Program-made: the position numbers and the translations under genes
Origin: Sulfurivermis fontis
Lineage (GTDB): Bacteria; Pseudomonadota; Gammaproteobacteria; Thiohalomonadales; Thiohalomonadaceae
Length of the DNA stretch: 64,000 bases
Direction: 5' to 3'
Assembly (NCBI RefSeq): GCF_004001245.1
Contig: NZ_AP018724.1
Coordinates: 2,658,501-2,722,500 of the forward strand
The notes under the pieces: model-generated
The model's database searches: none
What the model was told of the DNA's origin: nothing
The model's input: the letters and a program-made list of their open reading frames with translations, nothing else
Part shown: piece after piece, positions 1 to 64,000 of the stretch
How positions within the stretch are numbered: position 1 is the stretch's first letter
Layout: each line of letters starts with the position of its first letter

Positions 1-704
1 CGGCCATGATTCACTCCATCCAGAGCGAAATCGCGGCCGTCACCACCACCATGCAGACCGGTGTCGATCGCGCCGACAACAGCCGCCAAGCGGCCCTGCA
101 AACCGGCGCGGCCTTCGATACGGTAAAGGGTGGCATCGAGACCGTGACCACCCTCATTGGCCAGATCGCTGCCGCTGCCAGCGAGCAGCAGACGGCCACC
201 GAGGAGATTGCCGCCAGCATCCAGATGATCTCCGAACTCGCCAGCAACAACACACGTCAGGCACACAGCGCCGTCGATACCATCGAACAGATGAATGCCG
301 TGATCGGCGATCAACTGCGCACGCTGGAGCAGTTCCAGATCCCGCACAAGGCGGTGCTGGTCGCCAAGTCCGATCACATGCTGTGGAAGAAGCGTCTCAC
401 CGAACTGCTGCTCGGCCGCACCCAGATGCGCTCCAGCGAGGTGACCGACCACCACTCCTGCCGCTTCGGCAAGTGGTACTACAGCAGCGGCAAGGAGATG
501 TACGGCGGCATCGCGGCATTCCGCGCCATCGAGGAGCCGCACCGCCAGATCCATGCCATCGCCCGCCAGGTAGTCGAGATGCACGAGACCGGCAACAAGA
601 CCGAGGCACAACGCCTGGTGGAGCAGCTCAGCGCCCCCACCGCCGAGGTGCTGGCGCGGCTGGACGAATTGCACCGCATGGCGGCGGGAAAAAGTGACAA
701 GTGA
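1..704 (+). CDS. Methyl-accepting chemotaxis protein, C-terminal part, with CZB zinc-binding domain (5' partial)
   Basis: The reading frame is open to the left edge, so only the C-terminal ~233 residues are visible. They hold the end of the coiled-coil signalling domain (an SEQQTATEEIAASI stretch typical of chemoreceptor helices), followed by a CZB (chemoreceptor zinc-binding) domain. The CZB signature is visible: a His in KSDHMLWK, the CRFGKWYYS cysteine motif, and two His in EPHRQIH. CZB domains bind zinc and in other receptors sense oxidants or metals. The final residues (KSDK) and the stop codon are read from the first units of a heptamer repeat array, so the 3' end of the gene has been touched by that repeat. 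The sensory domain is outside the window, so the ligand is unknown. Confidence 0.9.
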   Translation, partial: AMIHSIQSEIAAVTTTMQTGVDRADNSRQAALQTGAAFDTVKGGIETVTTLIGQIAAAASEQQTATEEIAASIQMISELASNNTRQAHSAVDTIEQMNAVIGDQLRTLEQFQIPHKAVLVAKSDHMLWKKRLTELLLGRTQMRSSEVTDHHSCRFGKWYYSSGKEMYGGIAAFRAIEEPHRQIHAIARQVVEMHETGNKTEAQRLVEQLSAPTAEVLARLDELHRMAAGKSDK

Positions 705-828
705 CAAGTGACAAGTGACAAGTGACAAGTGACAAGTGACAAGTGACAAGTGACAAGTGACAAGTGACAAGTGACAAGTGACAAGTGACAAGTGGGATTG
801 TTCGCTTCTTCTTGTAACTTGTCACTTT
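691..828. repeat. Heptamer array with inverted arm (GTGACAA x14)
   Basis: Positions 694-791 are fourteen perfect tandem copies of GTGACAA followed by GTG. An inverted arm at 811-828 (CTTGTAACTTGTCACTTT) pairs with the left edge of the array at 691-708 with one mismatch. The array overlaps the last codons of the chemoreceptor gene. Perfect heptamer tandems are prone to slippage, and seven is not a multiple of three, so copy-number change here would alter the reading frame of anything translated through it. Similar arrays lie at 6950-7029, 13887-14088 and 36469-36575. Confidence 0.9.
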
Positions 829-831
829 TAA

Positions 832-1036
832 GGAAGGTCTGAATAAGTCCATCCTGGACTTCTCAGGTCGCTCCCGCCCCTCCCTGGGCTGCGCGACATA
901 AGTCCATCCGTGGACAAAACCACGCCAAGCGAAACGTGTGATTTTCGCTTGGCTTCATTTTTCAACGACTTATCGTCGTTGAAAAATGGCGGCACATCCC
1001 TGTGCCGCGGAAGCTCTGAACTTATTCAGAGCTTCC
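832..1036 (+). mobile_element. 205-bp MITE-like element, copy 1
   Basis: Full-length copy of a 205-bp repeat. It begins GGAAGGTCTGAATAAGT, and its right end read inverted begins GGAAGCTCTGAATAAGT, giving imperfect terminal inverted repeats. Inside are a run of small palindromes: a GCCAAGCGAAA/TTTCGCTTGGC pair, a TTCAACGA/TCGTTGAA pair, a GGCACA/TGTGCC pair and a right-terminal GGAAGCTCTGAA hairpin. Flanks are TTAA (left) and CTAA (right), both YTAR. No protein is encoded. Full-length copies at 14750-14954 and 47913-48117 have exactly the same length. The ends and target resemble the IS5 subgroup, hence a non-autonomous derivative. Confidence 0.85.
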
Positions 1037-1275
1037 CTAACAAGCGTGTCCTGACCCTCATCACATCGCCACGGGACATCCAAGTCACCCTGGCAACATT
1101 CGGATTCAGGACAAACATGCGCTTCGCGCGGCCCCGGCACGTCCTGCGTCCCACGGGCCTCGTTGAGGCCCTGGCCACAAATGACTCTACGCCGACACAC
1201 CTTGGCTGCTCCGCCCGCCAAGGCCCGGCTACCGGGGGCTCCTTCGCCGTCCGGGCTCAGTCACTTGTATCTGCT
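1037..1275. other. Intergenic stretch with no recognisable gene
   Basis: About 240 bases lie between MITE copy 1 and the stop codon of the leftward GGDEF-EAL gene. Open frames here are short and have no recognisable product. The part around 1200-1260 is GC-rich with short palindromes (CTTGG.../CCAAGG, CCCGG/CCGGG) and may hold a decayed repeat or a terminator for the convergent genes. I see no confident feature. Confidence 0.5.
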
Positions 1276-4200
1276 CTATCCTTCCAACATCCGCTCGAAC
1301 TCCGCCAACGGCAGCGGCCGGCCGAGCAGATATCCCTGATATTCCTCGCAGCCCTGGGCCTGTAAGAAAGCCAGTTGCGCCTCCGTCTCCACACCCTCGG
1401 CGATCACCTCCAATTGCAGGCTGCGCGCCATGGCTATGATGGTAGTGACGATGGCGGCATCATTGCGATCGTCAGGGACGCCGTCGACGAAGGAGCGATC
1501 GATCTTGAGACGGTCCACCGGCAGGCGCTTGAGATAGCTGAGTGACGAATAGCCGGTACCGAAGTCGTCGATGGCGAGGGTGATCCCCAGCGCCTTGAGT
1601 CGCTCCAGGGTGCGCACACCCATCTCGGCATGGCTCAGCACGAAGCCCTCGGTAATCTCCAGTTCCAACCAGTGCGGATCGAGCCCTGTCTCGCTCAGTG
1701 CCTCACTCACCGTGGCCACGATGTCGCCATGCACGATCTGCTGGCCGGAAATGTTCACGGCAATACGCAGCGGCCGCCCCTGTTCCTGCCATCGTTGTGC
1801 CTGCCGGCAGGCGGCGTGCAATACCCAACGCCCCAAGGTCAGAATCAGGCCGGTCTCCTCCGCCAACGGGATGAAGCGGTCCGGCGGGATCAACCCCTTT
1901 TCCGGATGCTGCCAGCGCACCAGGGCTTCAGCCCCCACGCAGGACGAGCCATGCAGCGTCGCCTGTGGCTGGAAGTGCAGCAGCAATTCATTACGCTCCA
2001 GCGCCTGACGCAGGCCGCGCTCCAGTTCGAAACGTTCCAGACTGAGACGGGTCAGCTCCGGCGTGTAGAACTGGTAATTGTTGCGCCCCATCTCCTTGGC
2101 ACGATACATCGCGGTATCGGCATTCTTGATCAACGTGTCGGCATCACCGCCGTCGTCGGGGAAGAGGCTGATGCCGATGCTGGCACCGATATAGAGGTCA
2201 TGCTGATCCACCTGTAGCGGCTCGCGCAGGCACTCCAGAATCTTGCGCGCCACCACCGCGGCATGCTGCGGATCGTGCAGCTCCTCCAGGATCAGCAGGA
2301 ACTCGTCACCGCCCAGACGCGCCACCGTGTCCTGATCGCGCACCACTTCATTGAGACGATGCGCGACCACCTGCAGCAGGCGATCGCCTACCGGGTGGCC
2401 GAGGCTGTCATTGACGTTTTTGAAACGGTCCAGATCGAGGAACAGCACGGCAAGGAGCTGGCCACTGCGGCGCATGCGCTCCAATGCATTGTGCAAGCGG
2501 TCCTGCAACAACACGCGATTGGGCAGGTCGGTCAGCAGGTCGAAATGCGCCAGGTGATTGATGCGCTCTTCCGTGGCCTTTTTCTCAGAGATATCGGTGA
2601 ACACGCCGATGTAGCGCGTGGGCTCACCCTGGGCGTTTTTCACCACACTGAGATTCTGCCAGGCCGGAAACACCTCGCCATTGCTGCGTCGATACCACAC
2701 CTCACCCTGCCAACTTCCCTGCGCATCCACCACTGCCCACAGGTGTTCGCAACTATGCGCTTCCAGTTGCTCGGTACTGAGCACTTCACGCAGCAGGCGA
2801 CCCGCCACGGCTTCCGCACTGTAACCGGTGATGGTAAAGAAGGCCTGGTTTACGTCCACGATGCGGTGATCCGGTCCCAGGATCATGATGCCTTCCTGGC
2901 TACCCTCGAACACGCTCGCCGCCAGACGCAGCTGTTCCTCGGTTTGCCGCACCCGGGTCAGGTCCTTGATACCCATCAGGATACCGATGGAGTGACCGTT
3001 ACCATCGCGGATGATCCGGATGGAGGTCTCGATGGGGCGACCGAGCGGATTGCTGGGATCGTCGGCATCCATGGTGACGTAGGCGTCCTCGCGCAGGCGC
3101 CGTGCATGACAGATGGGGCATTCCGTCTTCTCGCCGTGCGGATGCATCAGCTCGGCGATGTCATGACCGATCACCTGTTCCGCTGTCAGATTGAACAGAC
3201 GGAAGAAGGCACGGTTGGCGCGCAATACGCGATCCTCCAGATCCAACAGGTAAACGGCATCCTCGAAGAAGTCCATGGCATAGGACCACTCCTGGGCTGA
3301 TTGCTGCAGCGCCAGTTCGGCCCGGCGCCGCTCGGTGACATCGCGTCCCAACACCACCAGCCCCTTGCGCTCGCCCGCCGGCCCGAACACCGGCACCTTG
3401 ATCACGTCATAGATATGGGTCTCACCCTGTACCGTGGGAATCGCCTCCTCACCGCGTGACACAGTGCCGGCACGCCAGGCCTGTTCATCGCTGACCTCGC
3501 AGGCGAGAAATGAATCGCGATACAGCGGATCGGTGAATGCCGCCAACTCCACATCGGTCTTGCCCTGGTAATCCACGCCGACCAGGCTGAACAGTTCCAG
3601 ATCGGCCTGATTGGCCTCCAGCCAGCGCCCCTGACCATCCTTGAAGCAGATAATGTCGGGTGTGGCATTGATCAGGGTGCGCAGACGTTGCTCGCTCTCG
3701 GCCAGGGCGCGCGAGGTCTTCACCACCTCGCTGCCCAGCGGACGGATCAGACGCGCCGTCAACAGGGTGCCGACGACCAGCATCAGCAGAATGGTCAGCG
3801 CCGGCAACAACAACTGCTGCTGCACCGGCAGATATAGATCGCTACCGCGCACGCTCACCGCCAGTCCCCAGCCGGCGAAGCCCGGCACCGGCTCATGGAA
3901 CAGGATGCGCCCGCTTTCTTCGGCGACGAACATGCCGGTATGGCCGGCACCGGCCAGTTGCAGGACCTGGCGCAGGCTGCCGCCGGCCGGCAGCAGAGAA
4001 AGCTGACTGGCCTGTGCATCGGTGGTCAGCACGGCGGCCTGCGACAGCTCGCCCAGATACTGGCGTGCCGCCATGCCGAAGGCCGCCTTGTCGACCAGCA
4101 GCTTCAGCAGGGTGTCGAGCTGGAACACCACGATGTCGGTGCCTACGCGCTCGGCCTGGCGATTGAGAATCGGCGCGCCGATCAGCAGATAGGGCGCGTC

Positions 4201-4674
4201 ATTGATGAGCACCGGGCCGTGGATGAGCGGTTCATGTGCCTGCGCCGGCGGCAACCGCCAGTCGGCGCGCGGCGGCTGCAACCCGAGCAGCACCGCCGGT
4301 TCGCCGGCTGCATCGAGACGCACCAGGCCGACGACATCGGAACTCTGCCCCAGGGCGTCCTGCAGACGCGGCGCGCTGAAGGCCACCAACTCTGCCCGCG
4401 CGATCTCGCCGCGGTTGTACTGCTCCAGCCGGTCGCGGATCACGCTGCGACTGGTGAGCTGCATGGCGACATCCGTCAGCTTGCCGAAGTACTGCGCGAT
4501 GCCTTGCGCCTGTCCATGCACCTGAGAACGCAAGGCCTCCTCGCTGTGCTGGCGCCCCTGCAGATACAGCGGCACGCCCGTCGCCAGCCCCACCACCAGA
4601 CCGGTGAGCAGGATGCCCAGCATGGAGAACAGTAGGATGCGGCGTTGCAACCAGTCGGTCTTCTGCGCGGTCAC
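1276..4674 (-). CDS. Membrane PAS-PAS-PAS-GGDEF-EAL c-di-GMP enzyme
   Basis: A 1132-residue bifunctional-type cyclic-di-GMP signalling protein. A membrane segment near residues 12-34 and another near 286-310 bracket a periplasmic sensor of about 250 residues. Three PAS modules follow (roughly 335-455, 462-580 and 585-705), then a GGDEF domain with an intact GGDEF motif and an RDQD allosteric I-site five residues before it, then an EAL domain with EAL, NIS, ELEIT, DDFG, KIDRSF and AEGVE motifs all present. Both synthesis and hydrolysis of c-di-GMP are therefore plausible. The start is GTG at 4672-4674, overlapping the folA stop by GTGA, so it is translationally coupled to folA. The ligand of the periplasmic domain is not evident. 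Confidence 0.9.
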
Positions 4675-5234
4675 GCTGCGTCCCTCTTCCGTTCGAGGAT
4701 CAGAAAACTGAAGGCATAGGGATTGCTCTCGTCGGCGGGATGATCGCCGCGCTCCACCTCGCGCCAGTCGTCCCAGTCAAATGCGGGAAACCACGCATCA
4801 CCGTCCACCGCGGCGTGCACCAGGGTCAGGATCAGGCGATCGGCCCGCGGCAGCATCTGCCGGTAGAACGATTCCCCGCCGATGATCATCACCTCGGGCG
4901 CATCACCGGCGGCGTGCAGCGCTTCATCGATGGAGTGCGCCACCGTGATGCCCGGCACCTGATACGCCGTATCGTTGGTGATTACGATATTGTGCCGCTC
5001 CGGTAACGGTCGGCCCAGGGACTCGAAGGTCTTACGCCCCATCAGGATCGGCTTGCCCAGGGTATGGCGGCGGAACCACTTCATGTCGCCGGGCAGATGC
5101 CAGGGCAGGCGGTTCTCGATGCCGATGACGCGGTTCTCCGCCAGGGCGACGATAATGGAAATGATTGGTTTCGCGTTTCGGGTTTCGGATTTCGAAACAT
5201 CACCTTCGTCATGCACTGTGTCCACCGTTGGCAC
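4671..5234 (-). CDS. folA: Dihydrofolate reductase with repeat-encoded N-terminal extension
   Basis: Reduces dihydrofolate with NADPH, regenerating the cofactor used up by the neighbouring thymidylate synthase. The DHFR core begins at [14 protein letters not shown] and continues with [14 protein letters not shown] (catalytic Asp), GRKTFES, and [10 protein letters not shown]. The frame extends about 24 residues upstream of the usual family start, to a GTG at 5232-5234. An AGGAGG five bases before that GTG makes it a convincing start, and no ATG lies nearer the core. Much of the extension (SKSETRNAK) is read from TTTCGNN heptamers at 5169-5196. Total 187 residues against about 160-170 usual. 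Co-directional with thyA upstream. Confidence 0.93.
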
Positions 5235-5262
5235 GTTCGCCTCCTGTTCGAAATTCGGAACT
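5167..5262. repeat. TTTCGNN heptamer palindrome across the folA start
   Basis: Four heptamers TTTCGCG, TTTCGGG, TTTCGGA, TTTCGAA lie in tandem at 5169-5196. A diverged inverted arm, GTTCGAAATTCGGAAC, lies at about 5246-5261. The folA ribosome-binding site and start codon fall in the loop between the arms, and the left arm is translated as part of folA. The architecture (degenerate 7-mers, inverted arms, unrelated loop) is the same as in the CAAGT-type arrays in this window, but the core heptamer differs. Confidence 0.65.
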
Positions 5263-5268
5263 GCGGTT

Positions 5269-6147
5269 TTATACCGCTACGGGCGCCTTGATGGCCGGAT
5301 GGCACGTGTAGCCGACCAGCTCGAAATCCTCGAACTTGAAGTCGAACAACGATGTCACCGCAGGATTGATTTTCATCTGTGGCAACGGATACGGCGTGCG
5401 CGCCAGCTGCGTCTGCGCCTGCTCCAGATGATTGAGATAGAGATGGGCATCGCCCAAGGTATGCACGAAGTCGCCCGGCTTCAGCCCGGTGACCTGCGCC
5501 ACCATCATGGTGAGCAAGGCGTAAGAGGCGATGTTGAACGGCACGCCGAGGAAGATATCGGCGCTGCGCTGATACAACTGGCAGGACAGCCGGCCGTCGG
5601 CGACATAGAACTGGAACAGGGTATGACAGGGCGGCAGGGCCATTTTTTCCACTTCGGCCACGTTCCAGGCCGAGACGATGATGCGGCGGGAATCGGGGTT
5701 GTTCCGGATCTGCTGTACCACCTGGCTGATCTGATCGATGGTGCCGCCGTCGGGTGTCGGCCAGGAACGCCACTGGTGACCATAACCGGGACCGATGCCG
5801 CCCCACCGACGCGCGAACTCCGCATCGTCGCGGATACGGGCGACGAAATCGGCCAGCGCCATGTTGTCGCCCGTGCTCTTCACATAGACCGCATGCGGCC
5901 ACTCATTCCAGATGCCGACGCCGTTATCGACCAGATACTTGATGTTGGTATCGCCGGCCAGAAACCAGAGCAACTCGTGAATGATGCCCTTGAGAAACAC
6001 CTTCTTGGTGGTGAGCAGCGGAAACCCCTCGGCCAGGTTGAAGCGCATTTGATAACCAAACACGCTCACCGTCCCGGTGCCGGTACGATCTTCCTTACGC
6101 GTGCCGTGCTCCAGCACATGGCGCATCAGATCCAGATACTGCTTCAT
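5269..6147 (-). CDS. thyA: Thymidylate synthase
   Basis: Makes dTMP from dUMP using methylene-tetrahydrofolate. The protein starts [15 protein letters not shown] at 6145-6147, ATG overlapping the lgt stop as ATGA. Family landmarks are [19 protein letters not shown], the catalytic-cysteine segment [28 protein letters not shown] and DAHLYLNH. It has 292 residues with an insert (about residues 85-130) relative to the short E. coli form, as in many longer-type ThyA proteins. The frame is open well upstream of 6147, but that part is the antisense/out-of-frame region of lgt and is rejected. Confidence 0.96.
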
Positions 6148-6929
6148 GCTCTCCCCCTTTTTAGCGCCAGCACCATCAATACGATACCGGCCAGCAACAG
6201 CGGCAGCGACAATACCTGCCCCATGGTCAGCCAGCCGAAGGCCAGATAGCCGAGATGGGCATCCGGCTCGCGCACGAACTCCACCAGGAAACGGAACGTC
6301 GCATAACAGATGGCGAACAGGCCGGACACCGCCATCACCGGCCGCGGCCGGCTGGAATACAGCCACAGGATGGCGAACAGCAGGACGCCCTCCAGCAGGA
6401 ATTCATACAACTGATTGGGATGGCGCGGCAGCGGCCCGGCGCCGGGAAACACCGTCGCCCAGGGCACGTCGCTCACCTTGCCCCACAGCTCGCCGTTGAT
6501 GAAGTTGCCGATGCGGCCGGCGCCGAGACCGATGGGCACCAGCGGCGCGATGAAGTCCACCACCGCGAAGTAGTGCAGCCCGAGTTTACGCGCGAACAGC
6601 CCCAAGGCCACCAGCACGCCGAGCAGGCCGCCGTGGAACGACATGCCACCCTGCCACACCTTGAACAACAGCAGCGGCTCGGCCAAGAAGGCGGAGAAGT
6701 TGTAGAACAGCACATAGCCGATGCGCCCGCCCAGCACCACGCCGAGGGCGACATAGAACACCAGATCGTCCACCTGGGCCGGCGTCATCACTGCACCGGG
6801 GCGTTGTGCCCGCCAGCGCCCCAGCCACCAGCCGCTGGCGAAGCCGACCAGATACATCAGGCCATACCAATGCACCTTGAGCGGGCCGAGATTGAAGGCG
6901 ACCGGGTCGATGTCGGGATAGGTCAGCAT
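6144..6929 (-). CDS. lgt: Phosphatidylglycerol--prolipoprotein diacylglyceryl transferase
   Basis: Inner-membrane enzyme that attaches diacylglycerol to the lipobox cysteine of prolipoproteins. The 261-residue protein has seven hydrophobic segments and the Lgt signature [17 protein letters not shown] near residues 138-154, along with the family N-terminus ([19 protein letters not shown]) and the later RHPNQLYE motif. Its stop overlaps the thyA start (ATGA), giving a lgt-thyA-folA operon that continues into the GGDEF-EAL gene. Its promoter probably lies in the short gap before the heptamer palindrome at 6950. Confidence 0.96.
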
Positions 6930-6949
6930 CGGGGCAGTATCCTTAAAGA

Positions 6950-7029
6950 CAGTTGCAAGTTACAAGTTCCAAGTGACAAGTAACTGCCCCTCTTTTCACT
7001 TGCAACTTGCCACTTGTCTCTTGCAACTG
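6950..7029. repeat. Heptamer palindrome (CAAGTKN type)
   Basis: The outer arms CAGTTGCAAG (6950-6959) and CTTGCAACTG (7020-7029) are perfect inverted repeats. Between them the left side runs in 7-base steps of CAAGTTA, CAAGTTC, CAAGTGA, CAAGTAA, and the right side in CACTTGC, AACTTGC, CACTTGT steps. It fills the gap between the lgt start and the stop of the rRNA methyltransferase gene. The inner left arm matches the array at 36469-36575 closely. Confidence 0.85.
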
Positions 7030-7031
7030 AT

Positions 7032-8225
7032 TCACAACATCACCGACCGCGCGGTAAAGCACTTGATGTATTCGGTCTCGGGGATCGCCGGGTGCAGCGG
7101 ATGGTCCGGGCCCTGGTGGCCCTGTTCCAGGATCTGCAATTGGCGATCGAGATGCCGCGCGCTCTGGTGCAGCAGGTCGAGGAACACCTCGCGCTGCAGG
7201 TGGAACGAACAGGAGGCGGCGACGAGGATGCCGTCCTTGCCGAGCAGCTGCAGCGCCGCCTGGTTGATGCGGCGGTAGGCCTGGATGCCTTCCTTGGCGT
7301 CCTTCTTGCGCTTGATGAAGGCCGGCGGATCGACGATCACCACGTCATAGCGCGCCTTGTCGGCGCGCAGCGCCTTGAGCGCCTCGAAGGCATCGCCCTC
7401 GATGGCGTCCACCCGGTCCGCCACGCCGTTCAACTCCGCATTGCGCCGCACCTGATCCAGGGCCGGGCCGGAGGCATCCACGCAGGTCACCTGCGCCGCG
7501 CCGGCCACCGCGGCGGCGATGCCCCAGCCGCCGATGTAGCTGAACACGTCCAGCACGCGGCCGCCGCGCACATAGCGCTGCATGCGCGCGCGGTTGTCGC
7601 GGTGGTCATAGAACCAGCCGGTCTTCTGGCCGGTGAGCAGCGGCGCCTCATAGCGCACGCCGTTCTCCACCACCGCCACCCTGTCCGGCGCCTCACCCAG
7701 CGCCGTCGCCACGTAGCTGTCCAGCCCCTCCGGTGCCCGCGCCGCGCTGTCGTTGCGCAGCAGGATCGCCCGCGGCTTCACCACCTTGTCCAGCGCCGCC
7801 ACTACATCCTCCTTCAGCACCTCCATGCCGGCGGTGGTGATCTGCGCCACCAGCACGTCGCCGAAACGGTCCACCACCAGCCCCGGCAGCAGATCGCCCT
7901 CGCCGTAGACCAGGCGGTAATAAGGCTCGGCATACAGGCGCTCGCGCAGCGCCAGGGCGACATTGAGACGATGCACCAAAAGAGAGCGGTCCAGCCTCTG
8001 GGCCGGGTCGCGGCTGACCAGGCGTGCGCAAATCAGTGAGTGAGGATTCACATAGCCCGTGCCCAGCGCCTTGCCGTCGCTGGCAATGATTTGCACCGGC
8101 TGGCCGGGGGTGAAGGCGGTGAGCGGAGTGCGCTCCACGTTCACCTCGTTGCTGTACACCCACAGATGCCCCTGACGCAGACGGCGTTCTTCGTTCTTTT
8201 TCAACAACAGCGGGGCAAGCTCCAT
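7032..8225 (-). CDS. rlmI: 23S rRNA cytosine methyltransferase, RlmI family
   Basis: SAM-dependent methyltransferase of the RlmI/RlmK type. An N-terminal PUA-like RNA-binding part (LKKNEERRLRQGHLWVYSNEV) is followed by a central EEHGD-like domain, then a Rossmann methyltransferase with VLDVFSYIGGWGIAAA (SAM loop) and VDPPAFIKRKKD, and the family C-terminus GPDHPLHPAIPETEYIK. I chose the ATG at 8223-8225 (MELAPLLLKK); a TTG four codons upstream is possible. About 397 residues, normal for the family. The last residues (FTARSVML) end just outside the heptamer palindrome. E. coli RlmI methylates C1962 of 23S rRNA; the exact base here is inferred. Confidence 0.88.
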   Translation of the reverse strand: MELAPLLLKKNEERRLRQGHLWVYSNEVNVERTPLTAFTPGQPVQIIASDGKALGTGYVNPHSLICARLVSRDPAQRLDRSLLVHRLNVALALRERLYAEPYYRLVYGEGDLLPGLVVDRFGDVLVAQITTAGMEVLKEDVVAALDKVVKPRAILLRNDSAARAPEGLDSYVATALGEAPDRVAVVENGVRYEAPLLTGQKTGWFYDHRDNRARMQRYVRGGRVLDVFSYIGGWGIAAAVAGAAQVTCVDASGPALDQVRRNAELNGVADRVDAIEGDAFEALKALRADKARYDVVIVDPPAFIKRKKDAKEGIQAYRRINQAALQLLGKDGILVAASCSFHLQREVFLDLLHQSARHLDRQLQILEQGHQGPDHPLHPAIPETEYIKCFTARSVML

Positions 8226-8298
8226 GGTCGGCACCAACGGGAATGACGGACCGGCATTATCGCAAATTCAGCGTCTCCGTTGGGGTGATGTGCCATAG

Positions 8299-8339
8299 GG
8301 AAGCTCTGAATGAGTCCGGAGCTTCCGCGGCACAGGGAT
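8299..8339 (-). mobile_element. MITE fragment (copy 5, one terminal end only)
   Basis: The 41 bases from GGAAGCTCTGAATGAGTCC to the GCGGCACAGGGAT segment match the right terminus of the 205-bp element, inverted, with three differences. The rest of the element is missing. It lies between the divergent rlmI and haem-sensor genes, upstream of an FNR-like site, and looks like a decayed remnant. Confidence 0.7.
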
Positions 8340-8377
8340 ACGGTCGCCCGCGACGGCGGCCTCCCGGTCTGCCCCAT

Positions 8378-8420
8378 TTGATACACGTCAAACGTCCGCC
8401 CACCGCGCCTGTGCTAGGGT
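8378..8420 (+). promoter_or_regulatory. FNR/DNR-like operator and candidate class II promoter
   Basis: TTGATACACGTCAA at 8378-8391 fits the FNR/DNR-type dyad TTGAT-N4-(A/G)TCAA and is extended by one base on each side. About 30 bases further is TGCTAGGGT (8412-8420), which resembles an extended -10. A transcription start near 8426 would put the operator centre at about -41.5, the class II activation distance. The downstream gene begins at 8547 and encodes a haem-bearing c-di-GMP sensor, so oxygen or nitrogen-oxide control would make sense. The -10 is weak and the promoter is an inference. Confidence 0.5.
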
Positions 8421-8546
8421 GCCCGGGGTCGTCGTATTAACACAGGAAATGTGTGAGAATCGATGCGCTGCCCGCCGACCCACCGGCGGGGTGTCCAAAT
8501 AACAAGCGACCAGCAAGGACTGGGTCGCACCGGATGCAGGGGTCGT

Positions 8547-11120
8547 ATGTCTTCGCTCAAAACCATCAAGGCGTTCATCCTGACCGCCGCCCTGGGCGTG
8601 TCCCTGGTACTGTTCCTCGGCATGTACCTGGCCACGACGCGTGTCTATGACCGTGCCGTCAACGAAAGTGCCGCCGCCCTGGCCGACACCGTGGCCCAGG
8701 GCACCTTCAATGCCATGTACCAGATCATGCGCCGCGGCTGGACCCGCGAGCAGCTGGAGGAATTCATCGGCGCCATCCAGTCCTCTGCCGAAGACGCCAC
8801 CTACAAAGTCACCATCTATCGCGGCGCTCTGGTCAGCGAGCGCTTCGGCACCATACAGCAGCCGCCCATCGACCCGCTGGTGGAGCGCACCCTGTTCCGC
8901 GGCAAACCGCAGAGCGAGGAAGTCCCCGGCGGCGTGCGCAGCGCACGCCCCCTGGTCGCCCGCGTCGAATGCCTGCGCTGCCACAGCAATGCCAAAAGCG
9001 GCGACGTGCTCGGCGTGATCACCGTGCATCAGGAACTGGCCCCCTTGGTGGCCAAGGCGAAGGCGGACCTGCTGCTGCCCCTGCTGCTCATCGCCCCGCT
9101 GCCCTTCGTCGTCGCCCTTGGCGTGGCCCTGTTCCTCAACCGCCGCATCAACGACTCCCTCGCCATGCTGCAGGGCAACATCGACACCGTGAACAAGGTG
9201 TCCGATCTCACCCACATCGAATTGCAACAGGTCGACCTCGGCTTCAATGAATTGAACACCCTGTTCGCCAAGGTGGAGGAACTGGCCGCCAAACTGCGCG
9301 GAGTGGCGGTGGACAAGGAGCTGCTGGAGTTCGAGATCCGCCTGCTGGAGAAATTCGTCATCACCTCCGAGGTGGTGCGCGACTGGCGCGAGTATGTCGG
9401 CTACCTGATGGTGGACATCAACAAGGTCATCGACGCCTACACCCTGTTCTCCATCTTCAAGGTGGACGACGAGCTGTTCGATCTGGATATCTTCTGGATC
9501 CGCCCGCCCTCCGCCGCCACCCGCGCCATGATGGAAGAGTCGGTACGCCGCATCCTGGCCAACAGCAGCCAGTTCAGCGACGTCAGCACCGTCACCATCA
9601 ACCACAATATCGCCCAGGCCGACGGCCCGGAGATCGTGCTGGATCATGCCGGCATCGAGCTGCAGACCAAGACCCTGCTGGTGGACACGCCGAAGATCGG
9701 CGGCATCGTCGGCATCGGCGTGCACGCGGCGCTGAAGCGCGACGAAATGCGCATGCTGGTGATCGAGAGCATCCTCTCCACCCTGCTCAACGTCGTCGGT
9801 TCGGTGAAGGCCATCTACAAATACACCAAGGACCTTGAGTTCTATGCCACGCGCGACCCGCTCACCAACCTGTACAACCAGCGCCTGTTCTGGGAGATGC
9901 TCGGCTACGAGGTGAGCCGCGCCGAGCGCCACAGCTACCAGTTCGCCGTGCTGGTCATCGACCTGGACAACTTCAAGGCCATCAACGACAGCTACGGCCA
10001 TGCCTTCGGCGATCGCTTCCTGCAGGCCTTCGCCACCAGCATCCACGGCGCCCTGCGCACCGGCGACATCCTGGCGCGCTACGGCGGCGACGAGTTCGTG
10101 GTGGTGCTGCCGGAGAGCGGGGCGGAACAGGCCTATGCGGTAAGTGAACGCATCCTCGCCAACAGTGCCGACCTCAGCCTGCAATCCCCCGATCTGGCCA
10201 CCGTACAGGCCACGGTATCCATTGGCATCGCGATCTATCCGGAGCACGCCAAGGACCCCAAGGACCTGTTCCTGTTTGCCGACAACATGATGTACAAGGC
10301 CAAGACGGGCGGCAAAAACCGCATCGGTTTCCCCACCGCCGACGACGTCGTCGAGGTGTTCCGCAGCATCGGCGAGAAGAGCCTGATCATCGCCAACGCC
10401 ATCACCGACAAGCGGGTGGTGCCCTACTTCCAGCCGATCCTCGACGTCAGCAGCAATGAAGTGATTGCAGTGGAAGTGCTGTCGCGTATCCACCTGGAGG
10501 GTGCCCAGGTAATGGGGGCCCACGAATTCATCGAGATAGCCGAAAAGACCGGCCTGATCCACAAGCTGGACTACGTGGTGATGGAGAAGTCCTTCGAGCA
10601 GGTGCAGAAGACCGGCTACCACGGCAAGATCTTCGTCAACCTGTCACCGCGCGCCCTGGTGCTGAACGAATTCATTCCCGAGGTGAAGCGTCTCACCACC
10701 AGCTACCACATCCCGCCGGAGCAGGTGGTATTCGAGATCACCGAGCGCGACACGGTGAAAAACATCACCCTGCTGGAGCAGTTCGTCAACGACCTCAAGC
10801 TGGAAGGCTTTGGTCTCGCCATCGACGACTTCGGCTCCGGCTTCTCCTCCTTCCACTACCTGAAGCGCTTCCCCATCGACTACGTCAAGATCGAGGGCGA
10901 CTTCATCGTCAACATGATCAACGACCCGCGCGACCGCGCCTTCGTCCACAGCATCGCCGACCTGGCCCAGCAGCTCGGCATCCAGGCCCTGGCCGAATTC
11001 GTGGAAAACGAGGAGGTGCTGGAACACATCCGCCAGGCCGGCATCCCCTATGCCCAGGGCTACCACATCGGCCACCCCAGCCGCGACCTGCCCGCCGTAC
11101 TGGCACGCCGCGCCGACTAG
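8547..11120 (+). CDS. Periplasmic haem-c sensor with GGDEF and EAL-type (EVL) domains
   Basis: An 857-residue inner-membrane c-di-GMP enzyme. A transmembrane helix at about residues 9-28 leads into a ~145-residue periplasmic domain that ends in CLRCH (C142, C145, H146), a covalent haem c motif in a DUF3365/Tll0287-like setting. A second helix at about 174-198 follows, then a linker module of ~280 residues, a GGDEF domain (intact GGDEF near 513, I-site RTGD five residues before it), and an EAL-type domain. The signature there is EVL rather than EAL, but FVNLS, DDFG, the lysine in YVKIEG and AEFVE are present. The start is ATG 8547 preceded by AGGGG; an in-frame ATG at 8463 is less likely because its extension is unlike a membrane-protein N-terminus. 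Confidence 0.88.
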   Translation: MSSLKTIKAFILTAALGVSLVLFLGMYLATTRVYDRAVNESAAALADTVAQGTFNAMYQIMRRGWTREQLEEFIGAIQSSAEDATYKVTIYRGALVSERFGTIQQPPIDPLVERTLFRGKPQSEEVPGGVRSARPLVARVECLRCHSNAKSGDVLGVITVHQELAPLVAKAKADLLLPLLLIAPLPFVVALGVALFLNRRINDSLAMLQGNIDTVNKVSDLTHIELQQVDLGFNELNTLFAKVEELAAKLRGVAVDKELLEFEIRLLEKFVITSEVVRDWREYVGYLMVDINKVIDAYTLFSIFKVDDELFDLDIFWIRPPSAATRAMMEESVRRILANSSQFSDVSTVTINHNIAQADGPEIVLDHAGIELQTKTLLVDTPKIGGIVGIGVHAALKRDEMRMLVIESILSTLLNVVGSVKAIYKYTKDLEFYATRDPLTNLYNQRLFWEMLGYEVSRAERHSYQFAVLVIDLDNFKAINDSYGHAFGDRFLQAFATSIHGALRTGDILARYGGDEFVVVLPESGAEQAYAVSERILANSADLSLQSPDLATVQATVSIGIAIYPEHAKDPKDLFLFADNMMYKAKTGGKNRIGFPTADDVVEVFRSIGEKSLIIANAITDKRVVPYFQPILDVSSNEVIAVEVLSRIHLEGAQVMGAHEFIEIAEKTGLIHKLDYVVMEKSFEQVQKTGYHGKIFVNLSPRALVLNEFIPEVKRLTTSYHIPPEQVVFEITERDTVKNITLLEQFVNDLKLEGFGLAIDDFGSGFSSFHYLKRFPIDYVKIEGDFIVNMINDPRDRAFVHSIADLAQQLGIQALAEFVENEEVLEHIRQAGIPYAQGYHIGHPSRDLPAVLARRAD

Positions 11121-11127
11121 CCCGCCC

Positions 11128-11150
11128 GGCCGGACGACAGTCCGGCCTAC
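11128..11150 (-). repeat. REP-like hairpin with GTAG head
   Basis: On the minus strand the sequence reads GTAGGCCGGAC, TGTC, GTCCGGCC: a GTAG tetranucleotide joined to a perfect 8-bp stem. That is the architecture of REP elements mobilised by RAYT transposases in other proteobacteria. It lies eight bases after the sensor gene stop. A second GTAG-headed copy is at 40263-40285. Confidence 0.55.
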
Positions 11151-11281
11151 ATCTCCGCCCCGAATCGTGCTACACATGCGCCACGAGACGGGGCGGCTGC
11201 CCGGAACTGTGACTGTCGACACTTTCCCCGCCGGCGCCGTTGCAAACAATACGTGGGTTTTAGCCACGAGGAAGACACACC

Positions 11282-11935
11282 ATGAGAGGCATCCTGTTCG
11301 TGCTGCTGTGCGCCGTTGCGACGGCGGGCCTGGCCGAAACCAATTACGTCGATGACACCCTCGTCATAACCCTGCGCACCGGTCAGGGCAATAGCTACCA
11401 AATTCTGCGCACCCTTACCTCCGGTACCGCCCTCGAGATACTGGAACGCGACGACAAGTACGCCCGCGTGCGCACCCCCGACGGTACCGAGGGCTGGGTG
11501 CTGAGCCAATACCTCACCCCCACCCCCGTGGCCCGCGATCGCCTGGCCCAGGCAGAGCAGCGCCTGGCCCGTTTCGAAACGGAGAATCAACAACTCAAGA
11601 AGGAGCTGGCGGCGCTGCGCAGTGAAAAACGCACCGTGGAAGGCGAACACAAACAAGCCAGCAGCACGGTGGAAAGGCTGCAAGGTGAACTGGAGCGGCT
11701 GAAGGCCGTCGCCGCACGGCCGCTGGAGCTGGAAAAACAGAATCAGGAAATGGGCAAGCGCCTGCAGGAGCTGGAGCTCAATGCCCGCATGCTGAGCGAG
11801 GAAAACACCGCCCTGCGTGATCGTGCCAACCGCGACTGGTTCCTGGCCGGCGCCGGCGTGCTGTTCGGCGGCATACTGCTCGGCCTGATCCTGCCCAAGC
11901 TGCGCAAGCGCCAGAGCTGGAGCGACTGGCGCTGA
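11282..11935 (+). CDS. SH3-domain, coiled-coil membrane protein (TIGR04211/YgiM type), copy 1
   Basis: A 217-residue envelope protein. A signal peptide (about residues 1-19, cleaved after GLA) is followed by a bacterial SH3 domain at about 22-82 (LRTGQGNSYQIL, ARVRTPDGTEGWVLSQYL), a coiled coil of about 95 residues rich in Glu/Leu/Gln, and a C-terminal membrane helix (about 185-205) with a basic cytoplasmic tail. This layout matches the YgiM/TIGR04211 family, whose biochemical role is not established; SH3b domains often contact peptidoglycan. A related gene of the same layout lies at 14960-15526. Confidence 0.85.
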   Translation: MRGILFVLLCAVATAGLAETNYVDDTLVITLRTGQGNSYQILRTLTSGTALEILERDDKYARVRTPDGTEGWVLSQYLTPTPVARDRLAQAEQRLARFETENQQLKKELAALRSEKRTVEGEHKQASSTVERLQGELERLKAVAARPLELEKQNQEMGKRLQELELNARMLSEENTALRDRANRDWFLAGAGVLFGGILLGLILPKLRKRQSWSDWR

Positions 11936-11943
11936 GAAATACC

Positions 11944-13266
11944 TCAGGCGGACACGACCGCGCCGAACAGGTCGTGTTCGCCGGCGGCGGTGATCTCCAC
12001 TGCGACGAACTGTCCGCTCCGCAGGTCGGCGCCGTTCTCGATGATCACCATGCCGTCGATCTCCGGCGCATCGGCGCTGGAGCGGCCATAGGCCTCCTCC
12101 TCGCCCACCTCGTCCACCAGCACGGTGAGCGTGCGCCCCACCTTGTCCTGCAACTTGTCGGCGCTGATCGCCGCCTGCAGTTCCATGAAACGCTCCAGCC
12201 GCTCTTCCTTGATCTCCTCCGGCACCGGGTTGGCCAGGGCATTGGCCGGGGCCCCCTCCACCGGTGAATAGGCAAAGGCACCGACGCGATCCAGTCGTGC
12301 CGCCTCGATGAAGGAAAGCAGTTGCTCGAAATCCGCCTCCGTCTCACCGGGAAAGCCGACGATGAAGGTGGAACGCAGGGTCAGATCCGGGCAGGTGGCA
12401 CGCCACTGCCCGATGCGCTGCAGGGTGTTCTCGATATTGCCGGGACGGCGCATGGCCTTGAGGATGGCGGGACTGGCATGCTGCAAGGGCACATCGAGGT
12501 AGGGCAGGATTACCCCCTCGGCCATCAGCTCCACCAGCTCGTCCACATGCGGATAGGGATAGACATAGTGCAGGCGTACCCAGGCGCCGAGCGAGCCGAG
12601 GTTGCGCGCCAGTTCGGTGATGCGGCTCTTCACCGGCTTGCCGTGCCAGAAGCCGGTGCGGTACTTGAGGTCGACGCCGTAGGCGGCGGTGTCCTGCGCC
12701 ACGATGAGCAGTTCCTTCACGCCGGCGCCCACCAGCTTTTCCGCCTCCTCCAGTATCTCGCCCGCCGGCCGGCTCACCAGGTCACCGCGCATCGACGGGA
12801 TGATGCAGAAGGTGCAGCGCTGATTGCAGCCCTCGGCGATCTTGATGTAGGCGTAGTGGCGCGGCGTCAGCTTGATGCCGCCGGGCGGCACCAGGTCGGT
12901 GTAGGGGTCATGATGCGGCGGCAGCACACCGTGCACCGCGGCCATCACCTGCTCCAGCGAATCGGGCCCGGTCACCGCCAGCACCTGGGGATGGGCGCTG
13001 CGGATCACCTCCTCCTTGGCGCCCAGGCAGCCGGTGACGATCACCCGGCCGTTTTCCGCCAGCGCCTCGCCGATGGTGTCCAGCGATTCCTCCACCGCCG
13101 CGTCGATGAAACCGCAGGTGTTCACCACCACCAGGTCGGCATCGTCGTAGGTCGGCACGATGCGGTAGCCCTCGGCGCGCAGGTGGGTGAGGATGCGCTC
13201 GGAATCCACGGTGGCCTTGGGGCAGCCGAGGCTGACGAAACCGACTTTGGGTATGGCTTTGCTCAT
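11944..13266 (-). CDS. rimO: Ribosomal protein S12 methylthiotransferase
   Basis: Radical-SAM methylthiotransferase that modifies an aspartate of ribosomal protein S12. The UPF0004 N-terminal domain carries [15 protein letters not shown] and VVNTCGFID cysteines. The radical-SAM cluster is [16 protein letters not shown] (CxxxCxxC). A C-terminal TRAM domain follows ([29 protein letters not shown]). I use the ATG at 13264-13266 ([10 protein letters not shown]), which matches the family start. Upstream in-frame codons ([10 protein letters not shown]...) are not family-like. 440 residues. Convergent with the SH3 protein gene, with an 8-base gap. Confidence 0.96.
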
Positions 13267-13367
13267 GGGGAAAACTGGGGCTGAAGGGGGCCATAGGATA
13301 ACAGGGTGCCACGCCGCCGGCACATCCGGCTTGATCCGGCCGCGACCATGGGTTACACCAGATAAAA

Positions 13368-13520
13368 GGAAGGTCTGAATAAGTCCATCCTGGACTTCTC
13401 AGACCACGCCAAGCGAAAAGTGTGATTTTCGCTTGGCTTCATTTTTCAACGACTTATCGTCGTTGAAAAATGGCGGCACATCCCTGTGCCGCGGAAGCTC
13501 TGAACTTATTCAGAGCTTCC
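13368..13520 (+). mobile_element. MITE-like element, internally deleted copy 2
   Basis: 153-bp copy of the 205-bp element with both termini intact. The 52 bases between GGACTTCTCAG and ACCACGCC of the full copy are missing, exactly removing the GC-rich central part. Flanks are AAAA on both sides, consistent with a 4-bp target duplication but in a low-complexity A-run. It lies just upstream of the HIT gene, ending 20 bases before its start codon, so it probably supplies the leader of that gene. Confidence 0.85.
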
Positions 13521-13540
13521 AAAAAACCACAGGAGCAACC

Positions 13541-13882
13541 ATGAACTGCATCTTCTGCAAGATCGCCGCCGGCGAGATCCCCGCCACCATCGTCCATCAG
13601 GACGAGCACGTGGTGGCCTTCCGCGACCTCAACCCGCAGGCGCCGACCCACATCCTGATCATTCCGCGCCGCCATATCGCCACCGTCAACGACCTGGCCG
13701 AGGCCGATGCGGCCACCGTGGGCCGGCTGTTCCTCGCCGCCCGCCGGATCGCCGCCGAGCTGGGCTTTGCCGCAGACGGCTACCGCCTGGTGATGAACAC
13801 CAACGCCGCCGCGGGCCAGACCGTATTCCACATCCACCTGCACCTGCTGGCGGGACGCAACTTCGCCTGGCCGCCCGGATAA
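13541..13882 (+). CDS. hinT: HIT-family purine nucleoside phosphoramidase (HinT-like)
   Basis: 113-residue histidine-triad protein: MNCIFCKIAAGEIPATIV at the N-terminus (zinc-type Cys pair CIFC), AFRDLNPQAPTHILIIPRRHI in the middle, and the active-site triad HIHLHLLAGR near the C-terminus. HinT-type enzymes cleave AMP-lysine phosphoramidates and aminoacyl-adenylates. Start chosen at ATG 13541, preceded by AGGAG. Frames extending further upstream run through the MITE and are rejected. Normal length for the family. Confidence 0.95.
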   Translation: MNCIFCKIAAGEIPATIVHQDEHVVAFRDLNPQAPTHILIIPRRHIATVNDLAEADAATVGRLFLAARRIAAELGFAADGYRLVMNTNAAAGQTVFHIHLHLLAGRNFAWPPG

Positions 13883-13886
13883 CCCC

Positions 13887-14088
13887 AGTTACAAGTGACA
13901 AGTTTTAGAGGCGTTTCTTGCCACTTGAAACTTGCCACTTGAAACTTGTCACTTGAAACTTGTCACTTGAAACTTGTCACTTGAAACTTGTCACTTGAAA
14001 CTTGTCACTTGAAACTTGTCACTTGAAACTTGTCACTTGAAACTTGTCACTTGAATCTTGCCACTTGTGACTTGTGACTTGGGACTTA
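13887..14088. repeat. Large heptamer array (12 x 14-mer) forming the GST leader
   Basis: A left arm AGTTACAAGTGACAAGTTT (13887-13905) is followed, after a ~15-base spacer, by twelve consecutive 14-mers at 13921-14088, mostly TCACTTGAAACTTG, each made of two inverted-sense heptamers. Seven central units are identical; units at the edges diverge (CCACTTGTGACTTG, TGACTTGGGACTTA). The array ends four bases before the start codon of the GST-fold gene, so that gene has no non-repeat leader and no visible Shine-Dalgarno. Transcribed RNA could fold on itself with the left arm. Confidence 0.9.
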
Positions 14089-14092
14089 TCAA

Positions 14093-14749
14093 ATGAAACC
14101 GGAACTGGTCAGCTTCAAACTGTGTCCCTTCGTACAGCGTTCGGTGATCGTGCTGCTGGAGAAGGGCGTGCCCTTCGACATCACCTACATCAACCTGAAG
14201 GAACCGCCGGAATGGTTCCAGCGCATCTCGCCGCTGGGCAAGGTGCCGCTGCTCAAGGTGGGGGATACGGTGCTGTTCGAGTCGGCGGTGATCATGGAAT
14301 ACCTGGACGAGGTCAACCCGCCTTCGCTGCACCCCGCCGATCCGCTGCGCAAGGCGCACAACCGCGCCTGGATCGAGTTTGCCTCCGGCCTGCTGGCCTG
14401 CCAGTACAACCTCACCATGGCGGCAGCCGATGCCGCCGCCTTCGATGCGCAGTGCACGGAACTGTGCGCCAAGTTGGCGCAACTGGAACAGCAGATCGCC
14501 GGACCGCTGTTCAACGGCAGGGAATTCGCCCTGGTGGATGCGGCCTTTGCGCCGTTCTTCCTGCGCCTCGACCTGCTGGAGGGATGGCACCCGCTGGGCC
14601 TGCTGCGGGGGCTGCCGAAGGTGTCGGCCTGGTCGCAGCAGTTGCTGCAACGGCCGGCGGTGCGGGATTCGGTGGTGCCGGAATTCGCGGCGCTGTACCG
14701 CGAACACATCCGCGGCGGCGGTGCCCATGGCGCCAGGGTGTTCTGTTAG
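14093..14749 (+). CDS. Glutathione S-transferase family protein
   Basis: 218-residue GST fold. The thioredoxin-like N-terminal domain starts KPELVSFKLCPFVQRSVIVLLEKGVPF, with a CPF active-site cysteine as in omega/DHAR-like or SspA-like GSTs. The substrate-binding SNAIL-like segment is ESAVIMEYLDEV, followed by an all-helical C-terminal domain. The substrate is unknown; a cysteine-type active site suggests glutathione-dependent reduction or deglutathionylation rather than classical conjugation. The start codon abuts the heptamer array, and the TAG stop lies inside the TTAG target duplication of MITE copy 3, so both edges of the gene are repeats. Confidence 0.88.
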   Translation: MKPELVSFKLCPFVQRSVIVLLEKGVPFDITYINLKEPPEWFQRISPLGKVPLLKVGDTVLFESAVIMEYLDEVNPPSLHPADPLRKAHNRAWIEFASGLLACQYNLTMAAADAAAFDAQCTELCAKLAQLEQQIAGPLFNGREFALVDAAFAPFFLRLDLLEGWHPLGLLRGLPKVSAWSQQLLQRPAVRDSVVPEFAALYREHIRGGGAHGARVFC

Positions 14750-14954
14750 GGAAGCTCTGAATAAGTTCAGAGCTTCCGCGGCACAGGGATGTGCCGCCAT
14801 TTTTCAACGACGATAAGTCGTTGAAAAATGAAGCCAAGCGAAAATCACACGTTTCGCTTGGCGTGGTTTTGTCCACGGATGGACTTATGTCGCGCAGCCC
14901 AGGGAGGGGCGGGAGCGACCTGAGAAGTCCAGGATGGACTTATTCAGACCTTCC
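14750..14954 (-). mobile_element. 205-bp MITE-like element, copy 3
   Basis: Full-length 205-bp copy in inverted orientation, nearly identical to copy 1. It is flanked by TTAG on the left (14746-14749) and TTAG on the right (14955-14958), a perfect 4-bp direct repeat of the YTAR type used by IS5-subgroup elements. The element fills the gap between two convergent genes. The left TTAG contains the TAG stop of the GST gene, and the right one lies one base from the SH3-protein stop. Its strong hairpins could serve as a bidirectional terminator. Confidence 0.9.
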
Positions 14955-14959
14955 TTAGG

Positions 14960-15526
14960 TCAGAGTTCCAGACCGCCCAGGCGCTGCGCCACCCGCTCCT
15001 TGTCCCAGCGCACGCCCAGGTACACGCCGAGGGCAAACAGCACGATCAGTGCCGCCGCGTAATACAGCCAGCCATAGGCAGAACCCTCCTCCTGCAACTG
15101 CGCCTGCAACTCCGCCATCCGGCTTTGCAACTGGCTGTTTTCAGCCTGCAAGGCCTCGATGCGCGCGGTGAGCTGCTCGACCTGTGCACCGCTCGCGCTG
15201 CTGCTGCTGCGCAGCTGTGCCAACTCCTGCTGCAAGCGATCGCGCTCCTGCTCCATCCGCTCCAGACGTAACTGCGCCGGCAGTTCGCTGGTGGCATAGA
15301 CCTCGCTGATCCAGCCTTCCACCCCGCCGGACGTGCGCACGCGCAAATGACCGGCCTGACGTTCCAGCACCGTCAGCTCGGTGCCGGAAGTCACTACCGT
15401 GATGGGGGTATCGCTGGAATTGGGTTGCGCGCGTACACCCACGCGCAGGACGTCGCTGATATAGACCGTCTCCGCCTGGGCCGGCATCAGGGCAAGCAAC
15501 ATGAGCAGAAAGAGAGCCTGTCGCAT
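14960..15526 (-). CDS. SH3-domain, coiled-coil membrane protein (TIGR04211/YgiM type), copy 2
   Basis: 188 residues with the same plan as the protein at 11282-11935: signal peptide (about 1-18, AQAETVYISD), SH3 domain (VRAQPNSSDTPI, LRVRTSGGVEGWISEVYA), coiled coil (about 85-150), C-terminal membrane helix (about 152-172) and a charged tail (RWDKERVAQRL). Sequence similarity to copy 1 is clear in the SH3 domain and low in the coiled coil, so this is an old paralogue rather than a recent duplication. Function unknown; probably an envelope protein facing peptidoglycan. Confidence 0.82.
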   Translation of the reverse strand: MRQALFLLMLLALMPAQAETVYISDVLRVGVRAQPNSSDTPITVVTSGTELTVLERQAGHLRVRTSGGVEGWISEVYATSELPAQLRLERMEQERDRLQQELAQLRSSSSASGAQVEQLTARIEALQAENSQLQSRMAELQAQLQEEGSAYGWLYYAAALIVLFALGVYLGVRWDKERVAQRLGGLEL

Positions 15527-15617
15527 CTCCTCAATCCTTTGTCATTATTCTTCGCCGCACCCGCCAGAGTGCAGCCTCTCCAATCATACGGGCTAAGCGC
15601 CCCGCCTGCCACCCGCG

Positions 15618-16532
15618 TCAGGACAGCCAGACGAACCACAACGGCAGGGTCAGCATGCACAGTGCCGTCGTAACGGTCACCGCCATGGCATACAGCCCGG
15701 TATCCAGTTGGTAGCGATCGCACAACACGATGCCGAGCACCATGCTGGGCATGGCCGCCTCCAGCACCACCGCCGCCAGCACTTCGCCCTGCAGGCCGAG
15801 CGCGGCGGCCAGCCCCCAGATCAGCAACGGCGTCAGCAGCAACTGTATCGCCGCCACCGGCAGCACCAGCGGGATCTGGTGACGCCAGGCACCGGCCCAG
15901 CGCAGGCCGAGGCCAAGGGAAAACAGCATCAGCGGCACCACGCCGGAACCGAGCATGTCGAGCCAGGAACGCACGATGGCCGGCAGCGGCACCTGCGCCA
16001 GATTGAGACCGATGCCGGCCAGCGCCGCCCACAGCGGCGGCACCTTGAGCAGCGCCAGCAACGGGTGTTCCTTCTGCCCGCCGCCGCCGTACCAGGCCGC
16101 CAGCGAGATACCCACCGACAGCAACAGGGGCGTGCAGGCGAGCAGGTCGTACTGAATCGCCACACTGCGCGCCCAAGGGCCGAAAGTCGCCTCCAGCACC
16201 GGCAGGCCGAGATAGGTGGCATTGGGAAAGGCCGCCGCCAGCAACAGGGCACCGACCACGCGATGGGGCTGGCTGCTGCGGCGGAACCACAGCCAGGCCG
16301 CCAGCAGGCCAAAACCGACGGCCGCCGCCGCCGACACGGCAATGCGCACCGAATCCAGTCCCAGCGGCGCCTGCCACAGCACCAGCAGCACCAGGGCCGG
16401 CAGCAGCAGCACATAGACCACGCCGGTCAGGCTGCGCCGCACCTGCTCCGCCTCCAGCCCCAGCGGCGTCAGCACCCGCCACATCACGCCGCACACGATG
16501 AGTGCCGCCGCCTGCAAGATCACGTCAACCAT
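15618..16532 (-). CDS. AEC-family (auxin efflux carrier-like) permease
   Basis: 304-residue inner-membrane protein with about ten hydrophobic segments in two inverted halves, the AEC/bile-acid-sodium-symporter-like fold. Typical features are the N-terminal LIVCGVMWRVLTP, FPNATYLGLPVLEA in the first half, and MPSMVLGIVLCDRYQLDTGLYA near the end of the second half. Family members move organic anions or malate-type compounds; the substrate is not predictable here. Start at ATG 16530-16532, preceded by GGGGAG. The 14-base gap to the upstream YjbQ gene suggests co-transcription. Confidence 0.85.
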   Translation of the reverse strand: MVDVILQAAALIVCGVMWRVLTPLGLEAEQVRRSLTGVVYVLLLPALVLLVLWQAPLGLDSVRIAVSAAAAVGFGLLAAWLWFRRSSQPHRVVGALLLAAAFPNATYLGLPVLEATFGPWARSVAIQYDLLACTPLLLSVGISLAAWYGGGGQKEHPLLALLKVPPLWAALAGIGLNLAQVPLPAIVRSWLDMLGSGVVPLMLFSLGLGLRWAGAWRHQIPLVLPVAAIQLLLTPLLIWGLAAALGLQGEVLAAVVLEAAMPSMVLGIVLCDRYQLDTGLYAMAVTVTTALCMLTLPLWFVWLS

Positions 16533-16545
16533 TCATCGCTCCCCG

Positions 16546-16953
<408 letters not shown>

Positions 16954-17125
16954 ACCACCGCACCTCCCTCGGCCGACATCACTGCCCGCGCATCCTAGCA
17001 GTTTCCTCACGCCGCCGCTGGCGGGCAAAAACGAAAAAAGGCCGCACAACTGGAAAAAAAGGGGATTTGCACCGCTTTTTTTCCTTGTGTTTTGCAAATT
17101 ATCGTTTCAAAATCACTCGCCGACG

Positions 17126-17145
17126 ACAACTCACCGGTGAGTTGT
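17126..17145. promoter_or_regulatory. Perfect 20-bp palindrome in the HU-like gene leader
   Basis: ACAACTCACCGGTGAGTTGT is a perfect dyad with no spacer, 28 bases before the start codon of the HU-like gene. With no loop it is better suited to a dimeric protein than to an RNA hairpin, although it could fold with a small loop. It lies downstream of an AT-rich stretch (17080-17115) that probably holds the promoter. It could be an autoregulatory operator; this is inference. Confidence 0.45.
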
Positions 17146-17173
17146 TTCTACCATCGAACTAGGGAGATCACAG

Positions 17174-17578
17174 ATGGCTGTAAAGAAAAAGACCGCTGCC
17201 AAGAAAGCTGTAAAGGCCGCCCCGAAGAAGGCCGCTCCGGCCAAGGCCGCCGCCCCGCTGAAGGCAATCACCACCAAGCAGACCAAGAGCCAGATCATCG
17301 CCGCCATCGCCGAAGCCACCGGCGTGTCCAAGAAAGACGTCGGCGCCGTGTTCACCACCATGGCCGCCATGGTCGAGGCCCACATGAAAAAGAACGGCTC
17401 CGGCGAATTCACCATCCCCGAAGTGGGCGTGAAGATCCGCCGCCACAAGAAGCCCGCCACCAAGGCGCGCAAGATGATCTCCCCCTTTACCGGTGAAGAG
17501 ATCACCGTCAAGGCCAAGCCGGCGCGCAACACCGTCAAACTCACCGCGCTGAAGGGCCTGAAGGAAACCGTCGCCTAG
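17174..17578 (+). CDS. HU-family DNA-binding protein with Lys/Ala-rich histone-like N-terminus
   Basis: 134 residues. The first ~35 are a Lys/Ala/Pro tail (KKKTAAKKAVKAAPKKAAP) resembling histone H1-like tails, followed by an HU/IHF fold at about 36-134 (TKSQIIAAIAEATGVSKKDV, GEFTIPEVGVKIRRHKKPATKARKM, ARNTVKLTALKGLKE). Such tail-plus-HU proteins occur in several beta- and gammaproteobacteria and are thought to compact DNA. The ATG at 17174 is preceded by AGGGAG. A strong terminator follows at 17605. A perfect palindrome sits in the leader. Confidence 0.92.
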   Translation: MAVKKKTAAKKAVKAAPKKAAPAKAAAPLKAITTKQTKSQIIAAIAEATGVSKKDVGAVFTTMAAMVEAHMKKNGSGEFTIPEVGVKIRRHKKPATKARKMISPFTGEEITVKAKPARNTVKLTALKGLKETVA

Positions 17579-17604
17579 GACGCGACGCCTGGCGGTCCCT
17601 GCAC

Positions 17605-17631
17605 AAGGCCGGCGCAAGCCGGCCTTTTTTA
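17605..17631 (+). terminator. Rho-independent terminator of the HU-like gene
   Basis: AAGGCCGGC, GCAA loop, GCCGGCCTT followed by a T-run (CTTTTTT). Perfect stem, 27 bases after the stop codon. Confidence 0.9.
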
Positions 17632-17670
17632 TCACGCTCCCGATGGCCAGGGGCATGACATTCAAATTGC

Positions 17671-18979
17671 GGCTCTTCCCCGTATCGAGTGGGTAGCTTA
17701 CCCTGTTGAGTCATGAGAGACATAGACCTATACGCCCAGATTCTTGGCTTACGGTCGCCGTGGAAGGTGGCCGATGTGCAGTTGCTGCGTGATGCCGAGG
17801 AGGTTCGGATTCACGTGGTCCCGGAGCCGGGAGTGACGTGGAGCTGTCCGCACTGTGGACGCCCCAGCCCCGGCTACGACAGCAGGCGTCGGCAATGGCG
17901 CCATCTGGACACCTGCCAGTACAAGACGGTGCTGGAAGCGGACGTGCCGCGGGTGCAATGTGCAGAGCACGGGGTGGTCACGGTGGCGGTCCCGTGGGCA
18001 GAACCGGGTTCGGGTTTCACGGCGCTGTTCGAGGCGCTGCTCATTGACTGGCTGAAGGAGGCGAGCACGCAGGCGGTGGCGCGACAATTGAAGCTGAGTT
18101 GGGGCGCCATCGACAGAGTGATGCAGCGCGCGGTGAAGCGCGGGCTGTCCCGCCGTGAGAGCCAAGCGCCGGAATACTTGAGCGTGGACGAGACCGCCTT
18201 CGCCCGGCGCCACGAGTACGTGACCGTGGTGACTGACCAGGAACGTGGCGTCGTGCTGCACGTGGCGGACGACCGCAAGACGGAGAGCCTGTCGGCCTAC
18301 TATGCCGGGCTGAGTGATGAGCAGAAGGCCAACATCAAGGCGGTGGCGATGGACATGTGGCCGGCCTATATCAGCGCCACGGAGGCGCACATCCCACAGG
18401 CGCGGGAGAAAATCGCCTTCGACAAGTTTCATGTCGCCAAGTACCTGAATGATGCGGTGGACAAGGTACGGCGACAGGAGCATCGCTCCCTGTTGGCCGT
18501 GGGCGAGGACTGCCTCAAGGGCAGCAAATATGACTGGCTCACCAACCCGGCCAACATGACGCGTGCGCAGCAGAACCGCTTTCGTGCACTGCGCGATGGC
18601 AGCCTGAAAACGGCGCGGGCCTGGGCCATCAAGGAATTCGCCATGGGCCTGTGGCACTACGACAGCCGCACCTGGGCGGCCAAGGGCTGGACGCGCTGGC
18701 TGTCTTGGGCTGTACGCAGCCGACTGGAGCCGGTGAAGAAAACCGCCGCAACGATCAAGAAGCACCTGTGGGGCATCATCAATGCCGTGGTGTTGAAGGT
18801 ACACAATGGCCATGCCGAAAGCATCAACAGCCGCATCCAGCACATGAAGAACCGGGCGCGGGGGTTCCGCAATCGGGAGCGTTTCCGTACTGCCATCTAC
18901 TTCCATCTCGGCGGCCTTGACCTATACCCCGCTCAGATGAGAAATCGGTGATTCAACCCACTCGATTAGGTGATGACCC
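17671..18979 (+). mobile_element. Complete ISL3-family insertion sequence (1309 bp)
   Basis: 24-bp terminal inverted repeats at 17671-17694 and 18956-18979 match at 19 of 24 positions; both contain ATCGAGTGGGT at the inner edge. The element is bracketed by the 8-bp direct repeat CAAATTGC at 17663-17670 and 18980-18987, and 8 bp is the duplication length of the ISL3 family. One intact transposase gene fills it. It sits between the HU-gene terminator and the CBS gene promoter region and disrupts no visible gene. Perfect target duplications and an intact transposase suggest a recent insertion. Confidence 0.95.
17713..18951 (+). CDS. tnp: ISL3-family transposase
   Basis: 412-residue DDE transposase of the ISL3 (IS204/IS1001/IS1096/IS1165) family. 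An N-terminal zinc-ribbon-like region has CPHCGRPSPGYDSRRRQWRHLD and a second Cys/His pair. A helix-turn-helix (QAVARQLKLSWGAIDRVM) follows, then the catalytic core with SVDETAF (first Asp), VAMDMWPAY (second Asp) and HNGHAESINSRIQ (Glu). No frameshift or stop is seen. Only gene of the element. Confidence 0.96.
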   Translation: MRDIDLYAQILGLRSPWKVADVQLLRDAEEVRIHVVPEPGVTWSCPHCGRPSPGYDSRRRQWRHLDTCQYKTVLEADVPRVQCAEHGVVTVAVPWAEPGSGFTALFEALLIDWLKEASTQAVARQLKLSWGAIDRVMQRAVKRGLSRRESQAPEYLSVDETAFARRHEYVTVVTDQERGVVLHVADDRKTESLSAYYAGLSDEQKANIKAVAMDMWPAYISATEAHIPQAREKIAFDKFHVAKYLNDAVDKVRRQEHRSLLAVGEDCLKGSKYDWLTNPANMTRAQQNRFRALRDGSLKTARAWAIKEFAMGLWHYDSRTWAAKGWTRWLSWAVRSRLEPVKKTAATIKKHLWGIINAVVLKVHNGHAESINSRIQHMKNRARGFRNRERFRTAIYFHLGGLDLYPAQMRNR

Positions 18980-19022
18980 CAAATTGCTAATGGCGGACGA
19001 AATATATTTGGTTCTGGCTGAA

Positions 19023-19051
19023 TTGAAAAAACGGACTTTTTGCATTATCTC
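19023..19051 (+). promoter_or_regulatory. Candidate sigma-70 promoter for the CBS gene
   Basis: TTGAAA (19023-19028), a 17-base spacer, then TATCTC (19046-19051), in a locally AT-rich stretch between the insertion sequence and the CBS gene. The -10 is only a moderate match. It lies on the far side of the IS target site, so the insertion would have left it intact. Confidence 0.35.
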
Positions 19052-19106
19052 TAGTTTCACAGGGTAAAAATACACAAAGCACCACGCGACCACTGGAGAA
19101 ACGTAC

Positions 19107-19703
19107 ATGAGCCAGAATTACAATCCCCTGTCCTACAAGACCCTCGAGGCCGGCGCCACCTACCAACGTCCGCCACAGCGCCTGCCGGAACGCGTTACCG
19201 CCGACAGCCCTGCCACCGACGTCATGACCGACTTCACCAAGGTGGCCGCCATGACCATCGGTCCCTGCGCCAGCCTGGAGGACGCCAACCAACGCATGAT
19301 CGCCTCCGGCGTGCGCCTGCTGTTCGTCACCGGGCGCGACAACGAAATCTTGGGCGTCATCACCGCCACCGACATCCTGGGCGAGAAACCGATGAAGTAT
19401 CTGCAGGAGGTGGGCGGCAAGCGTGAGGATATCTTCGTGCGCGACATCATGACCCCCCAGGACAAGCTGGACGTGCTGTGCATGCCCGACGTGGAGCACG
19501 CCAGCGTGGGCGACATCGTCGAAACCATGAAGCGGGTGGGGCGCCAGCATGCCCTGGTGGTGGAACGCGCGGCAGGCGATCGCCAGATCGTGCGCGGCAT
19601 GTTCTCCACCAAGCAGATCAGCAAGCAGCTGGGTATCACCATCGAAACCACCGAGGTCGCCCAGACCTTCGCCGAACTGGAGGCGGCCCTGAACGCCGCC
19701 TGA
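19107..19703 (+). CDS. Two-CBS-domain protein
   Basis: 198 residues with two consecutive CBS domains (about 35-95 and 108-180): DVMTDFTKVAAMTIGP, VITATDILGEKP, VRDIMTPQDKLDVL and ALVVERA. CBS pairs bind adenosyl nucleotides and act as energy or redox sensors. There is no attached catalytic domain, so the partner is unknown. The N-terminal ~30 residues (YNPLSYKTLEAGATYQRP) are unusual and may be an interaction arm. GGAGA lies before the ATG. The gene ends at a strong bidirectional terminator. The insertion sequence lies about 120 bases upstream. Confidence 0.85.
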   Translation: MSQNYNPLSYKTLEAGATYQRPPQRLPERVTADSPATDVMTDFTKVAAMTIGPCASLEDANQRMIASGVRLLFVTGRDNEILGVITATDILGEKPMKYLQEVGGKREDIFVRDIMTPQDKLDVLCMPDVEHASVGDIVETMKRVGRQHALVVERAAGDRQIVRGMFSTKQISKQLGITIETTEVAQTFAELEAALNAA

Positions 19704-19712
19704 TTCTGCCGG

Positions 19713-19759
19713 GCGGAAACAAAAAAGGGGCGCCGGTAGCGCCCCCTTTTTGTTTCCGC
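19713..19759. terminator. Bidirectional terminator between CBS and YfaZ genes
   Basis: 21-bp inverted repeat (left arm GCGGAAACAAAAAAGGGGCGC) with one mismatch and a 5-base CGGTA loop. A-run and T-run sides make it work in both directions for the convergent CBS and YfaZ genes. Confidence 0.9.
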
Positions 19760-19772
19760 ATCGCGCGCAATA

Positions 19773-20333
19773 TCAGAAGTTCATCCGCATGCCGATATGC
19801 ACATGGTCATCCAGTTCGGCGGAACCGCCGTTCTCGGGATCCACTTCCACGTTGCGATAGCCTACGTAGACATAGGCCTGGGTAAGCAGTTGGTAATCCG
19901 CGAACAAGCCCCACTCCGTGTATTCCTCGGCATCGAGGAAGCTGGTGATGTTCGGCGCGTAGTACAGCGAACCGCCGAAGCCGACGCGGGGCATCGGCGA
20001 GAAGCGCACGCTGCCACCGAGAGCGATGTGGCCACCCTCGAAATCCTCCACATCGACAAATACGGCACGGCCGCCCAGGCTGATATTGAAGTTGCCCTGC
20101 TTGCTCCAGTTCATGCCGGTCACCTGCAGCCCGGCATGGATCACGTTGGCGTCATAGCGGTTCTCTTCCACATGGAGCAGACCGACGTCCATGTCCAGCC
20201 CCCGTGTGGCGCCGACGGGGCGGCTGTAGGTTGCCCGCAGGGCATCGCCATGCAGGTTGATATCCAGCGAGTCGGCCGCCGCCTGTGCCGCCATCGCCAC
20301 ACCAAGCACCACCCCCAATATACGCAGAATCAT
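19773..20333 (-). CDS. YfaZ-like outer-membrane beta-barrel protein
   Basis: About 186 residues: signal peptide (about 1-20, ends AQAAADS), then alternating beta strands ending in an aromatic C-terminal residue (MRMNF), typical of an outer-membrane barrel. It resembles the YfaZ family (SLDINLHGDALRATYSRPVG, GLQVTGMNW, LYYAPNITSFLDAEEYTEWGLFADYQLLTQAYVYVGYRNVEV). Function of YfaZ is unknown. I prefer ATG 20331-20333 (spacing of about eight bases from GGAGA) over the ATG two codons upstream at 20339. Confidence 0.8.
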   Translation of the reverse strand: MILRILGVVLGVAMAAQAAADSLDINLHGDALRATYSRPVGATRGLDMDVGLLHVEENRYDANVIHAGLQVTGMNWSKQGNFNISLGGRAVFVDVEDFEGGHIALGGSVRFSPMPRVGFGGSLYYAPNITSFLDAEEYTEWGLFADYQLLTQAYVYVGYRNVEVDPENGGSAELDDHVHIGMRMNF

Positions 20334-20520
20334 AAGCATCTTCTCCGATATAGCCTTTGATTATTGGTCTTCCGCACCCTGCCGGCACGCTGCGCCTAAT
20401 AGTATCGGTAATCGCCGCGCAATGACACCGCTTGCGGCAAATTTGCCCCATGGCTCGCATTTTCGGTGACGGCAATGCTAGTTTCTACCGTATACCGATT
20501 GCCTGCGGACGGGATATGCC

Positions 20521-21704
20521 GTGACCCGCACAACTACGCCACTGACCGCCATGCACCGTACACTGCGCCGCCTGTTCGTGTTCTCCCTCCTCCTGCTCGC
20601 CGTCATTGCCGCCGGCTGGTATGCGACACGCCCCAAGCCCGTGGCCGTGGTCGTCAGCGAAGTGCAGGCCGGCCTGGTCGAGGCCACGGTGACCAACACG
20701 CGTGCCGGCACGGTGAAGGCCTGCCGGCGTGCGCGCCTGGCGCCGCCGCAGGGCGGTCAGGTGGCGGAACTGCTGGTGCGCAAGGGCGATCGGGTAGAGG
20801 GGGGGCAGCTGCTGCTGCGCCTGTGGAACGACGATCTGGCGGCACAGGTGGCGTTGGCGCGCAGCGAGGCCCAGGCCGCAAGTGCCCGCGCCGACGAGGC
20901 CTGCCTGGTGGCCGAGGTGGCGCAACGCGAGGCACGGCGTACCAACACCTTGCACAAGCAGAACCTGGTTTCCGACGAACAGCGCGATCGCAATGAAACC
21001 GACGCCCAGGCGCGTGCCGCCGCCTGCACCGCCGCACGTGCCAGCGCCCGCGTCGCCAACGATCGCGTTCGCCTCAACGAGGCCTTGTTGGAGCGCACTC
21101 TGCTGCGCGCCCCCTTTGCCGGCATGGTGGCGGAAACCACCGGCGAGGTGGGCGAGTTCGTCACACCTTCGCCACCCGGCATCCCCACCCCGCCGGCCGT
21201 GGACCTGGTGGACAACAGCTGTCTCTACGTCGTCGCCCCCATCGACGAAATCGACGCGCCGCGCGTCGCCGTCAACATGCCGGCGCGCATCCTGCTCGAT
21301 GCCTTCGGCAACCACCCCTTCGCCGGCCATGTGGCGCGCATCGCCCCCTACGTGCTGGACGTGGAAAAGCAGGCGCGCACGGTGGAAATGGAGGTGGAGT
21401 TCGACGATCCGCAGGACATCGCCAAACTGCTGGCCGGCTACAGCGCCGATGTTGAGATCATCCTGGAGCGCCGGGAAAACGTGCTGCGCATCCCCACCGA
21501 GGCCCTGCTGGAAGGCAACCGCGTGCTGCTGTTCGACGGCGACCTGCTGCACGAGCGGCAGATCGAAACCGGGATCGCCAACTGGCAGTACACCGAGGTG
21601 GTGAACGGCCTGGCCACCGGCGACCGGGTGGTCACCTCCATCGAGCGCGAAGGGGTGCGCGCCGGTGTCCATGCCGTGGTGGAACAGGCCACCGGGAAGG
21701 CGAA

Positions 21705-21708
<4 letters not shown>
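20521..21708 (+). CDS. HlyD/MacA-type periplasmic adaptor of an ABC exporter
   Basis: 395 residues: N-terminal membrane anchor (about 18-38), then a membrane-fusion-protein fold with a lipoyl-like half motif (RLAPPQGGQVAELLVRKGDRVEGGQLLLRL), an alpha-hairpin coiled coil (about 100-180), the second lipoyl half (LLRAPFAGMVAETTGEVGEFV), and beta-barrel and membrane-proximal domains. It would bridge the ABC permeases downstream to an outer-membrane channel. Start GTG 20521; ATG 20551 (MHRTLRR) is an alternative. Its stop overlaps the ATPase start as ATGA. The central alanine-rich hairpin is short, like MacA-type adaptors. Confidence 0.88.
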
Positions 21709-22381
<673 letters not shown>

Positions 22382-22385
<4 letters not shown>

Positions 22386-23587
22386 CACTGCACGATCGCC
22401 TGCGCTACGCCTTCACCGCCCTGCGCGGTGCGCGCCTGCGCACCGGCCTGATGCTGCTGGCGATGGCCATCGGCGTGGCCGCGGTGGTGGTGCTATCCGC
22501 CCTCGGCGAAGGCGCGCGGCGCTACGTCATCGGTGAGTTTTCTTCCCTCGGCACCCATCTGCTCATCGTCCTGCCCGGCCGCAACGAAACCACCGGCGGC
22601 GCGCCCCCGCTGGTATCGGAAACGCCGCGCGACCTCAGCCTCGACGATGCCGAGGCGCTCAAGCGCAGCCGCCACGTACGCCTGGTCGCCCCCATCAACG
22701 TCGGTGCCGCCACCGTGTCGTTCGGCGGCCGCGATCGCGACGGCGTCATCATGGGCGCCACGCACGAGCTGTATGAGGTGCGTCATTTCAAGATGGGACA
22801 GGGCCGCTTCCTGCCGCCCGGCGACGTGCACCATCCGCAACCGGTGGCGGTGCTCGGTGCGCGCCTGCGCCGCGAGCTGTTCGGCAGCCAGCCGGCCCTG
22901 GGCGCACGCATCCGCATCGGCGATCGCCGCTTTCATGTCATCGGCGTGCTGCAGGAACAGGGGCAGTCGTTGGGCATGAATACCGACGACCTCGCCATCA
23001 TTCCGGTCACCGCGGCGCAATCGCTGTTCAACGTCACCTCGCTGTTCCGCATCCTGGTGGAGGCGCCGGCGCGCGAGGCCATCGAACCGGCGCGCCGCCA
23101 CATCATCGCCACCCTGAGGGCCCGCCACGACGGTGAGGAGGACGTCACGGTGATCACCCAGGAGTCCGTGCTTGCCACCTTCGATCGCATCCTCGGTGCG
23201 CTGACCATGACCGTGGCCGGCATCGCCGCCATCAGCCTGGTGGTGGCCGGGGTGCTGATCATGAACGTCATGCTGGTGGCGGTGGCGCAGCGCACCGCCG
23301 AGATCGGCCTGCTCAAGGCCCTCGGCGCGCCGGCCCGCGTCATCCAGCGTCTGTTCCTCACCGAGGCGGCGCTGCTGTCCCTGCTCGGTGCCGCCATCGG
23401 CCTCGCCCTCGGCCAGGCGGCCACCCTGCTGCTGCGTCAGCTCTATCCGGCCCTGCCTTTCGGCGCCCCCCTGTGGGCCATCGCCGCGGCGGTCCTGGTG
23501 GCGCTGGTTACCGGGCTGGCCTTCGGCGTCTTGCCGGCACGCCGCGCCTCCCGTCTCGATCCGGTCCAGGCGCTGGCCCGCCGATGA
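22382..23587 (+). CDS. MacB-like/FtsX-type ABC permease 1
   Basis: 401 residues: first membrane helix (about 20-45), a MacB_PCD periplasmic domain of about 220 residues (SSLGTHLLIVLPGRNETTGG, VAPINVGAATVSFGG, GAHELYEVRHFKMGQGRFL-like region) and three C-terminal helices (GIAAISLVVAGVLIMNVMLVAVAQRTAEIGLLKALGA, then two more). Pairs with the permease immediately downstream as a heterodimer. Exported substrate unknown; related systems export macrolides, peptides or lipoprotein-like molecules. Confidence 0.92.
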
Positions 23588-24783
23588 TCGCCCGCGACTT
23601 CATCCGCCTCACCGTCGGCTCGGTGATCGCGCAACGCCTGCGCAGTTTTCTCACCGCCCTCGGCATCGCCATCGGCATAACCGCCGTAGTTTTGCTCACC
23701 GCCATCGGCGAGGGCATCCACCGCTATGTGCTCAACGAGTTCACCCAGTTCGGCACCAATCTGGTCGCCGTGCAGCCCGGCCGCAGCACCACCATGGGCG
23801 CATCGGTCGGCGCCTTCGGCAATACCCGGCCGCTGACACTGGAGGATGCCGCGGCCCTGAAAAGGCTGCCTCGCGTCGTCAACGTCGAGCCGGTGATCGC
23901 GGGCAATGCCCTGGTCGAGGCCGGCGGACGGCAACGGCGCACCAATGTCTACGGCGTCGGCTCCGCCTTTCCCGAGGTGTTCAATTTCAGCGTCGCCGGC
24001 GGCCGCTTCCTGCCGCCGGATGACCCGCGCGCCGCGCGTGCCTTCGCCGTGCTCGGCAGCCAGCTGCGCCGCGAACTGTTCGGCGACGCCAATCCGCTGG
24101 GTCAGACCCTGCGTGTCGGCGGCGATCGCTACCGCATCATCGGCGTGATGGACAGCAAGGGACAGGTACTCGGCTTCGATGTCGACGACACGGTGTACAT
24201 CCCCGCCGCCAAGGCCCTGGATCTGTTCGCCCGCGACGGTCTGATGGAGATCGATGTGCTGTATCAGGCCGGCGCCAATGTCGATGAAATCGTCGAGGGG
24301 GTGCGCCGCGTGCTCAGCGCGCGCCACGGCCGCGAAGACTTCACCCTCGTCACCCAGCAGCAGATGCTGGAGGTGCTCGGTTCGGTGCTGGATGTGCTCA
24401 CCTTCGCCGTCGGTGCGCTGGGCGGCATTTCGCTGCTGGTGGGCGGTGTCGGCATCTTCACCATCATGACCATCGCCGTGCGCGAGCGCACCCCGGAGAT
24501 CGGGCTGCTGCGCGCCCTGGGCGCGCGGCAGGGTCAGGTCCTCGCCCTGTTCCTGGGCGAGGCCACGGTGCTCGCCGCCATCGGCGGCCTGGGCGGGCTG
24601 CTGCTCGGCCTGGGCATCGCCTGGCTGCTTGGTGTCGCATTGCCCGCGCTGCCGGTACACATCACCTGGAGTTACGTGGCGAGCGCCGAACTCATCGCCG
24701 CCGCCGTCGGACTGGTTGCCGGCGTCTGGCCGGCACGCCGCGCCGCCCGCCTCGATCCGGTCGAGGCCTTGCGTACCGAATGA
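23584..24783 (+). CDS. MacB-like/FtsX-type ABC permease 2
   Basis: 399 residues with the same FtsX/MacB_PCD organisation as the preceding permease (SVIAQRLRSFLTALGIAIGITAVVLLTAIGEGIHRYV; FGTNLVAVQPGRSTTMG; ISLLVGGVGIFTIMTIAVRERTPEIGLLRALGARQGQV). The start is ATG 23584 overlapping the upstream stop by ATGA; an earlier in-frame ATG lies inside the neighbour and is rejected. Two non-identical permeases mean a heterodimeric exporter rather than a MacB homodimer. Confidence 0.92.
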   Translation: MIARDFIRLTVGSVIAQRLRSFLTALGIAIGITAVVLLTAIGEGIHRYVLNEFTQFGTNLVAVQPGRSTTMGASVGAFGNTRPLTLEDAAALKRLPRVVNVEPVIAGNALVEAGGRQRRTNVYGVGSAFPEVFNFSVAGGRFLPPDDPRAARAFAVLGSQLRRELFGDANPLGQTLRVGGDRYRIIGVMDSKGQVLGFDVDDTVYIPAAKALDLFARDGLMEIDVLYQAGANVDEIVEGVRRVLSARHGREDFTLVTQQQMLEVLGSVLDVLTFAVGALGGISLLVGGVGIFTIMTIAVRERTPEIGLLRALGARQGQVLALFLGEATVLAAIGGLGGLLLGLGIAWLLGVALPALPVHITWSYVASAELIAAAVGLVAGVWPARRAARLDPVEALRTE

Positions 24784-24854
24784 CCCTGTGCTTTTATGAG
24801 CCACCGGCCGCAGAGCCGGAGCATCAACCAACAAATCCAAGGTGGAGGGAAACA

Positions 24855-25436
24855 ATGAAACGCATTATCGCAACCGCCCTGCTGTGCGCCATCCCGCTGG
24901 GCCAGGTCCTGGCCGACAATCACGGCAACCAGGCACGGGTGGAAAACAGCAAGGCTGTGGTAAAGGAATTTTTCGGCAAGCTGAAGGGTGAGCTGGAGGC
25001 GGCCATGAAGCAGGGCGGCCCCATCAATGCCATCGAGGTATGCAATCGCGTCGCCCCCGGCATCGCCAAGGAACTGTCCGACAAGCACGGCATGGACGTG
25101 GCACGCACCAGCCTGAAGACCCGTAATCCCGACAATGCCCCGGATGCCTGGGAAACCGCCGTGCTGAAGAAATTCGAGGAGCGCAAGGCGGCCGGCGAGA
25201 ACCCGGACAGCATCGCCTTCGGTGAAGTGGTCGAGACCGACGGCAAGAAGGAATTCCGCTTCATGAAGGCCATCATCATGCCGCCGGAAGACAAGATGCC
25301 CTGCCTCAAGTGCCATGGCAGCAACATCGACCCGGCCATTGCCGCCAAGCTCGATGCCCTGTATCCCAAGGATATGGCGCGCGGCTACAAGGCCGGCGAC
25401 GTGCGCGGCGCCTTCACCCTGCGCCAGCCCATGTAA
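24855..25436 (+). CDS. Periplasmic DUF3365 cytochrome c (Tll0287-like)
   Basis: 193 residues: signal peptide (about 1-20), then a DUF3365 domain with a single haem c motif CLKCH near residues 154-158 followed by the family tail (YKAGDVRGAFTLRQP). Tll0287-type proteins are mono-haem proteins proposed as redox sensors or carriers. The periplasmic half of the GGDEF/EAL-type sensor at 8547 has the same CxxCH placement. GGAGGGAAACA precedes the ATG. It is 71 bases after the exporter operon, with no terminator between them, so co-transcription is possible. Confidence 0.87.
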   Translation: MKRIIATALLCAIPLGQVLADNHGNQARVENSKAVVKEFFGKLKGELEAAMKQGGPINAIEVCNRVAPGIAKELSDKHGMDVARTSLKTRNPDNAPDAWETAVLKKFEERKAAGENPDSIAFGEVVETDGKKEFRFMKAIIMPPEDKMPCLKCHGSNIDPAIAAKLDALYPKDMARGYKAGDVRGAFTLRQPM

Positions 25437-25457
25437 GAGTAGACACCGCCGTACAAC

Positions 25458-25486
25458 GAAAGGGGGCCGCCGGCCCCCTTTCTCTT
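25458..25486. terminator. Bidirectional terminator between DUF3365 and DMT genes
   Basis: Perfect 11-bp stem (GAAAGGGGGCC / GGCCCCCTTTC) with a 3-base loop, between convergent genes. Confidence 0.85.
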
Positions 25487-26377
25487 TCAGACCGCACCGC
25501 GCCGCAGGCGCCGCAGCACATGGCCGCCCCACTGGTAGATCAGCAGGCCGACGAGGATGCAGGCCGTGCCCTGCCACACCCGCGGCTCCACCACCTCAGC
25601 GTTGATCCAGTTGCCGAGCAACAGCGCCAGCACCGGCGTGATCAGCGTGATCACCGCAATGGCACCGGCGGACAGCCGCTTCAACACGAAGAAATACAGA
25701 TTGAAGCCGACCACGGTGCCGAGCACGCCCAGATAGACGATGGCGCCGGCGCTGCGCTGATCCATCTGCACCGGCCAGGCCCCGTCGAATACCGCCCAGG
25801 TGAGCAGATAGGCGAGAAGCGCCAGCAGCAGCGCACCGCCGTTGAGGGCCATCGGGTGCAGCGTCGCGCCGGTGCGCTTCACCCAGACCGCGCTCGCCGC
25901 CTGCATCAGCACGCCGCCCAGCACCGCCGCGATGCCCTGCCAGGCGATGTGCTCCAGCGCGCGGCCGGCGAGAAAGATCAGCGCCAGACCGGCGATGCCG
26001 AGCAGCACGCCGACGATGCGCAGCGGTGACAGGCTGCGCTCGTTCAGCCACCACGCCGCCATCACGCCGGTAAACAGCGGCATCAGACCGTACAGCACCG
26101 AGATAAGGCCGGACGGGATGTACTGCGCGCCCCAGTAGGTGCTCAACATGGCGCCGTAGATCCCCAGTGCCGCGGCGACGTAGGCTCGACGTGCCTCGCG
26201 GTCCCAGGGCACGGCAATGCGCAGCAGGCGCAGCAGCAACAGGCTCAGCACGGTACCCAGCGCCATGCGCGCGGTCACGGCAAACAGAAACCCCGTCCCC
26301 GCGCTGCTCCACTTGATGGCCAGCGGGGTGGTGGACCAGATCAGGATGATGCCCACATAGGCGGCAGGTACCGACAT
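25487..26377 (-). CDS. DMT-superfamily (EamA) transporter
   Basis: 296 residues with ten hydrophobic helices in two EamA repeats (about 5-135 and 147-282). Typical motifs are IWSTTPLAIKWSS in helix 1, WGAQYIPSGLISVLYGLMPLFTGVMAAWWLNE in the first repeat, and YFFVLKRLSAGAIAVITLITPVLALLLG in the second. Family members export amino acids or metabolites; no substrate is indicated. GGAAGG precedes the ATG at 26375-26377. Confidence 0.9.
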   Translation of the reverse strand: MSVPAAYVGIILIWSTTPLAIKWSSAGTGFLFAVTARMALGTVLSLLLLRLLRIAVPWDREARRAYVAAALGIYGAMLSTYWGAQYIPSGLISVLYGLMPLFTGVMAAWWLNERSLSPLRIVGVLLGIAGLALIFLAGRALEHIAWQGIAAVLGGVLMQAASAVWVKRTGATLHPMALNGGALLLALLAYLLTWAVFDGAWPVQMDQRSAGAIVYLGVLGTVVGFNLYFFVLKRLSAGAIAVITLITPVLALLLGNWINAEVVEPRVWQGTACILVGLLIYQWGGHVLRRLRRGAV

Positions 26378-26402
26378 TTTTCCTTCCCCAAACGCACAAA
26401 CA

Positions 26403-26434
26403 AAAAGGCCGCAGACTCAGCGTCTGCGGCCTTT
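26403..26434 (-). terminator. Leftward terminator upstream of the DMT gene
   Basis: 13-bp perfect stem (AAAGGCCGCAGAC / GTCTGCGGCCTTT), 5-base loop, with a T-run on the minus strand. It would stop leftward transcription from the glutaredoxin gene or the small frame at 26459 before it reaches the DMT gene. Confidence 0.8.
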
Positions 26435-26458
26435 GAGGTATCCATTCTGTCGCGGGAA

Positions 26459-26554
26459 CTAGCCCGGTCTCACCTCGATGACACGCCGACGCAACGCCTC
26501 GCGCCAGACGACGCGGCGTACTGCGGACATCGGTCGTGCATTCAGGTAAGTCAT
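26459..26554 (-). CDS. Possible 31-residue basic small protein
   Basis: A short frame from ATG 26552-26554 to TAG reads MTYLNARPMSAVRRVVWREA then an Arg-rich end. It lies alone between the glutaredoxin gene and a good leftward terminator, which is what draws attention to it. There is no convincing ribosome-binding site and I recognise no family. It may be only the 3' untranslated region of the glutaredoxin gene. Confidence 0.2.
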   Translation of the reverse strand: MTYLNARPMSAVRRVVWREALRRRVIEVRPG

Positions 26555-26587
26555 GATGGGTAAGCTACGCTGCGGCAGCCGGAGCCG

Positions 26588-27040
26588 TCAAGGTGTTGCC
26601 GGCAGATGGCCGGCCTGCTCCAGCCACCCGGTCAGCGTGGCGGCATTGAAACCGTTCATGCGCTCTGCGCCCACCAGGATGATCGGCACACCGGTGCCCT
26701 GCAGGCGACGGTAATCCTCGCGCCCCTTGCGGGTGGTCTCGATGTCGTATTCGTGGAAGGGAACGGAACGGGCCTGCAGAAAACACTTTGCCTTGCGGCA
26801 TACACCGCACCAGGCGGCGCTGTACATCACCACCGGCGGGCGGGACTCGAACATCCCTGCCGGCACCGGCGTCGACCCCACCGCGTTGTAGCGCAGCGCA
26901 ACACCCTCGGCCTGGCGCTCGTCGGGCGGCGCATCACCGAAGTGCACACGGCCCTCGGCATCGGTCCAGCGATAGATGCCGGCGCCCGTTGCCGGCCCGG
27001 CCAGCAGCAGCAACAATAACCAGTAAACACCTCGTCTCAT
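26588..27040 (-). CDS. DUF4124-glutaredoxin fusion, secreted
   Basis: 150 residues: signal peptide (about 1-19), a DUF4124 module (GIYRWTDAEGRVHFGDAPPD, the usual Y-W-x-D/N-G-x-x-x-F pattern), then a glutaredoxin domain with CGVC active site (YSAAWCGVCRKAKCFL) and TGVPIILVG containing the cis-proline. It would act on thiols in the periplasm; a periplasmic glutaredoxin normally lacks glutathione, so thiol isomerisation or maturation is more likely. An extra Cys follows the CxxC. ATG 27038-27040 is preceded by GAGGGAG; a GTG three codons upstream is the alternative. Confidence 0.85.
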   Translation of the reverse strand: MRRGVYWLLLLLLAGPATGAGIYRWTDAEGRVHFGDAPPDERQAEGVALRYNAVGSTPVPAGMFESRPPVVMYSAAWCGVCRKAKCFLQARSVPFHEYDIETTRKGREDYRRLQGTGVPIILVGAERMNGFNAATLTGWLEQAGHLPATP

Positions 27041-27093
27041 GCGGGCCACTCCCTCAGCCGTACCTGCCCGCAGCTTAACCCGCCCCCCACAAA

Positions 27094-27123
27094 GCGACAG
27101 CCCCGCCGGAGCGGGGCTGTCGC
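27094..27123 (-). terminator. Hairpin after the 68-residue protein gene
   Basis: 13-bp perfect stem GCGACAGCCCCGC / GCGGGGCTGTCGC with a 4-base loop. The T-tract on the minus strand is short (TTTG), so termination is likely but not certain. Confidence 0.65.
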
Positions 27124-27139
27124 GGGGCGGGGCGGGAAC

Positions 27140-27346
27140 TCAGGCGGCCTTCTTGCCGACCCAGGCCTTGTAGCCGTCCAGCACCTGATTCAGGCCGTCC
27201 TCATAGCCGGCCTCGTAGGCCTCGGTGATGTGCTGCTCACCGCGGCGCGGGTTGTGCAGGAAACCGCAGGCCCAGCCATCGATGTACTGCCGGTCGGCGC
27301 CGGCCTTTTCCATGGTGTCCATCGCCTTGTAGTAAGTCGCGTTCAT
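27140..27346 (-). CDS. Small conserved protein, weakly RMF-like
   Basis: 68 residues, acidic/basic mixed, with GWACGFLHNPRRGEQHITEAYEAGYEDG in the centre. The A-Y-x-A-G-Y-x-D-G pattern loosely recalls ribosome modulation factor (short helical protein with G-x-x-x-G-Y repeats), but the match is too weak for a call. A strong AGGAGG six bases before the ATG shows it is a real, well-translated gene. The single gene is followed by a hairpin. I do not recognise a characterised family. Confidence 0.7.
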   Translation of the reverse strand: MNATYYKAMDTMEKAGADRQYIDGWACGFLHNPRRGEQHITEAYEAGYEDGLNQVLDGYKAWVGKKAA

Positions 27347-27452
27347 GTTGCCTCCTGAAATACCTTGTCAGTCATGCAATTTTTCTGGCCAACCGCGGCC
27401 ATGGTATTAACATAGTATTCCAGTACACTATTTCAACCCCGCGAAAACTGCG

Positions 27453-27848
27453 TCAATCTCCGCGCAGCAGCACCTCCAGTTGTTTCGCACTCACGGCCCC
27501 CAGCAGCACCTTCACCACCTTGCCGCCCTCCACCAGCACCAGGGTCGGCGTGGCACGGATACCGAACTGCCGCGCCGCCGCCGGCTGCTGCACCACATCC
27601 ACCTTCACCACATTGCCATGACGTTCCGCCAAGCTGTCGATGAGCGGCGCCAGCGTGCGGCAGGGACCGCAATGCTCGCTGTAGAAATAGAACAGCAGTT
27701 TGTCGCGCCCCTGTTGCTGTGGCGTCAGCAGCGCCGCATAGTCCGGCGCCGCCTGCCCCTGCAGGCGCTTGCTACCCAGCCAGATGTACAGCGGCATGGC
27801 CATGAACAGGGCCATCACGCCGATGAGTATGAACGGCAGATATTCCAT
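27453..27848 (-). CDS. Membrane-anchored periplasmic thioredoxin
   Basis: 131 residues: N-terminal transmembrane helix (about 4-26), then a thioredoxin fold with CGPC (FYSEHCGPCRTLAPLIDSL) and a cis-proline in IRATPTLVLVEGG. It starts three bases after the stop of the TPR-PDZ-CFI protein gene. Orientation of the anchor would leave the domain in the periplasm. It probably reduces or oxidises cysteines of its operon neighbours, several of which carry conserved Cys. Confidence 0.9.
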   Translation of the reverse strand: MEYLPFILIGVMALFMAMPLYIWLGSKRLQGQAAPDYAALLTPQQQGRDKLLFYFYSEHCGPCRTLAPLIDSLAERHGNVVKVDVVQQPAAARQFGIRATPTLVLVEGGKVVKVLLGAVSAKQLEVLLRGD

Positions 27849-27851
27849 GTC

Positions 27852-29300
27852 TCAGACCACCCGACTGACTACGTTGCGGCGGCGCCGCCACCCGACGAGC
27901 AGCGCCAGCAACGCAACGACAGCCAGCAGCGCCCAGACCGGATGCCGGACCGCATACACCACCGGCGTCAGCACGCCGCGCACCACCGTGCGCAACCCCT
28001 CGCGCTCGCGGATGTAATCGGCGAGCGGCGGCGAATGCTCATAGTACTGCGCGACAAACCAGCGTCCCGGCGCGTTGGTCAGCAGATGCCGGTCACGGAA
28101 CTCGCGCAGCGTCGCCACATGTTCTTCGAACGGCGAGCCATAGGCCGCGGTGGCGATGAAGCAACCGGAGGAGGTGGCCGACACGCCTTTCTTCGCAGCG
28201 GTGGCGCCGGCGGCGGCCTGCTGTGGTGCAACCATGGCCGCCAGATCGGCACGTGTCAGCGTCAGTTCTTCCGGCATGCCGTTGCGCTCGATACGCACCG
28301 CCACTGAGGTGCCAGGCTCACCACGCAGCCGCTTGATCACCTCGACATTGCGCAGACCACGCACGGTCTGGCCATCGACGGCCAGAATCCGATCGCCGGC
28401 GTGTACGCCCGCCTGCTCGGCCGGCCCGGCGGGGAAGGTACGCACCACTACCGGCAGGGTGTCAGCCGTATCGAATTGCAATTCGATACCCACGCCACCG
28501 GCCGGCAATGACACCGCCAGTACCAGCTCGGCCTGCTGTGTTTCCTTCGCATTCACTGCCGTGCAATTCTCCAGCCCCCAGAACACACCGGTCCATTCGG
28601 CTTTGTAGATGGTGCGCGGAAATTTCAGCACCATCTGGGTCCCTTCATCATTCACCTTACCGGTAAATTCGCTGCGCTCCTTTGGTATTTCACAACCGGA
28701 GCGCCCCTCGATGAAGGCCTCACGGGTGACGATGCCTTTGATCACCGCCCCGGCAATCTGTCCCTCGAAGCGATGCACCGCATCCGGCAGCTCCGGTTGC
28801 TGATCCATATCGCCAAGCAGTAAGCCGCCATGAAAGATCACCTGCACCGGCGCCGGTCGGCTGCGCCCCTCGGCCGTGAAACGGTCACCTTCCACGCGCA
28901 CCGCATACCCGCTCCAGTTACCCGACAGCGCCTGGGCCTGGGCGGTGCGTTCCTGCATGTATTCGAGGGCGATGATCTTGTCGCGCACCTTGGCGGCATC
29001 GACCGCCTCCGGCGCCAGTTCGAGGTAGCGCCGGAAGCTGGCGATGGCACCCGCCGTATTGCCCAGCTTTTCCTGCACCACGCCGAGATTGAAGTGCGGG
29101 TCCGCCCACTGCGGCGCCAGCCGTGCGGCCTGCTCCAGTTCCTTCACCGCGTAGCGCAGATCATCCATCGTCTTGGCCATCTCGATGGCGGTGCGCCCGC
29201 GCACCATATAGCGGCGCGCCTCTTCCGACACATCCTGCGCCCAGGATGACATCGACACCACCAGCAACACGCCGACCAGCCACACCGTACCGACTTTCAT
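27852..29300 (-). CDS. TPR-PDZ protein with CFI-box C-terminal domain
   Basis: 482 residues: signal peptide (about 1-21), two or three TPR-like helices (about 25-105, including [30 protein letters not shown]), a beta-rich middle region (about 115-260), a PDZ domain (about 270-350, [17 protein letters not shown]), and a CFI-box C-terminal segment [24 protein letters not shown], then a membrane helix (about 452-472) with Arg-rich end. The CFI-box is a recurrent C-terminal segment of unknown function with an invariant Cys. The same operon supplies a membrane thioredoxin, which could act on it. Confidence 0.85.
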
Positions 29301-29310
29301 GTTTCTCCCC

Positions 29311-30303
29311 CTAACGCCCCAATTGCCCCATCAATGCGCCGGCCCGCTGCGGGTCGGCCTGGTATTGCGCTTCGAGTTGTTGCAGCCGCTGCTCGTCCTG
29401 CGCCAGTTGCTCGCGCTCGCGCCGCCGCCGCTCCAGTTCCTGCTTCAGCTTCTGCTGCTCGGCCCTGGCCCGCTCCAGCGCCTCGCGTGCGCGACGTTGC
29501 GCCTCGCTTTCCTGCGGCTGGCCGGCGGGAGCCTCCTTCAATCTCAGGCCGGCCAGTTCACGTTCCTGGCGCGCTGCCTCCTCCTCGCTGGCCTTGAGTT
29601 TCTGCTCCAGCGTCCGTATCTGCTGTTCGGCCTGCTGGGTCTGCTGCCGGTTCACCTGCTTGCGTTCGGACAGCAGCGTGACAAATTGCCGCTGCACCTC
29701 CACCGGTGTCGGTGCCGGCGGCTCCGGAACCTTGCCGGCATAATCCGGCCCCTTGAGGCCGCCTGCCCCCTGCGCCCCCAACTCGGCCTTGCTGCGCGCC
29801 TCCTCATCGGTCTTGGCCCGCGTCGCCGCATCGCTCCAGGCGGCACTGCCCCGCAACTGCCCCAATGCATCGCCACCGGCAGACGGTACCGGTTTCAGAG
29901 TCAGGCCGCCGGAACCACCGCCATTGTCCAGCCCCTTGAACTCTTGCAGCGTGCCTTGCATCGCCTCACGGAATTTCTGCTCCTGCAGCTTGAGCTGCGC
30001 CTCCTTCTGCGCCTGCGCGTCGGCAGCCGCCTTGGCCTGTTGCGCGGCAGATTCCTTGCTCTGTCCGCCACTCTGCTGCTTGACGCTGGGGCTGTCGTAA
30101 CCGAAGCAGCCGATGGAGTCGTTCGGTTGCAGTTTCTGCGCACGTGCCGCCTCGCAGGCGGCCTTGGTGGGAAAACAGCAATAGGTGGACTGGCCGGTAT
30201 ATTTGACGATCACCGGCGAATAGGCGATCCACCAATCCGCCAGCGCAAGCCACGGCACACCCAGCAGCAATAGAGCGGCCACACCATGACGCAACGCCGT
30301 CAT
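29311..30303 (-). CDS. Secreted Cys-pair and coiled-coil protein
   Basis: 330 residues: signal peptide (about 1-22), a short cysteine-containing module ([14 protein letters not shown]...IGCFGYD, four Cys between about 40 and 67), then a Gln/Ala/Lys-rich region and a long coiled coil of about 130 residues ([20 protein letters not shown] and onward). I do not recognise the family. Start ATG 30301-30303 overlaps the upstream FecR stop (ATGA) with GGAGG before it. The ten-base gap to the CFI-box gene shows one operon. Likely a structural or scaffold protein of the periplasm. Confidence 0.78.
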
Positions 30304-31217
30304 TCCGCCCCCTCCTCGCGCCACCAGCGCCGCGTCGTGTTCCAGTCGATGGCCGCCGCCGCAGTGAGCGGCTCACCCTGCCGTGTGAAAAGACGTTGTC
30401 CGGCCGCGACCATCACGGCACTGTCGCCATCTGTCGGCGTTGCCTCTACCACGCCCTCCAGCACCAGCAACTCGGTACTGCCGTCCGGCGCCTGCCGTAC
30501 CGCAAAGCGGGTGCCACGAACGGCAAGGACCGCGGCCGGGGTGCGCACCTCCACGCGTTTCATGCGCGTCAGCAGCGGCGTCACTGCCGCATAGAACGCG
30601 CCGCGGCTGATATCCACCACCGCATTGCCCAGATCGTCCAGTGTCAGCTGCACCTCGGTATCGGCAGCGATCTGGGCCGCGGTCGCACCGTCCTGCAACA
30701 TGAATTCGGCGCCACTGCCGGGGCCGGTGCGCAGGCGATCGCCGGAACGCAACGGTGTCGCACTGTCGGCCGCCAGCGGCGCCCAGCCCCCCGCGGGGTT
30801 GCTGCGTTCCACCTGGCCCCGCTGTTCGATGACGGCGGCACCGATCGGCTGGCCGGGGGCGCGCGCCAGCAGGCGCTGCGCCAGCGTCAGACTCTTGCGG
30901 GCCCGCTGCAGGTCCTGATCGAGGTTGGCACACAGTTCGCGGTAGTCGTTATAGTTTGCACGGCTCACCGCCACCGCCTCACGCGCCACGGCCTCGGCGG
31001 CGCGGTCCTTGCTGCTGAGGGACAGACGCAAGGCGCTTTCGGCATCACGCAACGTCTGCTCTGCCAGCGCCACCCCGCGATTGCACATGGTGATATCCCG
31101 CTGCAACCGCTGCTCACGGGCTGCCAGCACCCGCAGAATCCCATCCGCGGGGGACGCCAGGACCGAAAGCTGCATCCCGGCCAGCATCAGAATGAGAAAA
31201 ACAATCCGTTGCATCAT
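30300..31217 (-). CDS. FecR-domain periplasmic protein 1
   Basis: 305 residues: signal peptide (about 1-21), an amphipathic helical region (about 25-115) and a FecR domain (about 125-260: GQPIGAAVIEQRGQVERSN, ATPLRSGDRLRTGPGSGAEFMLQDG, VRTPAAVLAVRGTRFAVRQ). No sigma factor, TonB receptor or FecA-like gene is adjacent, so this is not a classical iron-signalling FecR; it looks like one of the stand-alone FecR proteins exposed in the periplasm. GGGAGG precedes a double ATG. First gene of the leftward operon running to 27453. Confidence 0.85.
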   Translation of the reverse strand: MMQRIVFLILMLAGMQLSVLASPADGILRVLAAREQRLQRDITMCNRGVALAEQTLRDAESALRLSLSSKDRAAEAVAREAVAVSRANYNDYRELCANLDQDLQRARKSLTLAQRLLARAPGQPIGAAVIEQRGQVERSNPAGGWAPLAADSATPLRSGDRLRTGPGSGAEFMLQDGATAAQIAADTEVQLTLDDLGNAVVDISRGAFYAAVTPLLTRMKRVEVRTPAAVLAVRGTRFAVRQAPDGSTELLVLEGVVEATPTDGDSAVMVAAGQRLFTRQGEPLTAAAAIDWNTTRRWWREEGAE

Positions 31218-31343
31218 CTGCCTCCCGGCAAGAAAGACCCTTCAAGCTTGTCGAATCATGATGAACCGATCGCGCCATGCTGTGAAGCTGGCGCCGACAA
31301 AAGGGTATTGCCACTGCGCTTTCGTGGGGTATCCTTGTCTGCC

Positions 31344-32525
31344 ATGAGTACTTTGCGCAAGTCCTTGGTCATTCTCTGCGCCATCACCACCCTCGGCGCC
31401 TGCTCCACCTACGACGTCGTGCGCATCGCCACCAGCGGCGACCCGCGTGAGGCCGCCAGCAATCTGGCCAAGTACAAGGCCGCCAGTTACAAGCAGAATC
31501 CGGTGCAGCTGGTGCGCGATCTGCAGGCGGCGCGCCGCGATTACCAGAAGCTGGTGGATTTCCTCTCCGGCAAGGCGGGGACACAGTGGGGCAGGAAGGA
31601 GGCGGTTACGCCCAGCAACAAGCGCTACGTCAAGTACACCCAGAACTACATGAGCCGCGCCATCGTGCAATTCGATCGCGGCCTGATAACGGTGGAAACC
31701 CTCGACCCGATCCAGCCGGCACAGAGCCTGAGGAATGCCATCGTCACCACCCTGCTGACGCCGGACGATCCGCGCGCAGTGGATCTGTATTCCGACAAGA
31801 GCGTGGCACTGTCCGGCAAGCCTTATCTGCATGGACTGGTAGTGGACGAGCGCGGCCGTGTCATCGATACCCCGGCGCTGGCGGAAAGCTACGCCGACCA
31901 TCTGCTGCACACGGCCCGCCAGACGCGCATGGTGGACACCGAGCAGGGCAGCAAGAAGGTGCACTACGTGCAAATCACCATGGTGAGTGATTACGAGAAC
32001 CGTCAGGCCCAGCGCTACGCCGCCAGCGTCGACAAATACGCCAAGCAGTTCGGCGTGAGCAAGAGCCTGATCTATGCGGTGATGAAGACCGAGAGCAGCT
32101 TCAATCCCTTTGCGGTGAGCAGCGCGCCCGCCTACGGCCTGATGCAGTTGGTGCCGGAAACCGGCGGGCGTGATGCCTATACGATGGTGAAGGGCTACGA
32201 CCACACCCCGAGCAAGGACTACCTGTTCGATGCGGACCACAACATCGAACTGGGTACCGCCTATCTCCATATCCTCGAGCAGCGCTACCTGGGACGCATC
32301 GAGCATCCGCTCACCCGGGAATACTGCACCATTGCCGCCTACAACGGCGGTGCCGGCAACGTGTTCAACATGTTCTCGCCGGATCGCGCCAAGGCGCCTG
32401 ACGTGATCAACGCACTGCCGCCGGCGGAGGTGTACCGTCGCCTGCGCGACGAGCATCCGCGCGACGAAACGCGGCGCTATCTGGTGAAGGTGCTGGAGGC
32501 GCGGCGCGAGTTCGTCAACATCTGA
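31344..32525 (+). CDS. mltC: MltC-like membrane-bound lytic transglycosylase
   Basis: 393-residue lipoprotein: signal peptide with lipobox LGAC (Cys about residue 20), an MltC-type N-terminal domain (about 35-190), and an SLT domain with catalytic Glu in MKTESSFNPFAVS, followed by APAYGLMQLVPETGG and AAYNGGAGNV. It cleaves murein glycan strands, leaving 1,6-anhydroMurNAc. Start set at ATG 31344 (MSTLRKSLVIL), which gives the signal peptide; the long upstream open frame is antisense to the FecR gene. Convergent with mepK-like. Confidence 0.92.
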   Translation: MSTLRKSLVILCAITTLGACSTYDVVRIATSGDPREAASNLAKYKAASYKQNPVQLVRDLQAARRDYQKLVDFLSGKAGTQWGRKEAVTPSNKRYVKYTQNYMSRAIVQFDRGLITVETLDPIQPAQSLRNAIVTTLLTPDDPRAVDLYSDKSVALSGKPYLHGLVVDERGRVIDTPALAESYADHLLHTARQTRMVDTEQGSKKVHYVQITMVSDYENRQAQRYAASVDKYAKQFGVSKSLIYAVMKTESSFNPFAVSSAPAYGLMQLVPETGGRDAYTMVKGYDHTPSKDYLFDADHNIELGTAYLHILEQRYLGRIEHPLTREYCTIAAYNGGAGNVFNMFSPDRAKAPDVINALPPAEVYRRLRDEHPRDETRRYLVKVLEARREFVNI

Positions 32526-32550
32526 CGGCGGAATACCCGCGCCGAAAGGG

Positions 32551-33096
32551 TCAGCCGTCCCAGGTGCGGAATGGACCGGTATCGAGGTGGATGAAACCGG
32601 AGCGCGGGTAGTAGCCGACACCGCCCGCGCGCAAATCACGGGCGGCTTGCAGCAGATGCCGCAGCGCCTCACCGGGCAGGCGCACGTCGATGGCCCGTCC
32701 TTCCATGTGCAGGCTGTTCTTCGCTACACCGTTGCTGTGCTGGCGCAGCCGGGCGTTGGTCTGCGGCGAGCGGTAGCCGGAAATCACCTCATAGGGCCGG
32801 GCCAGGCCCACGCGCTGCTGCAGTTGATACAACAGGTCGAGCAACACCGGCTCCATGCTCCCCACCTCACCGCTGCGGTGATCACGTAACAGATGGTTGA
32901 TGGCGGCCAGGCCTTCGGCCACATACCTTCCATCCTGCCAGTAGACCGTGTGCAGCGATTCGCCGGTGTGCAGATTGTCGAAGGCGAGACGGCGCTCGCC
33001 GCGCACGGCGAACACCGGGGCGGAGATCAGGGCCAGGGCCGCACCCATGCCAAGGGAAAGAACACGACGGCGCGGAAGGGAAACCAATGCTTTCAT
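32551..33096 (-). CDS. mepK: DUF882/MepK-type murein endopeptidase
   Basis: 181 residues: Tat-like signal (RRRVLSLGMGAALALISAPVFA), then the M15-like DUF882 zinc peptidase domain with YEVISGYRSPQTNARLR, SLHMEGRAIDVRL and GGVGYYPRSGFIHLDTG, giving the His/Asp/His metal ligands. E. coli MepK (YcbK) cuts 3-3 cross-links made by L,D-transpeptidases. The upstream gene is the matching L,D-transpeptidase, as in E. coli ycbB-ycbK. Start at ATG 33094-33096 with the twin-arginine signal in frame. Confidence 0.92.
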   Translation of the reverse strand: MKALVSLPRRRVLSLGMGAALALISAPVFAVRGERRLAFDNLHTGESLHTVYWQDGRYVAEGLAAINHLLRDHRSGEVGSMEPVLLDLLYQLQQRVGLARPYEVISGYRSPQTNARLRQHSNGVAKNSLHMEGRAIDVRLPGEALRHLLQAARDLRAGGVGYYPRSGFIHLDTGPFRTWDG

Positions 33097-33107
33097 GGAG
33101 CGGAATT

Positions 33108-34793
33108 TTATGGATTTGCCGGCTCGGTTGCGACGATGGTTGTCGCATTTTGCTGCCACAGTTCCAGCAGACGTGCATCACGGCCATAGATATCATCGCG
33201 CAGGTGCAGCGCCCCCTCGCCGTCCACCCAGGCCGTCCAGTACACCAGATACACCGGGACCGGCGCGGGCAGGGTCAGGCCCAGCGGTTTGCCCGCCGCG
33301 ATGGCCTCTTCCAGGCGGGCACGGCTCCAGCGCGCCTCATCGGCCAGCAGCCGGCGCGCCAGTTCGACAGGGTCCTCCAGACGGATGCAGCCGGAGCTGA
33401 AGGCGCGCGCCGGCAGGTTGAACAGGCTGCGGTCCGGTGTGTCGTGCAGAAAGATGCCGTAGCGGTTGGGCAGCAGGAACTTGATGCGGCCGAGGGCATT
33501 GTGCGGCCCGGGGTCCTGGCGCAGGCTGTAGGGAAATCTGTCACCGTCCACACGCTCCCAATCGATGGCGGCAGCATCCACCTGACTGCCGTTGCCGTCC
33601 AGACTGCTGAACAGGCGCATGCCGGCCCGCTGCAGGTATCCGGGGTCACGCCGCAGGCGCGGCAGGATGTCGTCGCGGAAAATGGTGCGCGGCACATACC
33701 AGTACGGATTGAGCACCAGCGAGGTCATCGTGCTGGTGAATACCGGCGTCTGACGGTAGTCGCGCCCGACGATGACGCGCATGTCCAGCACCACCTGGCC
33801 ATCTTCGACCAATTGCAGATCATAACCGGCCATGTTGACCAGAATGTGGCGCGGCTCCATCTGCCGCGGCAGCCAGCGCCAGCGATCCATATTGGCGGCG
33901 ATCTGTAGGATGCGCTGCTCCACCGGCACATTCAGGGCCGCCAGGGTGGCATCCCCCACGCTGCCGTCCGCCTGCAGGCCATGCCGCCGCTGAAAACGGC
34001 GCACTGCACGACGCACGGTGTTGTCATAAAGCTCCGGCTCCGCCGCCTCGGCCGCAGCGAGGTCACCGGACAGCCACAGGCGGCGGCGCAACTGCGCCAC
34101 ACGCGGCTCACGTGCGCCGAAACGCAGAATCTCCCCGCCCGCGACTTCCGGCCAGCCACCCTGCGCCGCAACGGCACGGTACTGCTGCAAGGCCAGGCGC
34201 AGGCGGCGATAGCCCTCGTACTGCGGCGGCAACCCGGCCAGCACCGCAGCCAGGTTGCGCTGCGCCAGGACCTGCGGCAGCAGCGCGGCGGGGTCGAGTG
34301 GAACATAAGGGATGAACCAGTCGCTACCGGCACGACGTGGATCGATACGCCCGCTGTAAACATTCAGACTGTAATGCAGGAAGGCATCGGTCAGCAGCAG
34401 GTCGAGTTGCGCCAGATGCTGGATATCGTCGATGGGGCCGAACAGGCGCTGCTCGATGGCCGCGATGGGATAATCGCCCACCGGCAGACCTTCGGCCTCG
34501 GCCTGACGCAGCACATGCAGCAGTTCCCCGGCCTCGATGAAAATGCCGTCACGGTCGAACCAGGCGGGACGAAACCCGCGCTGCCAGTAATAGCGGCTCA
34601 CCTGATCGGGCAGCGCCAGCGTCACGCCATCGACGCGCTCGGCGCCGTTGATGGCCACCACATACCGAATCAGTTCCGCCGTCTCTGCCACGGTGGCATC
34701 GGTGGCCGGCCACTGCAGAGGCGCGGCCTGCAAGGGCACCCACCAGAGCAACAGCAACAGGGGACGCAGGTATTCAGTCAAAGAACAGCGCAT
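33108..34793 (-). CDS. ldtD: L,D-transpeptidase LdtD (YcbB) type
   Basis: 561 residues: signal peptide (about 1-24), a scaffold region, a peptidoglycan-binding domain (RRAVRRFQRRHGLQADGSVGDATLAALN), and a YkuD catalytic domain with HDTPDRSLF and SSGCIRLEDP (catalytic Cys). It forms 3-3 cross-links in peptidoglycan. Start ATG 34791-34793 with GGAG upstream; it overlaps the end of the thioredoxin gene by 20 bases. Longer frames would run into that gene and are rejected. The 11-base gap to mepK indicates an operon. Confidence 0.92.
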   Translation of the reverse strand: MRCSLTEYLRPLLLLLWWVPLQAAPLQWPATDATVAETAELIRYVVAINGAERVDGVTLALPDQVSRYYWQRGFRPAWFDRDGIFIEAGELLHVLRQAEAEGLPVGDYPIAAIEQRLFGPIDDIQHLAQLDLLLTDAFLHYSLNVYSGRIDPRRAGSDWFIPYVPLDPAALLPQVLAQRNLAAVLAGLPPQYEGYRRLRLALQQYRAVAAQGGWPEVAGGEILRFGAREPRVAQLRRRLWLSGDLAAAEAAEPELYDNTVRRAVRRFQRRHGLQADGSVGDATLAALNVPVEQRILQIAANMDRWRWLPRQMEPRHILVNMAGYDLQLVEDGQVVLDMRVIVGRDYRQTPVFTSTMTSLVLNPYWYVPRTIFRDDILPRLRRDPGYLQRAGMRLFSSLDGNGSQVDAAAIDWERVDGDRFPYSLRQDPGPHNALGRIKFLLPNRYGIFLHDTPDRSLFNLPARAFSSGCIRLEDPVELARRLLADEARWSRARLEEAIAAGKPLGLTLPAPVPVYLVYWTAWVDGEGALHLRDDIYGRDARLLELWQQNATTIVATEPANP

Positions 34794-35106
34794 AGGGCCG
34801 CTCCAGTGCCGCCGCCAGTTGCCCCGGCGTGAAATTGCGCGCCAGGCGCAGCGACTCCCGGCCGTCGATGTACACCGCCACCACCGGCACCGTGAACACC
34901 GCCTGCTGTGCCGCCAGCTCGGGCGCGGCGGCACAGTCCACCACCGCCACGGCGATACGCGGAAACTCCTGCCGCAGCAGCGCCAGAATGCGCGGCTTGA
35001 GCACTTGGCAGACGGCGCAGTCAGGGCGGCTGAAATACACTACAGCAGCGGGATTCTGCTGCAAAAAGTCGGTGAATTGCGCGGTGGATTCGAGAATGGT
35101 CGGCAT
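34774..35106 (-). CDS. Thioredoxin-family protein (CAVC)
   Basis: 110 residues: thioredoxin fold, no signal peptide, active site CAVC in YFSRPDCAVCQVLKPRI, followed by VPVVAVYIDGRESLRLARNFTPGQL with the cis-proline VPV. Likely cytoplasmic. It overlaps ldtD by 20 bases, so it is translated with the cell-wall genes, an odd pairing. ATG 35104-35106 chosen because MPTILESTAQFTDFL matches thioredoxin beginnings; a longer start at 35157 would overlap the divergent DUF2384 gene. Confidence 0.85.
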   Translation of the reverse strand: MPTILESTAQFTDFLQQNPAAVVYFSRPDCAVCQVLKPRILALLRQEFPRIAVAVVDCAAAPELAAQQAVFTVPVVAVYIDGRESLRLARNFTPGQLAAALERPYALFFD

Positions 35107-35155
35107 GAGGCTTTTTTGACGTGGCGCGGCGTGTCCGTGATAATGGGCAAAGACC

Positions 35156-35554
35156 ATGCAGGAGAATCAACTTTTGTCCCATTACAGCCAACAGGACCGC
35201 GAGCAGCTCGCCATCCTCGTCATGGGCGTGCTGGATGACTGGAACATTCGTGAAGAATACCAGATCAGCCTGCTCGGCCTGCCGGAAGACACGGCCGTAC
35301 GCGAACTGACAAAATTCAGCCGCGGCAAGGCCCTGCCCGATGACGATGATCTGCTCGCCCGTGCCGTGCATCTCATCGGCATCCACCAGGCCCTGCACGT
35401 GGTATTCCCGCTCAACCCCAAGATGGCCGGTTTCTGGCTCACCACGCGCAACCGCTATTTCCGCGGCCAGCCGCTGACCGTGATGCTGGAAGAGGGCCTG
35501 CCCGGCATGGACCGCGTGTGGCGCCATCTGGACTGTACCCGCAACTGGGAATGA
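35156..35554 (+). CDS. MbcA/ParS-type toxin-binding (DUF2384) protein without toxin
   Basis: 132 residues. The C-terminal half reads WLTTRNRYFRGQPLTVMLEEG then LPGMDRVWRHLDCTRNW, the DUF2384/MbcA-ParS toxin-binding signature in its long gammaproteobacterial form. The N-terminal half is helical (YQISLLGLPEDTAVRELTKFSRGKALPDDDDLLARAVHLIGIH) and could hold a degenerate DNA-binding fold. No RES-domain toxin gene is adjacent on either side, so this is either an orphan antitoxin or a domain reused for regulation. Divergent from the thioredoxin gene with almost no gap. Confidence 0.8.
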   Translation: MQENQLLSHYSQQDREQLAILVMGVLDDWNIREEYQISLLGLPEDTAVRELTKFSRGKALPDDDDLLARAVHLIGIHQALHVVFPLNPKMAGFWLTTRNRYFRGQPLTVMLEEGLPGMDRVWRHLDCTRNWE

Positions 35555-35561
35555 AGAAGAC

Positions 35562-35675
35562 AGCTACGAGCTACAAGGGACAAGGTACGAAAACACGTCT
35601 GCAGCGTATGTTTCCCATTGGCTGATCTGGCCGTGCGCGCAGCACACCGCTTCCTCGTATCTCGTGCCTCGTACC
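35562..35675. repeat. ACGAG-type heptamer palindrome
   Basis: Left arm in 7-base steps (CTACGAG, CTACAAG, GGACAAG, GTACGAA) and inverted right arm at 35653-35675 (CTCGTAT, CTCGTGC, CTCGTAC steps), with a ~60-base loop. The right arm reversed reads GGTACGAGGCACGAG, matching the left arm unit by unit. It has the architecture of the CAAGT-type arrays with a different core. It fills most of the gap before the TauE/SafE gene. Confidence 0.65.
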
Positions 35676-35725
35676 CGACGGCCGCCTGGCCAACAGGTGC
35701 AGCGTCGTTATAATCCGTGCCCACC

Positions 35726-36463
35726 ATGGACCCGCTCACCCTCGCCGCCTTTCTGTTCATCGTCGCCCTCGGCGCCTACGTGCAGACCGTCACCGGTTTC
35801 GCCCTCGGCCTCATCGTCATGGGCGGCATCACCCTGTTCGATCTCGCCCCGGTGGCCTTTACCGCGATCGTGGTCGGCTTCACCGCCCTGGCCAACAACT
35901 TTCTCGCCCTGCACCGCGCCATACACCACATCGATCGCCGCGGTATGACCTTCACCCTGCTCGGCATGCTGCCGGCGGTCGGGCTGGGTGTGCTGTTGCT
36001 CGACGCCCTGCACAGCACTTCGGTGGAAACCCTGCGCGTGATCCTCGGCGCGGTGATCCTCGCCGGCGGCGTGCTGCTGGCATTGCGGCCGCATCCGCAC
36101 GCCCACCGCGCACCCGGCTGGGTGGATGCCGGTGTCGGTGTCGCCGGCGGCATACTGGCCGGGATGTTCTCCATCGGCGGGCCGCCGCTGGTGTTCCATT
36201 TCTACCGCCAGCCGCTGCCGCTGGCCGTGGTGCGCGCGACGCTGCTGGCCACCTTCGCGGTCGCCACCGTGGCGCGTCTGTTCTACGTGGGGGTGGCCGG
36301 GGATATCACCCTGGAGATGGTGCAGCTCAGCCTGCTGTGCCTGCCGGTAGTGTTTCTCGCCACCGTCGCCGGCCGCCGCTATCCGCCGCCGCTGCCGGAC
36401 CTGGCCATGCGCCGCTTCGCCTTCACGCTGCTCGGCGCCATCGGCGTGATGTTGCTGGTTTAA
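35726..36463 (+). CDS. TauE/SafE-family anion permease
   Basis: 245 residues with seven or eight hydrophobic helices in two repeats; the first has ALGAYVQTVTGFALGLIVMGG and the second VGVAGGILAGMFSIGGPPLVFHFYRQ, the two TauE/SafE half-motifs. Family members export sulfite, sulfoacetate or related anions, plausible in a sulfur oxidiser. ATG 35726 chosen; a GTG three codons upstream is possible. No clear ribosome-binding site. Both ends of the gene are bordered by heptamer palindromes. Confidence 0.88.
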   Translation: MDPLTLAAFLFIVALGAYVQTVTGFALGLIVMGGITLFDLAPVAFTAIVVGFTALANNFLALHRAIHHIDRRGMTFTLLGMLPAVGLGVLLLDALHSTSVETLRVILGAVILAGGVLLALRPHPHAHRAPGWVDAGVGVAGGILAGMFSIGGPPLVFHFYRQPLPLAVVRATLLATFAVATVARLFYVGVAGDITLEMVQLSLLCLPVVFLATVAGRRYPPPLPDLAMRRFAFTLLGAIGVMLLV

Positions 36464-36468
36464 AGGCA

Positions 36469-36575
36469 GTTACAAGTTCCAAGTGACAAGTGACAAGTTG
36501 CAAGTTGCAAGTTGCAAGTTAAAGCGACACCAGCGCGACATCATGCTTGTCACTTGCAACTTGAAACTTGTAACT
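36469..36575. repeat. Heptamer palindrome (CAAGTKN type)
   Basis: Left arm AGTTACAAGTTCCAAGTGAC followed by CAAGTGA, CAAGTTG x3 steps (36469-36520); right arm CTTGTCACTTGCAACTTGAA onward to 36575, inverted. The ends AGTTACAAG and CTTGTAACT are perfect complements. The stop codon of the SPOR-protein gene (36574) lies at the right edge, and the stop of the TauE/SafE gene is eight bases from the left edge, so it separates two convergent genes. Confidence 0.88.
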
Positions 36576-37860
36576 ATTTATCCAGCCCCACCCACGGCGT
36601 CACACCCATCTTGTGGCGGATCATGTCGCTGTAGACCTGGGCCTGTTCGCGCGAGCTGAAGCCGGTGGCGCGCACGCGATACCAGGTGCGGCCATCCATC
36701 TGCGCCGTCTGCACCTCGACGTTGAAACCGGCCTGCTGCATGCGCTGCCTCTCCGTCTCCGCCGCCTTGGCATCGGTGAGCGAGGCCACATTCACCACCC
36801 AGCCGCCGGTCGGCTGGCCCGCCGCCGCTGCAGGTTTGGCCGCCGCCGTGGTCTTGGCCGCCGGCTGGGGCACCGTGGCCGTCGGCTTCGTGGCGGCCTT
36901 GGCAGTGGGCTGCGCTGTCGGCGCCGCCGATTTTGCCGCTGCCTTGCCTGCCGCCTCGGCGGTGCGCGCCGCCCGGGCCACTTCGTCACCCAGCGCCTTG
37001 AGGCGCTGTTCCAGTTCATCGAGGCGCAGATTCATGCTGTTGATCTGCGCACCGGAATCACTCAGGTGGCCCAACGGGCCATCCAGCAGCACCGCCATCT
37101 CGTTGACGCGCTGGGTGAGCAGCGCAAGGTTTTCCTGGGTCTGCCGATCCGGGCCGGCGATGGCCCCGGCCGGCTGCTGGCGCAGCAGGGCCAGCTCGGC
37201 ACGCAGGTCGTTCATCTGGCCGTGCAGGCTGACGGCAAACCAGCCGGCCACCGCCGCGATCACCAGGGAAACCAGCGCGACACCGATGGTGGAGATGTCC
37301 AGGGTCTTGTTCGTATCCATCGCCGCTTCGTCCTCATCCGCCATGATTGATACGGGCGCCGGCGCCGCGGCCGGGACAGCAGCCGGCGATGCCGCGAACA
37401 GGTCGCCGCTGCGGCCGGCGGCCGGGGCACGCTGCGGCGGCTCGGGCGGCGCCATGTCCTCCATCCCGCCGAGGTCCAGGTCATCGGGATCGACATCGGC
37501 ACTCAGTTCGGGGACCTCCTCCACGGCGGAGAGATCCAGTGCCGGGTCCGCCGCCGCCAGGGCCACCTCTTCCAGCAGGGGATCGGCGGCATCTGCCGGT
37601 TCCGTAGTATCTGCGCCCGGCTCCTCCGGCTCCGCCATTTCATCCGCTGCTGCCGCCAGGTCTGCCGGTTCGTTCTCTCCCTGTACCGCAGTCTCGCCCT
37701 GGCCGAACTCGTTGAGAAAGGCATCGAGGGCATCCAGGTCGGTGTTGAGGTCATCGGGCTGCCGGGAGGCATCACCTGCATCGTCGTCCGCCACATCACG
37801 AAAATCTGCCAGCAGATCGTCCTCGTCGTGCTGTCCTGCGGGCGTGTCCTTGTCACTCAT
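36574..37860 (-). CDS. SPOR-domain membrane protein
   Basis: 428 residues: a long acidic cytoplasmic region (about 1-180, rich in Asp/Glu/Ala), one transmembrane helix (about 190-212, TIGVALVSLVIAAVAGWFAVSL), a coiled-coil stretch (about 215-300), an Ala/Pro/Lys linker, and a C-terminal SPOR domain (about 345-428, GGWVVNVASLTDAKAAETERQRMQQAGFNVE). SPOR domains bind denuded glycan at the septum, so it is probably a divisome-associated or envelope protein. The unusual feature is the large acidic cytoplasmic N-terminus. The stop codon is at the edge of a heptamer palindrome. Confidence 0.87.
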   Translation of the reverse strand: MSDKDTPAGQHDEDDLLADFRDVADDDAGDASRQPDDLNTDLDALDAFLNEFGQGETAVQGENEPADLAAAADEMAEPEEPGADTTEPADAADPLLEEVALAAADPALDLSAVEEVPELSADVDPDDLDLGGMEDMAPPEPPQRAPAAGRSGDLFAASPAAVPAAAPAPVSIMADEDEAAMDTNKTLDISTIGVALVSLVIAAVAGWFAVSLHGQMNDLRAELALLRQQPAGAIAGPDRQTQENLALLTQRVNEMAVLLDGPLGHLSDSGAQINSMNLRLDELEQRLKALGDEVARAARTAEAAGKAAAKSAAPTAQPTAKAATKPTATVPQPAAKTTAAAKPAAAAGQPTGGWVVNVASLTDAKAAETERQRMQQAGFNVEVQTAQMDGRTWYRVRATGFSSREQAQVYSDMIRHKMGVTPWVGLDK

Positions 37861-37955
37861 GCCTGGGCCTCGTTATTGTTTTTCCCGCCGGGCGGCGGGC
37901 GCTGCATCGGCACAGACTAACAACAGGCGGCAGGTGCGGCAATTCCCGCCGGCCA

Positions 37956-38633
37956 TCAGTAGCGGCTGCCGCCGAGGTCGAGCAGCAGGAAGGGCGGCGT
38001 GCGATTGACCAGCGACTCCAGCAGGATCAGTTCATCGTCGGTGTGATTGATCACCGGCGCCGGCTCGATGCGCGGCCGTCCATCGCTGCCGCGGCGGAAC
38101 CAGCGCGGCGTTTCGTGATGGGTGGTGCGCACGGTCTCGCGCAGCTGCGGGTCGCTGCGCGACGACAGCTCCGCCTCGCCGTAACAGGTGCAGACATAGC
38201 TCTCGTCGCGGCGTGCCTCCATGTAGACCGCCGTGCCGCGCACGCCGATCACCGCATCACCGCTCTCCAGCCGCCGCGCCCCCTGGCCGAACACCTGCAG
38301 CACGGCGCCCGTCACCAAGCGGCACAGCTGCACCACGCCGTTGCTGCCCTGCACCTCGTAGCGGCTGTTGGCCTTGACCATGAATACATCACTGCCGACG
38401 GCGAAGATCACCATGCCGTCCGCCCCGGTCTCGACCACATCGCCCAGCGTGATCAGCGTGGTCTCGTCCACCGGCCGGCCGTTGACGCGCACCGTGCCCT
38501 GCAGGCGGTAGATGGTGCGCCCCGCCGGGAGGCGTGACATCGCCAGCAACAACGGTGTCAGCAGCGGCACCAGTCCCGCCGCGGCCAGCCGCCGCAGCCA
38601 TGCGCGCCGCGCCGTACCCGTTTTCATTCGCAT
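37956..38633 (-). CDS. FecR-domain periplasmic protein 2
   Basis: 225 residues: signal peptide with an Arg-rich start (RRAWLRRLAAAGLVPLLTPLLLA), then a FecR domain (about 40-150: IYRLQGTVRVNGRPVDETTLITLGDVVETG, VFMVKANSRYEVQG, GDAVIGVRGTAVYMEARRDES) and a C-terminal tail with CTCYGEAEL and TTHHETPRWF. No sigma or TonB receptor is adjacent. GGGAGGAAACC before ATG 38633 sets the start. A 22-base gap from the pentapeptide gene suggests that the pair is transcribed together. Confidence 0.85.
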   Translation of the reverse strand: MRMKTGTARRAWLRRLAAAGLVPLLTPLLLAMSRLPAGRTIYRLQGTVRVNGRPVDETTLITLGDVVETGADGMVIFAVGSDVFMVKANSRYEVQGSNGVVQLCRLVTGAVLQVFGQGARRLESGDAVIGVRGTAVYMEARRDESYVCTCYGEAELSSRSDPQLRETVRTTHHETPRWFRRGSDGRPRIEPAPVINHTDDELILLESLVNRTPPFLLLDLGGSRY

Positions 38634-38655
38634 GGTTTCCTCCCTGCGACGCGCG

Positions 38656-39417
38656 CTAGCGCGCCTCTTCGGCACCGAAGTACCGCATCAGGGTCTCGCT
38701 CACCGACGGCGGCAGATTCTTCGCGCCGCCGAACTCGGTATTGGTGAGATCGGCGTGGATGAAATCCGCCTGCGCCAGATCGGCCTCGCGGAAACGGGCA
38801 TAGCGCAGAATGGCACTGCTGAAGCGCACGCCGACCAGCCGGGCCTGCGAAAAGTCCGTCGCCTCGCCATCCAGGCCGGTCATGTCCGAGCCGCTGAAAT
38901 CGGCGCCATGCAAACGCGCCCCGGCCATGCCGCCGCTGCGCAGGAAACAGCCGATGCAACGCGCACCGCTCAAATCGGATGCGTCGAACAGCACATCCTT
39001 GAGGTAGGCATCGGTGAAGTCGGCCTGCGGCGCCTGCACCTGCAACAGGTTGGTGCCGAACATGAAGGCCTTGTTGAAGCGCGCCTGATCGAGGCGCGCA
39101 CCATCGAAAGTGGCGTGGAACAGATCGGCACTGGTGAAATCCGCCTCACGCAGATCGGCGCCCTGGAAATGGGCCCACTTGAGATTGGCGGCGCGGAAAT
39201 CGGCACCGGCCAGCGCAGCGTTGCGAAAGTTCATGTTCTCCAGCTGCATGCCGGCGAAGCGCGCCCCCGTGAGGTCCATGCCGGCGAGGGAGCGCCCGGC
39301 AAAATCACAGTGGCGCAGATCGCTGTGCGGCGCCGGCGCCTGACAGTCGCCACGCGGCAGTTCGGCCAGGGCGGCCAGCGGCAGCCACCACAGTAGCGCG
39401 CAAATCCCTCGTCTCAT
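38656..39417 (-). CDS. Secreted pentapeptide-repeat protein
   Basis: 253 residues: signal peptide (about 1-18), then about 35 pentapeptide repeats of the A(D/N)LXX kind (GMDLTGARFAGMQLENMNF, LREADFTSADLFHATF and so on), forming a right-handed quadrilateral beta helix, with two Cys in RCIGCFLRSGG. A C-terminal helical tail (SETLMRYFGAEEA) follows. Most pentapeptide proteins are cytoplasmic; an exported one is less common. Start at ATG 39415-39417, which gives the signal peptide; the longer upstream frame has no homologous look. Paired with FecR protein 2. Confidence 0.87.
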   Translation of the reverse strand: MRRGICALLWWLPLAALAELPRGDCQAPAPHSDLRHCDFAGRSLAGMDLTGARFAGMQLENMNFRNAALAGADFRAANLKWAHFQGADLREADFTSADLFHATFDGARLDQARFNKAFMFGTNLLQVQAPQADFTDAYLKDVLFDASDLSGARCIGCFLRSGGMAGARLHGADFSGSDMTGLDGEATDFSQARLVGVRFSSAILRYARFREADLAQADFIHADLTNTEFGGAKNLPPSVSETLMRYFGAEEAR

Positions 39418-39538
39418 CTTTGCCCCCGACAGCAACCCAGTGTTCCACTCAACCAAGCATAGCAGCGCTGCCGCTCTAGCCCATAGCCATCGGTTCTGGC
39501 TACACTGCCGTGCCAGCATCCACCACTCAAAACGTACT

Positions 39539-40249
39539 ATGGACACGGTCAGCTACGAATACCGCTTCAGCTTTCCCAGCGGACGCGAGGAACTGTTTCA
39601 GCTGCACCTCGACGGCGCCACCTTGGCGCCGCGCGAGCCGCTGCCGCCGGTACTGCCGGAATGGACCAAGCTGGAGTTCAAACAGTGCGAGGGCTGCCAA
39701 CTGCCCTACGGCTCCTATACCCACTGTCCGCTGGCGGCCCACCTGTCGCCGGTGGTGGAGCAACTGAGCGACGTCACCTCCATCGACGAGGTCAAGGTCA
39801 CCGTGGTGGTGGACGAACGCACCCTCACCCGCAGCGCCACCGCCCAGGAAGGCATCAGCTCGCTGATGGGCATCATCATCGCCACCAGCGGCTGCCCGGT
39901 GACGGAGTTCTTCAAGCCCATGGCGCGTTTTCATCTGCCCTTCGCCAGCCCGGAGGAGACCTTCTACCGTGCCGCCTCCATGTACATGCTGGCGCAGTAT
40001 TACCGCTGGCAGGACAACCTGTCCGCCGACATGGACATGAAGGGGCTGGTGCGTTTCTACGAGAAGGTGGCCAGGGTGAACAAGGGCATGGCCGAGCGCA
40101 TCCGCTCCATCAAACGCGAGGACGGCACCATCAACGCCATCGTCCTGCTCGACATGTTCGTCAAGGGCATGCCGCACGAACTCGGGGCGACGCTGGAAGA
40201 CCTGAAACCGCTGTTCGCGCCCTATCTGGCGGAGACCAATATCATTTAG
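39539..40249 (+). CDS. Conserved cytoplasmic protein of unknown function (Cys-rich motif)
   Basis: 236 residues, no signal peptide. Conserved-looking parts are YEYRFSFPSGREELFQLHLD, the Cys motif EFKQCEGCQLPYGSYTHCPLA (CxxC then C nine residues on), ATSGCPVTEFFKPMARFHLPFA and FYRAASMYMLAQYYR. The three-Cys motif could bind metal. I recognise this as a widespread gammaproteobacterial protein type but cannot attach a function. ATG 39539-39541 chosen as the first Met giving the folded start. A REP-like hairpin follows the stop. Confidence 0.75.
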   Translation: MDTVSYEYRFSFPSGREELFQLHLDGATLAPREPLPPVLPEWTKLEFKQCEGCQLPYGSYTHCPLAAHLSPVVEQLSDVTSIDEVKVTVVVDERTLTRSATAQEGISSLMGIIIATSGCPVTEFFKPMARFHLPFASPEETFYRAASMYMLAQYYRWQDNLSADMDMKGLVRFYEKVARVNKGMAERIRSIKREDGTINAIVLLDMFVKGMPHELGATLEDLKPLFAPYLAETNII

Positions 40250-40262
40250 GCCATGCCACCCG

Positions 40263-40285
40263 GGGCCGGCTGAAGCCGGCCCTAC
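40263..40285 (-). repeat. REP-like hairpin with GTAG head
   Basis: On the minus strand GTA plus GGGCCGGCT, TC, AGCCGGCCC: GTAG head and a perfect 9-bp stem. Same architecture as the hairpin at 11128-11150. Located between convergent genes. Confidence 0.55.
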
Positions 40286-40470
40286 TCCCGTGCCGCGCGG
40301 AACTGGTTGAGGGCGGCGTCGTAGACATAGCCGGCCGCCGCCAGGGTCCGCATCACTTGTTCCTGGTCCACGTCCAGGCTGCGCAGCAAATCGTCCAGGT
40401 CCTCATACTCGTTGCGCAGCTTCATGTTGACGAGGCTGTAGAGCAGGTGCGGGTCGGTTGGCAGTTTCAT
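40282..40470 (-). CDS. DUF4250 protein
   Basis: 62 residues. MKLPTDPHLLYSLVNMKLRNEYEDLDDLLRSLDVD and YVYDAALNQFR match the DUF4250 pattern (DP-x-x-L-x-S-x-V-N-x-K-L-R at the start, YxYDxxxNQF near the end). Function unknown. Its start overlaps the DUF2061 gene stop (ATGA), so the two are translated together. Confidence 0.82.
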   Translation of the reverse strand: MKLPTDPHLLYSLVNMKLRNEYEDLDDLLRSLDVDQEQVMRTLAAAGYVYDAALNQFRAARE

Positions 40471-40673
40471 GCCCGCACCGCCTCCACCGGCCGGGCGTTC
40501 GCCCGGCGGCCGAACACGCCCCAGGCCTTCTCATGGAAGTGGTAGGCCACGGTATTGACCGCCGGCTCCACCAGGGCGACGGCACCACCGACCACCACAT
40601 CGCCGGTAAGCGCATAGGCCACAGCGAAGGCGACGGTGAAATGCGTAATGGCGAAAGTAACGGTCTTGGTCAT
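40467..40673 (-). CDS. DUF2061 membrane protein
   Basis: 68 residues with two hydrophobic helices: KTVTFAITHFTVAFAVAYALTGDVVVGGAVALVEPAVNTVAYHFHEKAW is the full DUF2061 signature. Function unknown; small inner-membrane protein. GGGGGA about seven bases before ATG 40673 sets the start. Translationally coupled to the DUF4250 gene. Confidence 0.88.
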   Translation of the reverse strand: MTKTVTFAITHFTVAFAVAYALTGDVVVGGAVALVEPAVNTVAYHFHEKAWGVFGRRANARPVEAVRA

Positions 40674-40849
40674 GGCGGCGTCCCCCGTGGCATGTTGCTG
40701 CATGGGCTAAAGGATAGCGACGCCACGAAATAGGTGAAATGGATTGTTTATATCGATTCAATAGCCAATGACTATCTTATGGCCGCAGGTGGAATAAAGC
40801 CGCGCGCCGCCCACACTCCACACTAGCAAGCCGACACACGGAGCCCCCG

Positions 40850-41347
40850 ATGCACACCCTGACCCGCCTGCTGACCCTCGCCACCCTGCTGTTTGCCGCC
40901 GCCGTGCAGGCCGATCCCCCGGCCGGCTACGCCTTCGTGCCCTACGACGAGGGCCTGCGCCAGGCCCAGGCCAGCGGCAGGAAGATCTTCCTCTACTTCG
41001 GCCGCTACGGCTGCGCCTGGTGCGACAAGACCAACAAGGAGAGCTTCTCCGACGCCGGCCTCAAGCAGCGCTACAGCGACAACTACGTGCTGGTCTATGT
41101 CGACGCCGAGAGCGGCCACCGCCTGACCCTGCCCTCCGGCGAGCGCCTCACCGAAATGGAGCTGGGCGCCCGCCTCAACGTCTTCGCCACCCCGGTGTTC
41201 CTCTACCTGGAACCGGACGGCAGCCCCATCCTCAAGGTGCCGGGCTTCAAGACGGTGCAGGACTTCCGCGACTTCGATCGCTACATCCAGGGCGGCCACT
41301 ACCGGAAGATGAAACTGCTGGAATTCCTGGCGGAGAACCCGGCGTGA
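40850..41347 (+). CDS. Secreted thioredoxin-fold protein (SoxW-like)
   Basis: 165 residues: signal peptide (about 1-21), thioredoxin-related fold with CAWC in YFGRYGCAWCDKTNKESF, and cis-proline in VFATPVFLYLEPDG. This looks like the thioredoxin_7/SoxW group of periplasmic thiol proteins, several of which serve sulfur-oxidation enzymes. Its stop overlaps the start of the next gene (GTGA). Heads a three-gene secreted-protein operon. Confidence 0.87.
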   Translation: MHTLTRLLTLATLLFAAAVQADPPAGYAFVPYDEGLRQAQASGRKIFLYFGRYGCAWCDKTNKESFSDAGLKQRYSDNYVLVYVDAESGHRLTLPSGERLTEMELGARLNVFATPVFLYLEPDGSPILKVPGFKTVQDFRDFDRYIQGGHYRKMKLLEFLAENPA

Positions 41348-42540
41348 GAATGCTGGCGGCCGGACTGCTGGGCCTGGCGCTGACCCTGCCCGCACAGGCG
41401 GAATGGGTGTTCGCCGACTTCGAGGCGGCATCGGGCGAACCGCAGGCGAAGCTGTTCCCCCACCTGGAGTCCGCCGGACGCGGCAATCTCGCCGCCAGCG
41501 GCGACCGCCTCGCCGTGGTGTGGGAGGACAACCGCGACGGCAGCCCGCAGGTGTATGCCGCCCTGCGCCGGATCGACCAGCCCGGCTTTGCCGCACCGCT
41601 GCGCCTGAGCACCGGCAGGGAGGCCTACGAGCCGGTGATCGTCGGCCTGGGCGCGGGCCGCTTCCTGGCCGCCTTCGAGCAGGACGGCCAGGTGGTGGCG
41701 CGGGTGTTCAGCGCCGCGGCACAGGGCGTGCTCGCCCCGCTGGACCAAACCGTATCGGCCCAGGTCACCCTGGCCGCCGGCAACGGCCGCCTCCACGCCG
41801 CCTGGGGCCGCCGCGACGGTCGCTTCCTGCGCCTGGTCAGCGCCCCGCTCACCGTGGACGGCACGAAGGTCAGCGTCGGCACCGCCCGCGCCGTGGACGT
41901 AAGTCCCGCCCAGGACGAACAGCTCTACGCCTCCCTCACCGCCACCGCCCGGGGCTACGCCATCGCCTGGGAAGACCGCCGTGCCGGCCACACCCGGCTG
42001 CTGACGGCAACCAGCCGCGACGGCGCGCAGTGGAGCGCGCCGCAGCCGCTCAACGAAATCCCGCGCCAGAGCAGCGCCGCCGAACTGGGCCTCGGCCGCG
42101 GTCCCGGCGTCACCCGCGTCAGCCTCGCCAGCGACGGCGCCACCGTGGCGGCGGTGTGGATGGACAAGCGCGACTTCCTCTCCGGCTACGATATCTACGC
42201 CGGAGTGAGCACTGACCACGGCGCCAGCTTCGGCGCCAACGAAAAGGCCCAGGATGCCTTCGGCGCGGAAACGCCGCAGTGGCACCCGGCCGTGGCCGTC
42301 ACGCCCCACGGCGTGGTCGCCGCCTGGGACGACCCGCGCGACGACAGCCCGGACATCTGGCTGTCCACCCGCCGGGGCGAAAAGGAGTGGAGCGACGACT
42401 TCAGCGTGGACGGCGCCGCCGGCCCCGGCAGCCAGGACAATCCGGTGCTGCTGTGGCACGACGGCCGCCTGCACCTGGCCTGGGTGCACAAGGGCGCGGA
42501 GGGGGCGCAGGTGCGCTATGCGCAGGCACGCTGGGAATGA
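41344..42540 (+). CDS. Secreted beta-propeller (sialidase/BNR-like) protein
   Basis: 398 residues: signal peptide (about 1-18), then repeated blades with Asp-box-like segments (LAVVWEDNRDGSPQVYAALRR, YAIAWEDRRAGHTRLLTATSRDG, VAAVWMDKRDFLSGYDIYAGVSTDHGASF, VVAAWDDPRDDSPDIWLSTRRG, LHLAWVHKGAEGAQVRYAQARW). The recurring (V/A)AWxDxRxG pattern suggests six or seven blades of a sialidase-like propeller. Catalytic sialidase residues are not evident, so a binding role is as likely as an enzyme. Start GTG 41344 or ATG 41350. Second gene of the operon. Confidence 0.82.
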   Translation: MRMLAAGLLGLALTLPAQAEWVFADFEAASGEPQAKLFPHLESAGRGNLAASGDRLAVVWEDNRDGSPQVYAALRRIDQPGFAAPLRLSTGREAYEPVIVGLGAGRFLAAFEQDGQVVARVFSAAAQGVLAPLDQTVSAQVTLAAGNGRLHAAWGRRDGRFLRLVSAPLTVDGTKVSVGTARAVDVSPAQDEQLYASLTATARGYAIAWEDRRAGHTRLLTATSRDGAQWSAPQPLNEIPRQSSAAELGLGRGPGVTRVSLASDGATVAAVWMDKRDFLSGYDIYAGVSTDHGASFGANEKAQDAFGAETPQWHPAVAVTPHGVVAAWDDPRDDSPDIWLSTRRGEKEWSDDFSVDGAAGPGSQDNPVLLWHDGRLHLAWVHKGAEGAQVRYAQARWE

Positions 42541-42568
42541 TTGCAGACAGACCTACCGGAGGAATCAC

Positions 42569-43459
42569 ATGAAACGCCTGCTGACCGCACTGCTCCTGCT
42601 CGCCAGCCTCGGCAATGCCCAGGCCGAAACCCTCACCCTTCCCCACCAGGGGCTGCAGGTCAGCGCCGAACTGGAACGGGCCGGCGACGACTGGAAGGCC
42701 GGGCCGGTGATCCTGATGCTGCACGGCACCCTGGCGCACAACCGCATGGAGATCATCAGCACCCTGCAGCAGGCCTTTCTTGAGCGCGGCTACAGCTCCC
42801 TGGCGGTGAATCTCAGCCTGGGCCTGAGCGCACGCGAGGGCATGTACGACTGCGCCGCGCCGCACCGTCACCTGCACACCGACGCGGTGGACGAGGTCGG
42901 GCTGTGGCTGGACTGGCTCAAGGGGCAGGGTGTGCAGTCCGTCGTGCTGTTCGGCCACTCGCGCGGCGGCAACCAGATTGCCCGCTACGCCGCCGCCCAC
43001 GACAGCGCCCTGATCCGAAGCGTGGTCCTCGCCGCGCCGCAGACCTGGAGTGCCGGCTACGATGAAAAGAACTACCAGACCCGCTACGGCAAACCCCTCG
43101 CCACCGAGCTGAAGAGAGCCGAGGCCCTGGTGGCCAAGGGCCAGGGCGACACGCTGATGCAGCCGGTGGATATCCTCTACTGCCAGCAGACCGCCGCCAC
43201 AGCCCATGCCTTCCTCTCCTACCACCAGCCCGACCCGCGCATGGACACGCCGACCGTGCTGCGCGAGGTGCGCAAACCCACATTGGTGATCGCCGGGTCC
43301 GCAGACGAAACCGTACGCGACCTGCCCGAACGCATGAGCGCTGCCAACCCCGGCGCCCATGCCCAACTCGTCACCATCGACGGCGCCGACCACTTCTTCC
43401 TCGACCTCTACGCCGAGGAGCTGGCCGACGCCGCAGCGGGGTTCATCGAGGCGCACTGA
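42569..43459 (+). CDS. Secreted alpha/beta hydrolase
   Basis: 296 residues: signal peptide (about 1-20), alpha/beta-hydrolase fold with LMLHGTLAHNRME (oxyanion region), the nucleophile elbow FGHSRGGNQ (Ser about residue 131), and late acid/His parts VIAGSADETVRD and GADHFFLDLY. Substrate unknown; the fold includes esterases and lipases. GGAGG precedes the ATG. Third gene of the thioredoxin/propeller/hydrolase operon, all exported. Confidence 0.87.
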   Translation: MKRLLTALLLLASLGNAQAETLTLPHQGLQVSAELERAGDDWKAGPVILMLHGTLAHNRMEIISTLQQAFLERGYSSLAVNLSLGLSAREGMYDCAAPHRHLHTDAVDEVGLWLDWLKGQGVQSVVLFGHSRGGNQIARYAAAHDSALIRSVVLAAPQTWSAGYDEKNYQTRYGKPLATELKRAEALVAKGQGDTLMQPVDILYCQQTAATAHAFLSYHQPDPRMDTPTVLREVRKPTLVIAGSADETVRDLPERMSAANPGAHAQLVTIDGADHFFLDLYAEELADAAAGFIEAH

Positions 43460-43518
43460 CCACCATCTTTCGGACTGCGGCTACCCGGCCACGGTCCCAC
43501 TTCCGAAAACCCCACACC

Positions 43519-43566
43519 AAGTAATTTTTATCCATTACTTGATTATTTTTATCAGGATTATATATT
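43519..43566 (+). promoter_or_regulatory. AT-rich promoter with overlapping dyad
   Basis: AAGTAAT (43519-43525) and ATTACTT (43534-43540) form an inverted repeat over an AT-rich island. TTGATT (43539-43544), a 16-base spacer and TATATT (43561-43566) give a plausible sigma-70 promoter whose -35 overlaps the right arm, the usual place for a repressor. The downstream gene at 43625 has an excellent ribosome-binding site. The contrast in base composition with the rest of the window is marked. Confidence 0.5.
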
Positions 43567-43624
43567 AGCGATTAAATAGGTTATTAAATGCCTGCAACCC
43601 ATTAAGCCCGATAGGAGGTGCATC

Positions 43625-44077
43625 ATGGCCGGCAGCCTGATCAACAACTTTCCCCACGATGGCGTGGTCACCATCAACCGCGTGATCCTCAAGCCCGGAT
43701 ACTCCGTCGACGACCTGCAGGAGCGCGTCGCCCTGCTGTGCGAAAACGTGAAGACCTACCACTCCACCACCGGCTTCGTCGGCGGCTTCGTCGCCCTCAA
43801 CAGCGGCGCCGTCTCCAACGAGGGGTCCACCATCGGCCAGGCGGTGGAGAGTCCGCTCAAGGGCAAGGAGGCGCTGATCATCACCTTCTGGCGCTCCTTC
43901 GCCGAGCATGAGGAATCGCACAAGTCGCCCACCTTCCAGCCGCTGTTCAAGGAGGTGCTGGAACTGTGCGAAAACGGCAACGAGGAGATCGCCTACGAGA
44001 TGCTGTGGTCCGGCGCCGCCTATGATGCGGACGAGGCGCGCCAAGCCCAGGAGGCCAAGGCCAAGTACGCCGCGTAA
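43625..44077 (+). CDS. Unknown conserved protein, possible dimeric alpha+beta barrel
   Basis: 150 residues, no signal peptide. VVTINRVILKPGYSVDDLQERVALLCENVK and LIITFWRSFAEHEESHKSPTFQPLFKEVLEL resemble the beta-strand/helix/strand pattern of dimeric alpha-beta barrel proteins (for example antibiotic-biosynthesis monooxygenase-like folds), with WRSxxxHEESHKS in the usual place. An additional Gly/Ser loop (GFVGGFVALNSGAVSNEGSTIGQ) is inserted. I do not recognise a characterised family. Strong GGAGG, its own AT-rich promoter and a terminator make this a single, well-expressed gene. Confidence 0.75.
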   Translation: MAGSLINNFPHDGVVTINRVILKPGYSVDDLQERVALLCENVKTYHSTTGFVGGFVALNSGAVSNEGSTIGQAVESPLKGKEALIITFWRSFAEHEESHKSPTFQPLFKEVLELCENGNEEIAYEMLWSGAAYDADEARQAQEAKAKYAA

Positions 44078-44126
44078 TGGTCTAATCTTGTAGTTCAGCA
44101 GCCGTCATACCCACATCCGCTGCTGC

Positions 44127-44165
44127 AGCCCCCGCCGGTCGTCCACCGGCGGGGGCTGTTTTTTA
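44127..44165 (+). terminator. Rho-independent terminator after the 150-residue protein gene
   Basis: 12-bp perfect stem (AGCCCCCGCCGG / CCGGCGGGGGCT), 7-base loop, followed by TGTTTTTT. Confidence 0.9.
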
Positions 44166-44170
44166 TGGGC

Positions 44171-44200
44171 CTGCCGGGCGGGCTTCAGCCCGCCCGGCAG
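44171..44200. repeat. 30-bp REP-like hairpin
   Basis: CTGCCGGGCGGGCT, TC, AGCCCGCCCGGCAG: a 14-bp perfect stem immediately after the terminator. It shares GGCTTCAGCC with the hairpin at 40263 but lacks the GTAG head. Confidence 0.6.
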
Positions 44201-44296
44201 CGTGAGGGGCATCCCCTGGAGCCGCGCCCCGGCACTTGCCCGCCACAGTAACCGCGTATTACAGTCCCCCATCGGCCACGACATAACTATAAATCG

Positions 44297-45409
44297 ATGG
44301 GCGAATCCCCCTACCTGCTGATCGTGCTCACCTCCGCCTTGGCCGGCCTGGTCGCCGGCTTCGTAATGCACCGATCCGATTTCTGCGTCACCGCCATGTT
44401 CCGCGACCTGTTCCTGGTGCGCGACTTCTTCCTGCTGCGCATGCTGGTCTTGCTGGTGGTGGTGAGCATGGCGGCCTTCGAGCTGGGCCGCGCCGGCGGC
44501 CTGCTCGGCCCCTACCCGTTCCCCCTGCTCGGCCCCGGCTCGCTGGCCACCCTCATCGGCGGCGTGCTGTTCGGCATCGGCATGGTGCTGGCCGGCGGCT
44601 GCGTGGTGGGCACGCTGTACAAGCTGGGCGCCGGCAGCGTGGTCAGCGCCGTCGCCTTCGTCGGCCTGCTGGCCGGCTCCGCGCTGTATGCCGAATGGCA
44701 CCCGTGGTGGAGCGCCTTCGCCCGCGCCACCAGCTTCGACCCGGCCATCACCCTGCCGCAGGCCCTGGACATCGACCCGGCGCTGCTGATCCTGCCGCTG
44801 GCCGGCCTCGGCGCCGTTTACCTCTACCGCAGCCAGCGCCGCGGCCTGCTCACCCGCCCGGCCTATGCCACGGGCCACATACCGCCCTGGCAAACGGCGC
44901 TGATCCTGAGCGCGGTCGGCTTCGTCTCCTGGCTGCTGGTGGGCATGCCCCTGGGGATCACCACCTCCTACGCCAAGCTGGGTGCCACGCTGGAGGCGCT
45001 GGTCTGGCCGGAACATGTGGCGGCGCTGGCCTATTTCCAGGTCCAGGGCCTCGAGTACACGCCGCCCTTCGCCGCAGCGGCGGTGCGCGGTGGCGCCGGC
45101 CCGCAGCTGGACGCCATCGCCGCCATCCAGTACCCGCTCATCGTTGGCATCATCGGTGGTGCCGCGGTGTCCGCCCTGCTGGTACGCGAGTGGCGCCTGC
45201 ACTGGCGCATCCCGCCGCGCCACTACGCCTCGGCCCTGCTCGGCGGGATGCTGCTCGGCGCCGCCGCGCGCATGGTGCCGGGCTGCAACATCTGGCACCT
45301 GTGGGGCGGCGTGCCGATCCTCGCGGTGCAAAGCCTGCTGTTCCTGCTCGGCATCCTGCCCGGCACCTGGATCGGCAGCAGGCTACTCGTTCGTTTCGTG
45401 ATCCGTTAG
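44297..45409 (+). CDS. tsuA: YeeE/TsuA-family thiosulfate transporter
   Basis: 370-residue inner-membrane protein of the YeeE/YedE family with about nine hydrophobic helices. The three cysteines that relay thiosulfate in TsuA are visible at about residues 30 (HRSDFCVTAMFRD), 102 (AGGCVVGTLYKLGAG) and 330 (VPGCNIWHLWGG). It is followed ten bases later by a TusA-like gene, as in the tsuAB pair. In a sulfur oxidiser it would import thiosulfate or a related sulfur compound. ATG 44297 chosen; there is no obvious ribosome-binding site, and a TATAAA lies ten bases upstream. Confidence 0.88.
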   Translation: MGESPYLLIVLTSALAGLVAGFVMHRSDFCVTAMFRDLFLVRDFFLLRMLVLLVVVSMAAFELGRAGGLLGPYPFPLLGPGSLATLIGGVLFGIGMVLAGGCVVGTLYKLGAGSVVSAVAFVGLLAGSALYAEWHPWWSAFARATSFDPAITLPQALDIDPALLILPLAGLGAVYLYRSQRRGLLTRPAYATGHIPPWQTALILSAVGFVSWLLVGMPLGITTSYAKLGATLEALVWPEHVAALAYFQVQGLEYTPPFAAAAVRGGAGPQLDAIAAIQYPLIVGIIGGAAVSALLVREWRLHWRIPPRHYASALLGGMLLGAAARMVPGCNIWHLWGGVPILAVQSLLFLLGILPGTWIGSRLLVRFVIR

Positions 45410-45418
45410 GAGCATGCC

Positions 45419-45667
45419 ATGGAAAAGGTAAACAGCATCCACCTCGACATCAGCGGCCAGATTTGTCCCTCCTGCCTGCTGCTGACCCTGAAGGAACTCA
45501 ACCAGCATGCCGCGGCCGTGCGTGCCGGTCAGACCGAGATCGTGGTCACCACCGACGACCGCCAGGCCACCGCCACCATCCCCGACGCGGTGAGCAAGAT
45601 GGGCTATGCGGCCGAGGTCAGCCGGGTGGACGCCGGCTACCGCATCCGTGTCTGCGCCAAACGCTGA
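45419..45667 (+). CDS. tsuB: TusA-like sulfurtransferase (TsuB-type)
   Basis: 82 residues: TusA fold with the active-site Cys in DISGQICPSCLLLTLKEL (C16; second Cys C19), and strand VVTTDDRQATATIPDAVSKMGYAAEV. TusA family proteins carry persulfide sulfur; in the tsuAB system the partner accepts sulfur or reduces thiosulfate after uptake. The second proline of the CPxP signature is replaced by Cys (CPSC), a deviation that could allow a disulfide. AGGAG precedes the ATG. Between the transporter and a GGDEF-EAL gene in one operon. Confidence 0.88.
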   Translation: MEKVNSIHLDISGQICPSCLLLTLKELNQHAAAVRAGQTEIVVTTDDRQATATIPDAVSKMGYAAEVSRVDAGYRIRVCAKR

Positions 45668-45685
45668 GGAAAGCAGGACTACGAC

Positions 45686-47902
45686 GTGGATTACCCGGCC
45701 GAATATTTCAAGGCGATACAGTACATCCGCGCCAAGGTCGATCAGATGCTGACCCTGATCGGCACACTGCCGCTACGCCCGGAGGAGTTGGACGACAAGA
45801 CCCTCATCGACCTGGATCCCATCGGCATCGTCACCGAATCATTCCGCCAGGTTCTCGACCACCTCAACGATACCAACCGCGCGCTGGACGTCGCCAAACA
45901 GGAAATCCGCGCCATCTTCGATGCCATGGACGCCGCGGTGGTCGTGCTCGACGAGGATGGTCGCATCGACGACTGCAACCGCCAGGCGCGCGAATGGCTG
46001 TTCCATAACCGGGAGCACGACGAGATCGTCGGTCAGACACTCGACACAGTATGCGTCTGCAGCAGCCACATGCAGGCCAACCTGACCAGCGGCCAGTTGC
46101 ACGAACACGAATTTCAGGTGGCTGGGCGTCATCTGCAGATCGTGGCCTCGGACATCCACGATGCACAACGCAACAAGATCAAGAAAGTATTCATCTGCTT
46201 CGACATCACGCGGCAGAAGAACATCGAGGCGAGTCTGCAACTCTACGCCAAGGTCTTCGCCAATACCGCCGAGGGCATCGCCATCACCGACGCCGAGACG
46301 CGCTACCTGGAAGTGAACGATGCCTTCTGCCGCATCACCGGCTACAGTGAAACAGAACTGCTCGGCCAGACGCCGAAGATGCTGCAATCGGGCCGGCATG
46401 ATGAAGAGTTCTACGCCGCGCTGCGCCATTCATTGGCCACGACAGGCCAGTGGCAAGGCGAAATCCTCGACCGCGCCAAGGACGGCCGCATCATCCCGCT
46501 GCTGCTGTCCATCAACACGGTATACGATGCGGACGGAAACCTGACCAACTACATCACCATCGTCACCGACATCACCTCGCTGAAGGAAACCCAGACGCGG
46601 CTCGACTTCCTCGCCCACCACGACCCGCTCACCGAACTGCCCAACCGCCTGCTGTTCACCGCGCGGCTGGAACACGCCATCGAGCGCGCCGCGCGCGACC
46701 ACGATCTCTTCGGCCTGCTGTTCATCGACCTGGACCGCTTCAAGACCATCAACGACAGCCTCGGCCACCAATTCGGCGACCGTCTGCTCATCGAGGTGGC
46801 GCGACGCCTGCGCGGCCTGGTGCGCAGGGCCGACACCATCGCCCGTCTCGGCGGTGACGAATTCGTGGTGCTGCTGGAGCGGCTCAACATCCCCGGCGAG
46901 GCCACCACCCTGGCGCACAAGATCGTCAGCGCCATGCGTCAGCCCTTCCATCTGCACGACAGCGAACTGCACGTCGGCTGCAGCATCGGCATCACGCTGT
47001 ACCCGGAAGATGGCACCGACGCGGTGACGCTGCTGAAAAACGCCGACACCGCCATGTACCGTGTCAAGGACAGCGGCCGCGACGGCTACTGCAAATTCAG
47101 CCCGGACCTATCCGAAGCGGCCGATGAGAAATTGACCTTGGAAAACGCGCTGCGGCTGGCCATACGCGACCAACAACTGTTACTGCACTACCAGCCGATT
47201 ATCGACCTGCGCCAGCAGCGCATCATCGCCGTCGAGGCGCTGGCGCGCTGGCCGCACGCCGAGCGCGGCATGGTGCCACCGGATCAGTTCATCCCACTGG
47301 CGGAAGAAACCAAGTTGATCCTGCCCCTGGGCGCCTGGGTCGCCGGCGAGGCCATCGCCCAGTTCATGCGCTGGCGTGCACAGGGGATCGCGCCGGAATA
47401 TATCTCCATCAATGCATCCGGCGTGCAGCTATTTCACCCCAGTTTTGCCGACACCCTGTTCGCACTGCTGCGCGAGCACCAGATGGAAGGCCGCTGCCTG
47501 CAGGTGGAATTGACCGAAAACGTGCTGCTGCGCGACATCAATTCCTGCCGCCATGTGCTTGAGCGCCTGCGCGACCACGGCGTGCGCATTGCCATCGACG
47601 ACTTCGGCACCGGCTATTCTTCGCTGGCCTATCTCAAACAACTGCCCATCGACGACCTCAAGATCGACCGCTCCTTTGTGCGCGACATTCCCGGCGACGC
47701 CAACGACTGTGCCATTACCGAGGCCATCATCGGCATGGCGCGCAACCTGGGCTTGGAAACCGTCGCCGAGGGCGTCGAAACATTGGAGCAGGAAAAGTTC
47801 CTCGCCCACGTTGGTTGCAACAAGGTACAGGGCTATCACTACGCCAGACCGCTTACTGCGAGCGGCTTCGCCGATTTTCACCGTCACTTCGGCAAGCGCT
47901 GA
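45686..47902 (+). CDS. PAS-PAS-GGDEF-EAL c-di-GMP enzyme
   Basis: 738 residues, cytoplasmic, no membrane helix. An N-terminal helical region (about 1-70) is followed by two PAS modules (about 75-180 and 185-310), a GGDEF domain (GGDEF near 388, I-site RRAD five residues before it) and an EAL domain (EAL near 517, INASG, VELTENV, DDFG, KIDRSF, AEGVE). All key residues for both activities are present. The start is GTG 45686, 18 bases after the TusA-like stop, so it is part of the thiosulfate-uptake operon. The end abuts MITE copy 4. Confidence 0.9.
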   Translation: MDYPAEYFKAIQYIRAKVDQMLTLIGTLPLRPEELDDKTLIDLDPIGIVTESFRQVLDHLNDTNRALDVAKQEIRAIFDAMDAAVVVLDEDGRIDDCNRQAREWLFHNREHDEIVGQTLDTVCVCSSHMQANLTSGQLHEHEFQVAGRHLQIVASDIHDAQRNKIKKVFICFDITRQKNIEASLQLYAKVFANTAEGIAITDAETRYLEVNDAFCRITGYSETELLGQTPKMLQSGRHDEEFYAALRHSLATTGQWQGEILDRAKDGRIIPLLLSINTVYDADGNLTNYITIVTDITSLKETQTRLDFLAHHDPLTELPNRLLFTARLEHAIERAARDHDLFGLLFIDLDRFKTINDSLGHQFGDRLLIEVARRLRGLVRRADTIARLGGDEFVVLLERLNIPGEATTLAHKIVSAMRQPFHLHDSELHVGCSIGITLYPEDGTDAVTLLKNADTAMYRVKDSGRDGYCKFSPDLSEAADEKLTLENALRLAIRDQQLLLHYQPIIDLRQQRIIAVEALARWPHAERGMVPPDQFIPLAEETKLILPLGAWVAGEAIAQFMRWRAQGIAPEYISINASGVQLFHPSFADTLFALLREHQMEGRCLQVELTENVLLRDINSCRHVLERLRDHGVRIAIDDFGTGYSSLAYLKQLPIDDLKIDRSFVRDIPGDANDCAITEAIIGMARNLGLETVAEGVETLEQEKFLAHVGCNKVQGYHYARPLTASGFADFHRHFGKR

Positions 47903-47912
47903 ACCCTGCCAG

Positions 47913-48117
47913 GGAAAGTCTGAACAAGTCCATCCAGGACTTCTCAGGTCGCTCCCGCCCCTCCCTGGGCTGCGCGACACAAGTCCATCCATGGATCAAA
48001 CCACGCCAAGCGAAAAGTGTGATTTTCGCTTGGCTTCATTTTTCAACGAATCATCGTCGTTAAAAGATGGCGGCACATCCCTGTGCCACGGAAGCCATGA
48101 ACTTGTTCAGAGCTTCC
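47913..48117 (+). mobile_element. 205-bp MITE-like element, copy 4
   Basis: Full-length 205-bp copy, more diverged than copies 1 and 3 (left end GGAAAGTCTGAACAAGTCC). Flanks are CCAG (left) and CTAG (right), a 4-bp target duplication with one mismatch; the right one is YTAR. The right CTAG contains, on the minus strand, the TAG stop codon of cbbO. It separates the convergent GGDEF-EAL and cbbO genes. Confidence 0.88.
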
Positions 48118-50214
48118 CTAGCGCGTCAGGCGCCGATATATCTCCCCCACCTTGAAGGGCAACTGGCGCACCTCGCTCACCACCGTGTAGTTCACCGCGC
48201 CGTACATGTGCGGCAGGTATTCCGGGCCGTGCTCGTCGATGGTGATGCAGAAGGGATGGATGCCGCTGCGCCGTGCCTCCAGCAAGGCACGGCGCGTGTC
48301 CTCGATGCCGTACACGCCGCGGTAATCGCTGTAGTCGTCCGGCTTGCCGTCGGACAAGGTGATGAGCAGGCGGGTGCGTGCCGCGGTTGCATTCAGCAAT
48401 TGCGTCAGATGACGGATGGCGAAGCCCATGCGCGTGTAGTCCTGCGCACGGATGCCGCTGATCCTTGCCCGCACCTCCGCGCCATACGGCTCGTCGAAAC
48501 GCTTGATGCGGTACAACTCGCAGCGCTTGCGCGTGATGCCGGAGAAACCGTAGATGGCATAGCGATCGCCCAGCGCCTCCAGCGCTTCGCACAGCAACAA
48601 CAGGGCCTCGCGCTCGGCATCATTCACCCAACCGCGGGTGGAGCCGCTCATATCCACCATGAAGGCCACGGCGATATCACGCTCGACGCGGTGCAGGCGC
48701 GTGAACAGCCGGTCGCTCATCTCGCTGCCGTCGCGCGCATCGGCCAGCGCCTCCACCAGGGCATCGATGTCGACGCCATCACCGTGCACCTGACGCTTGA
48801 GCAGCCGTTCCTCGTCGCGCATGGCCTCGAAGCTGCGGCGCAGATGCGCCACCAGGCCACTGTAGCGTTGCAGGGTAGCGGCGACGAAACCGTCGTGTAC
48901 CGGCGCCACCTCCTTCTCGCGCATCACACACCAGTTCTTGCGGTAGTGCTGCCGGCCATGATCCCACTCGTTGTAATAGCTGGCGCCGCGCTCGTGGTAG
49001 GTGCCCTGCCACACGGCATCCGGATCGTCGGCCTGCTCGGTATACAGCGCCGGGTCGTATTCGCCGGGACCGGCAGGCACCAGATACTCATCCGGTATCT
49101 CGCCCAGGTCGAGGCGGATCGAGGTGAGCAGGCGCGCAATCGTTTCCGGCGGCGCCACCGGCGCGTCGTTGAGCGTCAGTTCGAACGAGTCGCCGGCCTG
49201 TGCATCGTCCGCCGGCTCGCGCACCGCCAGACGCGGCGGCGCGCTGTCCGCCGGGGCCTTCTTCCGTTGTTCCTCCAGCCACTGTGCCAGACGCACGCGC
49301 AACAACTGTTTCTCCCGCGCCATGCGTGTCTGCATGCACGCCGCCACCTCATTGAGATACAGCTCCACCTGCCACAGACGCGGCGGCGGCAACGGCGCGG
49401 CATACAGGGACGCCAGCAGCCCCAGGCTGGCTGCGGGCGTACTGCGCGCGCCCTGCACCTGCCTTGCCGCCGCCTGCCAGGCCGCCGGCAGTGCAGCGAC
49501 ATAGTCCGGCTGCAACTGCTGCATCTCGCGGCCGAGGCCCGGCAGGGTGCGGGCGATGATGGCCTCCAGGCGCAGGGTTTCCAGCAGGGCATAGAGGCGT
49601 TGCGCACGCGCAGCATCGGGCCAGCTGGTGAAGTCGGTATGCAGTGCCACACGCAGGGTACCGTGATGGATCTGCGCCCACTGCAGCACGGCCAGCACCT
49701 TGTACAGGCGGAAGTTGTCCTCACGGCCGGCAAGCTGCGCCAGTAGCGCCGGCAGATGAATGGTTTCACTGTCGGTCCAGGCGGTGTCAGCCAACGCCAA
49801 CTTGAGCGGGCGCCCGGCGAGGCCGTGCACGAAGTGCAGCAACACGCCGCTCACCTCATCGAACAGCGCACCGGCAGTGCGTGCATGGCTGTGTTGCACG
49901 AAGCGCTCCACGTCCTGGATCACCGCCAGCGCCGCACGCAGGCCGGCACGGTCGTACACATCCATGGCATGCAGCGCCCAGGCCTCGATCACGCGCGGCT
50001 CCTGCAGCTTGAGCACCTGCGGCGCGCGGCGCACGAACTGATGGGCGATCTCGGTGTTGGTGCTGGCGATGCGCCGCGTCCAGTCGAGCACGAAGGCCTG
50101 CTCCGCCGGAGCCAATGCCAGTATGAGCGGCGCCAGCTCATCGCTGCGGATGAAGCTGAACTCCGTCTCCAGGTATTCGTCGAGGCGGGCGGCGATGTCG
50201 TCTGCGCTCAGCAT
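48118..50214 (-). CDS. cbbO: CbbO-type VWA protein (RuBisCO activase component)
   Basis: 698 residues. N-terminal helical region; C-terminal von Willebrand A domain with an intact MIDAS motif DMSGS (about residue 520, FMVDMSGSTRGW), later T and D residues (RLLITLSDGKPDDYSDYRG), and the conserved block WDHGRQHYRKNWCVMREKE. CbbO binds RuBisCO and couples it to the CbbQ ATPase ring for removal of inhibitory sugar phosphates. The near-identical NorD family is the alternative, but no nitric oxide reductase genes are nearby. Directly downstream of cbbQ. RuBisCO itself is outside the window. Confidence 0.85.
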   Translation of the reverse strand: MLSADDIAARLDEYLETEFSFIRSDELAPLILALAPAEQAFVLDWTRRIASTNTEIAHQFVRRAPQVLKLQEPRVIEAWALHAMDVYDRAGLRAALAVIQDVERFVQHSHARTAGALFDEVSGVLLHFVHGLAGRPLKLALADTAWTDSETIHLPALLAQLAGREDNFRLYKVLAVLQWAQIHHGTLRVALHTDFTSWPDAARAQRLYALLETLRLEAIIARTLPGLGREMQQLQPDYVAALPAAWQAAARQVQGARSTPAASLGLLASLYAAPLPPPRLWQVELYLNEVAACMQTRMAREKQLLRVRLAQWLEEQRKKAPADSAPPRLAVREPADDAQAGDSFELTLNDAPVAPPETIARLLTSIRLDLGEIPDEYLVPAGPGEYDPALYTEQADDPDAVWQGTYHERGASYYNEWDHGRQHYRKNWCVMREKEVAPVHDGFVAATLQRYSGLVAHLRRSFEAMRDEERLLKRQVHGDGVDIDALVEALADARDGSEMSDRLFTRLHRVERDIAVAFMVDMSGSTRGWVNDAEREALLLLCEALEALGDRYAIYGFSGITRKRCELYRIKRFDEPYGAEVRARISGIRAQDYTRMGFAIRHLTQLLNATAARTRLLITLSDGKPDDYSDYRGVYGIEDTRRALLEARRSGIHPFCITIDEHGPEYLPHMYGAVNYTVVSEVRQLPFKVGEIYRRLTR

Positions 50215-50244
50215 AAAGGGCCTGTCAAACGCCTTCGGCGCTCA

Positions 50245-51066
50245 TCAGAACAGCGACGCCGACAGTTCGTTGATCGCCGTCAGCATCTCCGGCTCGTCGG
50301 TGAGGGCCTGGGCGATGGCGCCGGCGCAGGCGGTGACCGGCGGCACGCCGCTGGCGATGAGCTTGCCGGCGTGCACCAAGAGGCGCGTGCTGGCGCCCTC
50401 TTCCAGGCCATTGCCCTTGAGGTGGCGCGTCATGTGGGCGAACTTCACTAGCGTGGCGGCGAGCGGCGCGTCGATGCCGGACTCGCTGGCGACGATGCGC
50501 GCCTCCAGTTCGGCGGCGGGGTAATCGAACTCCAGCGCCACGAAGCGCTGGCGCGTGCTCTGCTTCAAATCCTTCAGCACGCTCTGATAGCCGGGGTTGT
50601 AGGACACGGCGAGACAGAACTCGGGCCCCGCCTGCAGCAGGGTGCCGAGCTTTTCCATCGGCAACACGCGGCGATCGTCGGCCAGCGGATGGATCACCAC
50701 CATGGTGTCCTTGCGCGCCTCGACGATCTCGTCCAGATAGCAGATGGCCCCGGCGCGCACCGCCCGCGCCAGCGGGCCGTCCACCCATACCGTCTCGCCG
50801 CCCTTCACCAGATAGCGTCCCACCAGATCGGAGGCGGTGAGGTCGTCGTGACAGGACACGGTGATCAACGGCCGCTTGAGACGCCAGGCCATGTACTCCA
50901 TGAAGCGGGTCTTGCCGCAGCCGGTGGGGCCCTTCAGCAGCAGTGGCAGGCGGTTGGCGTAGGCCGCCTCGAACACCGCCACCTCGCTGCCACTGGGTTC
51001 GTAATAGGGTTCTGCGGTGATGTAATGCTCTTCCGGGGTGATTTCCGCCACAACGCTCTCCTGCAC
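50245..51066 (-). CDS. cbbQ: CbbQ-type MoxR AAA+ ATPase (RuBisCO activase component)
   Basis: 273 residues: Walker A GPTGCGKT (about 46-53), Walker B CYLDE (about 109-113), the [15 protein letters not shown] and [19 protein letters not shown] segments that mark CbbQ/NorQ. It forms a hexameric ring acting with CbbO. Start is GTG 51064-51066; the core family start [22 protein letters not shown] is 20 residues in. Separated by 30 bases from cbbO. Divergent from qmoA across a 294-base gap. Confidence 0.9.
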
Positions 51067-51360
51067 TCTGCGCTATTCCCGATAAAAAAGCTTAAGTAAA
51101 TAACCCCACCGATACAACCCGAACGCCCCCATCCATCGCTCCACGCCGTCATGGCGCGACATTCCGCAATACATACATGCAATCTATTCAGTTATCGGAA
51201 AATTCGATGTTCCTTATATGTAATTTCTTATGGAGAGCGGGTATCGTGTCGTTCCTATTCAAAAAGGACTATTTCCCCGTGGCGCCTGGCGTCCTAGTCT
51301 TGCGGACCACACAGCCACGCGGCGCAGAATTCGCATGCATCCGTTGATGGAGGAAATTCA
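51067..51360. promoter_or_regulatory. Divergent promoter region between cbbQ and qmoA
   Basis: 294 bases without a gene, markedly AT-rich at 51180-51230. This must contain the promoters of cbbQ (leftward) and of the qmo cluster (rightward). Weak -10-like hexamers are present around 51210-51225 and 51340, but I see no strong -35/-10 pair or dyad I can assign. The qmoA ribosome-binding site GGAGG is clear at 51348-51352. Confidence 0.45.
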
Positions 51361-52641
51361 ATGTCTGAGGTAATCGCAACCAACCAGACCATACTGGTCG
51401 TGGGTGGCGGCATCAGCGGCCTGACGGCGGCCCTGGAGGCAGCCGAGTGCGGCAAGCAGGTGATCCTGCTGGAAAAGTCGCCCAGCGTCGGTGGCCGTGT
51501 CAGCCAGCTGCACAAATACTTCCCCAAGCTGTGTATCCCCACCTGCGGTCTGGAAATCCAGTACCGCCGCCTCAAGGCCAACAAGAACGTGCGCTTGATC
51601 ACCATGGCGGAAGTGACCGGGATCAGCGGCGCGGCCGGCAATTTCACCGTCAACGTCAAGGTGGCGCCGCGCTATGTCAACGAGAACTGCACCGCCTGCG
51701 GCGAATGCGAAAAGGCCGTCTCCGCCGAGTTCCCCGATGAGTTCAACTACGGCATGAAGCAGCGCAAGGGCGCCTATCTGGTGTCCCACATGGCCTACCC
51801 GCAGCGCTACGTCATCGACCCGCGCATCGTCGGCACCGACGACGGCGAGAAGGCCAAGGCCGCCTGCAAGTACGGCGCCGTGGACCTGGGGATGCAGGAA
51901 CAGAACCTGAGCCTCAACGTCGGCGCCGTGGTCTGGGCCACCGGCTGGAAGCCGTACGATGCGGCGAAGATCCAGCCCTACGGCTACGACCGCTACGAAA
52001 ACGTCATCTCCAACGTCGAGTTCGAGCGCATGCTGGACCCGTTCGGCCCCACCGGCGGCAAGATCGTGCGCCCCTCCGACGGCCAGGCGCCGAAGAACAT
52101 CGCCTTCATCCAGTGCGCCGGCTCCCGTGACGTCAATCACCTCAAGCACTGCTCGCGCATCTGCTGCATGGCCACCCTGAAGCAGACCACCTATGTGCGT
52201 GACCAGTTGGGCGACAACTGCAAGTCCACCGTCTACTACATCGACATCCGTGCCATCGACCGCATCGACGACTTCCACCGCAAGGTGAAGGAAGACCCCA
52301 ACGTCACCTTCGTCAAGTCCAAGGTCGCCAACATCGTCGCCGGCAGCGGTGACAACGTGGTGCTGAAGGGCGTGGACACCGAGGGTTACAAGCGCTACGC
52401 CAACGAGCACGACCTGGTCGTGCTGGCCACCGGCATGGAATCCACCGTGCCGGCCGGCGTGTTCCCCGCTGGCGTCCCCATCAACGAACACAACTTCATC
52501 GATCTCGATAGTGACTGCGGCATCTACGGTGCCGGCTGCTCGTCCGATGCGCTGGACGTCAACCGTGCCGCGCAGAACGCCACCGCGGCCGCGCTGCGCG
52601 CCATCCAGGTGGTCAATCGGGTTGCAGGTCAGGAGGGTTAA
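51361..52641 (+). CDS. qmoA: QmoA-like flavoprotein (HdrA-related)
   Basis: 426-residue soluble flavoprotein: FAD site GGGISG at residues 15-20 (TILVVGGGISGLTAALEAAE), a Cys segment FPKLCIPTCGLE, CTACGECEKAV near 110, and a second nucleotide site. This is the smaller HdrA-like subunit of the Qmo complex, which exchanges electrons between APS reductase and the quinone or heterodisulfide-type partners. First gene of qmoA-qmoB-hdrC-hdrB. Excellent GGAGG before ATG 51361. aprBA is not in the window. Confidence 0.92.
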   Translation: MSEVIATNQTILVVGGGISGLTAALEAAECGKQVILLEKSPSVGGRVSQLHKYFPKLCIPTCGLEIQYRRLKANKNVRLITMAEVTGISGAAGNFTVNVKVAPRYVNENCTACGECEKAVSAEFPDEFNYGMKQRKGAYLVSHMAYPQRYVIDPRIVGTDDGEKAKAACKYGAVDLGMQEQNLSLNVGAVVWATGWKPYDAAKIQPYGYDRYENVISNVEFERMLDPFGPTGGKIVRPSDGQAPKNIAFIQCAGSRDVNHLKHCSRICCMATLKQTTYVRDQLGDNCKSTVYYIDIRAIDRIDDFHRKVKEDPNVTFVKSKVANIVAGSGDNVVLKGVDTEGYKRYANEHDLVVLATGMESTVPAGVFPAGVPINEHNFIDLDSDCGIYGAGCSSDALDVNRAAQNATAAALRAIQVVNRVAGQEG

Positions 52642-52644
52642 ACA

Positions 52645-54888
52645 GTGGCTGACATGAAGATTGGAGCCTATATCTGCCAGGGCTGCGGTATCGGCGAGCG
52701 CCTCGATACCGCCCAGCTGGCCAGCGTCGCCAAGCGCGAGGGCAAGGCTGCCGAGGCCAGGGAACACGCGTTCCTGTGCAGCGCCGAAGGCGTGAAGATG
52801 ATTCAGGACGACATCGCCGCCGGCGTCACCCACGTCGTCATCGCCGCCTGCTCGCGCCGCGCCAAGACCGAGGCCTTCAGCTTCGAGGGCGTGGCCATCT
52901 CCCGCGCCAACCTGCGTGAAGGCGTCATCTGGGTCCGTCCCGACACCCCGGAAGCGGCCGAGACCACCCAGGAGATGGCGGACGACTACGTGCGCATGGC
53001 CTGCGCCGAAGCCAAGCACATGAAGATACCCTCCGCCTCCGGCGAACAGGGCCTGGTGCGCACCATCCTGGTGGTCGGTGGCGGCATTTCCGGCATGACC
53101 GCCGCGCTGGAAGCGGCCAAGACCGGCTACAAGGTCGAGCTGGTGGAGAAGACCGGCGCCCTCGGCGGCGTGGCCGCGCAGATGTTCAAGAAGTATCCGG
53201 ACAAGGCCCCGTACAACGTGCTGGCGGACAACACCACCGGCGCGATGATCGACGCGGTCAACGCCAACGGCAACATCACCGTCCACCTCAACACCACCGT
53301 CGCCAAGACCGAAGGTGCCCCGGGCCGCTTCGCCGTGACCCTGGCCACCGAGAGCGGCGCCAGCAAGGAGGTCACCGTCGGCGCCATCATCCAGGCCACC
53401 GGCTTCACCCCGTACGACATCACCAGGCTGCCGGAACTGGGCGGCGGCAAGAGCCCGGACGTGATGGACCAGCTGGCCTTCGAGCAGATGGTCAAGGCCA
53501 ACAACGGCGCCATCAAGAAGTCCGACGGTTCCGATGCGAAGAACGTGGTGTTCGTGCAGTGCGCCGGGCAGCGTTCCGACGCCGAGGGCCACCTGCCCTA
53601 CTGCTCCGGTCACTGCTGCATGACCTCCATCAAACAGGCCCGCTACGTCAAGGAGGCCGGCGGCGACGCCACGGTGATCTTCGACGACCTGCGCACCCCC
53701 GGTGCCGACGGTGAAGACGTCTACCGCGGTGGCCAGGAAGCCGGCGTCACCTTCTCCAAGGGCAAGGTGAGCGCGATCGAGGCGGCCGGCAAGGGCCTCA
53801 AGGTGAACTACACCGACAAGATCCTCGCCGAAGATACCACCATCGACGCCGACATCGTGGTGCTGGCCACCGGCATGGTGCCGGCCAGCGGCCCCAACCC
53901 ATACCTGACGCAGGAAATCGAGGCCGCCGACAAGGCCGGCGACACCGCCCTGGCGGAGAAACTGAAGGCCGAACAGGCCAGCGCCCCGGCATCGATCCTC
54001 AACCTGCAGTACCGTCAGGGCACCGACGTGCCGCACCTGAAGAGCGGCTTCACCGATTCGCACTTCATCTGCTTCCCGTACGAGACCCGTCGCACTGGCA
54101 TCTACACCGCCGGCCCGGTACGCCGTCCGATGGATGCCCATCAGGCGATGGAAGACGCCACCGGCGCCGCGCTGAAGGCGATCCAGGCCTGCGAAAACGC
54201 CGCCCTGGGCCGCGCCGCGCATCCGCGCTCCGGCGACCTGTCCTTCCCCAGCTTCCGCAAGGAAGGCTGCACCCAGTGCAAGCGCTGCACCGTGGAATGC
54301 CCATTCGGCGCCATCAACGAGGACGAGAAGGGCTTCCCACAGTACAACGAGTCACGCTGCCGCCGCTGCGGCACCTGCATGGGCGCCTGCCCGGTGCGCG
54401 TCATCTCCTTCGAGAACTACTCCGTCGAGACCATCGGTCAGCAGCTCAAGGCCGTCGACATGCCGGACGAATTCTCCGAGAAGCCGCGCCTCTTGGTGCT
54501 GGCCTGCGAAAACGATGCCTATCCGGCGCTCGACATGGCCGGCATGACCAAGCAGGAATACAGCGCCTTCGCCCGCATCATCCCGGTACGCTGCCTCGGT
54601 TCGGTGAACACCATCTGGATCACCGACGCCCTCAACAGCGGCTACGACGGCGTCATCCTGCTGGGCTGTCAGAAGGGCGACAACTACCAGTGCCACTTCG
54701 TGAAGGGTTCCGAGATGGCGCACTACCGCATGAGCAAGATCGACGACACGTTGACCCAGCTCAACCTGGAGAAAGAGCGGGTGCAGACCTACGAGGTGTC
54801 CATCGCCGACATCCAGCGGATCCCGCAGATCATCAACGATATGGAAAAGCTGATCGGCGAGATCGGCATGAGCCCCTTCAAGTTCTAA
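52645..54888 (+). CDS. qmoB: QmoB-like flavoprotein with ferredoxin and MvhD domains
   Basis: 747 residues: an N-terminal HdrA-like Cys region (YICQGCGIGERLD), FAD domain (GGGISG near 141-146), two [4Fe-4S] ferredoxin motifs (CTQCKRCTVECP near 541, CRRCGTCMGACP near 571) and a C-terminal MvhD/FrhD-like domain (about 610-747, LVLACENDAYPALD, GCQKGDNYQCHF) as in QmoB. Electrons can be split between the flavin and FeS branches. GTG start at 52645 with AGGAGGG before it, three bases after the qmoA stop. Confidence 0.93.
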   Translation: MADMKIGAYICQGCGIGERLDTAQLASVAKREGKAAEAREHAFLCSAEGVKMIQDDIAAGVTHVVIAACSRRAKTEAFSFEGVAISRANLREGVIWVRPDTPEAAETTQEMADDYVRMACAEAKHMKIPSASGEQGLVRTILVVGGGISGMTAALEAAKTGYKVELVEKTGALGGVAAQMFKKYPDKAPYNVLADNTTGAMIDAVNANGNITVHLNTTVAKTEGAPGRFAVTLATESGASKEVTVGAIIQATGFTPYDITRLPELGGGKSPDVMDQLAFEQMVKANNGAIKKSDGSDAKNVVFVQCAGQRSDAEGHLPYCSGHCCMTSIKQARYVKEAGGDATVIFDDLRTPGADGEDVYRGGQEAGVTFSKGKVSAIEAAGKGLKVNYTDKILAEDTTIDADIVVLATGMVPASGPNPYLTQEIEAADKAGDTALAEKLKAEQASAPASILNLQYRQGTDVPHLKSGFTDSHFICFPYETRRTGIYTAGPVRRPMDAHQAMEDATGAALKAIQACENAALGRAAHPRSGDLSFPSFRKEGCTQCKRCTVECPFGAINEDEKGFPQYNESRCRRCGTCMGACPVRVISFENYSVETIGQQLKAVDMPDEFSEKPRLLVLACENDAYPALDMAGMTKQEYSAFARIIPVRCLGSVNTIWITDALNSGYDGVILLGCQKGDNYQCHFVKGSEMAHYRMSKIDDTLTQLNLEKERVQTYEVSIADIQRIPQIINDMEKLIGEIGMSPFKF

Positions 54889-54898
54889 GGAGACCACG

Positions 54899-55525
54899 AT
54901 GAGCGACATGAATCAGGCGATGGTCGAGAAGTACCGCTCCAACTTCCTCAAGGAAGTCGAGGCGAACGTCGAGGAAGGCACCTGGGTCAAGATGTGCATG
55001 CAGTGCGGCGTCTGTTCGGGCTCCTGCCCGCTCGGCCCGCACTGGGAGCATCCGCCCCAGGAACTGTTCATGATGATCCGTGCCGGCAAGCGCGAGGAAG
55101 TACTGTCCTCCAGTTCCATGTGGATGTGTACCTCCTGCTACAACTGTATCGCGCGCTGCCCGCGCGGCCTGCCGATCACCCACATCATGCACGGCCTGGC
55201 CAGCTACGCGAAGCGCCTCGGCCTGGCGCCGAACCGCCAGCCGACCAAGGAATTCGGCCAGATCTTCTGGGATTCCATCGCCAAGAACGGCCGCGTCAAC
55301 GAGCTGAAGATCGGTGTTGGCCTGTACTTCATGAACGGTTTCAGCCAGGGCATCAAGAACGCCCTCGCCGGCCGCGAGCTGGGCATGGCCATGATGAAGA
55401 GCAAGCGCATGAACCCGATGGAGTACTTCGGCGGTCACAAGTGCAAGGACCTCTCCGGCATCGCCAAGATGCTGAAGAAGGCCGAAGAGTTCGAAGCGGA
55501 GCACATCACCAAGTTTGGTGAGTGA
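54899..55525 (+). CDS. hdrC: HdrC-like iron-sulfur protein
   Basis: 208 residues with two [4Fe-4S] sets: CMQCGVCSGSCP (Cys 33, 36, 39, 43) and CTSCYNCIARCP (Cys 77, 80, 83, 87). This is the soluble HdrC subunit. In classical QmoABC the third subunit QmoC fuses this unit to a membrane haem b part; here no membrane segment is present. The AGGAG before ATG is clear. Short gap from qmoB. Confidence 0.93.
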   Translation: MSDMNQAMVEKYRSNFLKEVEANVEEGTWVKMCMQCGVCSGSCPLGPHWEHPPQELFMMIRAGKREEVLSSSSMWMCTSCYNCIARCPRGLPITHIMHGLASYAKRLGLAPNRQPTKEFGQIFWDSIAKNGRVNELKIGVGLYFMNGFSQGIKNALAGRELGMAMMKSKRMNPMEYFGGHKCKDLSGIAKMLKKAEEFEAEHITKFGE

Positions 55526-55536
55526 GGAGAAGACTG

Positions 55537-56445
55537 ATGGCCAAGAAAGAGTTCTATTCCTTCTATCCCGGGTGTTCGTCCCAGCCCAAGGCGTCGGCTG
55601 ACAACTTCCTGCGCTCATCCAACGCCATGTGCGATGCGCTGGGCATCAAGCTGAAGGAGATCGACGACTGGAACTGCTGCGGCGCCTCCATCGGCTATGC
55701 CGGCGGTGGCGAAGTGCCACGCCTGTCCCTGTCGGCGCGCAACATCGCCCTGTCCCAGCAGCAGAACGGCGACGCCGACATCGTCGCCCCTTGCGCCGCC
55801 TGCTGGATCGCCACCCGCGAGGCCCAGGAGCGTGTCGAGCACAATCCCAAGGTCAGTGCAGGCATCAACGCGGCGCTGGCCGAGATCGGCCTCAAGGTCG
55901 AATCCGGCAAGATGCCCAAGGCCCGCCACATGGTCGAGGTACTGGTCGAGGACATCGGCCTGGATACCATCGCCAAGGGCGTGACCAAGCCGCTGGAAGG
56001 CGTGAAGATCGCCGGTTACGTCGGCTGCCAGACCAACCGCCCCTTCGGCATCGCCGGCGAGTCCTTCGAGAATCCGCTCTATCTCGATCACATGATCGAG
56101 GCCTGCGGTGCCCAGGCGGTGGACAAGTACGAAAAGAAGGTCGCCTGCTGCTCCGGCGCCCTGATGTTCTCCGAGCCGGAAAAGGGCCATGCCCTGGTCA
56201 AGGAAATCATCGAGGCGGCCTACGACGGCGGCGCCGACATGATCGTCACCCCCTGCCAGTTGTGCCAGATGAACGTGGAGTCTTATCAGAGCAACATCAA
56301 CAAGACCTACGGCACCAAGTTCAACATCCCGGTGGTCTACTACACCCAGCTTATCGCCGTGGCCTACGGCAAATCGGCCCAGGAAGCCGCACTGGATGGC
56401 CAGATCATCCGTGCCGGCAAGCTGGAAGACATCGCGAACAAATAA
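55537..56445 (+). CDS. hdrB: HdrB-like cysteine-rich (CCG) protein
   Basis: 302 residues with two CCG-type cysteine domains: FYPGCSS...DDWNCCGASIGYAGGGEVP...PCAACWIATREA (domain 1) and GYVGCQTNRPFG...KVACCSGALMFSEPEKGHA...TPCQLCQMNVESY (domain 2). These bind the noncubane FeS clusters of heterodisulfide reductase HdrB. Start at ATG 55537 after GAGGAG; a GTG five codons upstream overlaps hdrC. It completes a soluble QmoAB-HdrCB complex. A strong terminator follows. Confidence 0.93.
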   Translation: MAKKEFYSFYPGCSSQPKASADNFLRSSNAMCDALGIKLKEIDDWNCCGASIGYAGGGEVPRLSLSARNIALSQQQNGDADIVAPCAACWIATREAQERVEHNPKVSAGINAALAEIGLKVESGKMPKARHMVEVLVEDIGLDTIAKGVTKPLEGVKIAGYVGCQTNRPFGIAGESFENPLYLDHMIEACGAQAVDKYEKKVACCSGALMFSEPEKGHALVKEIIEAAYDGGADMIVTPCQLCQMNVESYQSNINKTYGTKFNIPVVYYTQLIAVAYGKSAQEAALDGQIIRAGKLEDIANK

Positions 56446-56472
56446 CAACAAGCCTTTTCAATGAGGCTTACT

Positions 56473-56498
56473 GCCCCGCTCCGTGCGGGGCTTTTTTT
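56473..56498 (+). terminator. Terminator of the qmo/hdr cluster
   Basis: GCCCCGC, TCCGT loop, GCGGGGC and seven T. About 27 bases after the hdrB stop. Confidence 0.92.
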
Positions 56499-56682
56499 GT
56501 GCAACGAAAGCTGCTGTTTCGCCGTCAGGGCCGCATCCCTGCAAGGCCTGTCCTCTGCTTGGCGCCGCGCCTGGCTACCCACGCCCTTTTGTCCCGACTT
56601 ATTGCCAAATCTCCCCCATCGCCGGCATACCTGCCATCACCTGTCACTCCTGACTGTCATAAAAATTTTATCCTTTGAATTT

Positions 56683-56735
56683 TTCTGCATACAGGTATTG
56701 TGGTTATCGGCGTCCGCCAGGATACCTATGCAGAA
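56683..56735 (+). promoter_or_regulatory. Inverted repeat upstream of the sulfide-dehydrogenase genes
   Basis: TTCTGCATACAGGTAT (56683-56698) and ATACCTATGCAGAA (56722-56735) are inverted repeats with a two-base difference in length and a 23-base spacer. A weak TTGAAT/TATTGT pair (56675-56701) overlaps the left arm. It could be an operator for two dimers or an RNA hairpin in the leader. It stands alone in the 270-base region between the hdrB terminator and the cytochrome gene. Confidence 0.45.
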
Positions 56736-56770
56736 ACATAAAACGATCAAAGCAAAGGAGGAGTTTGAGA

Positions 56771-57358
56771 ATGGGGTCCATAACACTATTCAAGAAAATG
56801 GTCTTTGCCGGAGGGCTGGCCCTGAGTGGGGCGGCATGGGCCGCCACGCCTTCCGCCGTCATGCTCGCCAACACCTGCGCCGCCTGCCACGGCACCGGCG
56901 GCTCCAGCATGGCGCAGATCCCGAGCCTCGCCGGTGCGCCCGCGGAATACTTCGTGGACACCATGAAGGCCTTCAAGAGCGGCGAGCGCAAGGCAACGGT
57001 TATGGACCGCGTGGCCAAGGGCTACTCCGATGAAGAGATCGCGCTGATGGGCGATTACTTCGCCCAGCAGAAACTCACCCCCATGAAGCAGGGCTTCGAC
57101 AAGGCCAAGGCCAGCCAGGGCCAGCGCCTGCATGACAAGTTCTGCGAAAAGTGCCACGAGGACGGCGGCCGCAAGCCGGATCAGGGCGGCGTCCTGGCCG
57201 GTCAGTCGATGACCTATCTCACCTTCACCATGGCCGATTTCCTCGACGGTCAGCGCACCATGGACAAGGACATGAAGAAGAAGGTCGATGAAATGCTGAA
57301 GAGCCACGACAAGTCCAGTGTCGATGCCCTGATCCATTTCTACGGCAGCCAGCAATAA
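56771..57358 (+). CDS. fccA: Dihaem cytochrome c, FccA-like
   Basis: 195 residues: signal peptide (about 1-25), two c-type haem motifs CAACH (C36, C39, H40) and CEKCH (C125, C128, H129). This is the cytochrome subunit type of flavocytochrome c sulfide dehydrogenase, passing electrons from the flavin subunit to the respiratory chain. AAAGGAGGAG seven bases before ATG 56771 fixes the start. The flavoprotein gene follows after 18 bases. Confidence 0.92.
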   Translation: MGSITLFKKMVFAGGLALSGAAWAATPSAVMLANTCAACHGTGGSSMAQIPSLAGAPAEYFVDTMKAFKSGERKATVMDRVAKGYSDEEIALMGDYFAQQKLTPMKQGFDKAKASQGQRLHDKFCEKCHEDGGRKPDQGGVLAGQSMTYLTFTMADFLDGQRTMDKDMKKKVDEMLKSHDKSSVDALIHFYGSQQ

Positions 57359-57376
57359 ACAGTGGGGGAGAACACA

Positions 57377-58675
57377 ATGATTTCACGTCGTAACTTCATC
57401 AAACTTTCCGGCGGCGCCGTTGCCGTCGGTACCCTCGCCGGTTGTGCCGGCGGTATGAGCCGCGGCGGTGCCGGCGGCAAGGTGGTAGTGGTCGGCGGCG
57501 GCCCCGGCGGTGCCACGGCCGCCAAATACCTGCGCATGGCCGATCCCTCCATCGAGGTCACCCTGATCGAGGCCAATCCCAAGTACTACACCTGCTTCAT
57601 GAGCAACGAAGTACTGGGCGGTGATCGCGATCTCGACTCCATCACCTTCGGCTACGACGGCCTGCGCCGCCACGGCGTGCGTGTTGTGCACGACATGGTG
57701 ACCCAGATCGACCCGGCCACCCGGAAGATCATGACCAAGAGAGGCGCCACCTTCTCCTATGACCGCGCCATCGTCTCTCCGGGCATCGACTTCAAGTGGG
57801 GCGCCATCGAGGGCCACAGCGCCGAACTGGCGGAAAGCACCATTCCCCACGCCTGGAAGGCCGGTCCGCAGACCGTCGCCCTGCACAAGCAGCTGCTCGA
57901 CATGAAGAACGGCGGCACCGTGGTCATCGCCACGCCGGCCGGCGCCTTCCGCTGCCCACCGGGGCCCTATGAGCGCGCCAGCCTGATCGCCCAGTACCTC
58001 AAGCGCCACAAGCCCAAGTCCAAGGTCATCATCATGGATTCCGGCGACAAGTTCGCCAAGCAGGGCCTGTTCATGGCCGGCTGGAAGAAACACTACGGCT
58101 ACGGCACCAGCAACAGCATAATCGAGTGGGTATCCGGTTCGCAGGGCGGCAAGATCGAAGGTGTCGACGGCAAGGCCATGACCGTGCAGGGCGCGGTGGA
58201 CAAGATCAAGGCCGACGTCATCAACGTCATCCCGCCGCAGAAGGCCGGCAAGATCGCCTTTGACGCGGGCCTGACCGATGGCGACTGGTGCCCGGTCAAC
58301 AAGAAGACCTTCGAGTCCAAGATCCACGCCGGCATCCATGTCCTGGGCGACGCCAGCAACTCGGCCGGCATGCCGAAGTCCGGCTACAGCGCCAACGTGC
58401 AGGCCAAGGTCTGTGCCATGGCAGTAGCCGATCTGCTGGCCGGACGCGAGCCCGGCTTCCCGTCCTACATGAACACCTGCTACAGCGTGGTGGCGGAAGA
58501 TCACGGCATCTCGGTCAGCATCGTCTACACCTTCGACGAGGCCAAGAACGAGATCGTCGCGGTCAAGGGAGCCGGCGGCGTTACACCGTCCGATGCCAGC
58601 GCCGAGGCCCTGCGCCGCGAGGCCCACTATGCTCACGGCTGGTTCGCCAACATCACCAACGACATCTTCGGCTAA
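57377..58675 (+). CDS. fccB: Flavocytochrome c sulfide dehydrogenase, flavoprotein subunit
   Basis: 432 residues: twin-arginine signal ([21 protein letters not shown]; the Cys could be lipidated), FAD site [14 protein letters not shown], a Cys-containing segment YYTCFMSNE, and the redox cysteines seen in FccB in [13 protein letters not shown] (about C193) and DWCPVNKK (about C305). It oxidises sulfide to sulfur or polysulfide in the periplasm, with FAD covalently bound in characterised members. Start at ATG 57377 after GGGGGAG. Terminator at 58702. Confidence 0.93.
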
Positions 58676-58701
58676 GACCGCAAGATACGGTGACCTCCTT
58701 A

Positions 58702-58729
58702 AACGGGGCCGTAAGGCCCCGTTTTTTTT
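58702..58729 (+). terminator. Terminator of fccAB
   Basis: AACGGGGCC, GTAA loop, GGCCCCGTT and eight T. Confidence 0.93.
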
Positions 58730-58776
58730 CATCCCTCATCCAGTAAAATGCCCGCCATGTGCGCGGAACACACAGC

Positions 58777-60063
58777 ATGAACAGCACCATCGCCATCGTC
58801 GGCCTGGGCTATGTAGGCCTGCCGCTCGCCGTGGCCTTCGGCAAGCGCGGCCCCACCCTCGGTTACGACCTTTCCGCCACGCGCATCGAGAGTTATCGAC
58901 GCCACATCGATCCCACCGGCGGAGTCACCACTGCTGAATTGCAAGCCGCGACTCAGCTCACCTGCAGCACCGATCCGGCCCTGCTCGCGCGCGCCGATAT
59001 CATCATCATCACAGTCCCCACGCCGGTGGACAGCGCACGGCGGCCCGATTTTGCGCCACTCATCAGTGCCTCCGAGACCGTGGGCAAATACATGCCGCGC
59101 GGTGCGCTCGTCATTTACGAATCCACCGTCTATCCCGGCGCCACCGAGGAGATCTGCATCCCGGTGCTGGAGCGCGCCTCGGGTCTGACATGGCAACAAG
59201 ACTTCCACGTCGGCTACTCCCCGGAACGCATCAATCCCGGCGACCAGGAACATACCCTCAGTAACACACTGAAGGTGGTGGCCGGCGACAGTGCGGCGAC
59301 ATTGGAGCGCGTCGCCGCACTGTACGAGCAGGTGGTCAACGCTGGCGTGCACCGCGCCAGCAGCATCAAGGTGGCGGAAGCCGCCAAGGTCATCGAGAAC
59401 ACCCAACGCGACCTCAACATCGCGCTGATGAACGAGTTGGCGCTGATCTTTGATCGCCTCGATATCGACACCCTGGAAGTTTTGGAAGCGGCCGGAACCA
59501 AATGGAATTTCCTGCCTTTCCGCCCCGGCCTGGTGGGCGGCCATTGCATCGGCGTCGATCCCTATTACCTGGCGCACAAGGCCGAAATGATGGGGCATCA
59601 TCCGGACGTGATCCTCGCCGGCCGTCGCATCAACGACAGCATGGCGGCCTTCATCGCGCAACAGACGGTGAAGCAACTGATCAAGGCCGGCAGCGCGGTA
59701 AAAGGTGCGCAAGTCATCGTTCTCGGCCTCACTTTCAAGGAAAACTGCCCTGACCTGCGCAACTCCAAGGTGGCCGACATCGTGCGCGAGCTGAGCGACT
59801 TCGGCTGTGTAGTGTACGTGCACGACCCGATCGCCGAGCCGGACGAGGCCATGCACGAATACGGCATCACGCTAACGCCGTGGCAGCACCTACCGCGCAA
59901 CGTCGATGCCATCATCGCTACCGTCAACCACCGCAGCTACCATGAACTACCACTCGCCGAACTGCTCGCCCACCTCAAGCCCGGCGGCGTCTTTGTCGAT
60001 GTGAAATCCAGCTACGACGTTCATGCGATCCGCCACGCCGGCCATATACTGTGGCGACTGTGA
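58777..60063 (+). CDS. UDP-sugar dehydrogenase, WbpO/TviB type
   Basis: 428 residues: Rossmann start IAIVGLGYVGLPLAVAFG, TVPTPVD and ESTVYPGATEEICIP in domain 1, the catalytic region LVGGHCIGVDPYYLAHKAE (Cys about 258), and a C-terminal domain with GLTFKENCPDLRNSKV. Oxidises UDP-GlcNAc or UDP-GalNAc to the uronic acid for surface polysaccharide. ATG 58777 chosen as family start. Its stop overlaps the next gene's GTG. Confidence 0.93.
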   Translation: MNSTIAIVGLGYVGLPLAVAFGKRGPTLGYDLSATRIESYRRHIDPTGGVTTAELQAATQLTCSTDPALLARADIIIITVPTPVDSARRPDFAPLISASETVGKYMPRGALVIYESTVYPGATEEICIPVLERASGLTWQQDFHVGYSPERINPGDQEHTLSNTLKVVAGDSAATLERVAALYEQVVNAGVHRASSIKVAEAAKVIENTQRDLNIALMNELALIFDRLDIDTLEVLEAAGTKWNFLPFRPGLVGGHCIGVDPYYLAHKAEMMGHHPDVILAGRRINDSMAAFIAQQTVKQLIKAGSAVKGAQVIVLGLTFKENCPDLRNSKVADIVRELSDFGCVVYVHDPIAEPDEAMHEYGITLTPWQHLPRNVDAIIATVNHRSYHELPLAELLAHLKPGGVFVDVKSSYDVHAIRHAGHILWRL

Positions 60064-60677
60064 GCATCGAAGCCTACTACGCGCTGTGCGCCCAATTGGG
60101 TCTCACCCAGGGTATCCCGTATACGCCGCAGTGGTCCGCCGCACCCGATTTCCTGCAACTCATCGTCGACCATGTACTGACTGATAAGCCACAGACCATC
60201 GTCGAATGCGGCAGTGGCCTCACCACCCTGATGCTGGCGCGCGCCTGCGCCCTGAATGGAGGCGGTCATGTCTACAGCCTGGAGAACGACGCCGACTATG
60301 CTGCCAACACGCGCAGCGAGATCAGCCGCTATGGACTGAATGAATACTCCGCCGTGTTGCACGCACCCCTGATACCCCGCACCATCCACGAGCGGAATTA
60401 TCGCTGGTATGACGTCTCGCAACTGTCCGTACAAGACATCGACATGCTGGTCATTGACGGCCCACCCGGCTTCATCCAGCAACACTCGCGCTATCCCGCG
60501 TTGCCGCTGCTGCTCGAATACATGAAGGATGAGTGTACGGTATTCATGGACGACGCAGCGCGGCCGGATGAAATGGAAGTGGTGGCGATGTGGCAGACGC
60601 AGTACCGCAACACCACGCACACCTATCTGGCATTGGAGCGCGGCTGCGCAATAGTGCAGATCCGGCGCAGCAGATGA
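60060..60677 (+). CDS. SAM-methyltransferase-like protein
   Basis: About 205 residues with a Rossmann-type SAM motif (TIVECGSGLTTLMLARACAL, then GGHVYSLENDADY) and VQDIDMLVIDGPPGFI in the position of motif IV. The surface-polysaccharide context suggests a sugar O-methyltransferase. Start GTG 60060 overlapping the dehydrogenase stop (GTGA); GTG 60051 is an alternative. No recognisable closer family. Confidence 0.72.
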   Translation: MSIEAYYALCAQLGLTQGIPYTPQWSAAPDFLQLIVDHVLTDKPQTIVECGSGLTTLMLARACALNGGGHVYSLENDADYAANTRSEISRYGLNEYSAVLHAPLIPRTIHERNYRWYDVSQLSVQDIDMLVIDGPPGFIQQHSRYPALPLLLEYMKDECTVFMDDAARPDEMEVVAMWQTQYRNTTHTYLALERGCAIVQIRRSR

Positions 60678-60817
60678 AACAGTCCATGGCGTTCTGGCCC
60701 ACGCTCATGAGCCGGAATAGCGCAGCCCTCGCGGCACGACACCTCGCCGGCAATGCCAGGAGTAAGCCTGCGGCAAGAACCTGGCGTAAAAACAACTGCT
60801 CATACCCGATGTAACCA

Positions 60818-61357
60818 TCAGCTTGGCGAGGCATTATGCCGCAAGTCCCATTCGGCCAGGGCGGCGGTGAGGTCACCCTGGGCGCCGATCCAGTGCCAGA
60901 AGTGGCGGAAGTCTTCCCGGGCGTTTTCCAGGCGGAAGTCCATCTTGTGGCGCTTGTCCTTGAGGAAGAGGGCGATGTTGGCCTCGACGGTGGCGATGTA
61001 ATCGTCGGCGATGGCCGCGCGCGTGGCGCGCTGCGTTTCATCGTGCAGCAGGATGCCTTCGCGGTAGGCCTTCATGATGCCGAAGTCGGCGCGGCGCACG
61101 AAGCTGGCGGCGACCCTGGCACGGTCGCGGGTGAGGTGCACGTAGTAGGCGTTGTCGCCGTAGGCGGCGTCGAGGCGGCCGAGCAGCCAGGACAGGCGGT
61201 TGTCGGCCTCGATGTGGTGCGGCGGATAGGCGAGGCGCGCGGCGCCGAGCAGCTGCACGCGGGATTCGTGGCCGGCGCTGTAATTGCCGATGTGGCGGCA
61301 GGCCTCGATGAAGGTGGTCGAGCCGCAGCGGCCGGTATTGAGAATGAATACGTTCAT
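60818..61357 (-). CDS. Sulfotransferase-like P-loop protein
   Basis: 179 residues. MNVFILNTGRCGSTTFIEACR is the PAPS-binding P-loop pattern of carbohydrate sulfotransferases; HLTRDRARVAASF matches the 3'-phosphate loop region (R-D-P/R type). The protein is short for the family (about 250), the C-terminal part being reduced. Possible sulfation of a surface glycan. It is the last gene of the leftward run; 32 bases separate it from the glycosyltransferase-like gene. Confidence 0.72.
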   Translation of the reverse strand: MNVFILNTGRCGSTTFIEACRHIGNYSAGHESRVQLLGAARLAYPPHHIEADNRLSWLLGRLDAAYGDNAYYVHLTRDRARVAASFVRRADFGIMKAYREGILLHDETQRATRAAIADDYIATVEANIALFLKDKRHKMDFRLENAREDFRHFWHWIGAQGDLTAALAEWDLRHNASPS

Positions 61358-61389
61358 GTCGTGTACCGGATGTTTCTGCGCTGAGCAGT

Positions 61390-63024
61390 TTATATCCCCT
61401 TTCCCTCGGGGAGCGGTGAGGGCTGCGGGAAAGGGACATCAGCGTGCGTCACGGGGTCGCCGCGTTGCTCGAAAGCCTGGCCGAGGACGGAGCGCCAGGC
61501 ATTTCGATCTTCAGGATAGCGCCTGAGCGCATCGATGATGGCGGCTGTGCGTGCCTGACGGCGGGATAGGTCATTGACCTGCTGCCAGGCGCGGGCCTCG
61601 TCGCCGAAGTTGTGTTGCATGTTGGCGATGAACTGCCCGAACAGCTGCCTTGCCCCGGCCAGCTCATCCCGCTGCTGCCACCAGCCAGCGTCACTCTCGT
61701 ACAAGCTGCGCAGCTGCGCGATCTTCGCCACGATCTGTTGATGCTTGTGACCATACCTGGCGTGCATCTGCGCCTCCACTTCGCCGACCGTGCGCGTCAG
61801 CTCATCTTCGGCCGGAGACACCGCCGGATAACCCAGGGCCGTCAGCCGTTCCATGCTGAACAGCATGACATCGCCGAAGTATTGCCGCTCGAATTCGCCG
61901 GACAGATCGATCTGCGTCTGTGCACGCTCGATACCGGGGCGGAATTCGGACTGGCCCAGCCCCTCCACCGTGCGGCGGTGCAGCATGGGCAGGTTGGCCG
62001 AGACGAAGCCCGCGCCCAGTTCGGCCTTGATGATGCGTCCCAACGTCGGTCCCGCCATGCGCAGCCTGAGGCCAGCGAAGGGGATGAAGTAGTCCAGACA
62101 GTCCGGGGTGAAGACGTAATTGCCGGTGTAGATGGTGCGCGCCGGGGTGAGGGTCCCCAACAATTCGGCCGGCTGATACACACTGCGACGCGTCGGGTGT
62201 TCGCCGTCGAAAAAGCGCGCCAGCCGGGCGGCGAAATGGATGAAGCAGGCGACGTGATCATGCGCACCGCGCAGGTGGCAGTGATAACGGAACGCCTCTG
62301 GCGCCTTGAAGCCGAACATGTCCGCCATATCATGATAGGCGGCATCGGCGGCGGGGCGCCGCGCCGTATGGAAGGTACATGGCGCCTGCGGCGTGCAGCG
62401 CGCCATATCGGCCAGAAACGCCATGACATCGTCGAGGAAGTTGCCCGCCATCACCGCCGGCGACACCGGCGGGTCGCCGACCACCTTGCCGGTGAGGATG
62501 CGCACCGGCGTGGTGGAGAATATCTGGTCGAGGCCGTTCAGGTAATCGACGGCGTATTGCTCCTCCTCACCGGCGGCCGTGGCCAGATTGACGCGAAACT
62601 CCTGGTCGCTGTCGAGAAACCAGATCAGCTGCCGGCGTCCGTCCTGCACCTGGCGGCGCAGCCAGAGATAGGCGATGTTGCGGGTGATGGAGGCGCCCTT
62701 GTGGGCGTAGCTGCCACCGTCGCCAATGATGCCGGCCAGTTGCATGCGTAGTGGTGCAGGCAGCGAGTCCACCAGTGCGCGCTGCGCGTCCGGGCCGAGG
62801 TGGTGCACAGCGATGCCCTGCGCGGTGACGGACGCGGCGATGGCCCGGTGCTGCTCGATGCTGCTGGCGTCGCGGCTGTCCTCCGCCACCAGCACCATCA
62901 CCTTGCCGGCATAGGGATAGCGGCGCTTCAGCTCCAGCAATGTATGCAGGCAGTCGGACAGGTGGCGCGGACGATCGGCGACGGGGATGACGAGGGTGAT
63001 GTCGTGGGGGGCGGGCGCAGTCAT
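61390..63024 (-). CDS. Large glycosyltransferase-like protein with repeat-derived tail
   Basis: 544 residues. The N-terminal ~250 residues look like a GT-A nucleotide-sugar fold: ITLVIPVADRPRHLSDCLHTLLEL at the beginning and LIWFLDSDQEFRVN, a DxD-type metal motif (DSDQE). The C-terminal half is helical, function unknown. The last residues (PFPQPSPLPEGKGI) are read from a low-complexity inverted repeat TTTCCC.../...GGGAAA around 61395-61435, so the true C-terminus was probably shorter. The start overlaps the TPP enzyme stop (ATGA). Confidence 0.75.
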   Translation of the reverse strand: MTAPAPHDITLVIPVADRPRHLSDCLHTLLELKRRYPYAGKVMVLVAEDSRDASSIEQHRAIAASVTAQGIAVHHLGPDAQRALVDSLPAPLRMQLAGIIGDGGSYAHKGASITRNIAYLWLRRQVQDGRRQLIWFLDSDQEFRVNLATAAGEEEQYAVDYLNGLDQIFSTTPVRILTGKVVGDPPVSPAVMAGNFLDDVMAFLADMARCTPQAPCTFHTARRPAADAAYHDMADMFGFKAPEAFRYHCHLRGAHDHVACFIHFAARLARFFDGEHPTRRSVYQPAELLGTLTPARTIYTGNYVFTPDCLDYFIPFAGLRLRMAGPTLGRIIKAELGAGFVSANLPMLHRRTVEGLGQSEFRPGIERAQTQIDLSGEFERQYFGDVMLFSMERLTALGYPAVSPAEDELTRTVGEVEAQMHARYGHKHQQIVAKIAQLRSLYESDAGWWQQRDELAGARQLFGQFIANMQHNFGDEARAWQQVNDLSRRQARTAAIIDALRRYPEDRNAWRSVLGQAFEQRGDPVTHADVPFPQPSPLPEGKGI

Positions 63025-64000
63025 CGCCGCGATGAATAATTGGGAAACAGATTCTTGTCGATGACGATTTCGATCAGGTTGATCGAATCGCGCAGGTCGC
63101 AGTGGGCGAACAGCGCATCGACATCCATCATGCCCTCCACCCGCTGGTAATGAATGCCGAAGGAGCGGGCCAGCAGTTCGAAGTCGGGATTCACGAAGTC
63201 GCAGCTGATGAAGCGCTGCTGGTAGTGCTGGTGCTGGTTCTTGCGGATCAGGCCCATGGTGGCGTTGTTGAACACCACGACATTGAGCGGGATGCCGTAG
63301 TTCACCGCCGTCATGATCTCCATGGCGCACATCTGGAAACCGCCGTCGCCGATGATGGCGAAGGTCGGTCGCTGCTCGATGAAGCGCGCGCCGATGGCAG
63401 CCGGGATGGCATGCCCCAACGAGGAAATGCCGGAGTTGGGGTAGTAGCGGTTACCGCTCGCCACGTTGTAGAAGTTCTGCGCGAAGATGATGTTGTCGTC
63501 GAACACCTGCACGCCGCGCGGGAAGTTCTGCTCCAGCGCACGGAAGAAATACTCCATCAGGGCAAAGCCGGACTGGAAGATGGCGTAATCGCTGGTGACG
63601 GCCGCCTTGGAGCGTTCGATTTCGCCGCGCAGGCGCGCGAAGCTGGCGGCCTCGGCCTCGCGGCCGTCGAGATAGGTCAGCACACCTCCCAGCACCACCT
63701 TGATATCGCCGTGGATGGCGAGATCGGCGGGAAACACCTTTTCCAGCTGCGCCGGGTCGAGATCGACCTGCACCACCTTCTTGCCGCCGAGCAGGGCCGG
63801 GTCCCACAGGTAGCTGGTGCGCTCGTTGAAGCTGGCGCCGAGAAACACCACCAGATCGGCCCGGTCCACCACATAGCGGTAGGCGTGGCCGCTGGAGGTG
63901 ACGCCGAGGCTGCCGAGGGCCAGCGGCGACTGCTCGCTGATCACGCCCTTGGCCTTGAGGCTGGTGGTTACCGGCACGTTGAGCAGGGCCGACAGTTGTT
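63021..64000 (-). CDS. Thiamine-diphosphate-dependent enzyme, acetolactate-synthase-like (N-terminus outside window)
   Basis: The frame runs to the right edge, so the N-terminal PYR domain and its catalytic Glu are missing. Visible are the central FAD/nucleotide-type domain (SSGHAYRYVVDRADLVVFLGASFNERTSYLW) and the C-terminal TPP-binding domain with the GDG...NN motif (IIGDGGFQMCAMEIMTAVNYGIPLNVVVFNN). In a polysaccharide context it may make a branched or pyruvate-derived sugar precursor rather than acetolactate. Coupled to the glycosyltransferase-like gene by a start/stop overlap. Confidence 0.88.
   Translation of the reverse strand, partial: QLSALLNVPVTTSLKAKGVISEQSPLALGSLGVTSSGHAYRYVVDRADLVVFLGASFNERTSYLWDPALLGGKKVVQVDLDPAQLEKVFPADLAIHGDIKVVLGGVLTYLDGREAEAASFARLRGEIERSKAAVTSDYAIFQSGFALMEYFFRALEQNFPRGVQVFDDNIIFAQNFYNVASGNRYYPNSGISSLGHAIPAAIGARFIEQRPTFAIIGDGGFQMCAMEIMTAVNYGIPLNVVVFNNATMGLIRKNQHQHYQQRFISCDFVNPDFELLARSFGIHYQRVEGMMDVDALFAHCDLRDSINLIEIVIDKNLFPNYSSRR

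Follow-up and report, generated by a model that had tools for sequence, protein, structure and literature searches.

A discrete inverted element of four heptamers per arm anchored behind stop codons in Sulfurivermis fontis: a candidate 3'-end element

The window analysed here is a stretch of 64,000 nucleotides of Sulfurivermis fontis corresponding to positions 2,658,501-2,722,500 of a single-contig genome of 3,246,214 bp, labelled G000. An element occupying 6951-7028 of this window is located between the start of lgt, on its left, and the stop of rlmI, on its right, both genes being carried by the minus strand, and 3 nt separate its edge from the stop codon of gene 7032-8225 (minus strand). 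Folding of the RNA covering 6949-7030 gave a value of -32.9 kcal/mol (z -6.5), the structure being made of blocks of 5-10 bp with 2x2 mismatches between blocks. The nearest relatives of G000 are gammaproteobacterial MAGs, namely HGW-Gammaproteobacteria-1 and one labelled Thiohalomonas denitrificans, in each of which rlmI is about 88-89% identical. The gap housing the element is also occupied in three of the genomes compared (G001, G002 and G004). An earlier, sequence-only reading of the window had pointed to six elements of this kind, and all six were recovered. Four of them consist of CAAGTNN units with inverted ACTTG arms (693-828, 6951-7028, 13887-14086 and 36468-36575), while the other two display related cores, i.e., GTTTCG at 5167-5263 and a mixture of AGCTACG, AGCTACA, AGGGACA and AGGTACG at 35562-35675. 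In the frame used hereafter, CAAGTNN as written in that reading becomes AGTNNCA. The arms are listed in Table 1. Rfam 15, searched at the gathering score, gave no match within the window.

Table 1. Arms of the six heptamer elements of the window (positions are those of the window).
Feature	Position	Strand	Basis or context
Left arm, (AGTNNCA)x4 and a fifth, degenerate unit	6951..6985	+	sequence read
Inverted right arm of the same element, (TGNNACT)xn	6994..7028	-	sequence and RNA fold
Expanded left arm, 15 near-identical AGTGACA units	693..797	+	sequence read
Inverted right arm of the array at 693	811..830	-	comparison with the uninterrupted G001
Left arm, four units NGTTTCG/GATTTCG (AGTTTCG-type core)	5167..5194	+	sequence read
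Short inverted right arm of element 5167-5263	5247..5263	-	sequence read
Left arm, three units	13887..13907	+	4 nt behind the stop of HIT-family ORF 13541-13882
Expanded right arm, 24 units	13919..14086	-	sequence read
Left arm, four mixed-core units AGCTACG AGCTACA AGGGACA AGGTACG	35562..35590	+	sequence read
Inverted right arm of element 35562-35675	35653..35675	-	sequence read
Left arm, eight units	36468..36523	+	4 nt downstream of the ORF 35717-36463 stop
Right arm, four units	36548..36575	-	overlaps the stop codon of convergent ORF 36574-37860

The array at 693 provides the stop codon (TGA, 702-704) of ORF 6-704, and its left arm, of 15 units in G000, has ~5 at the site orthologous to it in G001. 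Its right arm is broken at ~831-1259 by another repeat element, which corresponds to an insertion of ~430 bp relative to the sister species and leaves a remnant at ~1259-1274. The interrupting sequence is one copy of a separate repeat family with ends GGAAGCTCTGAA..TTCAGAGCTTCC / GAAGTCCAGGATGGACTTATTCAGACCTTCC, present in the window at 831-1259 and 14744-14961, with related ends near 8308 and 13500; a further copy of this family, of 218 bp, is cleanly missing from the orthologous site of G004. Regarding element 5167-5263, both site and core are common to G001, G002 and G004, and a GTTTCG-like array was also found at locus L035. At 5161-5234, this GTTTCG array adjoins the 5' end of the DHFR gene (folA, minus strand); directly behind it, an ATG is present in G004 and a TTG in G001, and neither of them in G000 and G002, so that the array may be translated in G000 from an upstream GTG. 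The expanded right arm starting at 13919, which stops 6 nt before the ATG of ORF 14093-14749, has only four units at the same site in G004 (24 in G000), and a 14-base higher-order unit (CTTGTCACTTGAAA) within it corresponds to two different words amplified together. A distance of 7 nt separates element 35562-35675 from the preceding stop of ORF 35156-35554; in the same gap, this element is absent from G002, and another inverted repeat is found in G004. The gap of element 36468-36575 contains an array in G004 and a REP-like hairpin in G002.

At the scale of the 3.25 Mb genome, CAAGTNNCAAGTNNCAAGT gave 266 matches (122+144), compared with 0+0 for a reversed-pattern control, which is far more than chance would give. 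The pattern is found in each of the four genomes of the same genus and, at the level of the family and class, in a minority of genomes. TGAACNN x3, which served as the reversed control, itself matched 75+84 times in G004 and 48+20 times in G011, which indicates a further heptamer family. The statistics given below were obtained from a contiguous block of 400 kb and from targeted loci, gene ends being taken from our own ORF calls, and the sister set comprised four genomes, ~75-95% identical at the compared sites. When a contiguous 400 kb was scanned for periodicity irrespective of the core, 14 intergenic runs were detected at period 7, 11 at period 14 and 4 at period 21, versus 0-1 at each remaining period from 4 to 20 and 0 in shuffles. 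The discrete element occurs in ~27 gaps per 400 kb, that is ~220 loci per genome by extrapolation. These data agree with the sequence-only proposal of a distinct repeat class, genome-wide, phased by 7 nt, inverted and gap-filling.

A typical element is written (AGTNNCA)x4-AG, followed by a spacer of ~5-70 nt and by CT-(TGNNACT)x4, for a length of roughly 60-110 bp. Arms of exactly four units predominate, with 29/41 in the unbiased 400 kb sample, from which loci L001-L030, picked for three perfect units, were left out, 17/22 in G004 C31, 13/21 in G002 and 7/12 in G001. The free dinucleotide is biased toward G/T then A/G (GA 29%, TA 18%, TG 15%, GG 13%, TT 9%). Long spacers (e.g., G000:C1 2,450,219-2,450,293, 2,457,830-2,457,860 and 2,727,330-2,727,396) have in common a structured, GC-rich segment bearing a CGCGCAGC/GAGCGCAGCGA motif, which may be a distinct conserved hairpin within the element. 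In genome G076 (L196, L197 and L202), the spacer between AGTTCCA heptamer arms encloses a second inverted array, of CACAGAGGACACAGAGG type, and a MAG labelled Gemmatimonadetes (L042, 3787-3927) has arms of ~six units with a GCTATCA / TGATAGC core, arranged in the same way round a GC-rich hairpin.

RNA folding of the elements gave z-scores of -4.0 to -8.5. The ends had been described as perfect complements, which is true of 6951-7028 and nearly so of 36468-36575, but does not hold as a general rule. Indeed, the free positions match between arms at chance (18/127 in the inner register, 19.5 being expected), and they were not complementary at the other offsets either. With no covariation of the free positions from one arm to the other, stem pairing alone is not the conserved feature. 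This result also bears on how the arrays came about. It had been suggested that slippage or templated copying, rather than descent from one sequence, generated them, an idea which is not new, polymerase slippage being already part of the literature on heptamers (PMC4692102, PMC4679880). In its complete form, the elements would be a purely mutational product, 7-nt-preferring replication slippage combined with quasi-palindrome template switching building and homogenising the arrays. The predominance of period 7 is consistent with such a process, as are the homogeneity of the long arms, the variation of their length between species and the four-unit arm of L018, which carries CC x4 in G000 and TC x4 in G001. 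In arms of 6 or more units, neighbours with the same free dinucleotide were indeed observed in 37/71 cases versus 17.7 by chance. However, this value was 16/147 versus 20.5 by chance in short arms (3-5 units). Hence, slippage accounts for the expansions and not for the basic element, and it was ruled out as the source of the four-unit arms. Template switching was likewise ruled out as the maintaining force, since the free positions are not complementary in any register. The suggestion therefore holds for the lengthening of long arms and fails for the basic element, whose arms are not mutual copies. Furthermore, a purely mutational process predicts neither a four-unit peak, nor an anchoring to stop codons, nor a common core at about two hundred loci. 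It is already disfavoured for the basic element, and we consider it improbable.

The position of the elements relative to genes was tested on 44 elements, the coding strand beside each arm being set by codon statistics. A stop codon was faced by 52 arm ends, in a sample which, like the ortholog sample, contains some of the L001-L030 loci and, where loci overlap, counts a few elements twice; the median distance was 3 nt behind the stop, 43 ends were within -7..+9, and the first unit started at exactly 3 or 4 nt in nearly half of the 52 ends. Stops located inside the array are mostly found at 7-nt steps (-5, -12, -19), the stop codon being then supplied by the array. The element fills a median of 89% of its gap and remains on the stop side in gaps with spare room. 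Gaps with an array were tandem or convergent, none being found among 44 divergent gaps versus 27 among 197 others (Fisher 0.006), a count which follows the correction of two gene calls, the ychF-pth pair and a ferredoxin-subunit/NrfD-like pair (read by eye). One possible divergent case was seen among the 44 elements of the codon-statistics test. In the many gaps without spare room, the anchoring could be mimicked if insertions were tolerated at gene ends only.

Comparison of the sister species showed that these sites persist. A gap with an array in G000 also had one in G004 in 8/9 cases, as against 5/45 for gaps without (Fisher 1e-5). As the same arrays are found at orthologous gaps of separately assembled relatives, they are not an assembly artefact. 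In ungapped orthologous units, the 5-base core differed at 15/535 sites (2.8%) and the two free positions at 60/214 (28%), whereas, with this filter, 22% of core differences would be predicted if the rates were equal. The core could also be kept fixed, and the free positions scrambled, by ectopic gene conversion between copies. The cores had been described as changing. They are not unrelated: AGTTACA, AGATACA, AGTTTCA/AGTTTCG and AGCTACG are one-base relatives, and AGTTACA, AGATACA and AGTTTCG substitute for one another at the same sites and are mixed inside single arrays. Cores joined by single-base steps at orthologous sites look like descent, contrary to what the sequence-only reading had proposed. 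A genome-wide core switch from CAAGT to CAAGA between species was suspected and then discarded, mixed words being found within single arrays instead.

At about six of the compared gaps, an unrelated inverted repeat takes the place of the element in a sister species, i.e., REP-like hairpins, GCAGAGACGC arrays or CGCGAATGAACGCAAAT arrays, the replacing families being REP-like, 8-9-mer and ~12-mer. In G002 C37 and G004 C31, two genes are separated by an inverted array of 8-9-mers of GCAGAGRCGC type (121-132 bp); at the corresponding locus of G000:C1 (~2,682,083, window ~23,583) the genes overlap at ATGA, and in G002 the insert has ATGA on both sides, a possible target duplication. The exchange of families in the same gaps of different species would be expected of a gap filler, selfish or neutral, in which case palindromic repeats of any kind would be tolerated behind a stop and families would swap without function. 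Nevertheless, the strong conservation of the core at fixed sites and the tight anchoring at 3-4 nt even in gaps with room argue against such a filler, to which we give little credence.

The same replacement of one inverted repeat by another in sister species is also compatible with the main rival explanation, a REP/MITE-like non-autonomous mobile element, whose arms would be putative transposase sites acted upon in trans and whose copies would land or survive only behind stop codons. Inverted ends and many dispersed copies per genome fit this explanation, and so does the species-specific amplification of related words, AGTTTCG-type matches numbering 1, 62, 76 and 376 in G000, G001, G002 and G004, respectively. 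However, the copies are old, most sites being shared, and in an inactive old copy the core should not be preserved ten times better than the free positions. In the compared regions, clean filled/empty pairs with target duplication were obtained only for other repeat types and none for the heptamer element. An association with RAYT was rejected as well, RAYT-type genes not tracking the arrays: Y1_Tnp is present in 20/21 genomes irrespective of arrays, and two Y1_Tnp loci of G000 have no flanking arrays. Mobility thus deserves consideration but is, in our opinion, rather unlikely. REP/BIME, which go with RAYT transposases, are short palindromic extragenic elements paired behind genes in hundreds of copies, and the element resembles them in all these structural respects. 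REPs differ in being single hairpins with a conserved GTAG-type foot rather than phased heptamers, and the element is without RAYT association. As the sequence-only reading had stated, it does not look like a classical REP, nor is it a CRISPR, being made of contiguous 7-nt units and inverted arms with no unique spacers of similar length between repeats. Intrinsic terminators were also considered and rejected; the stems are built of 5-bp blocks rich in AT, and in the elements listed the arms are not followed by a T-run.

Taken together, the anchoring to stop codons, the persistence of sites and the constraint on a core whose spacers are free all point towards a 3'-end element that is sequence-specific and is read by steps of 7 nt. 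We therefore favor, with a probability of about 0.5, the explanation that the loci are copies of one discrete four-heptamer inverted element, anchored to the stop codon or supplying it, which would act as a 3'-end element; judging from the sequence comparisons, a sequence-specific role at gene 3' ends is its most likely function. After the stop codon, the RNA (or DNA) would display four regularly spaced 5-base sites opposite four inverted ones, and a putative sequence-specific factor would recognise this four-site array. The interrupted stem of the element may then mark, end, protect or process the transcript. Replication slippage would intervene later, only lengthening some arms. The recognition by a factor and the action on the transcript are what we infer from these patterns, and the same applies to the origin of new copies.

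Among long simple repeats, heptamers are the most frequent in many bacterial genomes, and to our knowledge they have no accepted function. With ~220 natural test sites per genome, the element of S. fontis offers access to this question. It had been presented as an unexplained class; it is not undescribed, being a variant of the known intergenic heptamer class, the heptamers of Xanthomonas, Geobacter and Beggiatoaceae/cyanobacteria being of the same kind (PMC4692102, PMC2700814, PMC4679880). In Beggiatoaceae and cyanobacteria, TAACTGA heptamers sit just before start codons (MacGregor 2015, PMC4679880). Like the element, they are dispersed, intergenic and present in sulfur-oxidising gammaproteobacteria, but their 2-6 units form direct repeats, hardly ever inverted, on the start-codon side (PMC4679880). 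The heptamers of Nostoc and Calothrix are also tandem with an intergenic bias, but they have few inverted pairs and widely spread lengths, with G-rich cores in Nostoc (PMC4692102). In Geobacter metallireducens, 49 dispersed elements of four tandem heptanucleotides, GGACCGG, have been listed (PMC2700814). These share with our element the dispersed groups of four tandem heptamers, and differ by their core and by their occurrence also within genes, inverted pairing not being among the features given in the text consulted (PMC2700814).

The closest counterpart is the GGGNATC/GGGAATC repeat of Xanthomonas, with 186 arrays, mostly of four units, and 70 convergent pairs, few repeats being located between divergent genes (Rehm et al. 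2015, PMC4692102). Both are heptamers with five conserved and two free positions, a mode of four units and convergent inverted pairs; nearly all copies are intergenic, near stop codons and seldom between divergent genes, and 80-90% are at the same site in sister species, with varying length (PMC4692102). Hence, the element displays the 7-nt period with about five conserved positions, the preference for four units and the convergent intergenic pairs depleted between divergent genes of the Xanthomonas-type class, and lacks its G-tracts. Besides, its anchoring to stop codons, as measured here, is tighter, and in the S. fontis genus a given gap can switch between related words and between unrelated repeat families. 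In Xanthomonas, the number four was attributed to G-quadruplex formation (PMC4692102), and no follow-up explaining this rule of four was found in the literature. Unit length, preference for four, inverted pairing and intergenic bias would suit the same explanation here, four units providing four G-tracts. However, the AGTNNCA core has no G-run on either strand, excluding a G-quadruplex, and yet obeys the rule of four. G-quadruplex formation is thus not the cause of four in this element, for which we regard it as extremely improbable, and this cause becomes doubtful for the class, all structural features of the Xanthomonas repeats being present except the G-tracts. In two Lysobacterales genomes with a GGGATTN core, 17/22 arms had four units and two complete pairs lay 3 and 8 nt behind stop codons. 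It is possible, as a tentative generalisation, that exactly four inverted heptamers placed 3-4 nt behind the stop constitute one general bacterial 3'-end element, whose core would drift between lineages (AGTNNCA, AGATNCA, AGTTTCG, GGGATTN, GGACCGG), the number four and the 7-nt spacing reflecting a putative tetrameric or processive factor (protein or RNP) co-evolving with the core, and the G-quadruplex of Xanthomonas being incidental. With a G-tract-free core that combines the rule of four, stop anchoring and core constraint, the question raised by these known systems moves from slippage or G-quadruplexes to a factor that would read four 7-nt steps.
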